A model generated the notes under the pieces. The model was not told where the DNA came from. It saw only the letters and a program-made list of their open reading frames with translations, and searched no databases. From NCBI RefSeq assembly GCF_022414575.1, contig NZ_JADWYQ010000007.1, positions 62,001-126,000 on the forward strand: 64,000 bases of DNA. The letters are read 5' to 3'. The stretch is from Streptomyces sp. MUM 178J (GTDB lineage: Bacteria > Actinomycetota > Actinomycetes > Streptomycetales > Streptomycetaceae). The number at the start of each line of letters is the position of its first letter. The stretch's first letter is position 1. Below, one piece after another: positions 1-64,000 of the stretch. Position numbers and translations under genes: made by a program.

Positions 1-56
1 TGGTACGCCTGGATGACGTCGGGGGTCATCACCTCGCCGACCTTGGATGTCTTCAC
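1..56 (-). CDS. CBS-domain protein, N-terminal fragment (runs off left edge)
   Basis: Read on the minus strand from a GTG at 56, the first 18 codons give MKTSKVGEVMTPDVIQAY. This is the classic opening of actinobacterial CBS-pair proteins (VGDVMT.DV followed by the first CBS repeat). A GGAGAAGG ribosome-binding site lies just upstream of the GTG. Such proteins bind adenine nucleotides or regulate partner proteins and are frequent members of dormancy/redox clusters beside universal stress proteins, as here. Only the start is in the window, so domain number and length cannot be judged. It is divergent from the universal stress gene at 559. Confidence 0.7.
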   Translation of the reverse strand, partial: MKTSKVGEVMTPDVIQAY

Positions 57-558
57 GGCAGTTCCCTTCTCCGCTGGTGTCCGTGGAGGGTCACCGGTCT
101 CCGCCGGCGCCTGTGGAGGGCGATCGCCTTCCCCGCGTACGGCTGCTGCGGGTCGTCCCGCGTCCCCACAGGGCGAGGTGCCGGTGGCCGGCATCGGGAG
201 GCCGGAACTCTCGGGTGAGGGCGGCCGGTCCGCCCGCTGCCGTCCCGTTGGACTGTCCCGGGTGGCCGGTCCTCGATGCCTCTACAGCCTCCCGCGCACC
301 GGCTCGACGGGGCAGGGCCGACCAGCCCTGAGCCACGAGGCGAACTTTCCTCCTGCCGCCTGGACCCGGTCGGTGACGACGCCGCCACGGCGTGGGCCGC
401 AACGGTCGTCCGCCGGAGCGAGGACGGGTACGTCGCCGCCGCGAAGGAGCGCCGGTCGGCCCTGACCGCGGCGCCATCAGGCCCATGCACACGGGGGCGC
501 GGCCGGGGGAGTGTGACGGGTGAGAGCAATGGCGTAGGCACTGGATGTGGGAGGCACG
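57..558. promoter_or_regulatory. Divergent intergenic region with a DosR/DevR-like dyad
   Basis: About 500 bp separate the divergent CBS-domain and universal stress genes. No convincing ORF is seen. At 313-330 lies the dyad CAGGGC-N6-GCCCTG with a CGACCA core. It resembles the GC-rich palindromes bound by DosR/DevR (OsdR)-type response regulators in front of universal stress and CBS genes. A second weaker dyad CGGTC-N6-GACCG lies at 453-468. Binding is an inference. Confidence 0.4.
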
Positions 559-1437
559 ATGAGCGGTGTGGTGGTAGTCGGTGTGGACGGGTCTGCGTCG
601 AGTCTCGCCGCGGTCGAGGCCGCGGCACGGGAGGCGCGGTTGCGCGGGGCGGGGCTGCGGGTGGTGCACGCGTTCATCTGGCCCGCGCTGCACGTGCCCC
701 TGGGCCCGTCACCTTCGGGCCCGCCCGAGGGCGGGCTCCGGAACCTGGCTGACCGTCTGGTGGCCGAGGCGGTCGATCGGGCGCGCGCCGCGGCACCGGA
801 GGTCGAGGTCAGCCGTGCCGTCGTGACCGGCGAGCCACTGACGGTCCTGGAGGCGCAGTCGCGTGCGGCTGAGCTGGTGGTGGTCGGGTCCCGCGGCATG
901 GGCGGGTTCGTCGGGCTGCTGGTTGGGTCGACGGCCGTCCATCTGGCGGCACACGGCCGGTGTCCGGTGCTGGTCGTACGGGAGCAGCCGAGTGCGGAAG
1001 GCCCGGTCGTGCTGGGCGTCGACGGCTCGGCGGCGGGTGGGCCAGCGGTGGACTTCGCCTTCGCCGAGGCCGAGCTGCGGAAGGCGCCGCTGGTGGCGCT
1101 GCACGCCTGGACCACCTGGAACGCGCCGATGCCCGCGCCGCAGGACCCGTCGATGCCCTACGCGAACCCGCCGGGCGCCCTCGCCGGAGAGGAGGAGCGC
1201 CTGCTGTCCGAGGCGCTCGCCGGACGCCAGGAGCGGTACCCGGGTGTGGTGGTGGAGCACCGGGCGGTGCACGGCGGGACGCGGGAGGAGCTGATCGAGG
1301 CGAGCAGGTCCGCCCAGCTGGTGGTGGTCGGGTCCCGCGGCCGGGGCGGCTTCACCGGGCTGCTGCTCGGCTCGGTCAGTCAGGCCCTGCTGCACCACGC
1401 CCACTGCCCCGTCACCGTCGTCCGCGGCAAGGAGTGA
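559..1437 (+). CDS. Universal stress protein, two tandem USP domains
   Basis: A 292-residue protein of two UspA domains (about 1-143 and 150-292). Each opens with the VVVGVDGS/VVLGVDGS strand and ends with a complete ATP-binding loop of type G-x2-G-x9-G-S/T (VVGSRGMGGF near 110 and VVGSRGRGGF near 256), so both halves look ATP-binding. The ATG at 559 is preferred to an in-frame GTG at 547 because GGGAGG sits four bases upstream. Double-domain USPs act in hypoxia, stationary-phase and redox survival. The stop abuts the ATPase gene downstream, so the two are probably cotranscribed. Confidence 0.9.
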   Translation: MSGVVVVGVDGSASSLAAVEAAAREARLRGAGLRVVHAFIWPALHVPLGPSPSGPPEGGLRNLADRLVAEAVDRARAAAPEVEVSRAVVTGEPLTVLEAQSRAAELVVVGSRGMGGFVGLLVGSTAVHLAAHGRCPVLVVREQPSAEGPVVLGVDGSAAGGPAVDFAFAEAELRKAPLVALHAWTTWNAPMPAPQDPSMPYANPPGALAGEEERLLSEALAGRQERYPGVVVEHRAVHGGTREELIEASRSAQLVVVGSRGRGGFTGLLLGSVSQALLHHAHCPVTVVRGKE

Positions 1438-1439
1438 CC

Positions 1440-4268
1440 TTGCCTGAGCAACAGTCCACGGCAGGGAATGACACCCTGCCCGAGCAGACCACGGCCGCAA
1501 ACCACGCCCTGCCGGTACCGGCACCCCTGCAGCCGGACGCCTGCCGGCGCGACGCCGCCGAAGTGGCGGACTTACTGGCCGTGCTCCCGGCCGCGGGCCT
1601 GACCACGGCGGACGCCGAGCAGCGGGCCGCCGTCTGGGGCGCCAACGCACTGGCCGAACCGGTGCGCCGACCGCAGTGGCTGCGCCTGCTGGACCAGTTC
1701 CGCAGCTGGCTGATCGGCATCCTGCTCGCCGCAGCCGTCGTCGCCGGAATCATCGGCCAGATCAAGGACGCCCTCATCATCACGGTCGTCCTGCTCATCA
1801 ACGCCACCATCGGCTACCTGCAGGAACGCCGCGCCGAGCGCAGCCTGGAGGCCCTGCGCCAGATGCTGGTCCCCACCGCACGCGTGCGTCGCGACGGCCA
1901 GGTGAAGGAGATCCCGGCCGGCACCCTGGTGCCCGGCGACGTCGTCCTGCTGGAAGCCGGCGACCGTGTCCCGGCCGACGGGCGCCTGGTGGTCGCCGAG
2001 TCGGTCGAGGCGGGCGAGGCCGCGCTGACCGGTGAGTCCCAGCCCGTCGCCAAGACGACCGCACCCACCGAGGCCGACGGCGCCGAGCCCGTACCCGTTG
2101 CCGAGCGCGCAGGCATGCTCTTCATGAACACCGCGTTGACCCGCGGCCGCGCCGAGATGATCGTCACGGCCACGGGCATGCGCACCGAGGTCGGCGCGAT
2201 CGCCGAGGCGTTGCGCACCGGCGCGGAACCGCCAAGCCCGCTCCAGGTCCAGCTGGACAGCCTGGGCCGACGCCTGGCCCTGGTCAGCGGCATCGCCGTG
2301 GCCGCCTACGCGCTCGTGGCCCTCCTGCGCGGTGAGGAGATCGCCGACCTCGCGCTGCGCTCGGTGGCCCTGGCCGTCGCAGCGATTCCCGAGGGTCTGC
2401 CGGCCGTTCTCGCGCTCACCCTGGCCCTGGGCGTCCACCGCATGGCCCGCCGCGGCGCCATCGTCAAACGCCTGGCCTCCGTCGAGGCACTCGGCTCGTC
2501 GACCGTGGTGTGCAGCGACAAGACCGGCACCCTGACCCTGAACGAGATGACCACCCGAGCCCTGTGGGCCGCCGGGCGCGCCTGTGAGGTGACCGGAGAG
2601 GGATACGACACCGAGGGCGCCGTCCGGCCTGTGGACGAGCGGCATGGCCGGGACCCGCACGATGAGGCCCTGCACGACGAGGCCAAGCGCGATGTGACCC
2701 CGCATTACGCGCCCCCGCCTGCCCTGTGCGAAGCGGTGCTGCCGTTCGCGCTGTGCAACGACGCCCGCGTCACCCCGGACGGCGTCATAGGAGACCCCAC
2801 CGAGGCCGCCTTGGCCGTACTCGCCGCCAAGGCCGGTGTCGACGCCGGACTCCGCGACCGCATGCCGCGTACCGGTGAGATCCCCTTCGACCCGGCCGCC
2901 AAGTACATGGCCACCTTCCACGCCGACGCGGAGGACGGCCGCGTCCGTGTCCACGTCAAGGGAGCCGTCGACGTCCTGCTGGAGCGCTGCACCCACGTCC
3001 TGACCGAACAGCGCCGCGTCCCCCTCGACGCCGAGCGCCGCCGTGAGGTCACCGACGTCGCCCGGCGGATGGGCGGTCAGGGCCTGCGGGTTCTCGGGGC
3101 AGCCACCGGCACCACGGACCGGTCGGACCCCCGGGAGGTGACGGGACTGACCCTGACCGCGATCGCGGGGATAGCCGACCCTCCGCGTCCTCAGGCCGGC
3201 GACGCCGTCGCCCTGGCGCAGGCCGCCGGCGTCACCGTCAAGATGATCACCGGGGATCATGCCGACACCGCCGCCGCCATCGCCCGCGAAGTCGGCATCA
3301 CCGGTGACGTCGTCTCAGGCGCAGAACTGGTCCGGATGAGCGAGCAGGAACTCGCGGACCGCATCGAGGACGTCGGTGTCTTCGCCCGCGTCGCCCCCGA
3401 ACACAAGGTGACCGTCGTCCGCGCGCTCTCCGAGAAGGGCCACATCGTGGCCATGACCGGAGACGGCGTCAACGACGCCGCCGCCCTGCGCGCCGCCCAC
3501 ATCGGCGTCGCGATGGGCATTACCGGCACCGACGTGGCCAAAGAGGCCGCCGACATGGTCCTGACGGACGACGACTTCTCCACCATCGTCCGCGCGGTCC
3601 GCGAGGGCCGTTCCGTCTACGACAACATCGTCACGTTCGTCCGCTTCCAGCTGTCCACCAACATCGGCGCCATCCTCACCCTGCTCGCCACCGTGCTGGC
3701 CGGACTGCCCGCGCCCATGTCCGCGATCCAGCTGCTGTGGGTCAACATCATCATGGACGGACCGCCCGCCATGGCTCTGGGCATCGACCCGCCGCAGGAC
3801 AAGGTGATGCGGCGTCCGCCCCGCCCGCCCGGCGAGCGCATCCTGAACGCCCGCCGCCTGGCCGCCATCGCCCGCACCGGCGCGGTCATGGCCGCAGGCA
3901 CCCTGGCAGTCTTCGCCGGCGCCCGGCACCTCACCGACACCGAGACCGCCGCCACCATGGCCTTCACCACGTTCGTCCTCTTCCAACTGTGCAACGCCCT
4001 GGCCGCACGCGGCGAGGACGGCCCCGTCCTCGGCCGCCACCAGCTGCACAACCGCGCCTTGTGGATCTGCCTGGCCACCGTCCTGGCCCTCCAGGTCATC
4101 GCGGTACAAGTGCCCATGGCCCAGGGAGTCTTCGACACCGTGCCGCTCAGCCCCGCCCAGTGGGCGATCTGCCTCGCCACGGCCTCCACCGTGCTGCTGA
4201 CCGAGCACGCCTGGCGCTCCGGCCGGGCACGGCCCGGCCGCCCGGTGGACGCGACCCGCGGGCGCTGA
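1440..4268 (+). CDS. P2-type (Ca2+-like) cation-transporting P-type ATPase
   Basis: A 942-residue P-type ATPase with all core motifs: TGES (about 197), IPEGLPA in the ion-binding helix (about 316), phosphorylated Asp in DKTGTLT (D360), TGDGVND (about 672) and a C-terminal membrane block with WVNIIMDGPPAMALG (about 767). The PEGLPA motif points to the SERCA/PMCA-like branch; the ion is inferred. The reading frame stays open back into the stress gene, but the best start is TTG 1440, which has AAGGAG five bases upstream, overlapping the previous stop. Codon 45 (1572-1574) is TTA, a rare codon in Streptomyces that makes translation depend on the bldA tRNA. Confidence 0.88.
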   Translation: MPEQQSTAGNDTLPEQTTAANHALPVPAPLQPDACRRDAAEVADLLAVLPAAGLTTADAEQRAAVWGANALAEPVRRPQWLRLLDQFRSWLIGILLAAAVVAGIIGQIKDALIITVVLLINATIGYLQERRAERSLEALRQMLVPTARVRRDGQVKEIPAGTLVPGDVVLLEAGDRVPADGRLVVAESVEAGEAALTGESQPVAKTTAPTEADGAEPVPVAERAGMLFMNTALTRGRAEMIVTATGMRTEVGAIAEALRTGAEPPSPLQVQLDSLGRRLALVSGIAVAAYALVALLRGEEIADLALRSVALAVAAIPEGLPAVLALTLALGVHRMARRGAIVKRLASVEALGSSTVVCSDKTGTLTLNEMTTRALWAAGRACEVTGEGYDTEGAVRPVDERHGRDPHDEALHDEAKRDVTPHYAPPPALCEAVLPFALCNDARVTPDGVIGDPTEAALAVLAAKAGVDAGLRDRMPRTGEIPFDPAAKYMATFHADAEDGRVRVHVKGAVDVLLERCTHVLTEQRRVPLDAERRREVTDVARRMGGQGLRVLGAATGTTDRSDPREVTGLTLTAIAGIADPPRPQAGDAVALAQAAGVTVKMITGDHADTAAAIAREVGITGDVVSGAELVRMSEQELADRIEDVGVFARVAPEHKVTVVRALSEKGHIVAMTGDGVNDAAALRAAHIGVAMGITGTDVAKEAADMVLTDDDFSTIVRAVREGRSVYDNIVTFVRFQLSTNIGAILTLLATVLAGLPAPMSAIQLLWVNIIMDGPPAMALGIDPPQDKVMRRPPRPPGERILNARRLAAIARTGAVMAAGTLAVFAGARHLTDTETAATMAFTTFVLFQLCNALAARGEDGPVLGRHQLHNRALWICLATVLALQVIAVQVPMAQGVFDTVPLSPAQWAICLATASTVLLTEHAWRSGRARPGRPVDATRGR

Positions 4269-4591
4269 CGGCCGGGCTCGGAGAACACCTCTGCGAGCAA
4301 CTGCCGACAACCGGCAGCCTCAGGGGGGGAGCCCGCGCCAAGGTCCTGGTCCGGACACCGGCAGGTGAACCGGCGCCAGGACCTGGCTTTGTGCCGTGGC
4401 CGTTGCCGTCGCGGGGCGGGACGAACAGGGGCCGGGCATGCGGCCGTTCTCCGAGGCCGCCACGGGCCGGCCCTTCTTTCGCCGCCCTGACCGCCGACCC
4501 GTGGGCCGTGCCGGCAGTCGGCCTGAGGCGCGCCCCGCCGGAACCGGTGCAGGGCGGCATCCTGTCCTTCCGGTGCCGGGAGGGAGAAGGA
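4269..4591. other. Intergenic stretch without a gene
   Basis: Apart from the hairpin at 4341-4384 no coding potential was accepted here. Open frames that cross it continue out of the ATPase gene in other frames. Confidence 0.4.
4341..4384 (+). terminator. Possible terminator hairpin after the P-type ATPase
   Basis: Inverted repeat AGGTCCTGG (4341-4349) and CCAGGACCT (4376-4384), with a smaller CCGG-rich dyad inside the loop. It lies about 70 bp after the ATPase stop. No U-tract, as is usual in Streptomyces. Confidence 0.35.
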
Positions 4592-4850
4592 GTGGCGGAG
4601 CAGAGACCCAGGCGAAGGGATTCGCCCGCTATGTGACCGAGGCGGCCACCAAGATCGGGTTGGTCCTCAACTCCTGGCTGGAGACGACAGAGCCAAGCTC
4701 GCCGAAGAGGCGAAGATGCCGGAGGCCGACATAGCCAAGATCATCGCGGGGCGGTACGAGGTGCCGATCGACCTCCTCGGGCCGATGGCGAAGGCCCTGG
4801 GGGTGGAGCAGATGGAACTGCTCAGGGCGGCCGGGGTGTTGGAAGGCTGA
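4592..4850 (+). pseudogene. Decayed XRE-type helix-turn-helix regulator
   Basis: A GTG at 4592 follows a strong GGAGAAGGA site and begins VAEQ. The matching protein then changes frame twice: one frame gives GFARYVTEAATKIG, the next gives KLAEEAKMPEADIAKIIAG followed by a Cro/CI-type second half ending LLRAAGVLEG at 4850. Together these resemble the small Streptomyces DNA-binding proteins of type FARYVTEAA...LAEEAGMS...I..G. No single frame can encode it, so it is a pseudogene with at least two frameshifts. It lies in the decayed part of the stress island. Confidence 0.6.
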
Positions 4851-5112
4851 GCGGATCGGCGCAACGCTGTCCCCGCAGGTCGCCGCCCATCGGCTCGGCA
4901 TCAAGTCTCCGCAGAACGTGAACGCCTTCGAAGTCCTTGTCGAGGTACTGGTGGAGGCCGAGAAGCGACGCCGTTCACCTGGCGCCCCGCCGCCGTGCGG
5001 TTCTCCCTGTACGCCGACCACGACCGGAGGTTCGCCGTCGGTGGTCCCCAGGCCTGGGTACGGCTGGTGTCATCTCACGTGCAGTCGGCAGTCGGCAGTC
5101 GGCAGTCGGCAG
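4851..5112. other. Intergenic stretch, probable gene remnants and a 7-bp tandem repeat
   Basis: No intact gene. Short frames (for example RFSLYADHDRRFAVGGPQ from about 4995) look like remnants but are not assignable. At 5081-5108 the heptamer GCAGTCG is repeated four times exactly, followed by GCAG. Confidence 0.45.
5081..5108. repeat. Tandem heptamer GCAGTCG x4
   Basis: Four perfect head-to-tail copies of GCAGTCG directly before the ppdK terminator hairpin. Likely a slippage product; no function is apparent. Confidence 0.85.
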
Positions 5113-5161
5113 CCCGAAGGGCCGGAGCCGGTTCTTTCGCCTCCGGCTTCGGCCCTTCGGG
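5113..5161 (-). terminator. Strong hairpin terminator of ppdK
   Basis: Perfect outer arms CCCGAAGGGCC (5113-5123) and GGCCCTTCGGG (5151-5161) extended inward by a CCGGAGCC/GGCTTCGG-type pairing. It starts six bases beyond the ppdK stop on the minus strand. Confidence 0.75.
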
Positions 5162-5166
5162 GTGTG

Positions 5167-7887
5167 TCAGCGGCTGTCGCTGGTCTGCGTCCCGGGAAGC
5201 GCGGCGCGTCCGGCCTCCAGGCGGGCGACCGGGACGCGGAACGGTGAGCAGGAGACGTAGTCCAGTCCCGCGCCGTGGAAGAAGTGCACGGAGTCCGGGT
5301 CTCCGCCGTGCTCGCCGCAGACCCCGATCTTCAGCCCGGGCCGGGCCGCGCGGCCCTCCGCGACCGCGATCTCCACCAGGCGGCCGACACCATCCCGGTC
5401 GACGGTCTCGAACGGGGACACCTTGAAGATGCCCTTGTCGAGGTAGGCGGAGAAGAACGCCGCCTCCACGTCGTCGCGGGAGAAGCCCCAGGTGGTCTGG
5501 GTCAGGTCGTTCGTGCCGAAGGAGAAGAACTCCGCCTCCTCGGCGATCCGGCCCGCGGTCAGAGCCGCCCTCGGCAGCTCGATCATCGTGCCGACGGGGC
5601 ACTCGACGGGGACGCCGGTGGCCCTGCTGACCTCGGCCATCACCTGTTCCACCTCCTCGCGTACGAGCCGCAGTTCCTCGACCGTGTCGATCAGTGGAAC
5701 CATGATCTCCGCACGCGGATCACCGCCCGCCCGCTTGCGCTCGACGACCGCCTCGGCGATCGCCCGCACCTGCATGGCGACCAGTCCCGGCGCCACCAGC
5801 CCCAGGCGTACGCCGCGCAGGCCGAGCATCGGGTTCTCCTCGTGCATCCGGTTCACGGCTCGAAGCAGCTCGGCGTCGTGCGCGCTCGGCGGGGTGCCGT
5901 GTGCCTCGGCCACAGCGACGCGGACGGCGAGTTCGGTGCGGTCCGGCAGGAACTCGTGCAACGGCGGGTCCAGGAGCCGGATGGTGACCGGCAGGCCGTC
6001 CATCGCCTCCAGGATGCCGACGAAGTCCTGCCGTTGCAGCGGCAGCAGTGCGTCCAGCGTCCGCTCGCGTTCGGCGTCGTCGCGGGCCAGGATCATCGCC
6101 TCGACCAGCTGCCGCCGGTCGCCGAGGAACATGTGCTCGGTCCGGCACAGTCCGATGCCCTCGGCTCCGAACCTGCGGGCACGGGCGGCGTCCTCGGGGG
6201 TGTCCGCGTTGGCCCGCACACCCAACCGCCGTACACCATCGGCATGTCGCAAGGCGCGGGCGACGGCGTCGACCACCCCGGCCGAGCCCTCACCCGTATC
6301 GGCGCTCCTCTCGGCACCCGTCTCGAGACCTGCCTCGAAGTACCGCATCACCGCCGAGTCCACCAGCGGGACCGCGCCCGGGTAGACGGCGCCCTCGGAA
6401 CCGTCGACGGAGATGACCGTGCCCTCCTCGACGGTGCTGCCGCCCGCACTGAAGCGCCGGCCCTGCGGGTCGACGGAGATCTCCTCTGCGCCGCACACAC
6501 AGACCTTGCCCATGCCGCGGGCGACCACGGCGGCGTGGCTGGTCTTGCCGCCGCGGCTGGTCAGCACGGCCTGGGCCGCGATCATGCCGGGCAGGTCGTC
6601 GGGGGTGGTCTCCTGCCGTACGAGGACGACCTTCTCCCCGGCCGCGGCGCGCCGTACCGCTTCGGCGGAGTCGAAGACCGCAGCGCCGGCCGCGGCGCCC
6701 GGCGAGGCTGGAATCCCGTGTGCGAGGGCGTCCCCGACGGCGGAGGTGTCGAAGCGGGGGAACATCAGGCGGGCGAGGCCGTCGCCGCTGAGGCGTGCCA
6801 GAGCCTCGTCGGGGGTGATGAGTTCCTCGTCCGTCAGCGCGGCGGCGATGGCGAAAGCGGCCTCGGCGGTGCGCTTGCCGACCCGGGTCTGCAGCATCCA
6901 CAGTCGGCCGCGCTCGATGGTGAACTCGATGTCGCACAGGTCCCGGTAGTGGGTCTCCAACGTTCGCATGTGGTCGCGGAGCCGGGCGAACGCCTCGGGG
7001 TTCAGGCGGCCCAGTTCGTCCAGGGCGGCGGTGTTCCGGATGCCCGCGACGACATCCTCTCCCTGCGCGTTGGACAGGTAGTCGCCGTACAGGCCGGGGC
7101 GCCCTGTGGCCGGGTCCCGGGTGAAGGCGACCCCGCTGCCGGAGTCGGTGCCGAGGTTGCCGTAGACCATGGTCTGGACGTTGACGGCGGTGCCCAGGTC
7201 GTCGGGGATGTGTTCGCGGCGGCGGTAGAGGCGGGCGCGCTCGCCGTTCCAGGACTCGAAGACGGCCAGAACGGCGCGGCGCAGTTGCTCGGCGGGGGAC
7301 TGCGGGAAGTACTCGCCCGTCTCCTGGCGGATCAGTTCCTTGTACGCCTCGACGAGCTCGGCCAGATCGACCGCGTCCAGGCCCAGGTCGTCGGCCGCGC
7401 CGCGGGTTTCCCTGAGGCGGGCCATCACGGTCTCGAACAGCGCGCTGTCGACGCCCATGACGGTGCCGCCGAACATCTGCACAAGGCGGCGGTAGGAGTC
7501 CCAGGCGAAGCGTTCGTTCCCGGAGGACTTCGCCAACCCCAGCACGGACTCGTCGTTCAGGCCGATGTCCAGGATCGTCTCCATCATGCCGGGCATCGAG
7601 AAGCGGGCCCCGGAGCGGACCGACAACAGCAGAGGGTCGTCCGGCTGCCCCAGCCGCCTGCCGGCGGCCTTCTCCAGGGCGGTCAGGTGCTCGGAGATCT
7701 CGCGGACCAGGCCGTCCGGTTCGGAGCCGTTGGAGAGGAAGGCCCGGCAGGCTTCGGTGGTGACGGTGAACCCGGGCGGCACCGGCAGACCCATCCGGGT
7801 CATCTCGGCCAGGTTGGTGCCCTTGCCGCCGAGCAGGTCGGCCATGTCACGGCCGCCCGCGGTGAAGTCGTACACGTAACAGGCCAT
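5167..7887 (-). CDS. ppdK: Pyruvate, phosphate dikinase
   Basis: A PPDK of about 906 residues, the usual length. The N-terminal nucleotide-binding domain begins YVYDFTAGGRDMADLLGGKG. The phosphohistidine domain carries the catalytic motif GGKTSHAAVVARGMGKVCVCG (His near 451), and the C-terminal PEP/pyruvate barrel ends with FSFGTNDLTQTTWGFSRDD and the CGEHGGDP Cys loop. It interconverts pyruvate + ATP + Pi with PEP + AMP + PPi. In dormancy clusters it is thought to serve PPi-linked energy metabolism under low oxygen. ATG 7887 (MACYVYDF) is chosen because AAAGGG lies nine bases upstream; an ATG six codons earlier (7905) is also possible. The truncated dehydrogenase lies upstream on the same strand. 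Confidence 0.95.
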   Translation of the reverse strand: MACYVYDFTAGGRDMADLLGGKGTNLAEMTRMGLPVPPGFTVTTEACRAFLSNGSEPDGLVREISEHLTALEKAAGRRLGQPDDPLLLSVRSGARFSMPGMMETILDIGLNDESVLGLAKSSGNERFAWDSYRRLVQMFGGTVMGVDSALFETVMARLRETRGAADDLGLDAVDLAELVEAYKELIRQETGEYFPQSPAEQLRRAVLAVFESWNGERARLYRRREHIPDDLGTAVNVQTMVYGNLGTDSGSGVAFTRDPATGRPGLYGDYLSNAQGEDVVAGIRNTAALDELGRLNPEAFARLRDHMRTLETHYRDLCDIEFTIERGRLWMLQTRVGKRTAEAAFAIAAALTDEELITPDEALARLSGDGLARLMFPRFDTSAVGDALAHGIPASPGAAAGAAVFDSAEAVRRAAAGEKVVLVRQETTPDDLPGMIAAQAVLTSRGGKTSHAAVVARGMGKVCVCGAEEISVDPQGRRFSAGGSTVEEGTVISVDGSEGAVYPGAVPLVDSAVMRYFEAGLETGAERSADTGEGSAGVVDAVARALRHADGVRRLGVRANADTPEDAARARRFGAEGIGLCRTEHMFLGDRRQLVEAMILARDDAERERTLDALLPLQRQDFVGILEAMDGLPVTIRLLDPPLHEFLPDRTELAVRVAVAEAHGTPPSAHDAELLRAVNRMHEENPMLGLRGVRLGLVAPGLVAMQVRAIAEAVVERKRAGGDPRAEIMVPLIDTVEELRLVREEVEQVMAEVSRATGVPVECPVGTMIELPRAALTAGRIAEEAEFFSFGTNDLTQTTWGFSRDDVEAAFFSAYLDKGIFKVSPFETVDRDGVGRLVEIAVAEGRAARPGLKIGVCGEHGGDPDSVHFFHGAGLDYVSCSPFRVPVARLEAGRAALPGTQTSDSR

Positions 7888-7999
7888 GACGGTGTGCCCT
7901 TTCATACAGCTTTCCCGGGAAGGGTTGTGGGGCTCGGTCGTGTCCGCCGGGCGTCGTGGCCGGTCGGCGGACGACGCGCGGCGGACAGGTTCGGTCGGG

Positions 8000-8566
8000 T
8001 CACATCTCGAAGACGATGCGAGCCTTGATGCGACCGTCGAGGACGTCGGCGATGGAGTCGTTGACGGTGTCCAGCGGGCGGGTCTCGTAGATCACCTTGG
8101 TGCGTCCGGCTGCGTGCAGCTGGAACACCTCCGCGAGGTCCTGGCGGGTGCCGACGATCGAGCCGATGACGGAGGTGCCGTTCAGGACGGTGTCGAAGAT
8201 CGGCACCTGGATGGCTCCGCCGGCGGGCAGGGCGACCGTGACCAGCCTGCCGCCGCGCCGCAGACCGCCGTAGACGGAGGCGAACGCCTGGTCGTTGACG
8301 GCCAGCGCGATGGCGGCGTGTGCACCGCCGTGCTGCTTCAGCACCTCGGCCGGGTCCTCCTTGCGGGCGTCGATGAGGATGTCGGCCCCCAGCTCGCGGG
8401 CGAGGGCGAGCTTGTCGTCGGTGACGTCGATCGCGGCCACCGTGGCCCCGGCGATCTTCGCGTACTGCACGGCCAGGTGACCGAGGCCGCCGACGCCGGA
8501 GATCGCCACCAGCTGCGTCGGGCGGACGTCTGCGACCTTGAGTGCCTTGTACGTGGTGACGCCCAC
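8000..8566 (-). pseudogene. Zn-dependent alcohol dehydrogenase, C-terminal half only
   Basis: The frame begins GVTTYKALKVADVRPTQ and runs through the Rossmann motif GVGGLGHLAVQYAKIAG to the normal end IADVLDGRIKARIVFEM. This matches the NAD-binding half of AdhP-like medium-chain dehydrogenases. The N-terminal half with catalytic zinc ligands (CGVCHTD, GHE) and the structural four-Cys lobe is absent. Upstream on the same strand the sequence switches abruptly into a universal stress protein N-terminus. A deletion has apparently joined a usp 5' end to an adh 3' end. An enzyme lacking its catalytic domain should be inactive. Confidence 0.75.
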
Positions 8567-8687
8567 AACGGGCCGTGTCCGTGCAGCGGCGGCAGGCTCG
8601 ACGCGTGCACGGCGCGCAGTGCGGCCCAGTCGTCGGCGGCCAGGTTCTCGGGCCAGCCGTCCAGCCCGACGGTGATGGGCGAATCAT
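8567..8687 (-). pseudogene. Universal stress protein, N-terminal remnant fused to adh remnant
   Basis: A GGAGG site precedes ATG 8687. Its frame is wrong, but one base over the sequence reads SPITVGLDGWPENLAADDWA, the typical start of a USP (ITVGVDGSPES.AA.WA). A single missing C near 8680 would explain the shift. After about 35 codons the similarity stops at the junction with the alcohol dehydrogenase remnant. Usp and adh genes are neighbours in Streptomyces dormancy clusters, which fits a deletion between adjacent genes. Confidence 0.6.
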
Positions 8688-8778
8688 GGGATGTAGCCTC
8701 CGGAGTCGGGACCAGCAGGCCGCGGACGACTGCTCCGGCCCTCCTTCCGAGCCTCACGACCGGGTGGCCGCCGTTCCA

Positions 8779-8794
8779 GGGGCCGATGGTCCCG
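8779..8794. promoter_or_regulatory. DosR/DevR-like dyad upstream of the usp remnant
   Basis: GGGGCCGATGGTCCCG is an imperfect palindrome (GGGnCC-GAT-GGnCCC), placed where a response-regulator site for the minus-strand usp would be expected. Similarity to the 313-330 site supports a shared regulator. Inference only. Confidence 0.35.
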
Positions 8795-9235
8795 ACTCGG
8801 CCGGTGTGGTCCCCACGGGGAGGCCCGCCCGGCCTCGTGAGCGGCCTCGGCGACGCCGCTGCGGTTCGGAAGTGCCCTGGAGAGGACTGGGCTGCATCGC
8901 ATGCTGCTCCGTACGCGATGGGGTTCCTCGCGCGCGAAGCCGAGCGTGAGGCAGCGACCAGCCATGAGGGGCGCGGCAGACGATTGATGGCACATCCCGG
9001 CACTGCCGGCGTAGCGCAAAGGTGCCTGGCTCCGCTTGGGAGGTCCGCTGCGTGACTCGACAGCTCGTCCGCGGGCATGGGGCCTGAGTGAGTGGGCTGC
9101 GTTCGGGACTGAAGCGGCATGCCCTGCGGACGCCGCCTGCCCCCTCCGGCCGCTACCGAGACCTTGCCCGCCCCGGTGTCCTTCTCGTCCAATGCGCCGG
9201 CGCCATGGGCCTCGGCTTCGGCAACGTCGTCATCT

Positions 9236-9269
<34 letters not shown>

Positions 9270-9536
9270 GACCGAAGCCGCAGCCGACTCCGCTGCGGCG
9301 GCCCTCCGCGTAACCTGCTGCGTCATGATCACCCGCGCCCGTGAGCGGGGCTGGTCCCGGGTCTGCAGGGCAGCCGGTTGCCGCGCCACCTGGGGGCCTG
9401 CACGGGTAGGCGATGATGCGCTGAGCGCCCACTGGGTGAGATGTCCGAGGGAAGGGCGGGCGGCCGCCCGACGTACGTACGACAGGGGACCCCCGTATCC
9501 GCCATGCCGCCGCCTCCCAGCAGCGATACTGGATGC

Positions 9537-9899
9537 ATGGACACGACGATCAACGTCCCCCGCGCCGAGGTGCTGCGGCACCGCTACCGCAGCCGGCTGC
9601 CCGAGCGCTTGCAGGAGCTGGCCGGCCCCGTCGAGGGCAACGTGGACCTGCCGCTCCACATCGTCTGGTCCGGGCGGACGAGCTACAGCCTGGACCGCCC
9701 GAAGTCCCGCATGACGCTCTACCGGACCGTCCTCGCCGAAGGACTGAGTGAGGACCTGGTGGCTTTCCTGCACCACCGGCTGCTCACCGAGCAGTGGCCC
9801 GTGCTGCGGCGCTTGATCAGTCCCTGCATCCGCGAGGTCTGGGAGGACGCCTTCCCCGAGCTGCTCCGCACCGCTCCGGCCGACACGACCGCCGCGTGA
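9537..9899 (+). CDS. Conserved-looking hypothetical protein (120 aa)
   Basis: The 120-residue protein MDTTINVPRAEVLRHRYRSR... is rich in Arg, Leu and Trp and has no signal peptide or membrane segment. It contains LPLHIVWSGRTSYSLDR and a helical C-terminal half (EQWPVLRRLISPCIREVWE). The pattern resembles small cytoplasmic hypothetical proteins common in Streptomyces; I cannot assign a function. ATG 9537 is the second of two close ATGs (9533 is out of frame). No clear Shine-Dalgarno is present. It stands alone between the stress island and panD. Confidence 0.65.
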   Translation: MDTTINVPRAEVLRHRYRSRLPERLQELAGPVEGNVDLPLHIVWSGRTSYSLDRPKSRMTLYRTVLAEGLSEDLVAFLHHRLLTEQWPVLRRLISPCIREVWEDAFPELLRTAPADTTAA

Positions 9900-10219
9900 A
9901 GCTCCAACCCGGAGCCGTGCACGGTGGGTGGCTGCCCTGTCAGCCGTCGCGCCATTGCGCGCGAGTGCGGCCTGGCGGGCAGAGACACGAGCTGCACGCG
10001 AAGCAGTCACATACCTTGTGATGCCCTTTTGTGATCGGAACGGAGGGCATGGGTCAGCTCGATCGCGGCATGATTGGTCGTCAGGAAAGTCAGCAACCGG
10101 ACAGCGTGAGTTCTGCAACACCCGGGGACAGCTGACCGAATATGCGAGTCGCTGTAGTCTCCAGAGACCGCCCTTGACCTGCGGAGCAGGCAGGGAGCAG
10201 ACAGACTGGGAGTCTCTCC
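9900..10219. promoter_or_regulatory. panD upstream region with a candidate sigma-70-type promoter
   Basis: A 320-bp gene-free stretch. CTGACC (10132-10137), a 17-bp spacer and TAGTCT (10155-10160) form a housekeeping-type promoter about 60 bp before panD. Nothing else notable was seen. Confidence 0.5.
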
Positions 10220-10636
10220 GTGTTTCGTACCATGTTCAAGTCCAAGATCCATCGGGCCACCGTGACCCAGGCCGATCTGCACTATGTCGGCTCCGTCACC
10301 GTGGACGCCGAGCTGATGGAGGCGGCCGATCTGCTGCCCGGCGAGCTCGTCCACATCGTCGACATCACCAACGGCGCCCGGCTGGAGACGTACGTCATCG
10401 AAGGCGAGCGCGGCTCGGGGGTCATCGGGATCAACGGCGCGGCCGCCCATCTGGTGCACCCCGGCGATCTGGTGATTCTGATCAGCTATGCGCAGGTGGA
10501 CGACGCCGAGGCGCGGACGCTCCAGCCGAGGGTCGTGCACGTCGACGCGGACAACCGGATCGTGGCGCTGGGTTCCGACGCCTCGGCGCCCGTGCCCGGC
10601 AGCCGTACGGAGCGCAGCCCCCACGCCGTCGGCTGA
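10220..10636 (+). CDS. panD: Aspartate 1-decarboxylase
   Basis: A 138-residue pyruvoyl-dependent decarboxylase that makes beta-alanine for pantothenate and coenzyme A. The self-cleavage site Gly-Ser lies in [12 protein letters not shown] (G24-S25). The beta chain starts at that serine, which becomes the pyruvoyl group. The conserved [20 protein letters not shown], Tyr in [12 protein letters not shown] and [12 protein letters not shown] are all present. Start GTG 10220 follows GGGAG seven bases away. The C-terminus extends about 15 residues beyond the catalytic fold. It is separate from other pantothenate genes here. Confidence 0.95.
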
Positions 10637-10728
10637 AGCGGCGCCCCGCCGCGAGTGAACCGGGCGGGCGTGGGCACGCGACGGGGAGACAGTGGGAACG
10701 CATGACGTCCGATCTCTGGAGGCCAGGC

Positions 10729-10947
10729 ATGCCCCATCCGTATCCCGACCTCGTATCGCCGCCCCCGCCCCGCCCGAGGCCGGTGCCCGAGCCGACGCCG
10801 GGCCCGGTGCCGCCGTCGCCGGGGCCGGGGCCGGGGCCCGTTCCGACGCCGGAGCCCATGCCCAGCCCCGGGCCCGACCCCGTCCCGAAGCCACCGGGCC
10901 CCGACCCCGTGCCGGAGCCGGAGCCCGAGCCGGGGCCCGTCGGCTGA
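10729..10947 (+). CDS. Proline-rich small protein (72 aa)
   Basis: ATG 10729 has an excellent GGAGG site six bases upstream. The protein MPHPYPDLVSPPPPRPRPVPEPT... consists almost wholly of Pro with Glu, Gly, Asp and Val in PEP/PGP/PDP steps. There is no signal peptide. Proline-rich frames can arise by chance in GC-rich DNA, but the ribosome-binding site and position after panD favour a real gene. Function unknown. Confidence 0.45.
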   Translation: MPHPYPDLVSPPPPRPRPVPEPTPGPVPPSPGPGPGPVPTPEPMPSPGPDPVPKPPGPDPVPEPEPEPGPVG

Positions 10948-11046
10948 TCGGGCCGGTCCGCCGCCGGGGCGGTGCGCCGCCGTACCGGGCCCGGACGGCC
11001 GGCGCCCTTCCCGGCGGCTCCCGCGCCGGGAAGCGGCCCGTACGGC

Positions 11047-12489
11047 TCAGCCCGCGGACACCTCCGAGCGGTCGCCGCCCCAGAGCGTGTGGAACGACCC
11101 CTCCCGGTCGGTCCGCCGGTAGGTGTGGGCCCCGAAGAAGTCCCGCTGCCCCTGGGTGAGCGCCGCGGGCAGCCGGTCGGCGCGCAGGGCGTCGTAATAA
11201 GCCAGAGCGGCCGAGAACCCCGGCGTCGGCACGCCCTGCCGGGCCGCCGTCGCCACCACCTCGCGCCAGTCGTCCTGCGCCGCGCCGATCTCCTCCGCGA
11301 ACCGCTTGTCCGACAGCAGGCTCGGCAGCTCGGGCCGGGTCTCGTACGCGGTCCGGATGCGGTCCAGGAACGCCGCCCTGATGATGCAGCCCGCACGCCA
11401 GATCGACGCCACCGCGCCCGGGTCGACTCCCCACTCGTGGTGCTCGCTGCCCGCCTGGATCTGGTGGAAGCCCTGCGTGTACGACACGATCTTGGACGCG
11501 TACAGGGCCTGCTCGACCCGATCGGCGAACCGCGCCGCCGCCTCCTCGTCCAGCGGCCGCGGCACGGGCCCCGGCAGCGACCGGGACGCCTCGCGCAGCT
11601 CCGCGTGCCCGGACAGTGAGCGGGCGAAGACCGCCTCCGCGATGCCGGAGACCGGCACCCCCAGGTCGAGGGCGATCTGCACCGTCCAGCGGCCGGTGCC
11701 CTTCTGCTCCGCGCGGTCGGCGACCACGTCCACGAACGGCCGGCCCGTCACCGGGTCCGCATGCGCCAGCACCTCGGCCGTGATCTCGATCAGATACGAG
11801 TCCAGACGCCCCTCGTTCCAGGTGCGGAAGGTGTCGGCGATCCGGGCGGGGGAGTACCCGGCGACCGCGCGCAGCAGGTGATAGGCCTCGGCGATCAGCT
11901 GCATGTCGGCGTACTCGATGCCGTTGTGCACCATCTTCACGAAGTGGCCCGCCCCGTCGGGGCCTACATGGGTGACGCAGGGCGTGCCGTCCGGGGCCTT
12001 GGCGGCGATCCTCTCCAGCAGCGGCCCCAGGGACTTGTACGACTCGGCCGAGCCGCCCGGCATGATGCTCGGCCCGTGCAGCGCCCCCTCCTCGCCGCCG
12101 GAGATGCCCACGCCCACGAAGTGGATGCCGCGCTCCCGCAGCTCCCTCTCCCGGCGTCGGGTGTCCGCGACGTGCGCGTTGCCGCCGTCGATGATCACAT
12201 CGCCTTCCTCCAGGAGAGGAGCGAACTCCTGGATCACCGCGTCCGTGGGCTCGCCCGCCTTGACCATGATCACCAGACGCCGGGGACGCTCCAGGGCCGC
12301 GACGAACTCCCGGGCTGACTCGACCGGAACAAAGCTCCCCTCGTCGCCGAACTCGTCGACAAGCGCCCGCGTCCGGGCGGCCGTGCGGTTGTGCACGGCC
12401 ACCGTGAAGCCGTTGCGTGCGAAGTTGCGGGCCAGGTTGCGGCCCATGACCGCGAGCCCCGTGACGCCGATCTGGGCATGTCCGCTCAT
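11047..12489 (-). CDS. gnd: 6-phosphogluconate dehydrogenase, decarboxylating
   Basis: A full-length 480-residue enzyme of the oxidative pentose phosphate pathway, converting 6-phosphogluconate to ribulose 5-phosphate with reduction of NADP. The Rossmann motif GLAVMGRNLARN lies near residue 11, followed by VIIDGGNAH, the substrate loop GVGISGGEEGALHGPSIMPG and the catalytic segment VKMVHNGIEYADMQLI. ATG 12489 has GGGAG eight bases upstream and begins MSGHAQIGVTG, the usual start. Upstream residues in the open frame are not conserved-looking. The long form with a complete C-terminal domain marks the classical dimeric enzyme. Confidence 0.97.
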   Translation of the reverse strand: MSGHAQIGVTGLAVMGRNLARNFARNGFTVAVHNRTAARTRALVDEFGDEGSFVPVESAREFVAALERPRRLVIMVKAGEPTDAVIQEFAPLLEEGDVIIDGGNAHVADTRRRERELRERGIHFVGVGISGGEEGALHGPSIMPGGSAESYKSLGPLLERIAAKAPDGTPCVTHVGPDGAGHFVKMVHNGIEYADMQLIAEAYHLLRAVAGYSPARIADTFRTWNEGRLDSYLIEITAEVLAHADPVTGRPFVDVVADRAEQKGTGRWTVQIALDLGVPVSGIAEAVFARSLSGHAELREASRSLPGPVPRPLDEEAAARFADRVEQALYASKIVSYTQGFHQIQAGSEHHEWGVDPGAVASIWRAGCIIRAAFLDRIRTAYETRPELPSLLSDKRFAEEIGAAQDDWREVVATAARQGVPTPGFSAALAYYDALRADRLPAALTQGQRDFFGAHTYRRTDREGSFHTLWGGDRSEVSAG

Positions 12490-12858
12490 GCTGTGTGCTC
12501 CCGTCCACCCTGTGGAGTGCTGGCGTGCCTGTCGTGCCGGTGCTGTTGCCCGGTGTACGTGTGGAGTCTTACGCACAGGCCCCGCCCGGCGCTCAACGAC
12601 CGGCACACAAGCCCGCCCGCGGGCACGATTCGGGCACTCCTGAGCGGCAAACGGGCGGTGTCCGATACGCCCCGAGCACGGCGACCCGCAACGTTCCGGA
12701 CGCCCGTGTTAGAGAAACGGGCATAAACGGGCACAGCAGAGGCGACGAAGAGCCTGGTGAAGCGCCCGTGCGTGCTTGTACAAACGACGCACGGGCCCGA
12801 ACGGACTCGAAGGGCCCGGCGCAGAACGCGCATCAGCACACACGCAGGGATGAATGCC
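12490..12858. promoter_or_regulatory. gnd/DeoR divergent region with repeated AAACGGGC operators
   Basis: AAACGGGC occurs at 12649-12656, 12715-12722 and 12725-12732; the last two are spaced exactly 10 bp (one helical turn). An inverted GCCCGT lies just before them at 12703-12708. Farther on, GCCCGTGCGT (12764-12773) pairs perfectly with ACGCACGGGC (12787-12796). DeoR-type repressors often bind direct repeats spaced by about a turn, so this is a plausible autoregulatory operator cluster. Confidence 0.45.
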
Positions 12859-13620
12859 ATGGACACCGAGGAACGCCGACGGGGGATTCTCGAAGCCGCC
12901 CGCGCCGACGGCGCGGTCGAGGTCAACGCCCTCGCCGAGCGTTTCCAGGTGGCCAAGGAGACCATCAGGCGCGATCTGCACGCACTGGAGGAGCACGGCC
13001 TGGTCCGCCGGACGCACGGCGGAGCCTATCCGGTCGAGAGCGCGGGCTTTGAGACCACGCTCGCCAGCCGCACCCTGCGCCATGTGCCGCAGAAGTCCCG
13101 GGTCGCCGCGGCCGCCGCCGAACTGCTCGGCGACGCGGAGACCGTCTTCGTCGACGAGGGCTTCACCCCGCAGCTCGTCGCCGAGGCCCTGCCCCGGGAC
13201 CGGCCGCTGACCGTGGTCACCGCGTCCCTCACGGTGGCGACGGTCCTCGCGGACGCCGAGAAGATCACCGTACTGCTGCTCGGCGGACGCGTACGGGGCG
13301 GCACCCTGGCCACCGTCGACGCCTGGACCACCCGGATGCTCGCGGACTTCGTCATCGACCTGGCGTACATCGGAGCGAACGGCATCTCCCGCGAATACGG
13401 GCTCACCACCCCCGACCCGGCGGTCGCCGCAGTCAAGTCCCAGGCCATGCGCAGCTCACGACGCCGCGTGTTCGCCGGCATCCACGCCAAGTTCGGCGCG
13501 GTCAGCTTCTGCCGATTCGCAGAGGTCGGCCAGTTCGAAGCCATCGTCACCGACGCGGCGCTGCCCGCGGCCGAGGCCCAGCGCTACTCGCTGCTCGGCC
13601 CGCAGGTCATCCGCGTCTGA
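12859..13620 (+). CDS. DeoR/GlpR-family transcriptional regulator of sugar metabolism
   Basis: A 253-residue repressor. The N-terminal helix-turn-helix (ERRRGILEAARADGAVEVNALAERF, then VAKETIRRDLHALEEHGLVRRTHGGA) is typical of the DeoR family. The C-terminal DeoRC sugar-phosphate sensor follows from about residue 75, with VFVDEGFTP, LTVVTASL and ANGISREYGLTTPD. ATG 12859 is preferred because AGGGA lies eight bases upstream; an ATG three codons earlier is possible. It stands directly before the polyol transport operon and very likely represses it, with a phosphorylated sugar as inducer. Confidence 0.88.
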   Translation: MDTEERRRGILEAARADGAVEVNALAERFQVAKETIRRDLHALEEHGLVRRTHGGAYPVESAGFETTLASRTLRHVPQKSRVAAAAAELLGDAETVFVDEGFTPQLVAEALPRDRPLTVVTASLTVATVLADAEKITVLLLGGRVRGGTLATVDAWTTRMLADFVIDLAYIGANGISREYGLTTPDPAVAAVKSQAMRSSRRRVFAGIHAKFGAVSFCRFAEVGQFEAIVTDAALPAAEAQRYSLLGPQVIRV

Positions 13621-13765
13621 CCGCACCGCCGCCGCACCGGCGGCACAGCGCGACAACCACACCCATCGACACCCCCCGGCGCCGCCGGGGGCGGGGCCGA
13701 CCCTTCCCCGAAACGCCACCCCCCGCCTTCCTGATCGAGCCGCTACCAGACATTCAGGAGATCTC

Positions 13766-15133
13766 ATGTCCGCACGGAGAAGAGCACACACGGGCCGCAC
13801 CAGAGCGGTGCAGACGGTCGCCGCAGCCGCGGCCATCGCCCTCCTCGCCGGCTGCGCCGGCGCGGGCGGCGCAGCCGGAGGCGGGGACGGCGACGGCCTC
13901 AATGTGCTGATGGTCAACAACCCCCAGATGGCCGACCTGCAGAAGCTCACCGCCGAGCACTTCACCAAGAAGACCGGCATCAAGGTCAACTTCACGGTGC
14001 TCCCCGAGAACGACGTCCGCGACAAGATCAGCCAGGACTTCGCCAACCAGGCCGGCCAGTACGACATCGCCACCATCAGCAACTACGAGGTGCCGTTCTA
14101 CTCCAAGAACGGCTGGCTCCACGCCCTTGACGGACATGTCGAGGAGGACAAGGAGTTCGACCAGTCCGACATCCTGCCGCCGCTGCGTGACTCCCTCACC
14201 GCCGACGGCAAGCTCTACGCCCAGCCGTTCTACGGTGAGTCGTCCTTCCTGATGTACCGCAAGGACGTCTTCGACAAGCACGGGCTGACCATGCCCGACG
14301 AGCCCACCTGGCAGGAGGTCGCCGACCTCGCCGCCAAGGCGGACCGGGCCGAGAGCGACATGAAGGGCATCTGCCTGCGCGGACTGCCCGGCTGGGGCCA
14401 GCTCATCGCCCCGCTCACCACCGTCGTCAACACCATGGGCGGCACCTGGTTCGACAAGGACTGGAAGCCCCAGCTCACCTCACCGGAGTTCACCAAGGCC
14501 ACCGAGTTCTACGTCGACCTGGTGCGCAAGCACGGCCAGGCGGGTGCGGCCCAGTCCGGCTACACCGAGTGCCTCAACAACATGACCCAGGGCAAGACCG
14601 CCATGTGGTACGACGCCACCGCCGCCGCCGGATCGCTGGAGGCCCCGGACTCCCCGGTCAAGGGCAAGATCGGCTATGTGCCTGCGCCCGTCGAGAAGAC
14701 GAAGAGCTCCGGCTGGCTCTACACCTGGGCTTGGGGCGTCCAGAAGGCGTCCAAGAACACCGACGACGCCTGGAAGTTCATCTCCTGGGCCTCGGGCAAG
14801 GAGTACGAGCAACTGGTGGGCGAACAGCTCGGCTGGGCCAAGGTGCCCGCCGGAAAGCGTAGCTCCACCTACGCCAACCCCGACTACCGCAAGGCCGCTT
14901 CGGCGCATGCCGACGTCACAGAAGAGGCCATCGCCAGCGCCAACGCCAAGAGCCCCGGAGTGCAGCCGCGCCCCGCGCCGGGCATCCAGTTCGTCGGGAT
15001 ACCGGAGTTCACCGACCTCGGCACCAAGGTCTCCCAGGAGATCAGCGCCGCGATCGCCGGACGCCAGTCCGTCGCAGAGGCCCTTCAGAAGTCCCAGAAG
15101 CTCGCCGAGAAGGTCGCCGAGGAGTACCGATGA
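13766..15133 (+). CDS. Polyol/sugar ABC transporter substrate-binding lipoprotein
   Basis: A 455-residue extracellular solute-binding protein (family 1). The lipobox LLAGC is near residue 29, followed by a Gly-rich linker and the mature domain beginning LNVLMVNNPQMADLQKLTAEHFTKKTG. Similarity in layout to sorbitol/mannitol-binding proteins (NMGGTWF, WYDATAAAG, TWAWGVQKASKNTDDAW) suggests a polyol ligand. AGGAG lies six bases before ATG 13766. Its stop overlaps the next start by ATGA. Confidence 0.88.
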   Translation: MSARRRAHTGRTRAVQTVAAAAAIALLAGCAGAGGAAGGGDGDGLNVLMVNNPQMADLQKLTAEHFTKKTGIKVNFTVLPENDVRDKISQDFANQAGQYDIATISNYEVPFYSKNGWLHALDGHVEEDKEFDQSDILPPLRDSLTADGKLYAQPFYGESSFLMYRKDVFDKHGLTMPDEPTWQEVADLAAKADRAESDMKGICLRGLPGWGQLIAPLTTVVNTMGGTWFDKDWKPQLTSPEFTKATEFYVDLVRKHGQAGAAQSGYTECLNNMTQGKTAMWYDATAAAGSLEAPDSPVKGKIGYVPAPVEKTKSSGWLYTWAWGVQKASKNTDDAWKFISWASGKEYEQLVGEQLGWAKVPAGKRSSTYANPDYRKAASAHADVTEEAIASANAKSPGVQPRPAPGIQFVGIPEFTDLGTKVSQEISAAIAGRQSVAEALQKSQKLAEKVAEEYR

Positions 15134-16119
15134 GCACCCTCGCGGCCCCCAGGGCGGCCGCCCCGCCCGCCGGTCCGCCGCCCTCGGGCGGCGGGCCCGG
15201 CGGGGGACCGGGACCACGCCGCGGCGGAGTCCGGGCCTGGGCCACGCGCGCGCCGCTGCTGCCCGCGCTGGTCTTCCTGATCGCCGTCACCCAGCTGCCC
15301 TTCGCCGCCACCCTCGTCATCTCGCTCTTCGACTGGAACTCCCTCAGCCCCGACGAGCGGGCGTTCGCGGGCTTCGCCAACTACGCCGAGGTGTTCACCG
15401 ACGAGTCGCTGCGCGAATCGGTGCTCACCACGGTGCTGCTCACCGCGAGCGTGGTGATCGTCAGCGTGGTCCTCGGGCTGCTGCTGGCGCTGCTTCTCGA
15501 CCGCACCTTCGCCGGGCGGGGCATCGTCCGCACCCTGCTGATCACCCCGTTCCTGATCGTCCCCGTCTCCGCGGCGCTGCTGTTCAAGCACGCCCTCTAC
15601 AACCCCGAGTACGGGCTGCTCAACGGCGCCTGGAGCTGGATCGCCTCCCTGTTCGGCAGCGACAGCCCCGCCCAGCCCGACTGGATCTCCGACATGCCGC
15701 TGACCGCGGTCGTCGCGGCGCTGGTGTGGCAGTGGACGCCGTTCATGATGCTCATCCTGCTGGCCGGGCTGCAGAGCAGGCCCGCGGAGGTGATGGAGGC
15801 GGCGCGGCTCGACGGCGCGAGCAACTGGCAGACCTTCCGCTATTTGACGCTGCCGCATCTGCGCCGCTACCTCGAACTGGGCATCCTGCTGGGCTCGATC
15901 TACATCGTCCAGAACTTCGACGCCGTGTTCACCCTCACCTCCGGCGGGCTGGGCACCGCCAACCTGCCCTACAGCATCTACCAGACCTTCTACCAGGCCC
16001 ATGAGTACGGGCTCGCCTCGGCGGCCGGGGTCGTGGTGGTGCTCGGCACGATCGTCATCGCCACCTTCGCGCTGCGCGTCGTGTCGTCCCTGTTCAGCGA
16101 GGAGGTCTCCCGCTCATGA
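15130..16119 (+). CDS. ABC transporter permease (sugar/polyol), MalF-type
   Basis: A 329-residue inner-membrane permease. A long Pro/Gly-rich cytoplasmic N-terminus of about 35 residues precedes six predicted membrane helices. The binding-protein-dependent EAA loop is present as EVMEAARLDGASNWQTFRYLTLPHL (about 218-242). ATGA overlaps couple it to the genes on both sides. It pairs with the next permease to form the channel. Confidence 0.92.
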   Translation: MSTLAAPRAAAPPAGPPPSGGGPGGGPGPRRGGVRAWATRAPLLPALVFLIAVTQLPFAATLVISLFDWNSLSPDERAFAGFANYAEVFTDESLRESVLTTVLLTASVVIVSVVLGLLLALLLDRTFAGRGIVRTLLITPFLIVPVSAALLFKHALYNPEYGLLNGAWSWIASLFGSDSPAQPDWISDMPLTAVVAALVWQWTPFMMLILLAGLQSRPAEVMEAARLDGASNWQTFRYLTLPHLRRYLELGILLGSIYIVQNFDAVFTLTSGGLGTANLPYSIYQTFYQAHEYGLASAAGVVVVLGTIVIATFALRVVSSLFSEEVSRS

Positions 16120-16994
16120 CCGCCGTGTCCCTCCCGCCTCCGGGCCGGGCGGCCGCGCCCGCCGCCCGGCGGGCACGCCGGCGCTCCGCCGCGCTCGGCG
16201 TGCTCGCCTGGGCCGCCGGGATCGGCTTCTGCCTTCCCGCCCTGTGGATGGCGCTGACCTCGCTGCACTCCGAGACCGACGCCGCCGCCAATCCGCCCGC
16301 CCTGACCGCCTCCCTCACCCTCGACGGCTACCGGGCGTTCTTCGGCGCGGACGGCGGCCCCACGCCCTGGCCGTCGCTGCTCAACTCGCTCAGCGCATCC
16401 GCCCTGTCCACCGTCCTGGTGCTGCTGCTGGCGCTCCCGGCCGCGTACGCGCTGTCCATCCGGCCCGTGCGCAAGTGGCGGGACGTGATGTTCTTCTTCC
16501 TGTCGACGAAGATGCTGCCGGTCGTCGCCGGGCTGCTGCCGATCTATCTCTTCGCCAAGAACGCCGGGCTGCTGGACAACATCTGGCTGCTCGTCATCCT
16601 CTACACCTCGATGAACCTGCCGATCGCGGTGTGGATGATGCAGTCCTTCCTGGCGGATGTGCCGGTCTCCATCATCGAGGCCGCGCAGGTCGACGGGGCG
16701 CGGCTGCCGACCGTGCTGGCCCGGGTGGTGGCCCCGGTCGCCGCCCCCGGCATCGCGGCCACCGCGCTGATCTGCTTCATCTTCAGCTGGAACGAACTTC
16801 TCTTCGCCCGGGTGCTCACCGGCGTCGCCGCCCAGACCGCCCCCGTCTATCTGACCGGATTCGTCACCAGCCAGGGCCTGTTCCTCGCCCAGCTGTGCGC
16901 CGCGTCCGTCGTCGTGTCCCTGCCGGTGCTCGCCGCCGGCTACGCCGCCCAGGACAAGCTCGTCCAGGGCCTCTCCCTTGGAGCTGTGAAATGA
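16116..16994 (+). CDS. ABC transporter permease (sugar/polyol), MalG-type
   Basis: A 292-residue permease with six predicted helices. The EAA loop is IIEAAQVDGARLPTVLARVVAPVAAPG, followed by the typical FIFSWNELLFA. The start overlaps the previous stop as ATGA. No ATPase gene follows. In Streptomyces many sugar importers share the multi-purpose ATPase MsiK encoded elsewhere, which would explain the missing subunit. Confidence 0.92.
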   Translation: MTAVSLPPPGRAAAPAARRARRRSAALGVLAWAAGIGFCLPALWMALTSLHSETDAAANPPALTASLTLDGYRAFFGADGGPTPWPSLLNSLSASALSTVLVLLLALPAAYALSIRPVRKWRDVMFFFLSTKMLPVVAGLLPIYLFAKNAGLLDNIWLLVILYTSMNLPIAVWMMQSFLADVPVSIIEAAQVDGARLPTVLARVVAPVAAPGIAATALICFIFSWNELLFARVLTGVAAQTAPVYLTGFVTSQGLFLAQLCAASVVVSLPVLAAGYAAQDKLVQGLSLGAVK

Positions 16995-17983
16995 GGGCAG
17001 CGATCGTCGAAGCCCCCGGCAAGATCTCGGTCAGCACGGTGCCCGACCCGTCCCCCGGGCCGCGCGACGTGGTGGTCCGGGTGGCCTCGTGCGGGCTGTG
17101 CGGCACCGATCTGCACATCCTGCAGGGCGAGTTCGCGCCCACGCTGCCGATCGTGCCGGGCCATGAGTTCGCCGGAGAGGTCGTCGCGGCCGGCGCGGAC
17201 GTCACCGAGGTGTCCGTCGGCGACAAGGTCGCCGTCGACCCCTCCCTGCACTGCCACGAGTGCCGCTACTGTCGCGCGGGCCGGGGCAACCTCTGCGACC
17301 GCTGGGCCGCCATCGGCGTCTCCGTCGCCGGAGGCGCGGCCGAGTACGCCGTCGCGCCCGTCGCGAACTGCGTCAGGCTGCCCGACCACGTCGACGTCGC
17401 CGACGCGGCGCTGATCGAGCCGCTGTCCTGCGCGGTGCGCGGATACGACGTGCTCTCCGGCACCCTCGGCGCGGAGGTGCTGATCTACGGCTCCGGCACC
17501 ATGGGCCTGATGATGCTGGAACTGGCCAAGCGCACCGGCGCGGCGAGCGTGGACGTCCTCGACGTCAACCCCGACCGGCTGGCCACTGCGGGTCTGCTCG
17601 GCTGCTCCCGCTCGGCGGCTGCCGCCGAGGAACTGGACCGCGGCCCGCGCGGCTGGGACGTCGTCGTCGACGCCACCGGCAACGCCGCCGCCATCCAGGA
17701 CGGCCTGGGCCGGGTCGCCAAGGGAGGCACCTTCCTGCAGTTCGGGGTCTCCGACTATGCGACCACCGCCGTCATCGAGCCGTACCGCATCTACAACCAG
17801 GAGATCACCATCACCGGCTCCATGGCCGTTCTGCACAGCTTCGAACGGGCCGCCGCGCTCTTCGCCGCAGGGGTGCTCGACCCGGCCGTCTTCATCAGCG
17901 ACCGGCTGCCGCTGGAGCAGTACCCCGAGGCCATGGAGCGCTTCCAGGCGGGCCAGGGGCGCAAAATCGTGGTAGAGCCGTGA
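16991..17983 (+). CDS. Zn-dependent polyol dehydrogenase (medium-chain)
   Basis: A 330-residue medium-chain dehydrogenase of the sorbitol/threonine dehydrogenase group. Catalytic zinc site: CGLCGTDLHI and GHEFAGEVV. Structural zinc lobe: CHECRYCRAGRGNLC with four cysteines. The cofactor fold GSGTMGLMMLELAKRTGA ends with Asp (VLDVN), favouring NAD. It probably oxidises the imported hexitol to fructose, the substrate of the kinase that follows. GGAG lies seven bases before ATG 16991, which overlaps the permease stop. Confidence 0.9.
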   Translation: MRAAIVEAPGKISVSTVPDPSPGPRDVVVRVASCGLCGTDLHILQGEFAPTLPIVPGHEFAGEVVAAGADVTEVSVGDKVAVDPSLHCHECRYCRAGRGNLCDRWAAIGVSVAGGAAEYAVAPVANCVRLPDHVDVADAALIEPLSCAVRGYDVLSGTLGAEVLIYGSGTMGLMMLELAKRTGAASVDVLDVNPDRLATAGLLGCSRSAAAAEELDRGPRGWDVVVDATGNAAAIQDGLGRVAKGGTFLQFGVSDYATTAVIEPYRIYNQEITITGSMAVLHSFERAAALFAAGVLDPAVFISDRLPLEQYPEAMERFQAGQGRKIVVEP

Positions 17984-18906
17984 GCGGCGGCCGCGAGGCC
18001 GTACTGGTTCTCGGCGAGGCGCTGGTCGACCTGATCCCGGCGCCCGGCGCGCCCGGCGTCCTGTCGGCCGAGCCGGGCGGAGCCCCCGCCAATGTGGCGG
18101 CGGGGCTCGCCCGTCTGGGCACGCCCGTCGCGTTCGCCGGGACGCTGGGCGGCGATGCGCTCGCCGGCCTGCTTCAGCGGCGGCTGACCGCGGCCGGAGT
18201 CGACCTGAGCCTGTGCGGCCGCTCCGCACTGCCCACCCCGCTCGCGGTCGCCGACCCCGCCGCGCACGGCAACGGCTACCGTTTCCACCTCCAGGCCACC
18301 GCGGCCTTCCACCTGGCGGCGCGGACCGCCGACGTCGCGCGCTTTGGCACCGTGTACGCGGGCGGGCTGGCCGCCGTCGTCGAGCCGGCGGCCCGCGCGG
18401 TCGCCGAGACGGCCCGCGCGGCGGCCGCCGGGGACAGCCTGCTGGTCGTCGACCCCAATGTGCGCGCCGACCGCACCCTCGACCCGCTGCGCGGCCCGCG
18501 GCTGCTGCGCGAACTGTGCGCACTCGCCCATGTCGTCAAGGCGAGCGACGAGGATCTCGCCCAGCTCTGGCCGCACCGCGATCCGCGGGAGAGCTGCCGT
18601 CGGCTCGCGGCGCACGGCCGTCTGGCGGTGCTCACCCGCGGCGCGGAGGGCAGTGCCGCGTATCTGCCGGACGGATCCGAGGTCCGTGCGCCCGCCGTGC
18701 CCGTCGACGTGGTGAACACCATCGGCGCGGGCGACGCCTTCACCGCGGCCGTGCTGAGCAGGCTCGCCGGACTGCGGCCGGAGGGGATCGGGAGGCTTGC
18801 CGCCGGTCGGGTGGAGGAGATGCTGTCCTTCGCCGCGCGGACGGCCGCGGCGGTCTGCGCGCAGGAGGGGACCGAGGTCGTGCGGCCTGGAGCCGTGACG
18901 GTCTGA
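17980..18906 (+). CDS. PfkB-family sugar kinase (probable fructokinase)
   Basis: A 308-residue ribokinase-fold kinase. Substrate motif GGAPANVAAGLARLG is near residue 30 and the ATP/anion-hole signature NTIGAGDAFTAAVL near 247, with catalytic Asp in GAGD. GTG 17980 overlaps the dehydrogenase stop as GTGA. Position at the end of the polyol operon argues for phosphorylation of the ketose product; fructose is the likeliest substrate. Confidence 0.88.
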   Translation: MSGGREAVLVLGEALVDLIPAPGAPGVLSAEPGGAPANVAAGLARLGTPVAFAGTLGGDALAGLLQRRLTAAGVDLSLCGRSALPTPLAVADPAAHGNGYRFHLQATAAFHLAARTADVARFGTVYAGGLAAVVEPAARAVAETARAAAAGDSLLVVDPNVRADRTLDPLRGPRLLRELCALAHVVKASDEDLAQLWPHRDPRESCRRLAAHGRLAVLTRGAEGSAAYLPDGSEVRAPAVPVDVVNTIGAGDAFTAAVLSRLAGLRPEGIGRLAAGRVEEMLSFAARTAAAVCAQEGTEVVRPGAVTV

Positions 18907-19460
18907 CGGTCTGAAGCAGTGACGGCCTCACGGCCTGACGGCCTGGAGCCGTGACGGTGTCGGCCGTCGGGCCCGGCCGCCCCCGGGTGGGCGCTGCCGG
19001 GGGCCGTCCGGCCGGTTCCCGGACCGATCCGGCACCGCTTCGAAGGCCGCTCGAAGGCCGCTCGAAGTCCGCCCGGCGCGGCTCGAGACTGCTCGAGGCC
19101 GCCCGGCGCGGATCGGCCCGCCGTGCGCCGCCCCCGCGCCCCTGCACATCCCGTGGGCGTCTCCCGCCGGTTGTTCTCCTGCCCTCCCCCTTATGCCCGG
19201 GGGCTCCGCCATCCCCGGTACGGCCTTCGGCCGTGCCCTCGAACGCCGGAAGGGCTCGATTGGGCGCAGCCCAATCGAGCCCTTCCGGCGACGGAGGCGC
19301 GGGTCCCGAGGGCGGAGCCCCCGCATGGAGTCTGGGGCGAAAGTCCCCAGGTCTTGGAATGGGGCCCACGCCCCGGGGTGTGGGGGGGCAGGGCAGGGAA
19401 ACGCCACCGCGGGCCCGGACGGGGGCGCAGAGCATGGGCTCGTGCGCCGTGACTGAACCC
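18907..19460. other. Gene-free region with GACGG repeats and a nested palindromic element
   Basis: Right after the kinase stop, diverged repeats of (C)TGACGG.CTG run from about 18898 to 18955. The rest is dominated by the nested palindrome at 19199-19322. No coding frame with a ribosome-binding site was found. Confidence 0.6.
19199..19322. repeat. Nested palindromic element / terminator
   Basis: Outer perfect arms GGGGGCTCCGCC (19199-19210) and GGCGGAGCCCCC (19311-19322). Inside is a hairpin ACGGCC-TTC-GGCCGT (19220-19234) and a perfect 22-bp stem (19244-19265 with 19269-19290) with a 3-base loop GCA. Such GC-rich intergenic palindromes are scattered in Streptomyces genomes. Here it can terminate the polyol operon. 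Confidence 0.8.
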
Positions 19461-21677
<2,217 letters not shown>

Positions 21678-21725
21678 GATGTCCCTTGTGGGCGCTCACG
21701 TCGTCGTCCTTGAGCAGGCACTTGA

Positions 21726-21755
21726 ACATACTCCCGACGTAGTACGGGAGTATGT
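21726..21755. promoter_or_regulatory. Operator-like perfect inverted repeat upstream of the DMT exporter
   Basis: ACATACTCCCG (21726-21736) and CGGGAGTATGT (21745-21755) are perfect 11-bp arms around an 8-bp centre. Spacing and position about 50 bp before the exporter start suit a TetR- or MarR-type repressor. No such regulator gene is adjacent. Confidence 0.6.
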
Positions 21756-22164
21756 CCGCAGTCCCCCTCCCGGCGGGGGCGGGGGCCGGGCCATGGCGCG
21801 GTGCCCGACCCGTCCGACGCGAACGGCGTTGTCCCACCAGTATCCGGCGCACGCCCGAGGCTCGCTCGCCGCACGCCCGAGGACGGCAAGGTTCCGGGGG
21901 CCGGGGACACTGCTGCGAACGTGTGTGCGACAAGGGCGGCCCTCTCCGTCGACCCGTTCCCGAAACGGGCTGTCATCGGGTTGAACGTTTCTCCCCGGAT
22001 GGGCATGCCGGACCGAGATCCGGTGCGCCCTGCGGATCGCGCCCCCTAGGGGTCTAGTCCACTAGGTGAAGCCGGGTCCCTTGCGCCAATCGGCAGAGTC
22101 CGCTCCGGGCCTGTGCGGCGGCGGTGGTGGCGGTGTCAAGGGCTCGGGCGGCTCGTGGGGGCAT

Positions 22165-22194
22165 TTGGCCGAATACTTGAGCACTCAGTAAAGT
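22165..22194 (+). promoter_or_regulatory. Candidate promoter of the zinc-ribbon SDR gene
   Basis: TTGGCC (22165-22170), 18-bp spacer, TAAAGT (22189-22194), 26 bp before the GTG at 22221. Confidence 0.4.
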
Positions 22195-22220
22195 TTCACT
22201 CTTGGAACTACGGCGTACGA

Positions 22221-23705
22221 GTGACAGAGGAATCGGCATCCGCGATGACGGCGACCAACGAAAGCCCGGCACCGGCGTACGGCCCGGGCATCGACCCTGA
22301 GCGGCTCGCCGTCTGTCTGGGCGTGCTCGAAGAGCTGGACGAGCTGGAGATTGACCACCCCGACGCGGTCGCCGTACGCCGGGCCACCGCGGGCGTCTAC
22401 CGCACCGTGAAGCAGCGCCGCCGCCAGGAGCGCCGGGCGGCCAAGACCGCCCATGACCGGGCGGTCACCGAGGCCACCGCCACCGGCTCCGCCGAGCGCA
22501 TCGACGACGAGACCCAGGGGCTGCTGCCCACCTCCTCGGTCGTCGGGGAGATCGCGGGCATACTCCAGCGCCCCCGTTCCTGCTACATCTGCAAGACCCG
22601 CTACACCGAGGTCGACGCCTTCTACCACCAGCTGTGCCAGAAGTGCGCCGCCGAGAACCGCGCCCGCCGCGACGCCCGCGCCGATCTGACCGGCCGGCGC
22701 GCCCTGCTCACCGGCGGCCGCGCCAAGATCGGCATGTATATCGCGCTGCGGCTGCTGCGCGACGGCGCGCACACCACCGTCACCACCCGCTTCCCCAAGG
22801 ACGCGATCCGCCGCTTCAAGGCGATGCCGGACAGCGACGAGTGGATCCACCGTCTCAAGATCGTCGGCATTGATCTGAGGGACCCGGCCCAGGTCGTCGC
22901 CCTGGCCGACTCGGTGGCCGCCGAGGGGCCGCTGGACGTCCTGATCAACAACGCCGCGCAGACGGTGCGCCGCTCCCAGCAGGCCTACGGCGAGCTGCTC
23001 GCGGCCGAGGCCGCCCCGCTGCCCGCGGGCGAGCTGCCCGCCTCCGAGGTGATCGGCGCCTTCGGCAGCGGCGCGCAGGCGGCGCTGCCCGCCGGCGGCG
23101 GCGAGAAGCTGACCGCCCAGGACGTCGCCGAACTGGCGCTGGTCACCGGCTCCGCATCCCTCGCCAGGATCGAGGCGGGCACCGCCATCGACGCCGGCGG
23201 GCTGGTCCCCGATCTGCATGACACCAACAGCTGGGTCCAGACGGTCTCCGAGGTGGACCCCGTCGAGCTGCTCGAGGTCCAGCTCTGCAACTCCACCGCG
23301 CCGTTCATCCTGATCAGCAGGCTTCGCCCGGCGCTCGCCGCCTCCTCCGCCCGGCGCGCCTACGTCGTCAACGTCTCCGCGATGGAGGGCGTCTTCGGCC
23401 GCGGCTACAAGGGAGCGGGACACCCGCACACGAACATGGCCAAAGCCGCGCTGAACATGCTCACCCGCACCAGCGCCCAGGAGATGTTCGAGACCGACGG
23501 CATCCTGATGACCGCGGTCGACACCGGGTGGATCACCGACGAGCGTCCGCACCCGGACAAGATGCGCCTGGCGGACGCGGGTTTCCACGCTCCGCTCGAT
23601 TTGGTCGACGGGGCGGCCCGCGTCTACGACCCGATCGTACGGGGCGAGTCGGGCGAGGATCTGTACGGCTGCTTCCTCAAGGACTACGCCACCGCCAACT
23701 GGTAA
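22221..23705 (+). CDS. SDR-family oxidoreductase with N-terminal zinc-ribbon region
   Basis: A 494-residue protein. The first 150 residues are helical and contain a four-cysteine cluster CYICKTRYTEVDAFYHQLC followed by QKC, resembling a zinc ribbon. A short-chain dehydrogenase domain follows: RRALLTGGRAKIGMYIALRLL (nucleotide loop), VLINNAAQTVRRS (NNA motif), NVSAMEG and a catalytic-like region with K in HTNMAKAALNML; the usual Tyr of YxxxK is replaced by His-Thr-Asn-Met. It is nearly twice normal SDR length because of the N-terminal part and an insertion near 270-340. GTG 22221 or ATG 22245 may be the start. Substrate unknown. Confidence 0.8.
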   Translation: MTEESASAMTATNESPAPAYGPGIDPERLAVCLGVLEELDELEIDHPDAVAVRRATAGVYRTVKQRRRQERRAAKTAHDRAVTEATATGSAERIDDETQGLLPTSSVVGEIAGILQRPRSCYICKTRYTEVDAFYHQLCQKCAAENRARRDARADLTGRRALLTGGRAKIGMYIALRLLRDGAHTTVTTRFPKDAIRRFKAMPDSDEWIHRLKIVGIDLRDPAQVVALADSVAAEGPLDVLINNAAQTVRRSQQAYGELLAAEAAPLPAGELPASEVIGAFGSGAQAALPAGGGEKLTAQDVAELALVTGSASLARIEAGTAIDAGGLVPDLHDTNSWVQTVSEVDPVELLEVQLCNSTAPFILISRLRPALAASSARRAYVVNVSAMEGVFGRGYKGAGHPHTNMAKAALNMLTRTSAQEMFETDGILMTAVDTGWITDERPHPDKMRLADAGFHAPLDLVDGAARVYDPIVRGESGEDLYGCFLKDYATANW

Positions 23706-23976
23706 CTCATCTGTCGCACCAGTCACGCACCACCCAGCGTCCTCGTGTTAAACAGAGCATGGGACAACTGGCCGGAATTGAGCAGATTTACAGGCCCCAT
23801 CGAGCGGGGGCGCGCTCATTTGGTTAGTCTTGGGTGAACGGACGGCCTCCAAGGGATCCACGAAGCCCCCTCGGTCGTCCTGGGACAGGCCTGAAAGAGG
23901 CTGCGGTCCCGCCAGCGACGGCGCCACCGCGACCGAACTGCCCCTGTCCCCTTTACGCGACACAGAGGAGTGCGCG

Positions 23977-24150
23977 GTGACGACAGAAGTGACGAAGCAT
24001 GACAAGCGCCCACCGGAAGGCGCCGACGAGCAAGCCAATCAGCCGGAAGAGCTCAACAGCCTCGATGTATGGGCCCGCTCGGCCCCCATCCGGCTGGCCG
24101 GTTACGAAGACGACCTCGCTGAGCCCCACATCCTGCCTGGCGTCGACTGA
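23977..24150 (+). CDS. 57-residue acidic peptide of unknown function
   Basis: GTG 23977 has AGAGGAG six bases upstream. The peptide has a charged, Glu/Asp/Lys-rich first half (TTEVTKHDKRPPEGADEQ) and a second half SLDVWARSAPIRLAGYEDD continuing to the C-terminal HILPGVD. No signal peptide, Cys or membrane helix. The leader-like first half and distinctive tail are reminiscent of RiPP precursors, yet no modifying enzyme is adjacent. It could equally be a small conserved regulatory protein. A strong hairpin follows. I do not recognise the family securely. Confidence 0.7.
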   Translation: MTTEVTKHDKRPPEGADEQANQPEELNSLDVWARSAPIRLAGYEDDLAEPHILPGVD

Positions 24151-24167
24151 AGCGCGGTGCTTCGTTC

Positions 24168-24201
24168 CCGTACCCCCTGGCCCCGGAGCCAGGGGGTACG
24201 G
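24168..24201. terminator. Perfect 14-bp-stem terminator hairpin
   Basis: CCGTACCCCCTGGC (24168-24181) pairs fully with GCCAGGGGGTACGG (24188-24201) around a 6-base loop. It lies 18 bp after the peptide gene and about 90 bp beyond the stop of the convergent membrane gene, so it may serve both strands. Confidence 0.8.
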
Positions 24202-24291
24202 CCGTCCGGGTGAACCGATCGGGCGCAAGGCGCTGACGGCGGTTCGTCGCCGTACGGGGTCCTCCGCCGGCGTCCAGGCTGTGGCGCGGGC

Positions 24292-25698
24292 TCAGCGCAG
24301 CCGCGTCGGGCGGAGGAAGTCGCGCACATAAGTGCGGTGCCACCAGGCGCCGGTGGCGCGCAGTTCGCGCCAGGTCGTGAAGCGGTAGTGGAAGAGGCGG
24401 GCCCTGACGTACGCCGGCGGAGCGTCGGGGAAGGGATTGCGGGCGAGCAGGCGCAGGGTGTCGCGGTCGCCGTCCAGGAGGCGTGCGACGAAGGGGCCGA
24501 ACCAGGAGCGGGCGTAGGCGGGGGACAGGGCGGCGAACCACATCATCCAGTCCAGCCGCAGATGGTACGGCGCGTACTGGCGCGGCAGTCTGCGGACGTC
24601 GGTGGGCTTGCCCTTGAAGCCGTACTCGCGCCACACCGTGCCCTCGTGCGGCGCCTGCTCGTCCGTGCCCTCGACGACCACCTCGAAGCGGACCCGGCCC
24701 ACCGAGCCGAACGCGCCGTAGGCGTTGACCAGATGGAAGGGATCGAAGGAGCGGTTCATCGCCTGGCGGCGGGAGAGCAGATTGCGCGCCGGCCGGTAGC
24801 TGAGGAGCAGCACCCCGGCGGCGACCGCGATCACGGTGGCCTCGTACCAGAGCGGTGGCCGGGGCAGCGACGGGGGCGCCGCCACGGCCGAGAAGTCCAC
24901 CGCGGAGAGCGCGAGGGCGATCGTCAGCCAGTTCAGCCAGGAGAAGTTGCCGGACAGCACCAGCCACAGCTGGGTGAGCACCATCAGCCCGGCCGCCGCC
25001 GACGCCACGGGCTGGGGGGTGAACAGCAGCACCGGCACCAGCAGCTGCGTCACATGGTTGGCGGCGACCTCGACGCGGTGCAGGGGGCGCGGCATCCGGT
25101 GGAAGAACCAGCTCAGCGGCCCCGGCATCGGCTGGGTCTCATGGTGGTACTGGAGGCAGGTCAGATCCCGCCAGCACCGATCCCCGCGGATCTTGATCAG
25201 TCCCGCGCCGAACTCCACCCGGAACAGCACCCACCGCAGCATCCAGAGCACCAGCACCGGCGGCGCGGTCCGCTCGTTCCCGAGGAAGACGGCCAGGAAC
25301 CCCGTCTCCAGCAGCAGCGACTCCCATCCGAAGCCGTACCAGGTCTGCCCCACGTTGACGATGGACAGATACAGCGCCCACAGCACCGCCCAGCAGGCCA
25401 TCGCCGCCCACAGCGGCACATGGTCGGCCGCCCCGGCCGCGAGGGCCGCGGCGAGCGCGCAGCCGGTCCAGGCGACCGCGGCGAAGAAGCGGTCCGAATA
25501 ATGGAGGTGGAACAGGCTCGGCGTCTGCCGGGGCGATGCCTGCCGCAGGTAGTCGGGGACGGGCAGCATGCCCCGCTCGCCGATCAGCGCCCGGAACTGG
25601 AGCGCCGCGGTGAGGAACGCGATCAGATACACACCGGCGAGAGCCCGCTGGAAGACAAGCCGGCTCAGCCAGTAGTCACCATCCGTGAACCATTCCAT
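24292..25698 (-). CDS. Lipase maturation factor family membrane protein
   Basis: A 468-residue protein beginning MEWFTDGDYWLSRLVFQRALAG with about nine membrane segments. The N-terminal membrane block carries FGWESLLLETGFLAVFLG and the loop RGDRCWRDLTCLQYHHETQPMP. The soluble C-terminal region has YEVVVEGT-type strands, EYGFKGKPTD and the motif LDWMMWFAALS. These match the LMF1-like family, which in animals folds lipases; the bacterial role is unknown. The gene follows the DUF1990 gene by 11 bp. ATG 25698 is preferred, with GGGAG very close (a GTG at 25701 is possible). Confidence 0.82.
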   Translation of the reverse strand: MEWFTDGDYWLSRLVFQRALAGVYLIAFLTAALQFRALIGERGMLPVPDYLRQASPRQTPSLFHLHYSDRFFAAVAWTGCALAAALAAGAADHVPLWAAMACWAVLWALYLSIVNVGQTWYGFGWESLLLETGFLAVFLGNERTAPPVLVLWMLRWVLFRVEFGAGLIKIRGDRCWRDLTCLQYHHETQPMPGPLSWFFHRMPRPLHRVEVAANHVTQLLVPVLLFTPQPVASAAAGLMVLTQLWLVLSGNFSWLNWLTIALALSAVDFSAVAAPPSLPRPPLWYEATVIAVAAGVLLLSYRPARNLLSRRQAMNRSFDPFHLVNAYGAFGSVGRVRFEVVVEGTDEQAPHEGTVWREYGFKGKPTDVRRLPRQYAPYHLRLDWMMWFAALSPAYARSWFGPFVARLLDGDRDTLRLLARNPFPDAPPAYVRARLFHYRFTTWRELRATGAWWHRTYVRDFLRPTRLR

Positions 25699-25709
25699 CA
25701 CTCCCAGTA

Positions 25710-26285
25710 TCAATCCGCGGCGAGGTTCCGCAGGGTGCGGCCGAGCCGGCGGGCGTACTTCCGCTGAAGCACGGGGACGAGCGGGCCGGCGAGCCGCGTG
25801 TACCAGGCGGCGGGCCTGCTGAAGGCGGTGACCGTGAACCACACCGTCCCGTCCTCGCGGAGGTCGACGACGAACGACTCCTCGCCGCGCTCCGGGTGCC
25901 CGGTCAGGGTTCCGTAGGCGAAGCCCGTCCGGTCCGGCCCGTACGCCGTCCACACCACTTCGCACGGCGCGCCCAGCCGCAGCGGGCCGAGACCGGCCGA
26001 CACCTCCAGCCGTACGCCGGGCTCCGCCCGGACCGCGTCGCTGTCCACCCGGGCGCCCGACCCGCGGTGCATCCCCCATGTGGTGACCGCGGCGCCCGCG
26101 GCCTCGAAGCAGGGGCGGCCTCGTCCGATCGGCTCGGTGTGGCGGAGGTGGCGGTAGCCGGAGGGCAGCGGCTCATGGCGGGTGGCGCCGACCTCGGCGT
26201 AGCCGAGCACGCGGGCGTCCCAGTCCGTGCGGGCGCCTTGTCCCGGCGTACGGCGGTCGCGGCCGGGGCGGCGGGCGCGGCTCAT
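25710..26285 (-). CDS. DUF1990 family protein
   Basis: A 191-residue soluble protein. Core features: LGYAEVGATRHEPLPSGYRH (conserved YaeVGAT start of DUF1990), a strand-rich middle with GLGPLRLGAPCEVVW, and GFAYGTLTGHPERGEESFVV near residue 120. ATG 26285 has AAGGAG eight bases upstream and overlaps the YndJ stop by ATGA. In actinobacteria and bacilli DUF1990 is often next to YndJ, as here, but function is unknown. Confidence 0.85.
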   Translation of the reverse strand: MSRARRPGRDRRTPGQGARTDWDARVLGYAEVGATRHEPLPSGYRHLRHTEPIGRGRPCFEAAGAAVTTWGMHRGSGARVDSDAVRAEPGVRLEVSAGLGPLRLGAPCEVVWTAYGPDRTGFAYGTLTGHPERGEESFVVDLREDGTVWFTVTAFSRPAAWYTRLAGPLVPVLQRKYARRLGRTLRNLAAD

Positions 26286-27108
26286 GCGGGGGTCTCCTTG
26301 GTCTCCTTGAGGCGTCGCCAGGCGAGGATCGAGCAGAGCGCGAAGCCGAGGGCGTTGCCCAGGCCGTGGGTGGCGGCCATCCAGGTCAGGCTCGGGCGGG
26401 GGAGGCCGGTGGCCTCGCCCGCCGCCCAGCTCAGCGCGAGCAGCATGGTGGCCGCCAGGACCGCCGCCGAGACGGCCAGCAGGGCGCGGGTGACCCGGTC
26501 CCGTCCGCCGGTCCGGATGTCGCGCCAGGTCAACAGTGCCACGGTCCACATGCCCGCGGTCAGGACGAGCGCTCCGGCCAGCTCGGCCCAGTCGTCGATG
26601 AAGTAGCCGGCCAGCACGAGCAGCGTGCCCAGCGGCACGCTGAGCGCCGCGAAGCGGGCGGCCGGACCCTCGGCGGTGCGGCACACGAGCCCGGCCACGA
26701 GGGCCGCCGCGAAACCCGCGTAGTGGAAGTGCGGCACCGTCAGGGCCAGGATCTCCAGGCTGAAGCCGAACAGCTCATGGCCCGAGCGCTCCGCCACCAG
26801 CGCCGTTCCCGCCACCGAGGGGGCGGCCAGTGCGGCGAGCACCGCCGCCTCGGCCGCCGACGGAGAGCGGGTGCGGGACAGCCTGCGGACGGCGGCCACG
26901 GCCGGCAGCAGGGTGCCGATCGCGTAGACGGAGGCCAGTGCCACGGCCGCGGCCGAGCGCGGCAGCCACAGTGCGACCGCCCCTGGAGCGGCGAACAGCA
27001 GCCATGTCCGCCGAATGGGCGCGAGCCCCTCGGCGTCGATCAGACGCAACCGGCGGGCACGACGAACAGCATGCCGAGCATCACGATCAGGTTGACCAGC
27101 ACGGACAT
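26282..27108 (-). pseudogene. YndJ-like membrane protein, frameshifted near the N-terminus
   Basis: From ATG 27108 the frame reads MSVLVNLIVMLGMLFVVPAG and then hits a stop after three codons. One base over, the sequence continues LRLIDAEGLAPIRRTWLLFAAPG... for 255 residues with about eight membrane helices, as in YndJ proteins. The expected VPAGLRLIDAEG join needs one extra base near 27050 (GCCGGTTGCG). The remaining long frame has only a TTG at 27049 and no ribosome-binding site. Either a real inactivating frameshift or a sequencing error. The upstream start sits next to a TTGAAC palindrome. Confidence 0.7.
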
Positions 27109-27126
27109 CGATATCCCACCCCGGCT

Positions 27127-27140
27127 TTGAACGTGTTCAA
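27127..27140. promoter_or_regulatory. Palindromic operator 1 (TTGAACGTGTTCAA)
   Basis: Perfect 14-bp palindrome 19 bp upstream of the yndJ-like ATG on the minus strand. A position overlapping the likely transcription start suggests repression, perhaps by a TetR-type protein. Confidence 0.6.
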
Positions 27141-27169
27141 TTCCTTCGCGGATGACAGTAGGAGATTAT

Positions 27170-27183
27170 TTGAACATGTTCAA
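27170..27183. promoter_or_regulatory. Palindromic operator 2 (TTGAACATGTTCAA)
   Basis: Second copy of TTGAACNNGTTCAA, centred exactly 43 bp (about four helical turns) from the first and about 70 bp upstream of the divergent lipoprotein gene. The pair probably controls both directions. Confidence 0.6.
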
Positions 27184-27251
27184 GTCGCGACCGCCGCTGA
27201 ATTCCGGCAAAACGTATAGCGACATGTCGGGCAGGAGAGTCGGGAGCATCT

Positions 27252-28325
27252 GTGCGCTCATCCACGCGCCGCGGATATGCCGCGACCGTCGTCGCGATCG
27301 CGCTGTCCATCGGACTGTTCGCCTCCGGATGCGGCGGCGACAGTGAGGCGGCGGGCCCTGAGGAGATCCTTCTGCAGCCGGTCGCCTCACCCGGCCCCGA
27401 TCCCTTCACCACCTCGGCGTCCCTGGTGATGCCCAGCCCGCGCCCCGACGGGACCGCTAGGCCGACGGCGTCGCCCACGGACACTGCGACGCCTTCGCCC
27501 AGCCCCACCGTCCAGTCGTTGCGCACCGTCTCCGGCTCCATGGCCGGCCTCTACGGCGGCGTCCGCAACGAGCCGAGCTGCGACACGGAACGACTGGTCA
27601 GCCTGCTGGACGCCGACCAGTCCAAGACACGCGCCTTCGCCCGGGCGGCCGCCATCACCCAGGAGGCCGTCCCGTCCTTCCTGCGCGGGCTGACGCCCGT
27701 CGTGCTGCGTGCAGACACGCGTGTCACCAACCACGGCTACAGCTCCGGCGCCGCCGTCGCCTTCCAGTCCGTTCTGCAGACGGGCACCGCGGTGCTGGCG
27801 GACGAGTACGGCGCGCCGCGCGTGCGCTGCGCCTGCGGCAATCCGCTCAAGGCGCCCGTCGCGGTCGACGGCGCCGTCGTGTACAGCGGGCGCCCATGGC
27901 CCGGCTTCCGGCCGGAGAAGAGCGTCGTGGTCAAGCCCTCCACACAGATCGTCAGCAGCCTGATCATCGTCGACGTGGACAACGGCACCTGGATCGAACG
28001 CAGGACCGGAACCGACGGCGAGGAGGACCAGGAGCCCGACGTGCTGCCGCCCGTCGACCCCGACGACGTCTTCGACGGGCCCCAGGCCGGGACTTCGTCC
28101 GCACCGGACGGCGGCCCGGCCGTCCCCGACGCGCCCGGGCAGGCCGCCCCCGGCAGCCCGCCTCCCGCGCCGTCCGACCCCGTCGCTCCGCCTCCGGTCG
28201 CCCCGCCTCCGGTCGAGCCGCCCTCGGACGCGCCCGTGCCGCCTGAGAACGACGTCACCAGGACCGGCCCCGACGAACCGATCGCCCCCGACGCGCCGGC
28301 CCAGCCGGACCTCTTCCCCGGCTGA
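27252..28325 (+). CDS. Secreted lipoprotein, DUF6777-like
   Basis: A 357-residue lipoprotein. Signal peptide with lipobox FASGC (near residue 26), then a Thr/Pro/Ser linker. The central domain (about 95-260) contains GSMAGLYGGVRNEPSCD, RVRCACGNPL and YSGRPWPGF, with paired cysteines. A long Pro/Asp/Ala tail ends QPDLFPG. The pattern fits the DUF6777 group of Streptomyces surface proteins; function unknown. GTG 27252 has GGGAG five bases upstream. Confidence 0.75.
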   Translation: MRSSTRRGYAATVVAIALSIGLFASGCGGDSEAAGPEEILLQPVASPGPDPFTTSASLVMPSPRPDGTARPTASPTDTATPSPSPTVQSLRTVSGSMAGLYGGVRNEPSCDTERLVSLLDADQSKTRAFARAAAITQEAVPSFLRGLTPVVLRADTRVTNHGYSSGAAVAFQSVLQTGTAVLADEYGAPRVRCACGNPLKAPVAVDGAVVYSGRPWPGFRPEKSVVVKPSTQIVSSLIIVDVDNGTWIERRTGTDGEEDQEPDVLPPVDPDDVFDGPQAGTSSAPDGGPAVPDAPGQAAPGSPPPAPSDPVAPPPVAPPPVEPPSDAPVPPENDVTRTGPDEPIAPDAPAQPDLFPG

Positions 28326-28399
28326 GCGGCCCGGCGGGCAGCGGTGAGCGGACCAGCGGAACAGTCGAAGAAACCGGCGAATGATGGCAGAGTGGCTCC

Positions 28400-30496
28400 A
28401 TGGTTGAGCGGGCAGCGGGTGCCCTGTCGCTCCCCGACGACTGGCCGGCCCATCCGGATCTGAGCCTCACCCTCAACCGCATGGGCAGCTTCGACTGGGA
28501 CCTGGCCAGCGGACTGCTCCACCTGGACCGGTCCGCCCTCCAGGTGTTCGATCTGCGCCCCGACGAATTCGCCGGCCACCCGGAGAGCCTCGCCTCCCGG
28601 GTGCCCGCGGACGAGCGCGTCCGCCTCGACGCCGTCGTGGCGCAGGCCCTCAAGAACGGCGAGGACCACTACGGCGCCTACTTCCGCATCCGCTGCCGTG
28701 ACGGGAGCCTGCGCTGGACGCACACCCAGGGCACCGTGCGCCGCGACGAGAGCGGGCGGCCGCTGCGGATCATCGGCATCGTCCGCGACGCCACCCAGGA
28801 GCTGGCCGACTCCCTGGCCCGCCGCGAAGTCGACGTCGAACGCCGCCGCCAGACCAGCGTGGTGGAGTCCACCACCGCCGCGCTCGCCCACGCCAGAACC
28901 GTCCAAGACGTGATCGACATCCTGAACGACTCGCACGGACTGGAGCACTTCGGCGCGACCAGCCTGGTGATGGGCCTGCTGGAGTCGGGCCGCATCCATC
29001 TGGTGGCCGAAGGCCCCGAGGGCTCCTTCGTCCCCGGCACCCGCTACACCCGCATCGACGAGGGCTATCCGATGAGCGAAGTGGTACGCACCCTCGCCCC
29101 CCGCTTCATCGAGTCCAAGGAGGACTTCGCCGAGTCCTATCCGCTGCTCTGGCCGCACATCGCCCACCTGGGCATCAACGCGGCCGCCTATCTGCCGCTG
29201 ATCGCCCAGGCCCGCCCGATCGGCGCACTGGGCCTGCTCTACCGCGACCGGTACGGATTCAGCGCCGAGGAGCGCAATGTGCTGGTGGCGCTCGGCAGCA
29301 GCATCGCGCAGAGCCTGCAGCGGGCCATGCTCTACGAGCAGGAACACGACCTCGCGGAGGGTCTGCAGCAGGCGATGCTGCCTCGGCGCATCCCGGAAGT
29401 GCCGGGCGCGCAGATCGCCGTGCGCTACCGCTCCGCCCGCCTCGGCCAGGACATCGGCGGCGACTGGTACGACGTCATCAGCCTGCCCGGCGGCCGGGTC
29501 GGCGCGGTCATCGGGGACGTACAGGGCCATGACACCCACGCCGCCGCGGTCATGGGACAGCTCCGGATCGTGCTGCGCGCCTACGCGGCCGAAGGGCACA
29601 CCCCGGCCACCGTGATGGCCCGGGCGTCCGTCTTCCTCCATGAGCTGGACACCGACCGCTTCGCGACCTGCACCTATGCGGAGGCCGACCTGTCCACGGG
29701 CGTCGTGCAGGTGGTGCGCGCCGGACATGTCGACCCGCTGATCCGGCAGAGCGACGGCGCGTCCCGGCGACTGCCGGTGGAGGGCGGGCTGCCGCTCGGC
29801 CTCTCGGCGGAGTTCGGCCGGCTGGAGTACCCGGTGACCACCGTGGAGCTGGACCCCGGCCAGATCCTACTGCTCTACACCGACGGGCTGGTGGAGATGC
29901 CCGGCGCGGACTTCGACGACGGGATGCAACTGCTGACCTCGCTCGTGGACAGCGGTCCGCGCGATCTGCAGCTGCTCGCGGACCGGCTGTGCGAGGTGGT
30001 CGACGAACGGGGCGGCGAGGACGACGTGGCCCTGCTGCTGTTGCGCCGCAAGGGCGCGGTCGGCCCGCAGACCGGCGGGCGGCTGCAGCAGCACGTCGCG
30101 CAGAACGACCCCGAGGCGCTGCGCTCCGCCCGGCACATGATCAGGGCGGCCGTGCGGGCATGGGGGGCGCGGGAGCGGTCGGACGAGATCGAGCTGGCCG
30201 CCGACGAGCTGGTCACCAATGCGCTGATGCACACCGACGGCGGGGCGATCGTGACCATCCGGGTGCTGTCCGCCATGGAGCGCCGGCTGAGGGTGGAGGT
30301 CGAGGACCGCTCCAGCGCCCTGCCGCGACGCCGGGACGCGGGCGAGTCCGGCGTCTCCGGGCGCGGGCTGATGCTGGTGGACCGGCTTGCGGAGGCGTGG
30401 GGGGTGGAGTCCCGGGGCAGCGGCAAGTGCGTGTGGTGCGAGTTCATCATCCCGGAGCGGGTGCCGGCCGCGTTCCCCGGCGGGCCCGGCGGGTAG
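28400..30496 (+). CDS. PAS-GAF-SpoIIE(PP2C)-HATPase regulator, RsbU/RsbW-like
   Basis: A 698-residue signalling protein. A PAS domain (about 25-135, ending RIIGIVRDATQE) is followed by a GAF domain (about 155-310), a SpoIIE-type PP2C phosphatase (about 330-545, with DIGGDWYDV and VIGDVQGHDTHAAAVMGQL metal sites) and an RsbW-like HATPase domain (ELAADELVTNALMHT, about 597). Proteins of this layout set anti-anti-sigma phosphorylation in Streptomyces stress and development. Both phosphatase and kinase-like modules look intact. It stands alone; no anti-anti-sigma gene is adjacent. ATG 28400 has no clear ribosome-binding site. Confidence 0.9.
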   Translation: MVERAAGALSLPDDWPAHPDLSLTLNRMGSFDWDLASGLLHLDRSALQVFDLRPDEFAGHPESLASRVPADERVRLDAVVAQALKNGEDHYGAYFRIRCRDGSLRWTHTQGTVRRDESGRPLRIIGIVRDATQELADSLARREVDVERRRQTSVVESTTAALAHARTVQDVIDILNDSHGLEHFGATSLVMGLLESGRIHLVAEGPEGSFVPGTRYTRIDEGYPMSEVVRTLAPRFIESKEDFAESYPLLWPHIAHLGINAAAYLPLIAQARPIGALGLLYRDRYGFSAEERNVLVALGSSIAQSLQRAMLYEQEHDLAEGLQQAMLPRRIPEVPGAQIAVRYRSARLGQDIGGDWYDVISLPGGRVGAVIGDVQGHDTHAAAVMGQLRIVLRAYAAEGHTPATVMARASVFLHELDTDRFATCTYAEADLSTGVVQVVRAGHVDPLIRQSDGASRRLPVEGGLPLGLSAEFGRLEYPVTTVELDPGQILLLYTDGLVEMPGADFDDGMQLLTSLVDSGPRDLQLLADRLCEVVDERGGEDDVALLLLRRKGAVGPQTGGRLQQHVAQNDPEALRSARHMIRAAVRAWGARERSDEIELAADELVTNALMHTDGGAIVTIRVLSAMERRLRVEVEDRSSALPRRRDAGESGVSGRGLMLVDRLAEAWGVESRGSGKCVWCEFIIPERVPAAFPGGPGG

Positions 30497-30665
30497 CTCC
30501 GCGGACAGGCGGGCGGGTCGAAGGGCGGTCGGCACGGTCGGCACGGGCAATTCCGGCGGACGCACGACACGCAGTGTTAACTCAGTGTGAATCGATCATA
30601 CTTGACCGTAACTGATCGGGAGATGTTGACTTTCGGTTCCCGGCCTTCGAGGACATGAGGACCCC

Positions 30666-32060
30666 TTGAGCAGCGAGCTACTGGCACCTGTCGACCTGGC
30701 GTTCTGGCATCTCGAAACCCCAGCCCACCCCATGCATCTCGGCGCGCTCGCCTTCTTCGGACCCGGCCCCGTGCCCGGCCAGGGCGAGCGGTCCGGGCAG
30801 AGCGAGCGGCTCCTCGGCCTGCTCGCCGAGCGGGCCGCCGCGATCCCGCGGCTGCGCATGCGGGTGCGCGACGTCCTGCTCCCCGTCGGCGGCGCGGCGT
30901 GGACGGCGGCGGACGACTTCGACGTCCGCCGCCACGTCCGCCGGCTGGCGCTCCCCGGCGGCGATTTCGAGCGCCGGGCCGTCGCCGCGGCCGGGGAGCT
31001 GATGGAGCGCCCCCTCGCGCGGGGGCTGCCGCCCTGGGAGATGTACCTGCTCACCGGAGGGTCGGAGCAGGACGGCGGCGCGGACGGCGGCACACTCCGC
31101 TTCGCGGTGCTCGTCAAGCTCCACCACGCCCTGGCCGACGGCATGAGGGCCGTCGCCATCGGCGCCGGGATCTTCGACGAGATCGCGGACCTCCGGGGCG
31201 CCGCGCAACCGCCCCGCGGACCCGCCCGCACCGTGCTGCCCCGGCCCTGGCTCGCCGGACCCCGGGAGGCCGCGGGGCTGGCGCGCGGCCGCATCGAGGA
31301 ACTGGGCCGCGCCGTCGGCGTCGGGGCGTCCGTCGTACGGGCCAGCCGGCTCGACCCCGGTGCCCACCCGGCCCTCACCGCGGTCGCCAGCGGCCGACGC
31401 CGGCTGGGCACCGCCGTCCTCGGACTCGACGAGGTCCGGAGGGTGCGCAGAGCGGTCGGCGGCACCGCCAACGACGTTCTGCTCGCGACGGTGGCGGGAG
31501 CGCTGCGCCGCTGGATGCGGGAGCGGGGCGAGGAGCCCCCGGCGGCCGACCCCCGCGCCCTGGTGCCGGTCTCCCGGCGCCGGCCCGGCAGTCCGTCCGG
31601 CACCGGCAATCTGCTCTCCGGATATCTGCTGACCCTGCCGGTCGGCGAGGACGACCCGCGTGCGCGGCTGCGCGCCGTGCGGGAGGCGATGGACCGCAAC
31701 AAGGCCGCCGGCCCGCTGCGAGGCGCGGGCGCGCTGGCCGTCCTCGCCGACCAACTGCCCCCGATCGCCCACCGGTTCGCCGCCCCGTTGGCCGGCAGCG
31801 CCGCGCGGCTGCTGTTCGACCTGCTGGTGACCAATGTCCCGCTGCCCCGCTCGGCCCTCCGCCTCGGCGGCTGCCCGCTGCGTGCGCTGTTCCCCCTGGC
31901 GCCCCTGCCCCGCGGCCAGTCACTGGCCGTCGCCCTGACCCCCTATGCCGACCGCGCCCACGTCGGCCTCGTCGCCGACGCCCGGGCCGTCCCCGACCTC
32001 GACCGCCTCGCCCACGCACTCCACGAAGAGCTGTCCGCCCTGGCGGCGGCGGTGGACTGA
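30666..32060 (+). CDS. Wax ester synthase / diacylglycerol acyltransferase (WS/DGAT)
   Basis: A 464-residue WS/DGAT enzyme that makes triacylglycerol or wax esters from acyl-CoA. The catalytic HHxxxDG motif is present as KLHHALADGMRA (about 151). The N-terminus SSELLAPVDLAFWHLETPAHPMHLG and the C-terminal block VTNVPLPRSALRLGGCPLRALFPLAPL are typical. The start is TTG 30666 with GAGGA four bases upstream. Single transcription unit or read-through into the glycosylase gene 47 bp downstream. Confidence 0.88.
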   Translation: MSSELLAPVDLAFWHLETPAHPMHLGALAFFGPGPVPGQGERSGQSERLLGLLAERAAAIPRLRMRVRDVLLPVGGAAWTAADDFDVRRHVRRLALPGGDFERRAVAAAGELMERPLARGLPPWEMYLLTGGSEQDGGADGGTLRFAVLVKLHHALADGMRAVAIGAGIFDEIADLRGAAQPPRGPARTVLPRPWLAGPREAAGLARGRIEELGRAVGVGASVVRASRLDPGAHPALTAVASGRRRLGTAVLGLDEVRRVRRAVGGTANDVLLATVAGALRRWMRERGEEPPAADPRALVPVSRRRPGSPSGTGNLLSGYLLTLPVGEDDPRARLRAVREAMDRNKAAGPLRGAGALAVLADQLPPIAHRFAAPLAGSAARLLFDLLVTNVPLPRSALRLGGCPLRALFPLAPLPRGQSLAVALTPYADRAHVGLVADARAVPDLDRLAHALHEELSALAAAVD

Positions 32061-32107
32061 CCGACCCGCGAACTGCGCCGCGCGCAGGCCTGCGGCACCC
32101 TGGAGAC

Positions 32108-32992
32108 ATGCCCGAGCTGCCCGAAGTGGAGGCCCTGCGGGAGTTCCTCGACGAGCGTCTCGTGGGCGAGGACTTCGCCCGCGTGACCCCTGTGGCGATC
32201 AGCGTCCTCAAGACCTACGACCCGCCGCTGTCCGCCCTCGAAGGCGCGCGGGCCACCGCCGTGGCCCGCCACGGAAAGTGGCTGGACATCACCGCGGACA
32301 GTGCCGCCGGCGGAACGGAACGCGCGCTCCACCTCCTCGTGCATCTCGCCCGCGCCGGCTGGCTGCAGTGGAAGGACGAGCTCCCGGCCGCGCCCCCGCG
32401 GCCGGGAAAGGGCCCTCTGGCACTGCGGGCGGCCCTCGCCTCCGGCGCGGGGTTCGACCTCACGGAGGCGGGCACCGCCAAACGGCTCTCCGTGCACCTC
32501 GTCCGCGACCCGTCCGACGTCCCGGGCATCGCCCGCCTCGGCCCCGACCCGCTCGCCGCCGACTTCGACCGGGCGGCCTTCGCCACCCTGATGGCGGGCG
32601 AACGCCGGCAGGTCAAAGGCGCGCTGCGCGACCAGAGCCTGATCGCCGGCATCGGCAACGCCTACAGCGACGAGATCCTGCACGCCGCGAAGCTCTCCCC
32701 TTTCAAACCCGTGCAGAACCTCACCGAGCAGGAGACGTCCACGCTGTACGCCGCCCTGCGCTCCACCCTCCGCGAGGCCGTGGAGCGCTCCCGGGGACTC
32801 GCCGCGGGCCGCCTCAAGGCCGAGAAGAAGAGCGGTCTGCGCGTCCACGGCCGCACCGGCCGGCCGTGCCCCGTCTGCGGCGACACGATCCGCGAGGTCT
32901 CCTTCAGCGACTCCTCGCTCCAGTACTGCCCCACCTGCCAGACCGGCGGCAGGCCGCTCGCAGACCGCAGACTCTCCAGGCTGCTCAAATGA
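32108..32992 (+). CDS. Formamidopyrimidine/endonuclease VIII-type DNA glycosylase
   Basis: A 294-residue Fpg/Nei-family enzyme for oxidised-base excision repair. It starts MPELPEVEALREFL, giving the catalytic Pro1 and Glu2 after Met removal. The helix-two-turn-helix region has SLIAGIGNAYSDEILHAAKLSPF. The C-terminal zinc finger is C-x2-C-x16-C-x2-C (CPVC ... CPTC). Arg/Lys-rich RLKAEKKSGLRVHGRTG precedes the finger. ATG 32108 has GGAG only two bases away. Which lesion is preferred cannot be read from sequence. Confidence 0.92.
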   Translation: MPELPEVEALREFLDERLVGEDFARVTPVAISVLKTYDPPLSALEGARATAVARHGKWLDITADSAAGGTERALHLLVHLARAGWLQWKDELPAAPPRPGKGPLALRAALASGAGFDLTEAGTAKRLSVHLVRDPSDVPGIARLGPDPLAADFDRAAFATLMAGERRQVKGALRDQSLIAGIGNAYSDEILHAAKLSPFKPVQNLTEQETSTLYAALRSTLREAVERSRGLAAGRLKAEKKSGLRVHGRTGRPCPVCGDTIREVSFSDSSLQYCPTCQTGGRPLADRRLSRLLK

Positions 32993-33004
32993 CCTGAGGC
33001 GGTC

Positions 33005-33721
33005 TCACGGGCCTGACGGCCTGCGGCCCTCGGGCCTGTCGTCGCCCAGTGACAGCACTCGCTCCCCGCCCTCGTCCCACACCTCCCACCGTGCGATCTC
33101 CCCGCTCGGCAGATCCGTGCCGCCCTCCAGTGTGACCGGCTCCTCGGCGCCGCCTCGCGGCCCGGAGCCGGACGGCTGCGACCACCCGAGCACGGGATGG
33201 TCCGCCCCGTCCTTGCCCACCGCCACCAGGCGGAACGCCTTGCGATCAGCCAGCCCCGCCAGCCCCGACAGCCGCAGCGCGACCGCCGTACCCCACTCCT
33301 GGTCCCGTGTCGTCGCCTCGGCGGTCACCCCCGACGCGGCGTCCCTGACGACGGTCGTCCGCCCGGCCGCGTCAGCCTCTCCCGCTGCTCCGCCGCGGTA
33401 CGCCACCACACCCGCCGGCAGCGCGACGACCAGCGCCGCGGCCGCCGCGACCAGTGCCAGACGCCGCCGGCGGGCCCGCCGCGCGCGCCCCGCCACCTCG
33501 CGCGTCAGCCGATCCAGCATCCGCCCGCCGGGCCGGCAGCCCCACACGGGGCACGGCCCTGACAGCTCCGCGAGCGCCGCCGTCGTCGGCGCGAAGTCCG
33601 ACAGCCACACCGCGCACATCACACATCGGGCCAGATGCTCCTCAAAGCGGAACGCGTCCGCGGGCTCCAGCACGCCCAGCGCATAGGCGGCCGCGTCCCG
33701 GTGCCGCTGCTGCGCACTCAT
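33005..33721 (-). CDS. Zinc-finger (zf-HC2) transmembrane anti-sigma factor
   Basis: A 238-residue anti-sigma factor. The N-terminal anti-sigma domain has the ZAS pattern with HLARCVMC (H-x3-C-x2-C, about 30-37). A single membrane helix (LALVAAAAALVVALPAGVVAY, about 98-118) separates it from an extracytoplasmic RskA-like domain with strands around LRLSGLAGLADRKAFRLVAVG. No ECF sigma gene is adjacent, unlike the usual pairing. ATG 33721 has GAGGA about seven bases upstream. The ECF sigma factor at 39.1 kb is a candidate partner. Confidence 0.88.
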   Translation of the reverse strand: MSAQQRHRDAAAYALGVLEPADAFRFEEHLARCVMCAVWLSDFAPTTAALAELSGPCPVWGCRPGGRMLDRLTREVAGRARRARRRRLALVAAAAALVVALPAGVVAYRGGAAGEADAAGRTTVVRDAASGVTAEATTRDQEWGTAVALRLSGLAGLADRKAFRLVAVGKDGADHPVLGWSQPSGSGPRGGAEEPVTLEGGTDLPSGEIARWEVWDEGGERVLSLGDDRPEGRRPSGP

Positions 33722-33764
33722 GGGCGGTCCTCGATTCCTCTCCTGTCCAGCTGTGTCGTCCTGG

Positions 33765-33792
33765 TATACGCAGCGCATCCCCGCCCAGTTCA
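33765..33792 (-). promoter_or_regulatory. ECF-type promoter of the anti-sigma gene
   Basis: On the minus strand TGAACT (33792-33787), 16-bp spacer, CGTATA (33770-33765), 44 bp before the start codon. This has the -35 GAAC and -10 CGT character of ECF promoters and closely matches the one before the lipoprotein gene at 45979. Confidence 0.5.
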
Positions 33793-33825
33793 ACCGCTCC
33801 GTGGCCGGGGCTCCAACAGCCCGCC

Positions 33826-33831
33826 TACACT
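33826..33831 (+). promoter_or_regulatory. -10 element of a leaderless transcript
   Basis: TACACT lies seven bases before the ATG of the response regulator gene, with no Shine-Dalgarno, the usual arrangement of a leaderless mRNA in Streptomyces. Confidence 0.5.
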
Positions 33832-33838
33832 CCGCAGC

Positions 33839-34630
33839 ATGCTGCGCGCACTGGCCGTCGACGACGAGAGACCCGCTCTCGAAGAGCTGCTGTACCTGCT
33901 CCGCTCCGACCCCCGCATCACCAGCGCCGAAGGGGCCACGGACGCCACCGAGGCCCTGCGCCGCATCACCCGTGCCCTCCAGGCCGGGCCGGACGGCGAG
34001 GACGCCGTCGACGTCGTCTTCCTCGACATCCACATGGCCGGGCTCACCGGACTCGACGTGGCCCGGCTCCTCACCGGCTTCGCCCGCCCCCCGCTGGTCG
34101 TCTTCGTCACCGCGCACGAGGGCTTCGCCGTCCAGGCGTTCGACCTGAAGGCAGTCGACTACGTCCTCAAACCGGTGCGCAGGGAACGTCTTGCCGAGGC
34201 GGTGCGGCGTGTCTCGGACCTCGCGGCGGCGCCGGGTCCGCCCGAGGCCGTCCCCCTGCGGCCTGCCGTCCACCCCGCCCCCGCTGTCAGCGGCGGGGAG
34301 CAGATCCCCGTGGAACTCGGCGGCGTCACCCGTTTCATACCGGTGGACGACATCTCCTATGTCGAGGCCCAGGGCGACTACGCCCGACTCCACACCCGCG
34401 GCGGGGCCAGCCATCTGGTGCGCATCCCCCTGTCCACTCTGGAGGAGCGCTGGGCCTCCCGGGGATTCGTCCGCATCCACCGCAGCCACCTGGTGGCCCT
34501 GTCCCGGATCGAGGAGCTGCGCCTTGACGCCGGGACCACCACGGTCCGCGTCCAAGGCGCCGAACTCGCCGTCAGCCGCCGCCACGCGCGCCAGCTGCGC
34601 GAACTGCTGATGCGGCACGCCCGCAGCTGA
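33839..34630 (+). CDS. LytTR-family response regulator
   Basis: A 263-residue response regulator. Receiver domain about 1-115 with acidic pocket DDE (LAVDDERPAL), phospho-acceptor Asp in FLDIHMAG (about 62), switch T in FVTAHE and Lys in YVLKPV. LytTR DNA-binding domain about 155-258 (YVEAQGDYARLHT, FVRIHRSHLVALSRI, VSRRHARQLRELL). It reads leaderless. It is the natural partner of the LytS-type kinase at 36976, with the symporter genes between them, recalling pyruvate/carboxylate-sensing LytS/LytTR systems. Confidence 0.93.
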   Translation: MLRALAVDDERPALEELLYLLRSDPRITSAEGATDATEALRRITRALQAGPDGEDAVDVVFLDIHMAGLTGLDVARLLTGFARPPLVVFVTAHEGFAVQAFDLKAVDYVLKPVRRERLAEAVRRVSDLAAAPGPPEAVPLRPAVHPAPAVSGGEQIPVELGGVTRFIPVDDISYVEAQGDYARLHTRGGASHLVRIPLSTLEERWASRGFVRIHRSHLVALSRIEELRLDAGTTTVRVQGAELAVSRRHARQLRELLMRHARS

Positions 34631-34655
34631 CCGCGGCCGGTGTCCGCACGACACC

Positions 34656-34684
34656 TGTCGACCGCAATCGCTCCTGCGTAGACT
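34656..34684 (+). promoter_or_regulatory. Candidate promoter of the symporter operon
   Basis: TGTCGA (34656-34661), 17-bp spacer, TAGACT (34679-34684), 45 bp before the small membrane protein gene. Confidence 0.35.
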
Positions 34685-34728
34685 CCACAGCTCCCGAGAG
34701 TTCGCCGACACGCTGGAGCGGACGGACG

Positions 34729-35112
34729 ATGTCTGCAGAGCAACAACCCCGCCGCGAGGTGGTCACCGGGGTGCCGCGCGCCGTGCGGCGTCCGGCGCCC
34801 GGCTATGCGCCGGCGCGGTCGGAGATCAGCGAGCACACCACGGTGGGGGCCACCTATGTCCGTTCCCTGATGCGCAGTCAGCTCAGGGCGGCCCTGTACG
34901 CCCTCGGCGCGCTCGCCCTGCTGGTCGGTTCGCTGCCGCTCCTCTTGGCCCTGCCCGCCGCGTTCGGCGGCCGCCCCTTCCCCGCCGAGCCGGCCGTCTG
35001 GGCGGCGCTCGGAGCCGGCGTCTACCCGGTCATCTGGCTGATCGCCCGCTGGTACGTGCGCCGCGCCGAGCGCAACGAGCGCGATTTCACCACACTCGTC
35101 GAGGGCCGCTGA
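34729..35112 (+). CDS. Small two-helix membrane protein, symporter partner
   Basis: A 127-residue protein. The first 50 residues are cytoplasmic and basic (QQPRREVVTGVPRAVRRP). Two membrane helices follow (LYALGALALLVGSLPLLLAL and VWAALGAGVYPVIWLIARWY), ending RRAERNERDFTTLVEGR. It sits 34 bp before the symporter gene, like the DUF485 protein YjcH before acetate permease ActP in other bacteria. It is therefore probably an accessory subunit, by context only. Confidence 0.75.
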   Translation: MSAEQQPRREVVTGVPRAVRRPAPGYAPARSEISEHTTVGATYVRSLMRSQLRAALYALGALALLVGSLPLLLALPAAFGGRPFPAEPAVWAALGAGVYPVIWLIARWYVRRAERNERDFTTLVEGR

Positions 35113-35146
35113 CCGTGCCCCGCACCCGGCCGCCGGGGGGCCCGGC

Positions 35147-36979
35147 GTGAACCAGACCTACGCGGTGGCCGCCGTCGCCGCCGTAGTGCTCGCCACCGTG
35201 CTCGTCGGCGCCCTGGGCCTTCGCATATCCCGCACCACCTCCGACTTCTACGTCGCCTCCCGCACCGTCGGCCCCCGCCTCAACGCCGCCGCCATCAGCG
35301 GCGAGTACCTCTCCGCCGCCTCCTTCCTCGGCATCGCGGGGCTGATCCTGCTCCAGGGCCCGGACATGCTCTGGTACCCGGTCGGCTACACCGCCGGCTA
35401 TCTCGTCCTCCTCGTGCTCGTCGCCGCACCGCTGCGCCGCTCGGGCGCGTACACGCTCTCCGACTTCGCCGAGGCCCGGCTGCAGTCCGCCGCGGCCCGC
35501 CGGCTCGCCGTCCTGTTCGTCGTCGGCATCGGCTGGCTCTATCTGCTGCCGCAGCTCCAGGGCGCGGGGCTCACCCTGGAGATCCTCACCGGAGCGCCCG
35601 ACTGGGTCGGCTCCCTCGTCGTCGCCGTCGTGGTCACCGGGGCGGTGGCCGCCGGCGGCATGCGCAGCATCACCTTCGTCCAGGCCTTCCAGTACTGGCT
35701 GAAGCTCACCGCCCTGACCGTTCCGGCGCTCTTCCTGGTCGCCGCGTGGCTGGGCGACGACGCCCCGCGCGCCCGCTTCGACGCCCCGTCGGCCTTCCGC
35801 GAGCACACCGTTGTGCGCGTCGACGACACCGTCCGCATCGAGATCGACGCACCACTCACCCTCACCGTGTCCGGAACGGTCGACGGCACGGCCTACCAGG
35901 AGAGGCGCCTCACCCTCGACGAGGGCGCCCACACGGTCGCGTCGGGTACGGCACTGGCCTTTCCCGAAGGGGCGCGGGCTCCTGAGCGCGCCCATGCCGA
36001 GGCCGGTCCGTCCGGCTGGTCCCAGTCGCTGTCCGCGGGCAGCGACGGCCACCGGCTGTATGCCACGTACGGGCTCATCCTCGCCACGTTCCTCGGCACG
36101 ATGGGCCTGCCGCATGTCGCCGTCCGCTTCTACACCAGCCCCGACGGGCGCGCCGCCCGGCGCACCACCCTCGTCGTGCTGGCCCTGATCGGCGCGTTCT
36201 ATCTGCTGCCGCCCGTCTACGGGGCGCTCGGCCGGATCTACGCCCCCGAACTGGCCCTCACCGGCGATGCGGACGCCGCCGTGCTCGTCCTGCCGGACCG
36301 GCTCCTCGGCGGGCTCGCGGGAGAGCTGCTCGGCGCGCTGCTGGCGGGCGGCGCCTTCGCGGCCTTCCTGTCGACCGCGTCAGGCCTGACGATGTCGGTC
36401 GCCGGAGTCATCAGCCAGGACGTACTGCCGTCGCGCGGCGTACACCACTTCCGTCTCGCCGCCGTGCTGGCCATGGCCGCGCCGTTCGCCCTGAGCGTGG
36501 TGTCGGAGAACGTGCCGGTCGCCGACGCGGTGGGCCTCGCCTTCGCGGTGTCGGCGTCCTCGTTCTGTCCGCTGCTGGTGCTGGGCATCTGGTGGCGCGG
36601 GCTCACCCCGCCCGGCGCGGCCGCCGGGCTCGTCGTCGGCGGCGGATCCGCGCTGACGGCGGTGCTGGCCACCCGCGCGGGCTTCGCGCCCGCCGGCTGG
36701 CGCCACACCCTGATGGCCTGGCCCGCCGTCTGGTCGGTGCCACTGGGCTTTCTGACGATGCTGCTGGTGTCCCTGGCGACAGCGCGCCGTGTTCCCTCCG
36801 GCGCGGCCGCCTTCCTCACCCGCCTCCACCTTCCGGAGGACCTCGCGGACCGGGACCTCCCCGACGGCGAGCCCCGCGACTGGGGCCGCCCGGCGGGATC
36901 CGGCGGGGACCGCGGCGGGGACCGCGGCGGGCAGGCCGGGACCCCGGACGGCGACCGTACGGAAGGAGCCGGGGCATGA
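35147..36979 (+). CDS. Sodium:solute symporter (SSS family, acetate/carboxylate-like)
   Basis: A 610-residue integral membrane protein with about 13 helices. SSS landmarks: SDFYVASRTVGPRLNAAAISGEYLSAASFLG near the start, GYTAGYLVLLVLVAAPLRRSG, YLLPQLQGAG, TMGLPHVAVRFYTSPDGRAARR and STASGLTMSVAGVISQDVL. An insertion of about 90 residues near 200-290 is hydrophilic and strand-rich, probably extracellular. The layout favours a short carboxylate (acetate, propionate, pyruvate) as substrate. GTG 35147 follows a G-rich site. Its stop overlaps the kinase start (ATGA), so expression is coupled. Confidence 0.9.
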   Translation: MNQTYAVAAVAAVVLATVLVGALGLRISRTTSDFYVASRTVGPRLNAAAISGEYLSAASFLGIAGLILLQGPDMLWYPVGYTAGYLVLLVLVAAPLRRSGAYTLSDFAEARLQSAAARRLAVLFVVGIGWLYLLPQLQGAGLTLEILTGAPDWVGSLVVAVVVTGAVAAGGMRSITFVQAFQYWLKLTALTVPALFLVAAWLGDDAPRARFDAPSAFREHTVVRVDDTVRIEIDAPLTLTVSGTVDGTAYQERRLTLDEGAHTVASGTALAFPEGARAPERAHAEAGPSGWSQSLSAGSDGHRLYATYGLILATFLGTMGLPHVAVRFYTSPDGRAARRTTLVVLALIGAFYLLPPVYGALGRIYAPELALTGDADAAVLVLPDRLLGGLAGELLGALLAGGAFAAFLSTASGLTMSVAGVISQDVLPSRGVHHFRLAAVLAMAAPFALSVVSENVPVADAVGLAFAVSASSFCPLLVLGIWWRGLTPPGAAAGLVVGGGSALTAVLATRAGFAPAGWRHTLMAWPAVWSVPLGFLTMLLVSLATARRVPSGAAAFLTRLHLPEDLADRDLPDGEPRDWGRPAGSGGDRGGDRGGQAGTPDGDRTEGAGA

Positions 36980-38193
36980 CCGCCGCACAAGCCGTCGTCC
37001 TGTCCGCCGCAGGAGCGCTGCTCTTCGTGTCGGGTCTCGCCGTCGGCCGCCTCGTCGCACGCCGCGGCGAGCGGCCCGACCTCGACCTGGGCACGCCCGT
37101 CGAACGGGCCACCTTCCACACCCTGCACACCGCCTCGCTCGCCGCGCCCCCGCTGCGTGCCGGACTCACCGAAGACACCGCCCGCAAGGCGGCGCGGCGG
37201 CTGCGCTCACTGCTCGGCACCGAGGCGCTGTGTCTGACCGACCGCGAGGCGGTGCTCGCCTGGGACGGCGCCGGCGCGGACCACCACAGGACACGGGTGA
37301 TGGCCAAGGTCGAGGACATCCTCGACTCGGGGCGCAGCCAGAGCGTGCACACCGGTTGCGACGACGTCCGCTGTCCGCTGCGCTGGGCGGTGATCGCGCC
37401 GCTGACCGGTGAGGACGGGGTGCTGGGGGCACTGGTCGCCTATGGCTCCCGGGAGTCCGCCGTGCTGGTGCGCGCGGCGACCGAGGTGGCGCGCTGGGTC
37501 TCCGTACAGCTGGAGCTGGCCGAACTGGACCGGTCGCGGACGCGGCTGATCGAGGCGGAGATCCGCGCCCTGCGCGCCCAGATCTCACCGCACTTCATCT
37601 TCAACTCGCTCGCCGCGATCGCGTCCTTCGTGCGGACCGACCCCGAGCGGGCGCGCGAGCTGCTGCTGGAGTTCGCCGACTTCACCCGCTACTCCTTTCG
37701 CAGGCACGGCGAGTTCACCGACCTCGCCGACGAACTGCGGTCGATCGAGCAGTATCTGGCGCTGGCGGGCGCGCGTTTCGGGGACCGGCTCAAGGTGACG
37801 CTGCAGGTCGCCCCGGAGGTGCTGCCGGTGGCGCTGCCGTTTCTGTGTCTGCAGCCGCTGGTGGAGAACGCCGTCAAGCACGGGCTCGAGGACTCGGGCC
37901 GGCCGTGCCGCATCACGATCGCGGCGCAGGACGCGGGGGCCGAGGCGGTGGTGGTCATCGAGGACGACGGCGTGGGCATGGACCCGGCGGTGCTGCGCGG
38001 CATCCTGGCGGGGGAGCGGCCGGGCGCCTTTGGCGTCGGGCTGTGCAATGTCGACGAGCGGCTGCGTCAGGTGTACGGGGACGAGCACGGGCTGGTCATA
38101 GAGACGGGCGTCGGCGCGGGAATGAAGATCACCATCCGGATCCCCAAGTACCAGCCGGGCGTGCACGCCGGGGCGGGCCGCCACCGCCCGTGA
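36976..38193 (+). CDS. LytS-type sensor histidine kinase
   Basis: A 405-residue kinase. One N-terminal membrane helix (QAVVLSAAGALLFVSGLAVGRLV), a GAF-like domain (about 60-175, with Cys pair GCDDVRCPLRWA), then the His_kinase domain with phospho-accepting His in QISPHFIFNSL (about 206). The HATPase domain carries PLVENAVKHGLED (N box) and DDGVGMDP (G box). GGAAGGAG lies seven bases before ATG 36976. With the LytTR regulator it forms a two-component system flanking the symporter. Confidence 0.92.
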   Translation: MTAAQAVVLSAAGALLFVSGLAVGRLVARRGERPDLDLGTPVERATFHTLHTASLAAPPLRAGLTEDTARKAARRLRSLLGTEALCLTDREAVLAWDGAGADHHRTRVMAKVEDILDSGRSQSVHTGCDDVRCPLRWAVIAPLTGEDGVLGALVAYGSRESAVLVRAATEVARWVSVQLELAELDRSRTRLIEAEIRALRAQISPHFIFNSLAAIASFVRTDPERARELLLEFADFTRYSFRRHGEFTDLADELRSIEQYLALAGARFGDRLKVTLQVAPEVLPVALPFLCLQPLVENAVKHGLEDSGRPCRITIAAQDAGAEAVVVIEDDGVGMDPAVLRGILAGERPGAFGVGLCNVDERLRQVYGDEHGLVIETGVGAGMKITIRIPKYQPGVHAGAGRHRP

Positions 38194-38277
38194 GTCCGGC
38201 CGTGCCGTGTGACGGCGTCGGCCACGCTGGGGCGCCGGCCCATCGGGCCGCCGGTCACGTCACGACACCGGACCGTG

Positions 38278-38940
38278 TCAGAACAGATGGATGGCCAGAT
38301 GGCTCAGCGGCAGGCCCAGCCGCCAGGCAGGTGTCCATATACGCGCGCTCTCGTCCACACCGGCCTCGAAGGGGCCGGTCATGCCGAGGGGGTGCCCCAG
38401 CCCGTGGGACGGCCAGGGACGGTCGCCGTCTCCGAGGTCCGTGGCGAGCAGCTCCGTCGTCCGCAGCCACTTCCACGCGGCACTCGCCAGCGCCAGGTCG
38501 GGATCGGCGCCCCCGCCCGGCTCCCGCAGCTGCCTCGCCTCGCGGGCCGCGAGTCTGTCGTCCACCCACTCCTGCCAGGGATGGCCGTACGAGGTGAGGG
38601 CCAGCCACTCGTCGATCCGGGCGACGGCAGTGGCGCCCGCGAGCCCCTCCGTGGCATTGCACAGGTACACGGTGAGCGCCAGCGTCTGACGGCCCGCCCG
38701 GTACTCCAGGGACCCGCTCTCCACGAGCTCGCCCGTGCGGAGCATTTCATCGGCGATGTACTCGGCGCACAGCCACGCCATAGGGACGGTCAGCCGGCCT
38801 CCGCTGGTGCCGTTCGTGCTCTCGGGCCGCAACGTTCCCACCTTCTCCCCGGACGTCTTCGGACGGCTCGACGACGAGCCTCCACCGAAGGACACGGCTG
38901 GGTACCCGTCTTTACTCAACTTGAGCGTGAGGTTTCGCAT
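38278..38940 (-). CDS. Hypothetical protein (220 aa)
   Basis: ATG 38940 has GGGAG seven bases upstream. The protein begins MRNLTLKLSKDGYPAVSFGG, with a Ser-rich loop near 20, then a helical body (LCAEYIADEMLRTGELVESG; ATAVARIDEWLALTSYGHPWQEWV; SAAWKWLRTTELLATDLGDG). No signal peptide or membrane segment. I do not recognise the family. It converges on the kinase gene with only 84 bp between stops and is followed upstream by the ECF sigma gene on the same strand. Confidence 0.7.
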   Translation of the reverse strand: MRNLTLKLSKDGYPAVSFGGGSSSSRPKTSGEKVGTLRPESTNGTSGGRLTVPMAWLCAEYIADEMLRTGELVESGSLEYRAGRQTLALTVYLCNATEGLAGATAVARIDEWLALTSYGHPWQEWVDDRLAAREARQLREPGGGADPDLALASAAWKWLRTTELLATDLGDGDRPWPSHGLGHPLGMTGPFEAGVDESARIWTPAWRLGLPLSHLAIHLF

Positions 38941-39068
38941 ACGGTCGCTCCCGCGTCGTGATCGCAGTGATCCGGGTCCACTGCCGGGGCCGCGGTGACG
39001 CACGGGACGGGGACTCGGGGAGTCGGGGAGTCGGGGAGACGCGACGGACGGCGTCGAACCGTGCGCGC

Positions 39069-39659
39069 TCATCGTCCGGCGGATCCGCTGTAGCCGGGGA
39101 GGCAGCGGGCGAGGGCGCGCAGACCGTAGTACGAGCGGGACTTGACGGTGCCCGGCGGGATGCCGAGTTCCTCGGCGGCCTCGTTCACGGTCAGCCCAGA
39201 GAAGTACAGCCGTTCCAGCACCGCCCGGTGCTCCGGGCTCAGGGTGTCCACGGCCGCCCGTACGTCGAGCGAGGCCACGGCTGTCTCCGTGCGGTCGCAG
39301 GGGTCGGGAGTGGTGGCGAGCAGGCCGTCGCCGATCTCCGGCGGGCGGGCCAGACGGGACCGGCGGGCGTCGATCGCCAGCCGCCTGCCCACGGTGAACA
39401 GCCAGGGCCGCATCGACTCGTACGGGCGCTCGAAGGCCTCCGGATGCTGCCAGGCCCGCACCAGGGTCTCCTGCACCAGGTCCTCCGCGCGCTGCCGGTC
39501 CCCGTAGGTGAGGCCCAGCAGAAAGCTCAGCAGGGCCGGGCCGTGCTCGCGCTGGAGCCGCGCCAGCGCCCGCTCGTCGGTCAGCGCCCGCTCACCGGCC
39601 GTCGCGCTCCGGTCCGCCGTCTTGGCGCCGGCGGTCGTCGCCGTCCCGGCGGTAGCCAT
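39069..39659 (-). CDS. ECF RNA polymerase sigma factor
   Basis: A 196-residue sigma factor with only regions 2 and 4. Region 2: RAEDLVQETLVRAWQHPEAF and RPWLFTVGRRLAIDARR (about 75-115). Region 4: LSPEHRAVLERLYFSGLTVNEAAEELGIPPGTVKSRSYYGLRAL. ATG 39659 has AAGGGG eight bases upstream. There is no anti-sigma gene next to it, though sigma factors of this type normally sit beside a zinc-finger anti-sigma gene. An ECF-like promoter in front suggests autoregulation. Confidence 0.92.
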   Translation of the reverse strand: MATAGTATTAGAKTADRSATAGERALTDERALARLQREHGPALLSFLLGLTYGDRQRAEDLVQETLVRAWQHPEAFERPYESMRPWLFTVGRRLAIDARRSRLARPPEIGDGLLATTPDPCDRTETAVASLDVRAAVDTLSPEHRAVLERLYFSGLTVNEAAEELGIPPGTVKSRSYYGLRALARCLPGYSGSAGR

Positions 39660-39671
39660 GGTCAACACCCC

Positions 39672-39700
39672 TTAGACGCAGAGTTCGTGTCGTGGTTCGC
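39672..39700 (-). promoter_or_regulatory. ECF-type promoter of the sigma factor gene (autoregulation)
   Basis: On the minus strand GCGAACC (39700-39694), 15-bp spacer, CGTCTAA (39678-39672), only about 13 bp before the start codon. GAAC/CGTC elements are typical of ECF sigma recognition. Confidence 0.45.
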
Positions 39701-39996
39701 CTCCACGAGGTGATGGCAGCGCATGCGGACCTGCTGCGACAGACGGCGCACAGCGGTCCTCGGCGAGCGGTCGCTCCCGTCGGCGAGCGGTGCGGTGAGC
39801 GGGCGGCCGGAAGCCGCCGGACGGGGGAGCCCGGGGCCTTGCTGCCGGGATCGGGTCCTCGGCCGTCCCGGCGACCCGCCCGGCCCGGTTCCTTGACTCC
39901 CGGGCGTCACGAGATGACTGTCAGGACATCTGCTCATCCGATTAATACTGACTCGTGCTGACATACGGCCGCATACCATGCTCAGGAGTCCGTTCG
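39701..39996. other. Divergent sigma/CapA intergenic region
   Basis: About 300 bp without a gene. An AT-richer segment ATTAATACTGACT near 39940-39953 may hold the capA-side promoter, but no standard pair of hexamers stands out. Confidence 0.4.
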
Positions 39997-41187
39997 ATGG
40001 CCTGGCGACACACTCGACACACCGCGGCTGCTCTCGCCGCCCTGCTCCTCGGCGCCGCCACTGCCTGCGCCGCCCCCGGCGCCGGCGAGCCCGCGCAGCC
40101 GCAGGGCACCGGCCCCTCCGCCGCGGGCGGCGCCGCGCAGGCAAAGCAGCGCGGCTTCACCCTCGTCGCCAGCGGCGACGTCCTCCCGCATGACTCGGTC
40201 ATCCGCCAGGCGGCCGCCGACGCCGACGGCGACGGCCATGACTTCCGCCCCATGCTCGCCGGAGTCATGCCCGCCGTCTCCCAGGCCGACCTGGCGATCT
40301 GCCATATGGAGACCGTGTACGGGGAGAACGGCGACTACAGCGGCTACCCCCTGTTCCGGTCCCCGCCCGAGATCGCCCAGGCCCTCGCCGCGGTCGGCTA
40401 CGACTCCTGCTCCACGGCCTCCAACCACAGCCTCGACGACGGCCCCGACGGGGTGCGCCGCACGCTCGACGCCCTGGACGCGGCGGGCGTCGAACACGCC
40501 GGATCGGCCCGCACCCAGGACGAGGACCGCCAGCCCGCCTGGCTCAAGGCGGGCAGCGCCAAGGTGGCCCAACTGGCCTACACCTACGGCACCAACGACA
40601 TCCCGATGCCCGAGGGACAGCCCTGGGCGGTCGACCTGATCGACGAGGAGAAGATCGTCGCCGACGCCCGCGCCGCCCGCAAGGCAGGCGCCGACGTCGT
40701 GGTCGTCAGCCTGCACTGGGGCACCGAGTGGCAGACCGCCCCCGACGACGACCAGCTCTCCCTCGGGGAGCAGCTCACCGCCTCGGCCACCGAGGGCCGC
40801 CCCGACGTCGACCTCATCATCGGCACCCACGCCCATGTCCCGCAGGCCTACGAGAAGGTCAACGGCACCTGGATCGTCTACGGCATGGGCGACCAGATCG
40901 CCGGGCCCATGACGAACTTCTCCGGCTCCTTCGACCCGCGCGGAAACCAGGGCTCCCTCGCCCGCTTCACCTTCGCCCCGCCGGCCGAGAAGGGCGGACG
41001 CTGGACCGTGACCAAGGCGGAGTACATCCCCCAGTGGATGGACATCGAACGCGGCCGCGTCGTCAACCTCCCCGACGAACTGCACCGCTACGGCGAGAAC
41101 ACCGACTACGAGCGTGAACAGAACGCCATCAGCGAAGCCGTCCTCAGCCGCGGCGCCGCCGACGACGGGCTCGTGATGGGACGCTGA
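39997..41187 (+). CDS. CapA/PgsA-family secreted metallophosphoesterase-like protein
   Basis: A 396-residue exported protein with a signal peptide ending near TACAAPG (weak lipobox). The PGA_cap fold follows: FTLVASGDVLPHDSVI, NLETVYGE-type segment (CHMETVYGENGDYSGYPLF), TASNHSLDDGPDGVRRTLDAL, VVSLHWGTEWQ, DLIIGTHAHVPQAYEKVNGTWIVYGMGD. These His/Asp/Asn positions match the calcineurin-like site of CapA, known from poly-gamma-glutamate synthesis; in Streptomyces its substrate is unclear. AGGAG lies eight bases before ATG 39997. Confidence 0.9.
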   Translation: MAWRHTRHTAAALAALLLGAATACAAPGAGEPAQPQGTGPSAAGGAAQAKQRGFTLVASGDVLPHDSVIRQAAADADGDGHDFRPMLAGVMPAVSQADLAICHMETVYGENGDYSGYPLFRSPPEIAQALAAVGYDSCSTASNHSLDDGPDGVRRTLDALDAAGVEHAGSARTQDEDRQPAWLKAGSAKVAQLAYTYGTNDIPMPEGQPWAVDLIDEEKIVADARAARKAGADVVVVSLHWGTEWQTAPDDDQLSLGEQLTASATEGRPDVDLIIGTHAHVPQAYEKVNGTWIVYGMGDQIAGPMTNFSGSFDPRGNQGSLARFTFAPPAEKGGRWTVTKAEYIPQWMDIERGRVVNLPDELHRYGENTDYEREQNAISEAVLSRGAADDGLVMGR

Positions 41188-41320
41188 CCCGTCCGCAGCG
41201 ACCCCTGCGAGGGCGCGCGCGGCATGCCGTGCGCCGAGGAAATGCTCCCATCGGGTACTTTCACCGTAATCTGCGGCGTTTCGCTGGCGCGTCACCCGCC
41301 GACCGTGCGAGCAGTTGGTC

Positions 41321-42253
41321 ATGAAAAAGGATCAGCCGTCCGCGGGGCGTCGCTCGCTGCTCCGCGCCGCCGCCGCCCTGGGCGCGACCGCCACGGTCGG
41401 ACTGCTCGCCGTCGAGGGCGTCGGACGTTCCCCGCGCCCCTCCGCGGCGGGCACGGCGCAAGCCACCGGCGCGGCGCCTGCCGGCGCGCCCTCGGCGTCT
41501 GCCGCCGCCCCCTCGGCGTCGGCGAGCGCGGCCGCCGGCGGCGCCGCCGGACCCGAGGCCGTGCCGCTCGCCGGGTCACCGGTCAACGCCACGGCCTACC
41601 GGTTGCGGCCCATGACCTCCTACGCCCCGTCGGCCGTCCGCCGCGTGCTGCCCCCGGTGCGGTCCCGTCCCTTCCTCAAACTCTCCGGCGCGGGCCGGGC
41701 CATGGTGCTCACCTTTGACGACGGGCCCGACCCCCGCTACACCCCCGGCATCCTCAAGACGCTGCGCAAGTACGACGTGCCCGCGATGTTCTTCATCTGC
41801 GGCGAGATGGCGGACGCCCATCGCGGTCTGCTGCGCGAGATGGCGGACGACGGCCATGTCGTGGGCAACCACACCTGGTCGCACCCGCTGATCCCCTCCC
41901 TCCCGCCGTCCCGCATCCGCGACGAGATGGGCCGCACCAGCGAGGTGGTCGACCGGGAACTGGGCAGTGCCCCGCTGTGGTACCGGGCGCCCTTCGGCGC
42001 CTGGAACAAGCACTCCTTCGAGATCGGCGCGGAACTCGGCATGGAGCCGCTCGCCTGGACCGTCGACACCCTCGACTGGACCGAGCCCGGCGCCGGAACG
42101 ATCGTGCGCAGGGTGAGGGAGGGGGCGGGGCCGGGCGTCGTGGTCCTCTCACACGACGCGGGCGGGGACCGGTCGCAGAGCGTGGCCGCGTTGCGCAGCT
42201 ATCTGCCGTGGCTGCTGGACCAGGGCTACCGCATCACGGTCCCGCGACGCTGA
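41321..42253 (+). CDS. Secreted polysaccharide deacetylase (NodB domain)
   Basis: A 310-residue exported protein. A KKDQPSAGRRSLLRAAAALG start suggests a Tat-type signal (RRSLL). An Ala/Ser/Gly linker is followed by the NodB domain from about 125: catalytic TFDDGPDPRYTP, zinc ligands HTWSHP, RAPFGAWNKHS and the final VVLSHDAGGDRSQSV. It probably deacetylates a cell-envelope polysaccharide or peptidoglycan. ATG 41321 has no clear ribosome-binding site; a TTG at 41315 is an alternative. It follows the CapA-like gene by 130 bp, which may reflect joint wall-polymer work. Confidence 0.9.
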   Translation: MKKDQPSAGRRSLLRAAAALGATATVGLLAVEGVGRSPRPSAAGTAQATGAAPAGAPSASAAAPSASASAAAGGAAGPEAVPLAGSPVNATAYRLRPMTSYAPSAVRRVLPPVRSRPFLKLSGAGRAMVLTFDDGPDPRYTPGILKTLRKYDVPAMFFICGEMADAHRGLLREMADDGHVVGNHTWSHPLIPSLPPSRIRDEMGRTSEVVDRELGSAPLWYRAPFGAWNKHSFEIGAELGMEPLAWTVDTLDWTEPGAGTIVRRVREGAGPGVVVLSHDAGGDRSQSVAALRSYLPWLLDQGYRITVPRR

Positions 42254-42375
42254 CCCCTCCCCGCCGGGGGCTCCGCCCCGTTCGAGCCCCGCCGGCGTTC
42301 GAGGCGCGGGGCCCGGCCCGCGGACGCCGGTTTCGGCAGAGCGGGCGGGCGGGGGACAGGCCCCCAGGGGCAGGC

Positions 42376-43029
42376 TCACCGGACCTTGACCATCCGAGCG
42401 AACACGACCACGTTTCCGTCGTACCCCCCGGCCTTCGAATAGCCGCCCCCACACGTGATCACCCGCAACTCCGCATGCCCCGTGTCCGCATACACCCGCG
42501 GTCCGGGGAAGTCGTTCTTGGAGAACACCTCGACGCCGTACACCTCGAAGACCACGACCTTGCCGTCAAAGCGCGCCACCTCGACATGCCCGCCCTTCTT
42601 CACGGAGCCGAGACCGTAGAAGACCGCGGGGCCGGACCTGTTGTCGACATGGCCCACCACGACGGCGGTGCCGCGCTGCCCGGGGGCGATGCCGTTCTGG
42701 TACCAGCCGGCGAGGTTGGGGTCCTCCGCGGGCGGGGCGGCGACCCAGCCGTCGTCGTCCAGGCCCACGTCGACGACCGGCGCGTCCACTTTGATGGACG
42801 GAATGCGCACCCGGGCGACGGGAGCGTACTCCAGCGGCTCCAGAGGCACCGGCATGAACGTCTCACCGGCCCGGGCGGTGCTGAGCGCGGCGGCCGCCGC
42901 GGGCTGGGGCGGACCGAGGGACATGTCGACGCCGTTCTTCATCAGTGCGATCCCGGTGAGCATGACGAGAGCGAGCACGCCCCAAGGCGAGCGTCTCCTC
43001 GTCTCCGGGTCGCGGTAGTCATCGCCCAT
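42376..43029 (-). CDS. Class F sortase
   Basis: A 217-residue sortase. One N-terminal membrane helix (WGVLALVMLTGIALMKNGVDM) is followed by the sortase barrel beginning PVARVRIPSIKVDAPVVDVGLDDDG. The catalytic His is in VVVGHVDN and the catalytic Cys in LRVITCGGG; an Arg lies in the C-terminal strand (VVVFARMVKVR). Short length and the TCGG motif mark class F, the actinobacterial type. AAGGAG lies nine bases before ATG 43029. Two secreted proteins with C-terminal anchors follow within 1.5 kb and are candidate substrates. Confidence 0.92.
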   Translation of the reverse strand: MGDDYRDPETRRRSPWGVLALVMLTGIALMKNGVDMSLGPPQPAAAAALSTARAGETFMPVPLEPLEYAPVARVRIPSIKVDAPVVDVGLDDDGWVAAPPAEDPNLAGWYQNGIAPGQRGTAVVVGHVDNRSGPAVFYGLGSVKKGGHVEVARFDGKVVVFEVYGVEVFSKNDFPGPRVYADTGHAELRVITCGGGYSKAGGYDGNVVVFARMVKVR

Positions 43030-43406
43030 CGAGCTGTTCTCCTTCCGCAGGTCACTTGGCACGCTAAGCGCGCCCGGCGGCCACGGCGACCGGGGCGGGG
43101 CGAACGGGTGGCGGTCCTGGCGTGCCGGGCGGTCCCGGGGCTGCGGAGGGGGCGTGGAGCGGTGAGGGCCGACCGTGGTGCCCCATCCGGGTAATCAGCC
43201 GATCAGCCCGGTGGTCGCCTGTGACCTGCGGCTCCGTCAGCTCGGTCGGCGTGTCGGCGGCCCCTTGCGGGCGTGTCGCCTCACCGGGGTGGAGCAGCGC
43301 CGAAATGCGCGGAGTGGGCTAGCCCGTGAGTGTTCGTCATGGAAGGCGTACTCGTCGAATTCCCCCGGAGCGCCGCTTCGGTGCGTCTTCCTCTGGAGGT
43401 TCAACG
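43030..43406. other. Divergent intergenic region between sortase and secreted protein
   Basis: No gene. A palindrome GGGCTAGCCC lies at 43316-43325, about 80 bp upstream of the secreted protein gene. TAGCGT near 43066 (minus strand) could be the sortase -10 element. Confidence 0.4.
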
Positions 43407-43889
43407 ATGCGTTCTCGCGCTCTCGCGGTCGCTGCGGCCGCTTGCGCGGCCGTCGGGCTCTCAGCCCCCCTGGCCGTCGCCGACAACGGCCCGACCAACA
43501 TCAGGCTCAACCCCTCCTCGGTCCATCAGGGCTCCACGATGACGATCAAAGTCGACGGCTGCAGGAATGGCGGCACGGTCACGTCGAACGCGTTTCCCAG
43601 GACCCATCTGTCGGTCAACCGCGACGGTCGCTCGACCGCGGTGGCGCGCATCTACAACGACGCGACGCCGGGCCGCTACAACCTGGCCGTCAGGTGCAAC
43701 GACAGCTCGAGGGTCGCCACCGAGAGGTTCACCGTGCTCGCCGGCCGCGGCACCTCGGGCGGTCTGGGCGGCTCGTTCGGTCCGAGCTCCACGGAGATGG
43801 CCCTCGGCAGCGGGCTGGTGGCCACGGCAGCCCTCGGAGGCGCCGTGTTCATCGCGCGCCGTCGCCGTATGGACAGCGGAAAGGCCTGA
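43407..43889 (+). CDS. Secreted C-terminally anchored protein, probable sortase partner
   Basis: A 160-residue exported protein: signal peptide (RALAVAAAACAAVGLSAPLAVA), an immunoglobulin-like domain with two cysteines (IKVDGCRNGGTV and YNLAVRCNDSS), then SGGLGGSFGPSSTEMALGSG, a hydrophobic helix and an RRRRMDSGKA tail. This looks like a wall-sorting signal but lacks LPXTG. GGAGG lies seven bases before ATG 43407. It shares the whole architecture with the convergent gene at 43988-44503 and lies divergent from a class F sortase. Confidence 0.85.
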   Translation: MRSRALAVAAAACAAVGLSAPLAVADNGPTNIRLNPSSVHQGSTMTIKVDGCRNGGTVTSNAFPRTHLSVNRDGRSTAVARIYNDATPGRYNLAVRCNDSSRVATERFTVLAGRGTSGGLGGSFGPSSTEMALGSGLVATAALGGAVFIARRRRMDSGKA

Positions 43890-43919
43890 CCGGCCGAACC
43901 TCCCGGTCAGCGGCTCACT

Positions 43920-43965
43920 ACGCCCGTCGTCCCGAGTCCAGGCCTGGACTCGGGACGACGGGCGT
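43920..43965. terminator. Perfect 46-bp palindrome, bidirectional terminator
   Basis: The 23-bp arm 43920-43942 (starting ACGCCCGTCGTCCC) is an exact reverse complement of 43943-43965 with no loop. It sits between two convergent genes, 30 bp and 22 bp from their stops, and must serve both as terminator. Confidence 0.88.
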
Positions 43966-43987
43966 CACGGGCGGAGCGTGACGGAAG

Positions 43988-44503
43988 TCAGTGCTGACGG
44001 TCGCTCGAGCGGCGGCGGATGACATAGACGGCCGCGGTCGCCGCGGCGGCGACGAGCACGGCGCCCGCGGCCACTTCACCGGCGTCGACCCCGCCGGCGC
44101 TGCCGCCCAGACCGCCGCGGACGCCGCGGGTGGGCGCCAGCGAGGTGGAACTGGCCGTCGGGCGGGCGCCTGCGATGGTCAGATTCACCGACGCGGTCTC
44201 GGAACCGCAGGCGAAGCTCACGGAATAGACCGCTCCGGGCCGGGCGTCGCGGTCGACGGCAGCCGTCGCGGCGCCGCCGGACGGGATCGTGACGGTGTCG
44301 AAGACTCCCGAAGCCGCCGTGGCGGTGGTGGGACAGCCCCCGGCGGTCAGCGTCACCCGGCCGCCCGCGGCGACCGTGGACGGCGTGACCTTGAAGTCGT
44401 ACGGCGTGGTGTTCACTTCGGGGACCGCCGCCGCGGGCGGGGCGGTCAGCCCGAGCGCTGCGGCGCCCAGCAGGGCCGCAGAGGCGATGCGTGTCGCGTG
44501 CAT
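43988..44503 (-). CDS. Secreted C-terminally anchored protein, paralogue of the 43407 gene
   Basis: A 171-residue exported protein: signal peptide (RIASAALLGAAALGLTAPPAAA), Ig-like domain with two cysteines (LTAGGCPTTAT and VSFACGSET), Ser/Thr/Pro stalk, then VRGGLGGSAGGVDAGEVAAG, a hydrophobic helix and an RRRSSDRQH tail. The shared GGLGGS before the anchor and the shared domain order indicate distant paralogy with the protein at 43407. GGAGG lies seven bases before ATG 44503. Confidence 0.82.
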   Translation of the reverse strand: MHATRIASAALLGAAALGLTAPPAAAVPEVNTTPYDFKVTPSTVAAGGRVTLTAGGCPTTATAASGVFDTVTIPSGGAATAAVDRDARPGAVYSVSFACGSETASVNLTIAGARPTASSTSLAPTRGVRGGLGGSAGGVDAGEVAAGAVLVAAAATAAVYVIRRRSSDRQH

Positions 44504-44772
44504 GGTCAATCCTCCGGTTTCCCCGAGGAGGGCTGCGGACCCGAAGGCCCGCAGAGGCGAACCGAATGTCCGCAGGGCGGACACCGCACCTCGATCCGAA
44601 ACCCTAGAAGGGCTCCTCACCGCTCGCGATCGCTGTGCTGCGAATGGGTCATGACACGTCTGCGACCTGCCGTTTCTCTCTGCGGCCCAGGCTGGGAAAA
44701 CCGGGGGCGGCGCCGGGCGCGCTCCGCCTAGGCTGGAGCGCTCCGCCCGCCGACCGCGAAGGAGCCTCCCGT

Positions 44773-45735
44773 ATGACCGCGCCGCATCCGCTCATCGAGC
44801 CGTACGACCAGGGCATGCTCGACGTGGGCGACGGACAGTCGGTCCACTGGGAGGTCAGCGGGAACCCCGCGGGCAAACCCGCGGTGTACGTCCACGGCGG
44901 CCCCGGCTCCGGCAGCTCCGCCGGGGTGCGCCGCCACTTCGACCCCGACCGCTACCGACTCGTCCTGTTCGACCAGCGGGGCTGCGGCCGCTCCACCCCG
45001 CACGCCGCCGACCCGGCGACAGACATGCGGCCCAACACCACACACCACCTCGTCGCCGACATGGAACGGCTCCGGGAGCACCTGGCCGTCGAGCGCTGGC
45101 TGCTCTACGGCGGATCATGGGGCTCCACCCTCCTCCTCGCGTACGCCGAGGCCCATCCGCACCGGGTCACGGAGATCGTCGTCAACTCCGTCACCACCAC
45201 GCGCCGTTCCGAGATCGACTGGCTCTACAGGGGCGTCGGCCGCTTCTTCCCGGCGGAGTGGGAACGCTTCCGTGAGGGAGCCGCCCGCGCCGACCGGGGT
45301 GACGGCCTTCTCGCCGCGTACGCCCGGCTGCTGGACGACCCCGACGCGGGTGTGCGCGCCAGGGCCGCGGCCGACTGGTGCGCCTGGGAGGACGCCGTCG
45401 TCGGCCTGGAGCCGAACGGAGCGCCCGCCCCCTACTCGGGCCGGCCCTCGGACGCCCGCCTCGCCATGGTGCGCATCGCCGCCCACTACTTCGCCCACGG
45501 CGCCTGGCTGGAAGAGGGCGCGCTGCTGCGTGACGCCGGACGCCTGAAGGGAATTCCGGGGGTCCTCTTCCACGGCCGGCTCGATCTCAGCAGCCCTCTC
45601 GACACCGCATGGGAACTCGGCCGCGCCTGGCCCGACGCGGAACTGATCGTCGTCGACGACGCGGGGCACCTGGGCAGCGACGGCCTGCGGGCGCGGCTGC
45701 GCGCCGCGTTGGACCGTTTCGCCGGTGACTCATGA
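44773..45735 (+). CDS. pip: Proline iminopeptidase (alpha/beta-hydrolase)
   Basis: A 320-residue serine peptidase that removes N-terminal proline. Start LIEPYDQGMLDVGDGQSVHWEVSGNP is family-typical. The oxyanion region VHGGPGSGS, FDQRGCGRSTPH, nucleophile Ser in YGGSWGSTLLLAYAEAHP, acid in HGRLDLSSP and His in DDAGHLGS complete the triad. AAGGAG lies eight bases before ATG 44773. Cytoplasmic; no signal peptide. Confidence 0.93.
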   Translation: MTAPHPLIEPYDQGMLDVGDGQSVHWEVSGNPAGKPAVYVHGGPGSGSSAGVRRHFDPDRYRLVLFDQRGCGRSTPHAADPATDMRPNTTHHLVADMERLREHLAVERWLLYGGSWGSTLLLAYAEAHPHRVTEIVVNSVTTTRRSEIDWLYRGVGRFFPAEWERFREGAARADRGDGLLAAYARLLDDPDAGVRARAAADWCAWEDAVVGLEPNGAPAPYSGRPSDARLAMVRIAAHYFAHGAWLEEGALLRDAGRLKGIPGVLFHGRLDLSSPLDTAWELGRAWPDAELIVVDDAGHLGSDGLRARLRAALDRFAGDS

Positions 45736-45877
45736 GTGCTCTTCAGGAGCTCTGGTACTCAAGAGACGACTGAGGCAGTCGATTTCCAGCCATTCCCGCG
45801 GCACGGTGAATTCCCTGCTCTCCTCCACGGCCTGTCACCTTCGCGAATGCCACGCTCGAAGATTTTTCCCGTTGTGT

Positions 45878-45906
45878 TGAACCGACTCCGCCCCCGGCCT
45901 CGTATG
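45878..45906 (+). promoter_or_regulatory. ECF-type promoter of the repeat lipoprotein gene
   Basis: TGAACC (45878-45883), 17-bp spacer, CGTATG (45901-45906), about 70 bp before the start codon. It closely matches the promoter of the anti-sigma gene (TGAACT, 16 bp, CGTATA). Confidence 0.5.
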
Positions 45907-45978
45907 TAGGGCAAGAACGGCGCACAGGGCGTCGCGACAGGCTCGATGAAGCGTTGAGACTTCGGGAGTGGAGTACAC

Positions 45979-46986
45979 ATGAACACCTGGCGGAACGCCT
46001 CGCTCGCGGTGACTGCGGCGGCCGTACTCGCGCTGACGACGGCGTGCGGTCAGGACAATGGGGCCGAGACACCCAATGGTCAGGCGGTCGGCGCGGCCAA
46101 CCCGGCGGGACAGCCCGCCGACGCGGGATACGGCGCGGGCGGCGGCTACGGCTCCGGCGCGGAAGCCGGCGGTGCGGCCGCGGCCAAGCCCGCGGGACAA
46201 CTCGCCGTGCGGAAGTCCGGGGACCTCGGCGAAGTCCTCACCGACAGCGCGGGCTTCACCCTGTACCGCTTCGACAAGGACACACCCAACCCGCCCAAGT
46301 CCAATTGCGAAGGCGACTGTGCGAAGGCATGGCCGGTGGTCTCCGCGGAGGGCGCCGCCGCGCCTCCGGGCGTCGACGCCTCGCTGATGGGCGAGGTCAC
46401 CCGCTCCGACGGGACCAAGCAGCTCACCATCGACGGCTGGCCGATGTACCGCTACGCCAAGGACACCAAGGCCGGGGACGTCAACGGCCAGGGCGTGGGC
46501 GGCACCTGGTTCGCCTCGGCGCCCGACGGCAAGAAGGCCGAAGCCGGCGCAGGGGGCGGGGAGGACGGCGGCGAGGACGTCGCCGGCGGCGGAGGGGACG
46601 ACAAGGCCCCCGCCGACCTGGCAGGACTCTCCGTCCGCAAGGACCCCAAGCTGGGTGAGGTCGTCGTCGACAAGAACGGGATGACGGTCTACGGCTTCAC
46701 CAAGGACTCCCCCTGGCCGATGAAGACGGCCTGCAAGGACGACTGCCTGAAGAAGTGGCCCGTCGTGGCCCCCGTCGACGGGGACGACATGGAGGGCATC
46801 ACGGTCTCCAAGCGGGGCAACGTGACGTTCAACCGCCCCGACGGGATCAAGCAGCAGACCATCGACTGCCGGCCCCTCTACACCTTCGCCGGCGACACCA
46901 AGCCGGGTGACACCAACGGTCAGGGCGTCGGCGGCAGCTGGTACGCCGTCGGGCCCGACGGAAAGCTGGTCGGAGCGCCTGAATAA
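45979..46986 (+). CDS. Lipoprotein with Lipoprotein_15 repeats
   Basis: A 335-residue lipoprotein. Lipobox ALTTAC near residue 23, then an Ala/Gly linker. Four secreted-repeat units follow in two pairs: LGEVLTDSAGFTLYRFDKDTPNPPKSNCEGDCAKAWPVV and its partner with IDGWPMYRYAKDTKAGDVNGQGVGGTWF; then LGEVVVDKNGMTVYGFTKDS and its partner ending GDTNGQGVGGSWYAVGPDG. Each first unit has a C-x3-C pair. Such proteins are surface redox or envelope-stress proteins, often with unknown roles. GGAG lies five bases before ATG 45979. An ECF-like promoter precedes it. Confidence 0.88.
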   Translation: MNTWRNASLAVTAAAVLALTTACGQDNGAETPNGQAVGAANPAGQPADAGYGAGGGYGSGAEAGGAAAAKPAGQLAVRKSGDLGEVLTDSAGFTLYRFDKDTPNPPKSNCEGDCAKAWPVVSAEGAAAPPGVDASLMGEVTRSDGTKQLTIDGWPMYRYAKDTKAGDVNGQGVGGTWFASAPDGKKAEAGAGGGEDGGEDVAGGGGDDKAPADLAGLSVRKDPKLGEVVVDKNGMTVYGFTKDSPWPMKTACKDDCLKKWPVVAPVDGDDMEGITVSKRGNVTFNRPDGIKQQTIDCRPLYTFAGDTKPGDTNGQGVGGSWYAVGPDGKLVGAPE

Positions 46987-47012
46987 GTCCCCACGCCGCG
47001 CCTCCGGCCCCG

Positions 47013-47047
47013 CCGGCCCGCCCATGCTCCCCGCATGGGCGGGCCGG
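47013..47047 (+). terminator. Perfect 15-bp-stem terminator after the lipoprotein
   Basis: CCGGCCCGCCCATGC (47013-47027) pairs fully with GCATGGGCGGGCCGG (47033-47047), loop TCCCC, 26 bp after the stop. Confidence 0.8.
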
Positions 47048-47213
47048 TCGCATGTGCCCGATTCGTCCCCCGCCCGCGCACGCGCGGTGTGACCAAGAAC
47101 GGACCGCTAATTTCCGGTTCGGCTCGCTCTCCTGGCGGGCGATCAGTAGCCTCGGCTCGAACACTGGCCATGGACATGGCCGCTCCCCCCGTGGCGACTT
47201 GTTGGAGACATCG

Positions 47214-48026
47214 ATGGAGCGTCCCGCCTGGGCCCCGCAGGGCATCGACATATCGGTGCCGAGCGTCGCCCGCATTTACGACTACTACCTGGGCGGCTCG
47301 CACAATTTCGAAGTGGACCGGGAAGCCGCCCGCAAAGCCATGGAGTTCATGCCGGGCCTGCCCAAGATCATGCAGGCGCATCGGGCGTTCATGCGCCGCG
47401 CCGTGCACTACGCGGCGGGCCAGGGCATCACCCAGTTCCTCGATGTCGGCTCGGGCATTCCGGCCTTCGGAAACGTCCATGAGGTCGCCCGAGAAGCCGC
47501 CCCCGCAGCCCGCGTCGTCTATGTCGACCACGACCCCGTCGCCGTCGCACACAGCAGAGCCGTCCTGGAAGGCGACGCGCTCAGCGCCGTCGCCGCCGCC
47601 GATCTGCGCAGGCCGCGCGACATCCTGCACAGCCAGGAGGTCACCTCGCTGCTCGACCTCGGCCGGCCCGTCGCCCTGCTCCTCGTCTGCGTACTCCACT
47701 TCATCGAGGACGCCGACGACCCCTACCGCGCCGTCGCCGAGCTGCGCGACGCGCTCGCGCCCGGCAGCCTGCTCATCGCCAGCCACGCCTCCTACGAGGG
47801 CATGCCCGTACCCGAACAGCAGGCGGACGGCGCGATCGAGGTCTACCGAGACATCCGCAACCCCATCGTGATGCGCACCCGCGCCCAGGTCGAGGCGTTC
47901 TTCGAGGGCTACGAGACGGTCGATCCCGGACTCGTCTCACCGCCGCTGTGGCGGCCGTCGGGACCGACCGACCAGGAGGACCCATATGCCTTCTCGGGCT
48001 TCGCCGGGGTGGGGCGCAAGGCGTGA
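47214..48026 (+). CDS. SAM-dependent methyltransferase (PF04672 / DUF574 type)
   Basis: A 270-residue protein of the actinobacterial methyltransferase group: IDISVPSVARIYDYYLGGSHNFEVDREAA at the start, RAFMRRAVHYAAGQGITQFLDVGSGIP (SAM motif I), VVYVDHDPVAVAHSRAVL and ALLLVCVLHFIEDADDPY. Substrate unknown; the family is abundant in Streptomyces beside developmental genes. GGAG lies seven bases before ATG 47214. The stop overlaps the next start by GTGA, so it is translationally coupled to the c-di-GMP gene. Confidence 0.9.
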   Translation: MERPAWAPQGIDISVPSVARIYDYYLGGSHNFEVDREAARKAMEFMPGLPKIMQAHRAFMRRAVHYAAGQGITQFLDVGSGIPAFGNVHEVAREAAPAARVVYVDHDPVAVAHSRAVLEGDALSAVAAADLRRPRDILHSQEVTSLLDLGRPVALLLVCVLHFIEDADDPYRAVAELRDALAPGSLLIASHASYEGMPVPEQQADGAIEVYRDIRNPIVMRTRAQVEAFFEGYETVDPGLVSPPLWRPSGPTDQEDPYAFSGFAGVGRKA

Positions 48027-50191
48027 GGGCGTCGTCGCAGGCGACGGGTTCCGCGGCGGACCCCGACGGTCTGGAGGACAGACTCCGCCGGTTCGCGACC
48101 ATCTGGAGCCGCGCCATCTTCCCGGTGACGGCCACGTCGATGACGCGGCCCGAGTTCGAACGGCATCTGCTGCCGCTGGCCCGCGAACTGAGCACGGCCC
48201 TGCACGCGGGCTCCTTCGACCCGCGGTCCGCCCAGCACACCGGCGCCGCGCTCGTGGACGCCCACTGCACCGACCCCGACGCCCTCAGCCGCACCCTCGG
48301 CGTCATCGACTCCTATCTGGTGCTGTACTGCGGCAGCGCACAGGAGTACAGCGCCGAGGAGCTCCGGGCCCGCTGCGCCCGGCTCCAGCACTCCGTGGCC
48401 GCGGGCTACGCCCATGCGCTGAGGGAACGCACCCTCGTCGAGCAGGAGGCCATCGCGCGCTCCTCGATGCGGGCGCGCAGCGACGCCGCCGAGGCGCTGC
48501 ACGCCACCGAGGCGCGCTTCCGGGCGATCTTCGAAGGCGCGGCCATCGGCATCGGCATCGCCGACCTCGACGGCAATGTGCTGGAGGTCAACGAGGCCCT
48601 CACCCGGATGTTCGGCGGCCTCGAACACCATGTCCGCGGCCACAAGGTCACCGACTGGTCCCACCCCGAGGACCGGCCGCACGTCTGGGAGCTGTACCGG
48701 GAGCTCGTCCGCGGCGACCGCGACCACTTCCGAGTCGAGAAGCCGTTCTACCGCAACGACGGCACCGTCCTGTGGACCAACCTGACCGTGTCCCTGCTGC
48801 GCGACGCCGACGGGCTGCCCCAGTACCAGCTGGCCCTGATGGAGGACACCACCGAGCGCCGGCTGCTCAATCTGCGGCTGCGCTACGAGGCCACCCATGA
48901 CGCGCTGACCGGACTGCCCAACCGCACCCTGTTCTTCGAACGCCTGGAGAAGGCCGTCACGGCGGGCGGCGGCACACGCTTCGGGCTGTGCTACCTCGAC
49001 CTCGACGGCTTCAAGGCCATCAACGACAGCCTCGGGCACGCGGCCGGCGACCGGCTGCTGGTGGAGGTCGCCGACCGGCTGCAGAGCTGCGCCACCGCCC
49101 CCGGCGAGATGGTCGCCCGGCTCGGCGGCGACGAGTTCGTGGCGCTGACCACCGGCCCCGGAGCGCAGCGCGACGTCCATGAGCTCGCCGCCCGAATCCT
49201 CGCCGTGCTCGCCACCCCGATCCGCATCGACGGCCGCGAGTTCACGGTGCGCGGCAGCATCGGCATCGTCGAGGGTCCGGCGGGCGGCGAACGCACCGCG
49301 GCCGAGGTGCTGCGCAGCGCCGACATCACCATGTACCGCGCCAAGTCGGCGGGCGGCAACCGCTTCGAACTCGCCGACCCGGAGGCCGACGCCCGTGCCA
49401 TCACCCGGCACGGCCTGACCACCTCGCTGCCCGCCGCCCTGGAGCGTGGCGAGTTCTTCATCGAGTACCAGCCGCTGGTGCACTTGGGCGACGGGACCGT
49501 GCACGGGGCCGAGGCGCTGGTCCGCTGGTGCCATCCGCAGCACGGCGTACTCGGCCCCGACCGGTTCATCCCGCTCGCCGAGCACACCGGGCTGATCGTG
49601 CCGCTGGGCCGCTGGGTGCTCCAGGAGGCGGTGCGCCAGGCCCGCTTCTGGCAGCAGCGCCACGCCGACGGCGGCCCGCTGCGGATCAACGTCAACCTCT
49701 CGCCCGCCCAGCTCCACCATCCGGGACTGGTCGCCGACACGGTCGCCGTCCTGGAGCGCTCCGGCCTCGAACCGGGCGCACTGTGCCTGGAAGTCACCGA
49801 ATCCGCCCTCATCGGCGCGGACGAGGACCTCCTCAAACCGCTGCGCCAGCTCTCCGAGATGGGCGTCGACATCGCGCTGGACGACTTCGGCACGGGCTAC
49901 TCCAACCTGGCCAACCTGCGCCGTCTCCCGGTGAGCGTCCTCAAACTGGACCGCTCCTTCACCCAGGGCATGCAGCGCAGCCCCGCCGACCCCGTAGACC
50001 TCAAAATAGTCGAGGGCATCGTCTCCCCGGCCCACAGCCTGGAACTGGCCGTCACCGTCGAGGGCGTGGAAACGGGAGCGCAGGCGGTCCAGCTCCGCGA
50101 ACTGGGCTGCGACACCGCCCAGGGCTGGTACTACGCCCGCCCGGGCCCGCCGGAGAAGCTCCACGCGCTGTCGCTGGCCGACGCGGTCTGA
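48023..50191 (+). CDS. PAS-GGDEF-EAL cyclic-di-GMP enzyme
   Basis: A 722-residue cytoplasmic protein. An N-terminal helical region (about 1-150, with VIDSYLVLYCGSAQEYSAEELRARC) precedes a PAS domain (about 155-280, FRAIFEGAAIGIGIADLDGNVLEVN). A GGDEF domain follows with an intact catalytic loop RLGGDEFVAL (about 364), then an EAL domain with intact GAEALVRW (about 497), NVNLSP, EVTESALI and DDFGTGYSNL. Both synthesis and hydrolysis of c-di-GMP look possible. c-di-GMP controls development through BldD in Streptomyces. GTG 48023 overlaps the methyltransferase stop. Confidence 0.94.
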   Translation: MRASSQATGSAADPDGLEDRLRRFATIWSRAIFPVTATSMTRPEFERHLLPLARELSTALHAGSFDPRSAQHTGAALVDAHCTDPDALSRTLGVIDSYLVLYCGSAQEYSAEELRARCARLQHSVAAGYAHALRERTLVEQEAIARSSMRARSDAAEALHATEARFRAIFEGAAIGIGIADLDGNVLEVNEALTRMFGGLEHHVRGHKVTDWSHPEDRPHVWELYRELVRGDRDHFRVEKPFYRNDGTVLWTNLTVSLLRDADGLPQYQLALMEDTTERRLLNLRLRYEATHDALTGLPNRTLFFERLEKAVTAGGGTRFGLCYLDLDGFKAINDSLGHAAGDRLLVEVADRLQSCATAPGEMVARLGGDEFVALTTGPGAQRDVHELAARILAVLATPIRIDGREFTVRGSIGIVEGPAGGERTAAEVLRSADITMYRAKSAGGNRFELADPEADARAITRHGLTTSLPAALERGEFFIEYQPLVHLGDGTVHGAEALVRWCHPQHGVLGPDRFIPLAEHTGLIVPLGRWVLQEAVRQARFWQQRHADGGPLRINVNLSPAQLHHPGLVADTVAVLERSGLEPGALCLEVTESALIGADEDLLKPLRQLSEMGVDIALDDFGTGYSNLANLRRLPVSVLKLDRSFTQGMQRSPADPVDLKIVEGIVSPAHSLELAVTVEGVETGAQAVQLRELGCDTAQGWYYARPGPPEKLHALSLADAV

Positions 50192-50197
50192 GCGGCT

Positions 50198-50255
50198 CCG
50201 GGGCTCCGCCCCCGGACGCCCCTTGCGAGGGGAGGGTGCGCGGGGCTGCGCCCCG
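50198..50255. repeat. GC-rich hairpins before the transposon
   Basis: CCGGGGCTCCGCCCCCGG (50198-50215) and CGGGGC-TGC-GCCCCG (50241-50255) are short hairpins after the c-di-GMP gene. The GGGGCTCCGCCCC motif recurs at 42266-42279 and, with inverted partner, at 19199-19322. Confidence 0.65.
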
Positions 50256-50263
50256 CACGCGGC

Positions 50264-50268
50264 AGGGC
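50264..50268. repeat. Left target-site duplication AGGGC
   Basis: AGGGC immediately outside the left inverted repeat equals AGGGC at 55918-55922 outside the right one. Five base pairs is the duplication made by Tn3-family transposition. Confidence 0.8.
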
Positions 50269-50320
50269 GGCCCCGTAGTCCTACCTCGGACACGGGGGAG
50301 CAAGTAACCCGCCGGTAGCT
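50269..50320 (+). repeat. Left terminal inverted repeat
   Basis: 52 bp starting GGCCCCGTAGTCC and ending CAAGTAACCC-GC-CGGTAGCT; matches the reverse complement of 55866-55917 at 42 positions. Confidence 0.88.
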
Positions 50321-50393
50321 TTCCGTGGGTCGGATCTCCCGTTTCTCGTCGTCGTGCGCCTCGTTGGGCTGAACGAGCGAATCCCACGGTGGG

Positions 50394-52541
50394 GTGACGA
50401 AATGGGGCGGTGTGCGGCAGGAGTGGTCGCCGGAAGACGTGGTGGCGTACTGGACGCTGGTGGACGGCGACTGGGGCCTGGTGGCGAACAAGACCGGTCC
50501 GACCCGGCTCGGCTTTTGCCTGATGCTCAAGTTCTTCGAGATGGAGGGCCGGTTCCCGGAGTTCATCGAGGAGTTCCCGCAGCCCGCTGTCGAGTACGTC
50601 GCCGGTCTGGTGAAGGTCCCTGCGACTGAGCTTGCGAAGTACGACCTGGCGGGGGCGAAGCGGCACCGTAAGCAGATTCGGGAAGCCCTGCAGTTCCGGC
50701 CTGCGACGCTGGACGACGAGGAGCGGCTGACCGCTTGGCTGGCGGTAGAGGTGTGCCCAGTAGAGCTGGTGGAGGACCGGCAGCGGGAGGCCCTGCTGGT
50801 CGAGTGCCGGGCGAGGAAGATTGAGCCGCCGGGCCGGACCCGGATCGAGAAGGTACTGGTTGCCGCCCGCAACCGGTGGGAGAAGGTGTTCTGCGCCAGG
50901 ACCATCGAGCGCCTGGGCGACATCGGCGCGGCCCGGCTGCTTGCACTGGTCGCGGAGGACAACGAGGACGGTGCCGGCCTGCTGGCCTTGCTCAAGCGCG
51001 ATCCCGGCGCGGTCGGCCTGGACTCGCTGCTGACGGAGATCACCAAGCTGAACGATGTACGCAGACTCGGGCTTCCCGAGGGACTGTTCGCGGACTGCTC
51101 GGAGAAGCTGCTGGCCGCGTGGCGGTCGAGGGCGATCAAGATGTACCCCTCGGACTTCCGGGACACCTCCGAGGACGCCCGGATCACGCTGCTCGCGGCC
51201 CTGTGCTCTTCTCGTCAGGCGGAGATCACTGACGCTCTGGTGGAGCTGCTGGTTGCCCTGGTCCACAAGATCAACGCGCGTGCCGAGCGACGGGTGGAGA
51301 GGCAGCTCACCGCGGAGTTGAAGAAGGTCCGGGGCAAGGAAGGCATCCTCTTCAAGCTCGCCGACGCAGCGATCGGCAAGCCCGACGAGGTGGTACGCGA
51401 GGCCCTGTACCCGGTGGTCGGGGAGAAGACGCTGCGTGACCTGGTCGCGGAGGCGAAGGCGAACGAGAAGGTCTTCAAGGCCAAGGTCCGCACCACCCTG
51501 CGGTCCGTCACCCGGCTGGTCAACGCGACCTTCGCCGCCCGCGACACCGCTTGGTGGGGGCAGGGCAACGCGTGTGCCTCGGACTCGAAGAAGTTCGGGT
51601 CCTGGTCCAGCAACTTCATGACCGAGTACCACGCACGCTACGGCGGCAACGGCGTGATGATCTACTGGCACGTGGAGCGGAAGAACGTCTGTATCTACTC
51701 GCAGCTGAAGTCCTGTTCGTCGTCCGAGGTCGCGGCGATGATCGAGGGACTGCTGCGGCACTGCACGGACGCCGAGATCGAGTCGAACTACGTCGACACA
51801 CACGGCGCGAGCGTGGTCGGGTTCGCCTTCACCGAGCTGCTCAACTTCCGCCTGCTGCCCCGGCTGAAGAACATCGGCAGTATCCGCCTGTACCGCCCGG
51901 ACGACGACCCGCCCGGCTGGCCGGCGCTCGGCGCCTCCCTGACCCGGGCCATCAGGTGGGACCTGATCGAGCAGCAGTACGACCAGATGGTCAAGTACGC
52001 CACTGCGCTCCGGCTGGGGACGGCGGAGGCGGAGCAGGTGCTGCGGCGCTTCACCCGCGGCGGGCCCAAGCACCCCACGTACGCCGCGCTCGAAGAACTC
52101 GGCCGCGCGGTCCGTACGGTCTTCGCCTGCGACTACCTCGCCGCTCCCGGCCTGCGCCGGGAGATCCACGGCGGGCTCCAGGTCGTGGAGAACTGGAACT
52201 CGGCGAACACCGTGCTCCACTACGGCAAGGACGGCGCCCTGACCGGCCCGGACAAGGAACACGCCGAGACCTCTATGCTCGCCCTGCACCTGCTCCAGTC
52301 CGCGCTCGTGCACGTCAACACGCTGCTGCTTCAGCAGGTCCTCGCCGAACCGGCCTGGGCGAAGAAGCTCTCGGACGAGGACCGGCGCGGGCTCACCGCG
52401 CTGTTCTGGTCCAACATCAACCCGTACGGCACCTTCCGCCTGGAGATGGACAAGCGACTCGACCTCGCGCCACTTCTCTCAGTGCCCCGTCCCCGCACCC
52501 CGGCGGACACCTCCGACCAGGCCCTGGCGGAGCCGAGGTGA
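50394..52541 (+). CDS. tnpA: Tn3-family transposase with internal in-frame deletion
   Basis: A 715-residue transposase; family members are usually about 890-1,000. The DUF4158-type N-terminus ([21 protein letters not shown]) and the central region up to [17 protein letters not shown] are normal. The next residues [18 protein letters not shown] belong to the start of the catalytic domain, so about 290 residues are missing in frame. The DDE triad is kept: D397 ([10 protein letters not shown]), D468 (NYVDTHGAS), E599 (VVENWNSAN), with spacings of 71 and 131 close to those of Tn3 (76 and 130). The start is GTG 50394. Activity is doubtful. Confidence 0.88.
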
Positions 52542-52642
52542 CCCCCGCGCCGACGGGCCGGTGCCTGTACCGGCCTTGGGGGCAAACAGGACAGTCGATC
52601 TCGGCGAGATTGACTTGAATGGCGAGAGGACCATGCCGACGC

Positions 52643-52677
52643 CGTGAGGGGCAGCCGGGTGCCGGCTGCCCCTCACG
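52643..52677. terminator. Perfect 16-bp-stem hairpin between tnpA and the ABC operon
   Basis: CGTGAGGGGCAGCCGG (52643-52658) pairs fully with CCGGCTGCCCCTCACG (52662-52677), loop GTG. It lies between convergent genes inside the transposon and can stop both. Confidence 0.85.
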
Positions 52678-52705
52678 GTTACTCCCGTAGTGGGACTGGC
52701 GTCCG

Positions 52706-53716
52706 TCAGGTCACTCGGCGGCGAATCCACCAGGCGCAGAACCCGGTCAGGGCCAGGGCAAGGCCGAGGTAGAGCCCGGTCTCGGCCCATTGAAGGGCCC
52801 AGAAGTTGCCAGCGGGCTGGTACGTCACCTGCTGCTGGTAGCCCAGGGCGCCGAGGTCGGCGACGCAGCGGTCGACCTGCTGCAGGGCGGGCGGGCCCGA
52901 CTCGGTGCGCAGGCAGTCGGCGAAGGACGACGGCACGGAGGCCGGCTGACCGGCGGCGTTCAGCGTCTGCTGGGAGGTGACCCAGGCCCCGGGCACTTCT
53001 TCGAGGTGCGCGACGATCTGCCTGGCGCCGTCCTGGATGCTGATGGGGGCGCCGTCGGGCTCGATCGGCACGGTCGTCCGGTCCGCGGCGGCCAGGTGGG
53101 ACCGGATCCACATCGGCACGACGATCTGGACGGCGGCGTAGAGGGCGAACGTGGTGGCCATCGCGGGCAGGGTGCGGCGGATGACCAGGCCGAGGGCGAC
53201 GCCCAGGACGAAGGCGAAGGCGGCATGGGACATGGGGGCGACACCCCGTGCGGCGAAGGCCACGGGGTCGAGCCGCGGGAAGTACGTGTCCGTCGCGCCG
53301 CCGCCGTTGACAGCCCGGTCGATGGGGCTGCTCCACCAGCTCACCGCGAGGCTGGTCAGTCCGGCCGCGGCCATGGACGCCGCCGCACCGAGGCCCAGCT
53401 TGGTCGCCAGCCAGCGCGTGCGCGTGACGCCCTGGTTCCAGGCGAGGTAGTGGGTGCCGGTCTCCAGTTCACGGGAGATCAGCGGCGCGCCCCAGAACAT
53501 TCCGATGACCGCTGGCACGGCGAGCACGACCAGCAGTCCGGTGTAGTAGAGGGTCTGGTCCGCGCTGGAGACCTGGTCCAACAGGCTGCTGCCGGCCGTC
53601 CGGTAGAGGTCGGCCAGTTGCGGGCCGGTGACCGCGAGGGTGGCGGCGAGGACAGCCACCGCGGCGAACAGCACGGCGGCCTGGGTGCGGAACTGGCGCC
53701 AGGTCAGCCAGATCAT
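52706..53716 (-). CDS. ABC transporter permease (transposon passenger)
   Basis: A 336-residue membrane protein with six predicted helices. The start MIWLTWRQFRTQAAVLFAAVAVLA and GMFWGAPLISRELETGTHYLAWNQGVTRTRWL are typical of ABC-2-like permeases paired with GntR regulators in actinobacteria. A large extracellular loop (about 210-300) contains two cysteines (DCLRTE, DRCVAD). GGAGG lies seven bases before ATG 53716, which overlaps the ATPase stop. Confidence 0.9.
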   Translation of the reverse strand: MIWLTWRQFRTQAAVLFAAVAVLAATLAVTGPQLADLYRTAGSSLLDQVSSADQTLYYTGLLVVLAVPAVIGMFWGAPLISRELETGTHYLAWNQGVTRTRWLATKLGLGAAASMAAAGLTSLAVSWWSSPIDRAVNGGGATDTYFPRLDPVAFAARGVAPMSHAAFAFVLGVALGLVIRRTLPAMATTFALYAAVQIVVPMWIRSHLAAADRTTVPIEPDGAPISIQDGARQIVAHLEEVPGAWVTSQQTLNAAGQPASVPSSFADCLRTESGPPALQQVDRCVADLGALGYQQQVTYQPAGNFWALQWAETGLYLGLALALTGFCAWWIRRRVT

Positions 53717-54609
53717 CGAAGTACCTCCAGTGCAGGCCGGGTGTCGCGTACCGCATCGGCGGGCCGGGTCATGTAGGCCAGGACGATGTCTTCCAGACCG
53801 AGCGGGCTGACGGTCCAGGACGGATCGTGGACCGCGGTGTCGGTGCGCACCAGGAGGGTGGTCTGCCGTTCGGTGTGGCTCGCGGTGATGACGTGCTGAC
53901 CGGCCGGGAGCGTCTCCGGGGCCCGGCGCGGTCCGGTGAGCCGGTGGTGGCAGGCGACCAGGTCGTCGATGTCACCGGCCACCTGCACCCGGGAGTCGAC
54001 CAGGACGATGACGTAGTCGCAGGTCCGCTCCACGTCGGAGACCAGGTGGGAGGAGAGCACGACGCTCAGCTCGTGCTCGGCGACGGCCTCCATCAGGTCC
54101 TGCATGAACTCCCGTCGGGCGAGCGGGTCCAGGGCCGCGACCGGCTCGTCCAGAATCAGCAGTTCCGGGCGCTTGGCGATGCCCAGGGTGAGAGCGAGCT
54201 GCGCGCGCTGGCCGCCGGACAGCTTGCCGGCCCGCTGCTTGGGGTCCAGACCGAGGCGACGGATCCGGTCTCGTGCAACGGCGTCGTCCCAGTTCGGGTT
54301 GAGGCGCTTGCCGAGGTCGAGGTGGTCGGCGACGCTCAGCGCGGCGTAGACCGGGGTGTCCTGGGCGACGAAGCCGACCTTGGCCAGCTGTTCCACACCC
54401 TCGGCAGGTCGGCCGCCGCACACCTCGATGGTGCCGGCCGTCGGGGTCAGCATGCCGGAGGCCAGTTTCAACAAGGTCGACTTGCCGGCGCCGTTGGGGC
54501 CGACCAGGCCCACCACCCGGCCGGCGGGGACGTCCAGATCGCAGTTCTGCAGCGCCCAGCGCTGCTTGTACCTCTTGCCCAGGCCCTGGGCTCGCAAGAC
54601 AGCGCTCAC
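53713..54609 (-). CDS. ABC transporter ATP-binding protein (transposon passenger)
   Basis: A 298-residue ATPase: Walker A GPNGAGKST (about 37), Q-loop FVAQDTP, signature LSGGQRAQLALTLGIAKRPELL, Walker B LLILDEPVAALDP and switch SSHLVSDVERTCDY. The C-terminal extension of about 80 residues is common in drug and bacitracin-type exporters. GTG 54609 overlaps the GntR stop by GTGA. Probably forms an exporter with the next gene. Confidence 0.93.
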   Translation of the reverse strand: MSAVLRAQGLGKRYKQRWALQNCDLDVPAGRVVGLVGPNGAGKSTLLKLASGMLTPTAGTIEVCGGRPAEGVEQLAKVGFVAQDTPVYAALSVADHLDLGKRLNPNWDDAVARDRIRRLGLDPKQRAGKLSGGQRAQLALTLGIAKRPELLILDEPVAALDPLARREFMQDLMEAVAEHELSVVLSSHLVSDVERTCDYVIVLVDSRVQVAGDIDDLVACHHRLTGPRRAPETLPAGQHVITASHTERQTTLLVRTDTAVHDPSWTVSPLGLEDIVLAYMTRPADAVRDTRPALEVLR

Positions 54610-55010
54610 GCTACGTCCTCTCCGGCGGCGTTACGAAACGTGCTCACGAACAGCGCCTCAATGCTCTCCTCGTCGAGCCCGGCCAGGCGGGCCTTGGTCA
54701 GCCAGCGCTGCAGCTCCTTGCGCAGCGGTCCCTGCGCGGCGAGCGTGCCGTCGGCCAGCGTCCGGGTCACGAACGTCCCGACGCCGGGACGGGCGGCCAC
54801 CAGGCCGTCGTGCTCCAGCTCCCGGTACGCCTTGAGCACCGTGTTCGGGTTGACCGCCATCTGCTTCGCCACGTCCTTGACCGTCGGCAGCCGGTCACCT
54901 TCCTTCAGCAGGCCCAGGCGCAGTGCGTGCCGAACCTGCTGGACCAGCTGCTGGTACGGGGACAGGCCGGACCGGCTGTTCAGGTGGAACTCAATCACCG
55001 GTTCCTCCAT
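54606..55010 (-). CDS. GntR-family regulator, YtrA subfamily (transposon passenger)
   Basis: A 134-residue repressor with only the winged helix and a short tail. The domain runs PYQQLVQQVRHALRLGLLKEGDRLPTVKDVAKQMAVNPNTVLKAYRELEHDGLVAARPGVGTFV. The short effector part (LRKELQRWLTKARLAGLDEESIEALF) marks the YtrA subfamily, which controls linked ABC transporters, often in response to cell-wall-active antibiotics. ATG 55010 is the first base pairs after a very short leader. Confidence 0.92.
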   Translation of the reverse strand: MEEPVIEFHLNSRSGLSPYQQLVQQVRHALRLGLLKEGDRLPTVKDVAKQMAVNPNTVLKAYRELEHDGLVAARPGVGTFVTRTLADGTLAAQGPLRKELQRWLTKARLAGLDEESIEALFVSTFRNAAGEDVA

Positions 55011-55058
55011 TTATCTAGTTGCCTAGCACTATAGCTCTCTGCATCAATCATTTGGCAA
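55011..55058 (-). promoter_or_regulatory. Promoter/operator of the GntR-ABC operon
   Basis: On the minus strand TATAGT (55033-55028) is an excellent -10; TTGCCA (55058-55053) lies 19 bp upstream. Around and after the -10 is the imperfect dyad TAGTGC-TAG-GCAACTA (55032-55017), a likely autoregulatory GntR operator. Confidence 0.55.
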
Positions 55059-55261
55059 GGCGTGCGCTGCGAGTGCCAGCCGTCCAGCACCTACAGGGGC
55101 CAGCCGCGCATGGTTGGCGCTTGCCAGACCTCGCTCGGGTGTCGAGAAACGACCGTCTGTCGACACTCAGACCCGTGATCGCAAACCCGCAGGTGGGCAC
55201 TGTCGGCAACTCGCGTCGGAAATCAACGTCGGTGAACGGTCCCACCGCTAGATTCCGACAC
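55059..55261. other. Candidate res region of the transposon
   Basis: A 200-bp gene-free stretch next to the resolvase gene. It contains TGTCGA...CGTCTGTCGACA (55140-55165) and further TGTCGG/CGTCGG motifs to about 55230. Tn3 res sites lie here and consist of several dyads of this size. TAGATT (55249-55254) lies seven bases before the resolvase ATG, a leaderless arrangement. Confidence 0.45.
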
Positions 55262-55867
55262 ATGCTCATCGGCTATGCGCGGGTCTCCACCGCCGACCAG
55301 AACCCCGACCACCAGATCGACGCACTGCTGCGAGCCGGCGTCGCCCGCGACCACATCCACGTCGACAAGGCGAGCGGCGCGAAGGCCTCCCGCCCGAAGC
55401 TCGACCTCGTCATGCAGCTGCTGCGCGAGGGAGACACGCTGAAGGTCACCCGGCTCGACCGGCTCTCCCGCTCCGTGCTGCATCTGGTGACCCTCGGCGC
55501 CGAGCTGCGCGAGCGCGGGATCGGGCTGCACGTCATCGAGCAGGGCATCGACACCTCCACGATGGAGGGCAGGGCGATGTTCGGGATGCTGTCCGTACTC
55601 GCCGAGCTCCAGCGCGAGCTGATCGTGGCGAACACCAACGACGGGCTCGCCTCTGCACGGGCCCGCGGCCGGGTCGGCGGGCGCCGGCCGCGCCTCACTG
55701 AGGACCAGGCCATGCTCGCCCAACGCCTCTACGACGAGCGAGAGAAGACCGTCCAGCAGATCGCCGACATGTTCGGCGTGCCCCGCTCCACGGTGTACGG
55801 GCACCTCGACAAGACTAAGACCGTCCCACGCCAACCGAAGAAGAGCACGGTCACGAAGCCGAGATAG
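55262..55867 (+). CDS. tnpR: Serine site-specific recombinase (resolvase)
   Basis: A 201-residue small serine resolvase. The catalytic Ser is in IGYARVSTADQ (S10). LKVTRLDRLSRSVLHLV carries the conserved Arg pair, MEGRAMFGMLSVLAELQRELI the E helix. The C-terminal helix-turn-helix is VQQIADMFGVPRSTVYGHL. It resolves cointegrates formed by Tn3 transposition. The last two bases of its stop overlap the right inverted repeat. Confidence 0.94.
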   Translation: MLIGYARVSTADQNPDHQIDALLRAGVARDHIHVDKASGAKASRPKLDLVMQLLREGDTLKVTRLDRLSRSVLHLVTLGAELRERGIGLHVIEQGIDTSTMEGRAMFGMLSVLAELQRELIVANTNDGLASARARGRVGGRRPRLTEDQAMLAQRLYDEREKTVQQIADMFGVPRSTVYGHLDKTKTVPRQPKKSTVTKPR

Positions 55868-55917
55868 CTACCGATGGGTTACTTGTTCCCTGGTGTCCGG
55901 GCTGGGACTCCAGGGCC
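55866..55917 (-). repeat. Right terminal inverted repeat
   Basis: 52 bp; its reverse complement starts GGCCCTGGAGTCCC and ends CGGTAGCT, matching the left repeat at 42 of 52 positions. Confidence 0.88.
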
Positions 55918-55922
55918 AGGGC
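55918..55922. repeat. Right target-site duplication AGGGC
   Basis: Equals the 5 bp at 50264-50268. Removing the element and one copy restores a continuous GCGGC-AGGGC-GGCAGCTG sequence. Confidence 0.8.
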
Positions 55923-56093
55923 GGCAGCTGCGTGCCGCCGGCCCGGGTTTGCCGTGGAGCCGGGTCTCTCCCTGCGTGACGCAGTCCCGCACGACACCCC
56001 CGCAGCTGGTCCGGGGGCGGAGCCTGCGGTTTCGGGAAGCGGGGGCCACACGCCCCAAGGCCGTGGGGGAAGGGCGTCGGCGAGGGGAGCCCC

Positions 56094-56975
56094 CTACGGA
56101 CGCGACTCCAGCAGCAGCCGCTGCACCTCCCTCGCCGCCCGCGGCGGAGCCACGTCACTGCGGTGCGCCAGCCCGATCGTGCGCCGGAGCCCCGGCGCGG
56201 CCAGCGGCGTCACCCGCAGATCCCGCCCCGCGCCCCTCGCCGCCATCGCAGGGACGACCGCCGCGCCCAGCCCCGCCCGCACGAATCCCAGCACCGCGTC
56301 CATCTCCCCGCCCTCCACGGTGAACCGCGGCTCGAAGCCCTCCGCACGGCAGGCGGCCACGGTCAGCTCGCGCAGGTCGTACCCGTGCCGGAACATCACC
56401 AGCGGCTCGCCCGCGAGATCCGCGATCCGCACCGGATCCCGCGGCGCCCGCGCCGTCGGCGCGGTGACCACCACCAGGTCCTCCCGGAGCAGTTCGACCG
56501 TCGTCAGCGCGGGCGACGCGGGCGGCAGCGGCAGCACCACCAGCGCCAGATCGAGCGCCCCGCGCGCCAGCTCCCGCACCAGATCGTGCGAGCCGCTCTC
56601 CTCGATCAGCAGCTCGATGCCGGGATGCCGGTCGTGGAAGGCGCGCAGTACCTCGGGCAGCAGCCCGGTGCACAGGCTCGGCGTCGCCCCCAGCCGCACC
56701 CTGCCCCGCCGCAGCTGCACCAGTTCCTGCACCTCGCGGCGGGCCGTGTCCGCGTCGGCGAGGATGCGGCGCGCCAGCGGCAGCAGCGCCTCCCCGGCGT
56801 CGGTGAGCGCGACATTGCCCCGCGCCCGGCTGAACAGCTCCGCCCCCAGTTCCTTCTCCAGCGCCCTGATCTGCTGCGAGAGCGACGGCTGGGCGATGTG
56901 CACCCGCTCCGCGGCGCGCGTGAAGTGCAGGGTCTCGGCGACCGCCACGAAGTACACCAGCTGCTGGAACTGCAC
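56094..56975 (-). CDS. LysR-family regulator, divergent from sdhCAB
   Basis: A 293-residue regulator from GTG 56975: VQFQQLVYFVAVAETLHFTRAAERVHIAQPSLSQQIRALEKELGAELFSR is the winged HTH. An effector domain (about 90-290) follows with LRLGATPSLCTGLLPEVL and GLGAAVVPAMA. TATGAT six bases before the GTG suggests a leaderless start; an ATG at 57017 with AGAGG upstream would add 14 residues. A T-N11-A dyad lies between. It probably controls the divergent succinate dehydrogenase operon and itself. Confidence 0.9.
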   Translation of the reverse strand: MQFQQLVYFVAVAETLHFTRAAERVHIAQPSLSQQIRALEKELGAELFSRARGNVALTDAGEALLPLARRILADADTARREVQELVQLRRGRVRLGATPSLCTGLLPEVLRAFHDRHPGIELLIEESGSHDLVRELARGALDLALVVLPLPPASPALTTVELLREDLVVVTAPTARAPRDPVRIADLAGEPLVMFRHGYDLRELTVAACRAEGFEPRFTVEGGEMDAVLGFVRAGLGAAVVPAMAARGAGRDLRVTPLAAPGLRRTIGLAHRSDVAPPRAAREVQRLLLESRP

Positions 56976-56983
56976 CTCGCCAT

Positions 56984-57000
56984 CATAGGCGGCGTCTATG
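56984..57000. promoter_or_regulatory. LysR-type T-N11-A operator
   Basis: CATAG-N7-CTATG (56984-57000), containing the classic T-N11-A spacing, lies between the LysR gene and sdhC and overlaps the LysR start region. Confidence 0.55.
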
Positions 57001-57020
57001 GAGATCAGCCGCATCATGTC

Positions 57021-57051
57021 TTGGACCTCTGCCGGCTTCCCGACCTACCGT
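57021..57051 (+). promoter_or_regulatory. Promoter of sdhCAB, apparently leaderless
   Basis: TTGGAC (57021-57026), 19-bp spacer, TACCGT (57046-57051), then seven bases to the sdhC ATG without a Shine-Dalgarno. Confidence 0.5.
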
Positions 57052-57058
57052 CGCAGTC

Positions 57059-57802
57059 ATGGTTCTGGCAACGCGCACCCGCACGGGCCGCACAGCCCGC
57101 ACGCACGGACGTCCTCAGGCCCGGCCCCCGTCCGTCGCCCGTCTCTTCTGGCGCTCCACGCTCGGCAAGAAGACCGTCATGGCGGCCAGCGGACTGATCA
57201 TGCTCGCCTATCTGACGGCGCATGTGATGGGCAACCTCAAGGTCTTCTTCGGGCCCGAGGAGTTCAACGCCTACGGCCACTGGCTTCGCGAGATGGGCGC
57301 GCCCGTCCTGCACCGTGAATGGGGCCTGTGGCTGGTGCGCATCCTCCTGCTGGCCGCCGTCGCGGCCCACGCGGTGTCCGCCTGCCAGCTCAGCCGCCGC
57401 GACATCAGAGCCCGCCCCACCGCGTACGCCCACAAGCGGCCCCGGGCGAGCTACGCCACCCGCACCATGCGCTGGGGCGGGTTCATCCTCGGCCTCTTCA
57501 TCGTCTGGCATCTGCTCGACCTGACCACGCTCACCGTCAACGAGAACGCCCAGCCGGGCCGTCCGTACGAGAACGTCGTCGCGACCTTCTCCACCTGGTA
57601 CGGCAACGTCATCTACATCACCGCGATGCTCGCGCTCGGACTGCACATCCGGCATGGATTCCACAGCGCCGCCCAGACCCTCGGCGTCGGCGGCGCCGCC
57701 CGCGACCGCGCCCTCAGGGCCGCAGCGGACCTCCTCGCGCTGGCCCTGACGGCCGGCTTCATCGCCGTACCCGTCGCAGTGCTGACCGGAGTCGTGAGCT
57801 GA
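57059..57802 (+). CDS. sdhC: Succinate dehydrogenase cytochrome b subunit (five-helix type)
   Basis: A 247-residue membrane anchor that binds the haems and quinone. After a basic N-terminus come [29 protein letters not shown] and four more helices. Haem-ligand histidines are seen in [23 protein letters not shown] and [12 protein letters not shown]. This is the single-subunit (type B) anchor of menaquinone-linked enzymes, with no sdhD. It is followed at one base by sdhA. It appears leaderless. Confidence 0.93.
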
Positions 57803-57803
57803 T

Positions 57804-59761
<1,958 letters not shown>

Positions 59762-59765
<4 letters not shown>

Positions 59766-60508
59766 AGCTCACCGTCCGCGTCTGGCGTCAGCGCGACGCC
59801 GAGGCCCCCGGAGCGATGGCCGCCTACCAGATCGACGGCATCTCGGAGGACATGTCCTTCCTGGAGATGCTCGACACGCTCAACGAGCACCTCATTCTGA
59901 GCGGCGAAGACCCCGTCGCCTTTGACCACGACTGCCGCGAGGGCATCTGCGGCGCATGCAGCCTCGTCATCAACGGCGACGCCCACGGCCCGGAGCGCAC
60001 CACCGCCTGCCAGCTCCATATGCGCTCCTTCGCCGACGGCGACACCGTCGACGTCGAGCCCTGGCGCGCCGCGGCCTTCCCCGTCGTCAAGGACCTCGTC
60101 GTCGACCGCTCCGCCTTCGACCGGATCATCCAGGCCGGCGGCTATGTCACCGCCCCCACGGGCAGCGCTCCCGAAGCGCACGCCGCGGCTGTCCCCAAGG
60201 AGGCGGCCGACCACGCCTTCGAGCACGCCGAGTGCATCGGCTGCGGCGCATGCGTCGCAGCCTGCCCCAACGGCTCCGCCATGCTCTTCACCTCCGCCAA
60301 GGTCAACCATCTGGCCGCCCTCCCGCAGGGCGCGCCCGAACGGGAGCGCCGGGTCCTCGACATGGTGGCCACGATGGACGCGGAGGGCTTCGGCGGCTGC
60401 ACGCTGACAGGGGAGTGCGCGACGGCGTGCCCCAAGGGCATTCCGCTGCCGTCGATCACGGCGATGAACCGGGAATGGCTGCGGGCGCTGCGCGGACCTC
60501 GTCGCTGA
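59762..60508 (+). CDS. sdhB: Succinate dehydrogenase iron-sulfur subunit
   Basis: A 248-residue electron-transfer subunit. The [2Fe-2S] site is [19 protein letters not shown] plus the downstream Cys of TTACQLH. The [4Fe-4S] site [12 protein letters not shown] and the [3Fe-4S] site ([15 protein letters not shown]) follow. It passes electrons from SdhA flavin to the haem/menaquinone subunit. Start ATG 59762 overlaps the sdhA stop. Confidence 0.95.
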
Positions 60509-60686
60509 CGGACGGCTCGTTCCCCACCCGGCCGCCGTTCCCGGTGCGGGGCAGGCCCCCACACACACCACCGGGGCCGGTCCCAGGGGCCGTGGGCGCA
60601 CCGACTCTCCCCTGGAAAGGGGTCCGGGGGAGGAGGCCCCCGGTTTCCGGGCGGGGGAGCGGTGGCTGGGAGGGAACATCCCGCCC

Positions 60687-63089
60687 CTACCGCCGAGCCC
60701 GCGCCAGGTACCCGGCCGTCCGGCTTCCCTCCGCCCCCGCGACCTCCCCCGGCCGCCCCGCCGCCACGATCCGTCCTCCCGCGTCGCCGCCGCCGGGGCC
60801 GAGGTCGATCACCCAGTCCGCGCCGGCCACCACGTCCATGTCGTGCTCGACCACGACGACCGTGGACCCCGTGTCCACCAGCCCGTGCAGCTGCCGCAGC
60901 AGCACCTCCACATCGGCCGGGTGCAGCCCGGTCGTCGGCTCGTCCAGGATGTACAGGGTGCAGCCCCGCCGCACCCGCTGCAGCTCGCCCGCCAGTTTGA
61001 TGCGCTGTGCCTCGCCGCCCGACAGCTCCGTCGCGGGCTGTCCGAGCCGGAGATAGCCGAGTCCCACGTCCAGCAGGGTGCGCAGACTCCGCTGCGCCGC
61101 GGGCACCTCCCGGAAGAAGTCCGCGGCCGCCTCCACGGTCAGATCGAGCACCTCGGCGATGTTCCTGCCGCGGTACCGCACCGCGAGCGTCGCGGAGTTG
61201 TAGCGGCCGCCGGCGCAGTCCTGGCAGGGGGCGTACGTGCTGGGCAGAAAGAGCAGCTCCACGGTGACGAACCCCTCGCCCTGGCAGGTCTCACAGCGGC
61301 CGCCGGCCACGTTGAAGGAGAACCGCCCCGCCTTGTACCCCCGCTCCCGCGCCGCCTTTGTCGCCGCGAACAGCTTGCGCACGACGTCGAACAGCCCGGT
61401 GTACGTCGCCAGGTTGGACCGCGGGGTACGGCCGATCGGCCGCTGGTCGACCTGGACCAGCCGGTCGACCGCCGACAGCCCTTCGGCGGACGCGCAGTCC
61501 GCCTGCCCCGTCCCGGCGGCGCCGGACGCCACCGCACCCGCGAGCACCTGGCTCGCCAGCGTCGACTTCCCCGACCCCGACACGCCGGTCACCGCCGTGA
61601 ACACCCCGAGCGGGAAGTCCACATCCACCCCGCGCAGATTGTGCCGGCGCACCCCGCGCAGCCGCAGCCACCCCGAGGGCGTCCGCTGCTCCCGCGCCCC
61701 GCCCTGAAGCGGGCCGAACAGAAAGCGGCGGGTGGCCGACTCCGACACGGCCGCGAGCTCCGCCACGGGACCGCTGTGCAGCACGCGGCCGCCGTGTTCG
61801 CCCGCCCGCGGGCCCACGTCCACCAGCCAGTCCGCGCCGCGGACCACATCGAGATGATGCTCCACGACGAACACCGTGTTGCCCGCGGCCTTCAGCCTGC
61901 CCAGCACCGTCAGCAGCGCCTCGGTGTCCGCCGGATGCAGCCCGGCCGACGGCTCGTCCAGGACGTACACCACCCCGAACAGACCGGACTTGAGCTGGGT
62001 GGCCAGCCGCAGCCGCTGCAGCTCTCCGCTGGAGAGCGTGGGCGCCGGGCGGTCCAGGCTCAGATAGCCGAGACCCAGTTCGGCGACCGTGCCGATCCGC
62101 GTCAGCAGATCGGCGGTGAGCACGCGGGCGCTCTCGCCGCCGGCGCCGTCCCGGTGAGAGTCGAGCACGTCCGCCAGCGCGGCGAGCGGAAGCGCCGCCA
62201 GTTCGGCGATCGTGCGGCCCGCGAACGTCACCGCGAGCGCCTCGGGCCGCAGCCTGCTGCCCCCGCACTCTCCGCACGGCGTACTCCGGAGAAACCGCTC
62301 GGCCCTGGCGCGCAGCGTCTGGCTCCTGGAATCGGAGAAGGTGTGCAGCACATAGCGCCGGGCGCTCGTGTACGTGCCCTGGTACGGACGCTGGATCCGG
62401 CCAGCCTCCCGCACCGGATGCACCGTGACGACCGGCTGTTCGTCGGTGAACAGGATCCATTCCCGGTCGCGCGCCGGCAGCTCCCGCCAGGGCCGGTCGA
62501 CGTCATGGCCGAGGGCGTCCAGGACGTCCCGCAGGTTCTTGCCCTGCCAGGCCCCCGGCCAGGCCGCGATGGCGCCCTCGCGGATCGACAGCGACGGATC
62601 GGGCACCAGCAGTTCCTCCGTGGTGCGGTGCACCACGCCGAGACCGTGGCACGCCGGGCACGCCCCCGCGGCCGTGTTCGGCGAGAAGGCGTCCGAGTCG
62701 AGCCGGGCCGCGCCCGCCGGATACTCGCCCGCCCGGGAGAACAGCATGCGCAGCGAGTTGGACAGAGCGGTGACGGTGCCCACCGAGGAGCGCGAGCCGG
62801 GGGCCGAACGCCGCTGTTCCAGCGAGACCGCCGGCGGCAGCCCCGAGATGTCGCCGACCTTGGGCGCGCCCACCTGGTGGATCAGCCGGCGGGCGTACGG
62901 GGCGACCGACTCAAAGTAGCGCCGCTGCGCCTCCGCGTAGATCGTGCCGAAAGCGAGGGACGACTTCCCGGACCCGGAGACTCCGGTGAACACGACGAGG
63001 GCGTCGCGCGGAATGTCCACATCGACACCGCGGAGATTGTGCTCGCGTGCGCCGCGCACTCGCACGAAGGGGTCATGAGGATGGTGCAT
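60687..63089 (-). CDS. UvrA2-like (class II) excinuclease ATPase
   Basis: An 800-residue UvrA-family protein, shorter than UvrA (about 950-1,000). Walker A motifs [23 protein letters not shown] and [15 protein letters not shown] are intact, as are zinc modules [18 protein letters not shown] and [15 protein letters not shown]. The ABC signature of the first half is [15 protein letters not shown] (SSGE instead of SGGE), the second [15 protein letters not shown]. The UvrB-binding region is absent. Such proteins (DrrC-like) protect against DNA-binding drugs. ATG 63089 lies inside the palindrome GATGGTGC-N5-GCACCATC. TAGGAT eight bases upstream suggests leaderless expression. Confidence 0.93.
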
Positions 63090-63103
63090 AACGCACCATC
63101 CTA
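63080..63103 (-). promoter_or_regulatory. Start-codon palindrome and -10 of the uvrA2-like gene
   Basis: GATGGTGC and GCACCATC (63080-63100) pair perfectly around GTTAT, whose AT plus the next G is the start codon. TAGGAT (63103-63098) overlaps one arm. Either a repressor site or a 5' RNA hairpin. Confidence 0.5.
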
Positions 63104-63126
63104 TGGATCGGCGCAGGTCAGTCCGG

Positions 63127-63428
63127 TCAGGTGGGAACGCCGGGCGTGATCCGCGCGAGCCGCCGGAAGGACTCCAGCAGGGCGGCCCGGTCGTAGGCGC
63201 TCGTGGTCGCCGGCACCTCGTCCGCGCCGCTCGCGGCGAGCAGCGTGTCCAGTTCCCGCGCCACGCGGCGTTCGTCGCCCGCGATATGGCGGCGCATCGC
63301 CCCCCCTCGTACAGCTCGCGCTCCTTCGCCGTCGCGGAGGGCAGCAGCGCCGCGACCCGCTCGGGCGGGGCGAGCGGCGGGAAGACGCCGTGCGCGCGGG
63401 AGCGGGCCAGCGCCCGGGCCTCCGGCAT
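63127..63428 (-). pseudogene. Small hypothetical protein, frameshifted in a seven-G run
   Basis: From ATG 63428 the frame reads MPEARALARSRAHGVFPPL...ERELYEGG. Then, after a run of seven G (63306-63300 on the minus strand), the natural continuation MRRHIAGDERRVARELDTLL... to ITPGVPT lies one frame over. A single extra or missing G would restore one protein of about 100 residues. Alternatively the second part alone is a 56-residue gene from ATG 63297, whose G run would serve as ribosome-binding site. Function unknown. Confidence 0.55.
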
Positions 63429-63468
63429 CACCAGCCGGCGGCCCGGAGGCGTCGGAATTCCGACTGCG

Positions 63469-63474
63469 TACGCT
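63469..63474 (+). promoter_or_regulatory. -10 of a leaderless transcript (HAD gene)
   Basis: TACGCT lies six bases before GTG 63481, which lacks a Shine-Dalgarno. Confidence 0.45.
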
Positions 63475-63480
63475 GTGGGC

Positions 63481-63972
63481 GTGACACACAGCAGCAGGCC
63501 GCTGGCCGTATTCGACCTGGACGGCACTCTCAGCGACGCCCGGCACCGGCAGCGCTTCCTCGAGCGCAGGCCGCGCGACTGGAACGCCTTCTTCTCGGCC
63601 GCCCCCGCCGACCCTCCGCTGCCCCAGGGCGTCGCGATGTGCCGGGCGGCCGCCGAGGAGTGCGAGGTGGTGTATCTGACCGGGCGGCCCGAGCGCTGTC
63701 GCGCGGACGCCGTCGCCTGGATCCGGGCCCGGGAACTGCCCGAGGGGCGCCTGTACATGCGGGGCGACGACGATCGCCGCCCGGCCCGCAGAACCAAGCT
63801 GGAGGTGCTGCGTACGCTCGGCCGCGGCCGGGAGATCCGCATGCTGGTGGACGATGACGAACTGGTGTGCGATGACGCGGAGCGGGCGGGCTTCCCCGTC
63901 GTACGGGCACGCTGGGCCGCCGCCGTCACCGAGGGCCTGAAGGACGCCCAGGAACGCCTCGGCCGCACCTGA
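63481..63972 (+). CDS. HAD-superfamily phosphatase
   Basis: A 163-residue HAD hydrolase. Motif I with the two catalytic aspartates is FDLDGTLSDARHRQRFL; motif II is YLTGRPERCRAD (Thr); motif III Lys lies in RRTKLEVLRTLG and motif IV is LVDDDELVCDDAERAG. Capless and short, similar to proteins acting on nucleotide or polynucleotide phosphates; the substrate is unknown. GTG 63481, apparently leaderless. Stop 28 bp before the window end. Confidence 0.88.
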   Translation: MTHSSRPLAVFDLDGTLSDARHRQRFLERRPRDWNAFFSAAPADPPLPQGVAMCRAAAEECEVVYLTGRPERCRADAVAWIRARELPEGRLYMRGDDDRRPARRTKLEVLRTLGRGREIRMLVDDDELVCDDAERAGFPVVRARWAAAVTEGLKDAQERLGRT

Positions 63973-64000
63973 GGCAGGGGCGGGCTTCCCGCCCGTCAGT

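Follow-up and report, generated by a model that had tools for sequence, protein, structure and literature searches.

The DNA analysed here, a stretch of 64,000 nucleotides from contig NZ_JADWYQ010000007.1 of Streptomyces sp. MUM 178J (hereafter, the window), contains a unit transposon of the Tn3 family. It is 5,649 bp long (50269-55917); tnpA is followed by a GntR/ATPase/permease cassette, a res region and the gene of a serine resolvase. Our overall account, which we consider highly probable, is that a Tn3-family unit with an autoregulated transporter operon was inserted here, that its tnpA suffered a deletion, that the copy is now most likely immobile, and that the cassette has been spread partly by such transposons.

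Transposon Ends and Insertion Site

We aligned the two ends of the element and compared its flanks. The left terminal inverted repeat (IRL, 50269-50323, plus strand) matches the reverse-complemented right one (IRR, 55863-55917, minus strand) at 44 of 55 positions, and at 42 of the first 52. Based on base composition, the chance expectation for such end pairs is 2.6 × 10−7 per 6.6-kb stretch and 2.4 × 10−5 per whole window. The sequence AGGGC is found directly outside both ends (50264-50268 and 55918-55922). This duplication is perfect at 5 bp, and comparison of the flanks at 4, 6 or 7 bp gave a mismatch. Long terminal inverted repeats and a 5-bp target-site duplication, which mark the Tn3 family, are thus both present. 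A preliminary description of this DNA had reported a Tn3-family unit transposon whose exact boundaries were given by 52-bp ends (42/52) and a perfect AGGGC repeat; the end alignment and the flank comparison confirm these boundaries, and the Pfam domains, the ends and AGGGC agree with the family assignment. All 14 ends of the seven elements in our comparison start with GGCC, and 13 of the 14 with GGCCC. This start differs from that of Tn4430, for which the outer end box GGGGT is reported to be highly conserved (PMC9579193).

The insertion has a GGDEF/EAL gene on one side and a lysR gene on the other, and falls in the gap between them. The corresponding spot between the neighbouring genes has no transposon sequence in any of the 16 relatives fetched. 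This emptiness applies to gene order, because the lysR matches omit the intergenic bases and a search of 100 genomes at the strict limit of 1 × 10−95 gave only the genome itself among the matches listed. The empty site that the preliminary description expected in relatives was accordingly found at the level of gene order, and no strain of the same species was found in which the exact site is empty, as the listed lysR matches start past the intergenic bases. The contrary case that it had named, a cassette that occupies this place but has no ends, was not seen in those 16 relatives.

Two sibling elements, L028 (genome G268) and L049 (Streptomyces griseus NCTC13033), carry the same cassette at other sites. 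Each of them is 6,504 bp long (5,649 + 855), at 94-95% identity, and they have their own duplications, GAGTC and GTGAC, respectively. The tnpA frame is open in L028 and broken in L049. While the window unit and the G268 unit are 94-95% identical, the lysR gene adjoining the insertion is only 82% identical in G268. These sequence comparisons support mobility of the unit, and to that extent the earlier proposal that a unit transposon spreads the cassette, since the two siblings lie elsewhere and have 5-bp duplications of their own. Four further elements have the ends, tnpA and res-tnpR in common with the window element and differ in their cargo, which stops at res site I. Their duplications are GTGTC (L038) and GGGTC (L148), with 4 of 5 positions matching in L039 and only a 4-bp repeat, ATTC, in L147.

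Internal Deletion in tnpA

The tnpA gene (50394-52541, plus strand) encodes a transposase with the Pfam domains DUF4158 and DDE_Tnp_Tn3, and its NCBIfam transpos_Tn3 score is 536.8 bits (cut-off 500). Its length is only 715 aa. Comparison with the TnpA of the sibling L028 showed that 285 internal codons are missing, an in-frame deletion of 855 bp that could be mapped to the base: the junction lies between 51506 and 51507 (51504-51507, plus strand, with a 2-bp ambiguity). This deletion had escaped the preliminary description. Autonomous Tn3 members have a full-length transposase of about 950-1000 aa; because the window TnpA has 715 aa and its 285 internal codons are gone, this copy is classed as a non-autonomous member.

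The Tn4430 TnpA (structures 7qd4-7qd8; PMC9579193) was used as the reference. The full-length TnpA of L028 aligns to it throughout residues 25-966, and the window TnpA only over residues 25-322 and 650-966. Counted from the alignment of the full-length sibling, the missing segment corresponds to about residues 382-653. The N-terminal domain is retained despite the deletion, as are D397, D468 and E599, which align with the catalytic triad D679, D751 and E881 of Tn4430.

No second Tn3 transposase was found in the 127-contig draft genome, in which one Tn3 DDE domain was detected. When the same genome was searched with IRL for a second transposon end, IRL itself was the sole entry among the matches listed, and this search is insensitive because IRR was not listed either. 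With 285 codons of TnpA gone and no further Tn3 transposase detected in the genome, the copy is probably stranded and unable to move by itself; the working transposon implied by the preliminary description is not supported. In a draft of this kind, a helper may lie on missing DNA, or the deletion may be an assembly error.

The deletion could be given two other meanings. The shortened TnpA might still be active, or might repress full-length relatives, so that the element would be reduced by design rather than decaying. That the deletion is exactly in frame and spares the aligned triad and the N-terminal domain is in keeping with this idea, which we nevertheless consider highly improbable: an in-frame deletion has a chance of one in three, the lost part covers K560, K564 and R635 of Tn4430 TnpA, for which contact with the transposon end is reported (PMC9579193), and the tnpA losses of other cassette copies differ from this one and are larger. 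Moreover, among 392 genomes the exact junction was found solely in that of the window, and we rejected a spread variant on this basis; the matches with two mismatches in 7 of the 392 genomes look like chance. The same lack of a second genome with this deletion weighs against mobilisation of the short element in trans after the deletion, that is, arrival as an already non-autonomous copy. We regard such an arrival as somewhat unlikely. In its favour, a broken tnpA goes with a perfect duplication, and Tn3-family elements without a transposase gene do move with help in trans, as described for TIMEs (PMC4133298). However, the present genome yielded no helper transposase, and deletion after insertion accounts for the same facts.

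Cassette Genes and Control Region

The cassette genes are all on the minus strand. A 17-bp perfect hairpin (52642-52678, arms 52642-52658 and 52662-52678) lies between the convergent tnpA and permease genes and is a probable terminator. The putative membrane permease of the ABC-2 type (type V exporters; 52706-53716, 336 aa) was assigned from a sub-threshold Pfam match to ABC2_membrane_2, hydropathy, an AlphaFold2 model (pLDDT 88) and structural matches. Hydropathy and the model gave six or seven hydrophobic stretches, the last two of which are separated by a region of strands. In the structural comparison, ABC transporter chains rank first for this predicted model, which resembles the pump of the Rv1218c system and ABCG-type exporters; Foldseek gave no match under E 0.001, and no solved relative was found by sequence up to E 1. 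The ABC transporter ATPase (53713-54609, 298 aa) has the Pfam domain ABC_tran, and Rv1218c of the mycobacterial efflux system is the first bacterial row among its matches to solved chains.

The third gene, gntR (54606-54998), has the Pfam domain GntR. Judging from its ribosome site, it probably starts at GTG 54998 behind GGAGG, which gives 130 aa, rather than at ATG 55010, which gives 134 aa. Proteins of the YtrA subfamily are defined by a length of 120-130 aa and a short C-terminal domain of about 50 aa (PMC6746942). Both properties are found here, as the protein has 130 aa from the GTG start and the GntR domain stops at residue 81 in the 134-aa reading. The reading frames of gntR, the ATPase and the permease overlap, with gntR first, which points to the operon with an ABC transporter that also characterises YtrA-type repressors. 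The YtrA-type GntR/ABC cassette seen earlier as the cargo therefore stands, given the Pfam domains GntR and ABC_tran and the gene order.

A conserved block, CTAnAGTnCTAGNNNNCTAG (55009-55034, minus strand), lies upstream of gntR and is a putative promoter/operator. The full motif is conserved in 29 of 32 cassette copies, and its CTAGN4CTAG core in 30 of 32. As a candidate operator, the CTAGN4CTAG block is shorter than the 24 bp typical of YtrA-type palindromes. All three reading frames are full length in 28 of the 32 copies, and the dN/dS values of the window copy against 12 copies compared were 0.04-0.51.

Resolvase, res Region and Cargo Slot

The resolvase gene tnpR (55262-55867, plus strand) encodes a serine resolvase of 201 aa with the Pfam domains Resolvase and HTH_7 (PF00239/PF02796). 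It has no phage-integrase domain (PF00589), so the element falls outside the Tn4556 group. Upstream of tnpR is a conserved res-like region (55137-55261, plus strand), whose putative site I, GTGTCGAGAAACGACCGTCTGTCGACAC, starts at about 55139; a resolvase with such a region is a further Tn3-family property. We aligned the seven elements with their four cargo types and found that similarity between different cargo types begins at the res region. The cargo slot is thus limited by the tnpA stop codon and res site I. We do not claim a simple arm exchange at res between the window element and L028, which diverges most from about 55660, inside tnpR rather than at res.

Spread and Possible Role of the Cassette

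Transposon debris adjoins 13 of the 31 other cassette copies (weakly in L055 and L063), compared with 0 of 31 on the opposite strand. It is found on the tnpA side in 8 copies and on the res/tnpR side in 11. A control with swapped sides gave six tnpA-probe matches on the right, which we tentatively attribute to the inverted right end, and one res/tnpR-probe match on the left. Three plasmid copies of the cassette have transposon parts. There is no transposon trace at the other 18 copies, so other routes of spread are possible. The transposon-marked copies do not form one clade: 8 label changes are needed on the cassette tree, against a mean of 10.3 after shuffling. Because 46 of 500 shuffles give as few changes, the label is hardly clustered. 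The tree is shallow and poorly supported, and one transposon may or may not have captured the cassette in a single event.

The 18 copies without a trace would also suit an ordinary, independently transferred Streptomyces operon whose presence in a transposon is a single accident without a role in its spread. Permease relatives are numerous (406 in one collection scan), and among the 80 of them kept, those outside Streptomycetaceae are 44-55% identical. We judge this explanation quite improbable in view of the two siblings at other sites, the three plasmid copies and the remnants of transposons that adjoin further copies and lie on the strand expected for them. A different question is whether the cassette is an antibiotic-tolerance module, as the preliminary description had suggested. 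Inhibitors of the lipid II cycle induce the ytr operon of Bacillus subtilis (PMC12772383), and the resemblance of the ATPase to Rv1218c, and of the permease model to the Rv1218c-system pump and ABCG-type exporters, fits such a role. However, the same recent study of ytr reports no consistent role in survival under antibiotics and did not confirm adaptation to antibiotic stress, and the window sequence points to no substrate; we therefore find the suggestion unsupported and a tolerance module unlikely. The operon would most likely serve export, or the handling at the membrane of an envelope-related or foreign compound. A defence role, sought with PADLOC, was rejected: the ATPase gave ATPase-domain matches (best mad3, 6 × 10−26), those of GntR were weak and of the HTH type (best 0.0017), and the permease had no match.

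Comparison with Known Systems

Tn4556 of Streptomyces fradiae (PMC6403206) is likewise a Tn3-family unit transposon (6,625 bp, 5-bp target duplications). By its published description, the layout is alike: tnpA, with DDE_Tnp_Tn3, is close to one end, the resolvase gene lies towards the other, and two cargo genes are placed between them. In contrast, its ends are 38 bp with one mismatch and the genes carried encode a methyltransferase and an isoprenyl diphosphate transferase. Its TnpR is described with a phage-integrase domain (PF00589) and its res was proposed next to IR-R, while the window element has a serine resolvase with res before the gene. The view that a cassette-spreading unit transposon is unusual in Streptomyces is thus right as to the cargo, which differs from that of Tn4556, and not as to the layout, already known from Tn4556. 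Among the matches listed in the open literature, no description of the present transposon was found.

TIMEs and other non-autonomous Tn3 derivatives (PMC4133298) likewise have Tn3-type ends without a working transposase of their own, as the window copy appears to. In contrast to TIMEs, most of tnpA is still present in this copy, together with a transporter cassette, and movement in trans, reported for TIMEs, is hypothetical here. Exchange of modules at res sites between Tn3 transposons (PMC7157771) also has its borders at res site I. The modules there are toxin-antitoxin systems; the cargo here is larger, extending from tnpA to res, and its borders suggest an exchange. YtrA-type operons (B. 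subtilis ytr, PMC12772383; YtrA subfamily, PMC6746942) likewise combine the gene of a short GntR repressor with those of an ABC transporter. The cassette differs from them in having one ATPase and one permease and in being transposon-borne.

Proposed History and Significance

The transposon belongs to a Tn3-family group found in several Streptomyces, with a cargo slot that opens behind the tnpA stop codon and ends at res site I. In this element the slot appears to be filled by a self-contained, autoregulated operon, whose products are an ATPase and an ABC-2 permease together with a GntR repressor of the YtrA type. Intact members would, as in the family, form a cointegrate through TnpA, which TnpR and res would then resolve. 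As the ends show, an intact ancestor or a helper inserted this copy between the GGDEF/EAL gene and lysR, generating the AGGGC duplication. The 285 codons of tnpA were lost either after insertion or, with help in trans, before it, and in the alignment they cover a segment matching DNA-contacting parts of Tn4430 TnpA ahead of the catalytic domain. The copy is now most likely immobile, no other Tn3 transposase being found in the genome. The transporter operon remains intact and is presumably controlled by GntR, from which a ligand or signal may release it. The other copies suggest that the cassette spread in Streptomyces at least partly by such transposons, which later decayed around it.

We tentatively entertain a broader possibility, that this is a Streptomyces-wide Tn3-family plug-in carrier. 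Whole operons would be swapped into the slot that reaches from the end of tnpA to res site I; they would spread from species to species and be left behind by decay, and many "orphan" GntR/ABC operons would be transposon leavings.

Regulated transporter operons of this type, which occur scattered in Streptomyces, are now tied to a definable vehicle, of which intact, wounded and eroded copies are available for comparison. This provides a small test case for the acquisition and exchange of non-resistance cargo at the res site of Tn3-family transposons.

Structure and Insertion Site of the Element

The Tn3-family transposon with defined ends was found as the preliminary description had claimed. 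It spans window positions 50269-55917 (5,649 bp). Its two ends are inverted repeats that agree at 44 of 55 positions, or at 42/52 when the outermost 52 bp are counted, and a perfect duplication of AGGGC borders the element on both sides. The chance expectation of such an end pair in a 6.6-kb stretch was 2.6e-7. Read from left to right, it carries tnpA (+), then the permease, ATPase and GntR genes that make up the cassette (−), then the res region and the gene for a serine resolvase (+); a 17-bp perfect hairpin lies in the gap that separates tnpA from the permease gene. For GntR, the likely start codon is the GTG at window 54998, behind GGAGG, rather than the ATG at 55010 of the plain ORF call. 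Elsewhere in the window, three CTAG boxes lying 8 bp apart (22046-22065) were seen upstream of a 530-aa ORF (22113-23705).

We investigated the insertion site in 16 relatives, namely 15 of the best 16 lysR matches listed (G114 was skipped) and genome G268. Both flanking genes, GGDEF/EAL and lysR, were present in all 16. The distance between their matches was 19-365 bp in 10 relatives and 0.7-2.8 kb in 6; at locus L135 the lysR match was spread over a longer stretch. No transposon sequence was detected between the two genes in any of the 16 relatives at E 1e-5. Thus, the expected empty site is supported at the level of gene order, but the exact intergenic bases were unmatched.

Sibling Elements and Transposase Deletion

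The unit moves, or has moved. Two sibling elements of 6,504 bp (5,649 + 855) were found, L028 in G268 and L049 in S. griseus NCTC13033. They are 94-95% identical to the window element and sit elsewhere, with their own duplications (GAGTC and GTGAC, respectively). For the lysR gene adjoining the window insertion, identity to G268 reaches only 82%, and this difference speaks for transfer. Over the end of tnpR and the right repeat (window 55660-55917), L028 is only about 77-83% like the window, compared with 95-97% for L049, which points to patchy ancestry along the element. The 3' part of tnpA (window 51507-52561) is 97-100% identical to L049 and the 5' part 93-97%, possibly another sign of recombination between elements.

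The window tnpA ORF encodes 715 aa, and its product aligned to Tn4430 TnpA (1,014 aa) at residues 25-322 and 650-966 only, whereas the L028 TnpA (1,002 aa) aligned without such a break. Where they align, the window protein shares 97% of its residues with that of L028; the two differ in length by a 285-residue internal gap and 2 start residues. The DNA junction lies at 51506/51507, with 2 bp common to both sides. D397, D468 and E599, which align with the catalytic triad, are kept. Counted from the L028-Tn4430 alignment, what is missing is the equivalent of roughly Tn4430 residues 382-653. This segment includes K560, K564 and R635, for which contacts with the transposon end have been reported (PMC9579193, in part). 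Of 392 genus genomes, the exact junction was found only in the one containing the window; two-mismatch matches in 7 further genomes look like chance. One Tn3 DDE domain, the window's own, was detected in the source genome (a draft of 127 contigs, 99.99% complete). Relatives of the window tnpA were also seen in opposite orientation near both ends of G013:C1, the single contig of a genome of about 9.2 Mb (13257-13833 and 9160455-9161031).

Elements with Other Cargo

Four further complete elements (L038, L147, L039 and L148) have the ends, tnpA and res-tnpR in common and lack the cassette. In L038 and L147 the cargo is a SUKH-domain gene module that agrees between the two at 92% over 2,037 bp; L038 was so assigned from its similarity to L147 and from a match in PADLOC, and cargo proteins of both matched the PADLOC candidate family PDC-M40A. 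SUKH proteins are often tied to toxin immunity. The cargo of L039 comprises ArsR-type HTH, AHSA1, DUF899 and one further ORF, and that of L148 MarR, questin-oxidase-like and alpha/beta hydrolase genes. The duplications are GTGTC for L038, GGGTC for L148, 4/5 bp for L039 and only a 4-bp ATTC repeat for L147. In L039 (2133-8735), the inner part of res seems to be in reverse orientation compared with the other elements. Judged by the longest open frame, L028, L038 and L147 have an open tnpA (1,026-1,029 aa), and L049 (634), L039 (493) and L148 (881) do not. Locus L046 (4625-9591), with end and resolvase matches and two internal tnpA losses by alignment, is a further case of transposase decay.

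An alignment of 7 elements showed that similarity between unlike cargo types begins at res site I, GTGTCG...CGACAC. Module exchange at this site has been described for Tn3 transposons (PMC7157771, in part), and we infer that it may occur in these elements too.

Distribution of the Cassette and Probable Transposon Decay

The cassette was found over at least about 2.3 kb at 89% identity or more in 10 of 392 genus genomes, including the window's own. The named collection yielded 406 permease relatives, of which 80 were kept. We compared 31 other cassette copies, each 85% or more identical at the nucleotide level. These were 25 named loci (L048-L070, L082 and L098), L028, L029, L036 and three loci on plasmids (L144-L146), with the duplicate L031 left out. 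Transposon parts aside, one pair (L048/L056) had a long common flank of about 3.1 kb, and four shorter matches (306-550 bp, 68-81%) joined L029/L069, L051/L146, L052/L058 and L067/L069.

Transposon pieces lay within 1 kb of 13 of the 31 copies (tnpA side 8, res/tnpR side 11; the pieces of L055 and L063, both counted, are weak and out of register), against 0/31 in the opposite-strand control. With sides swapped, the tnpA probe gave 6 matches on the right, tentatively attributed to the inverted end, and the res/tnpR probe 1 unexplained match on the left. Ordered by the state of the transposon, the copies appear to make up a series of decay: L028 is intact, L049 is broken in frame, the window, L058 and L054 have internal losses in tnpA, L144-L146, L069, L055, L062, L063, L065 and L057 are partial or degenerate, and 18 copies show no transposon trace. 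Transposon-marked rows required 8 changes on the cassette tree (shuffled mean 10.3; as low in 46 of 500 shuffles), so the tree speaks neither for nor against a single capture.

Relation to Known Systems

The antibiotic tolerance suggested for the cassette would follow from its likeness to B. subtilis ytr. In a recent study, a role of ytr in antibiotic stress adaptation could not be confirmed and the lipid II cycle was pointed to (PMC12772383); this suggestion is unsupported.

Tn4556, as described in part of PMC6403206, is likewise a Streptomyces Tn3-family unit transposon with its cargo mid-element, and the window element therefore belongs to a kind already known in Streptomyces. It is best read as a stranded, non-autonomous copy of a mobile Tn3-family carrier, whose cargo is an autoregulated YtrA-type ABC operon.
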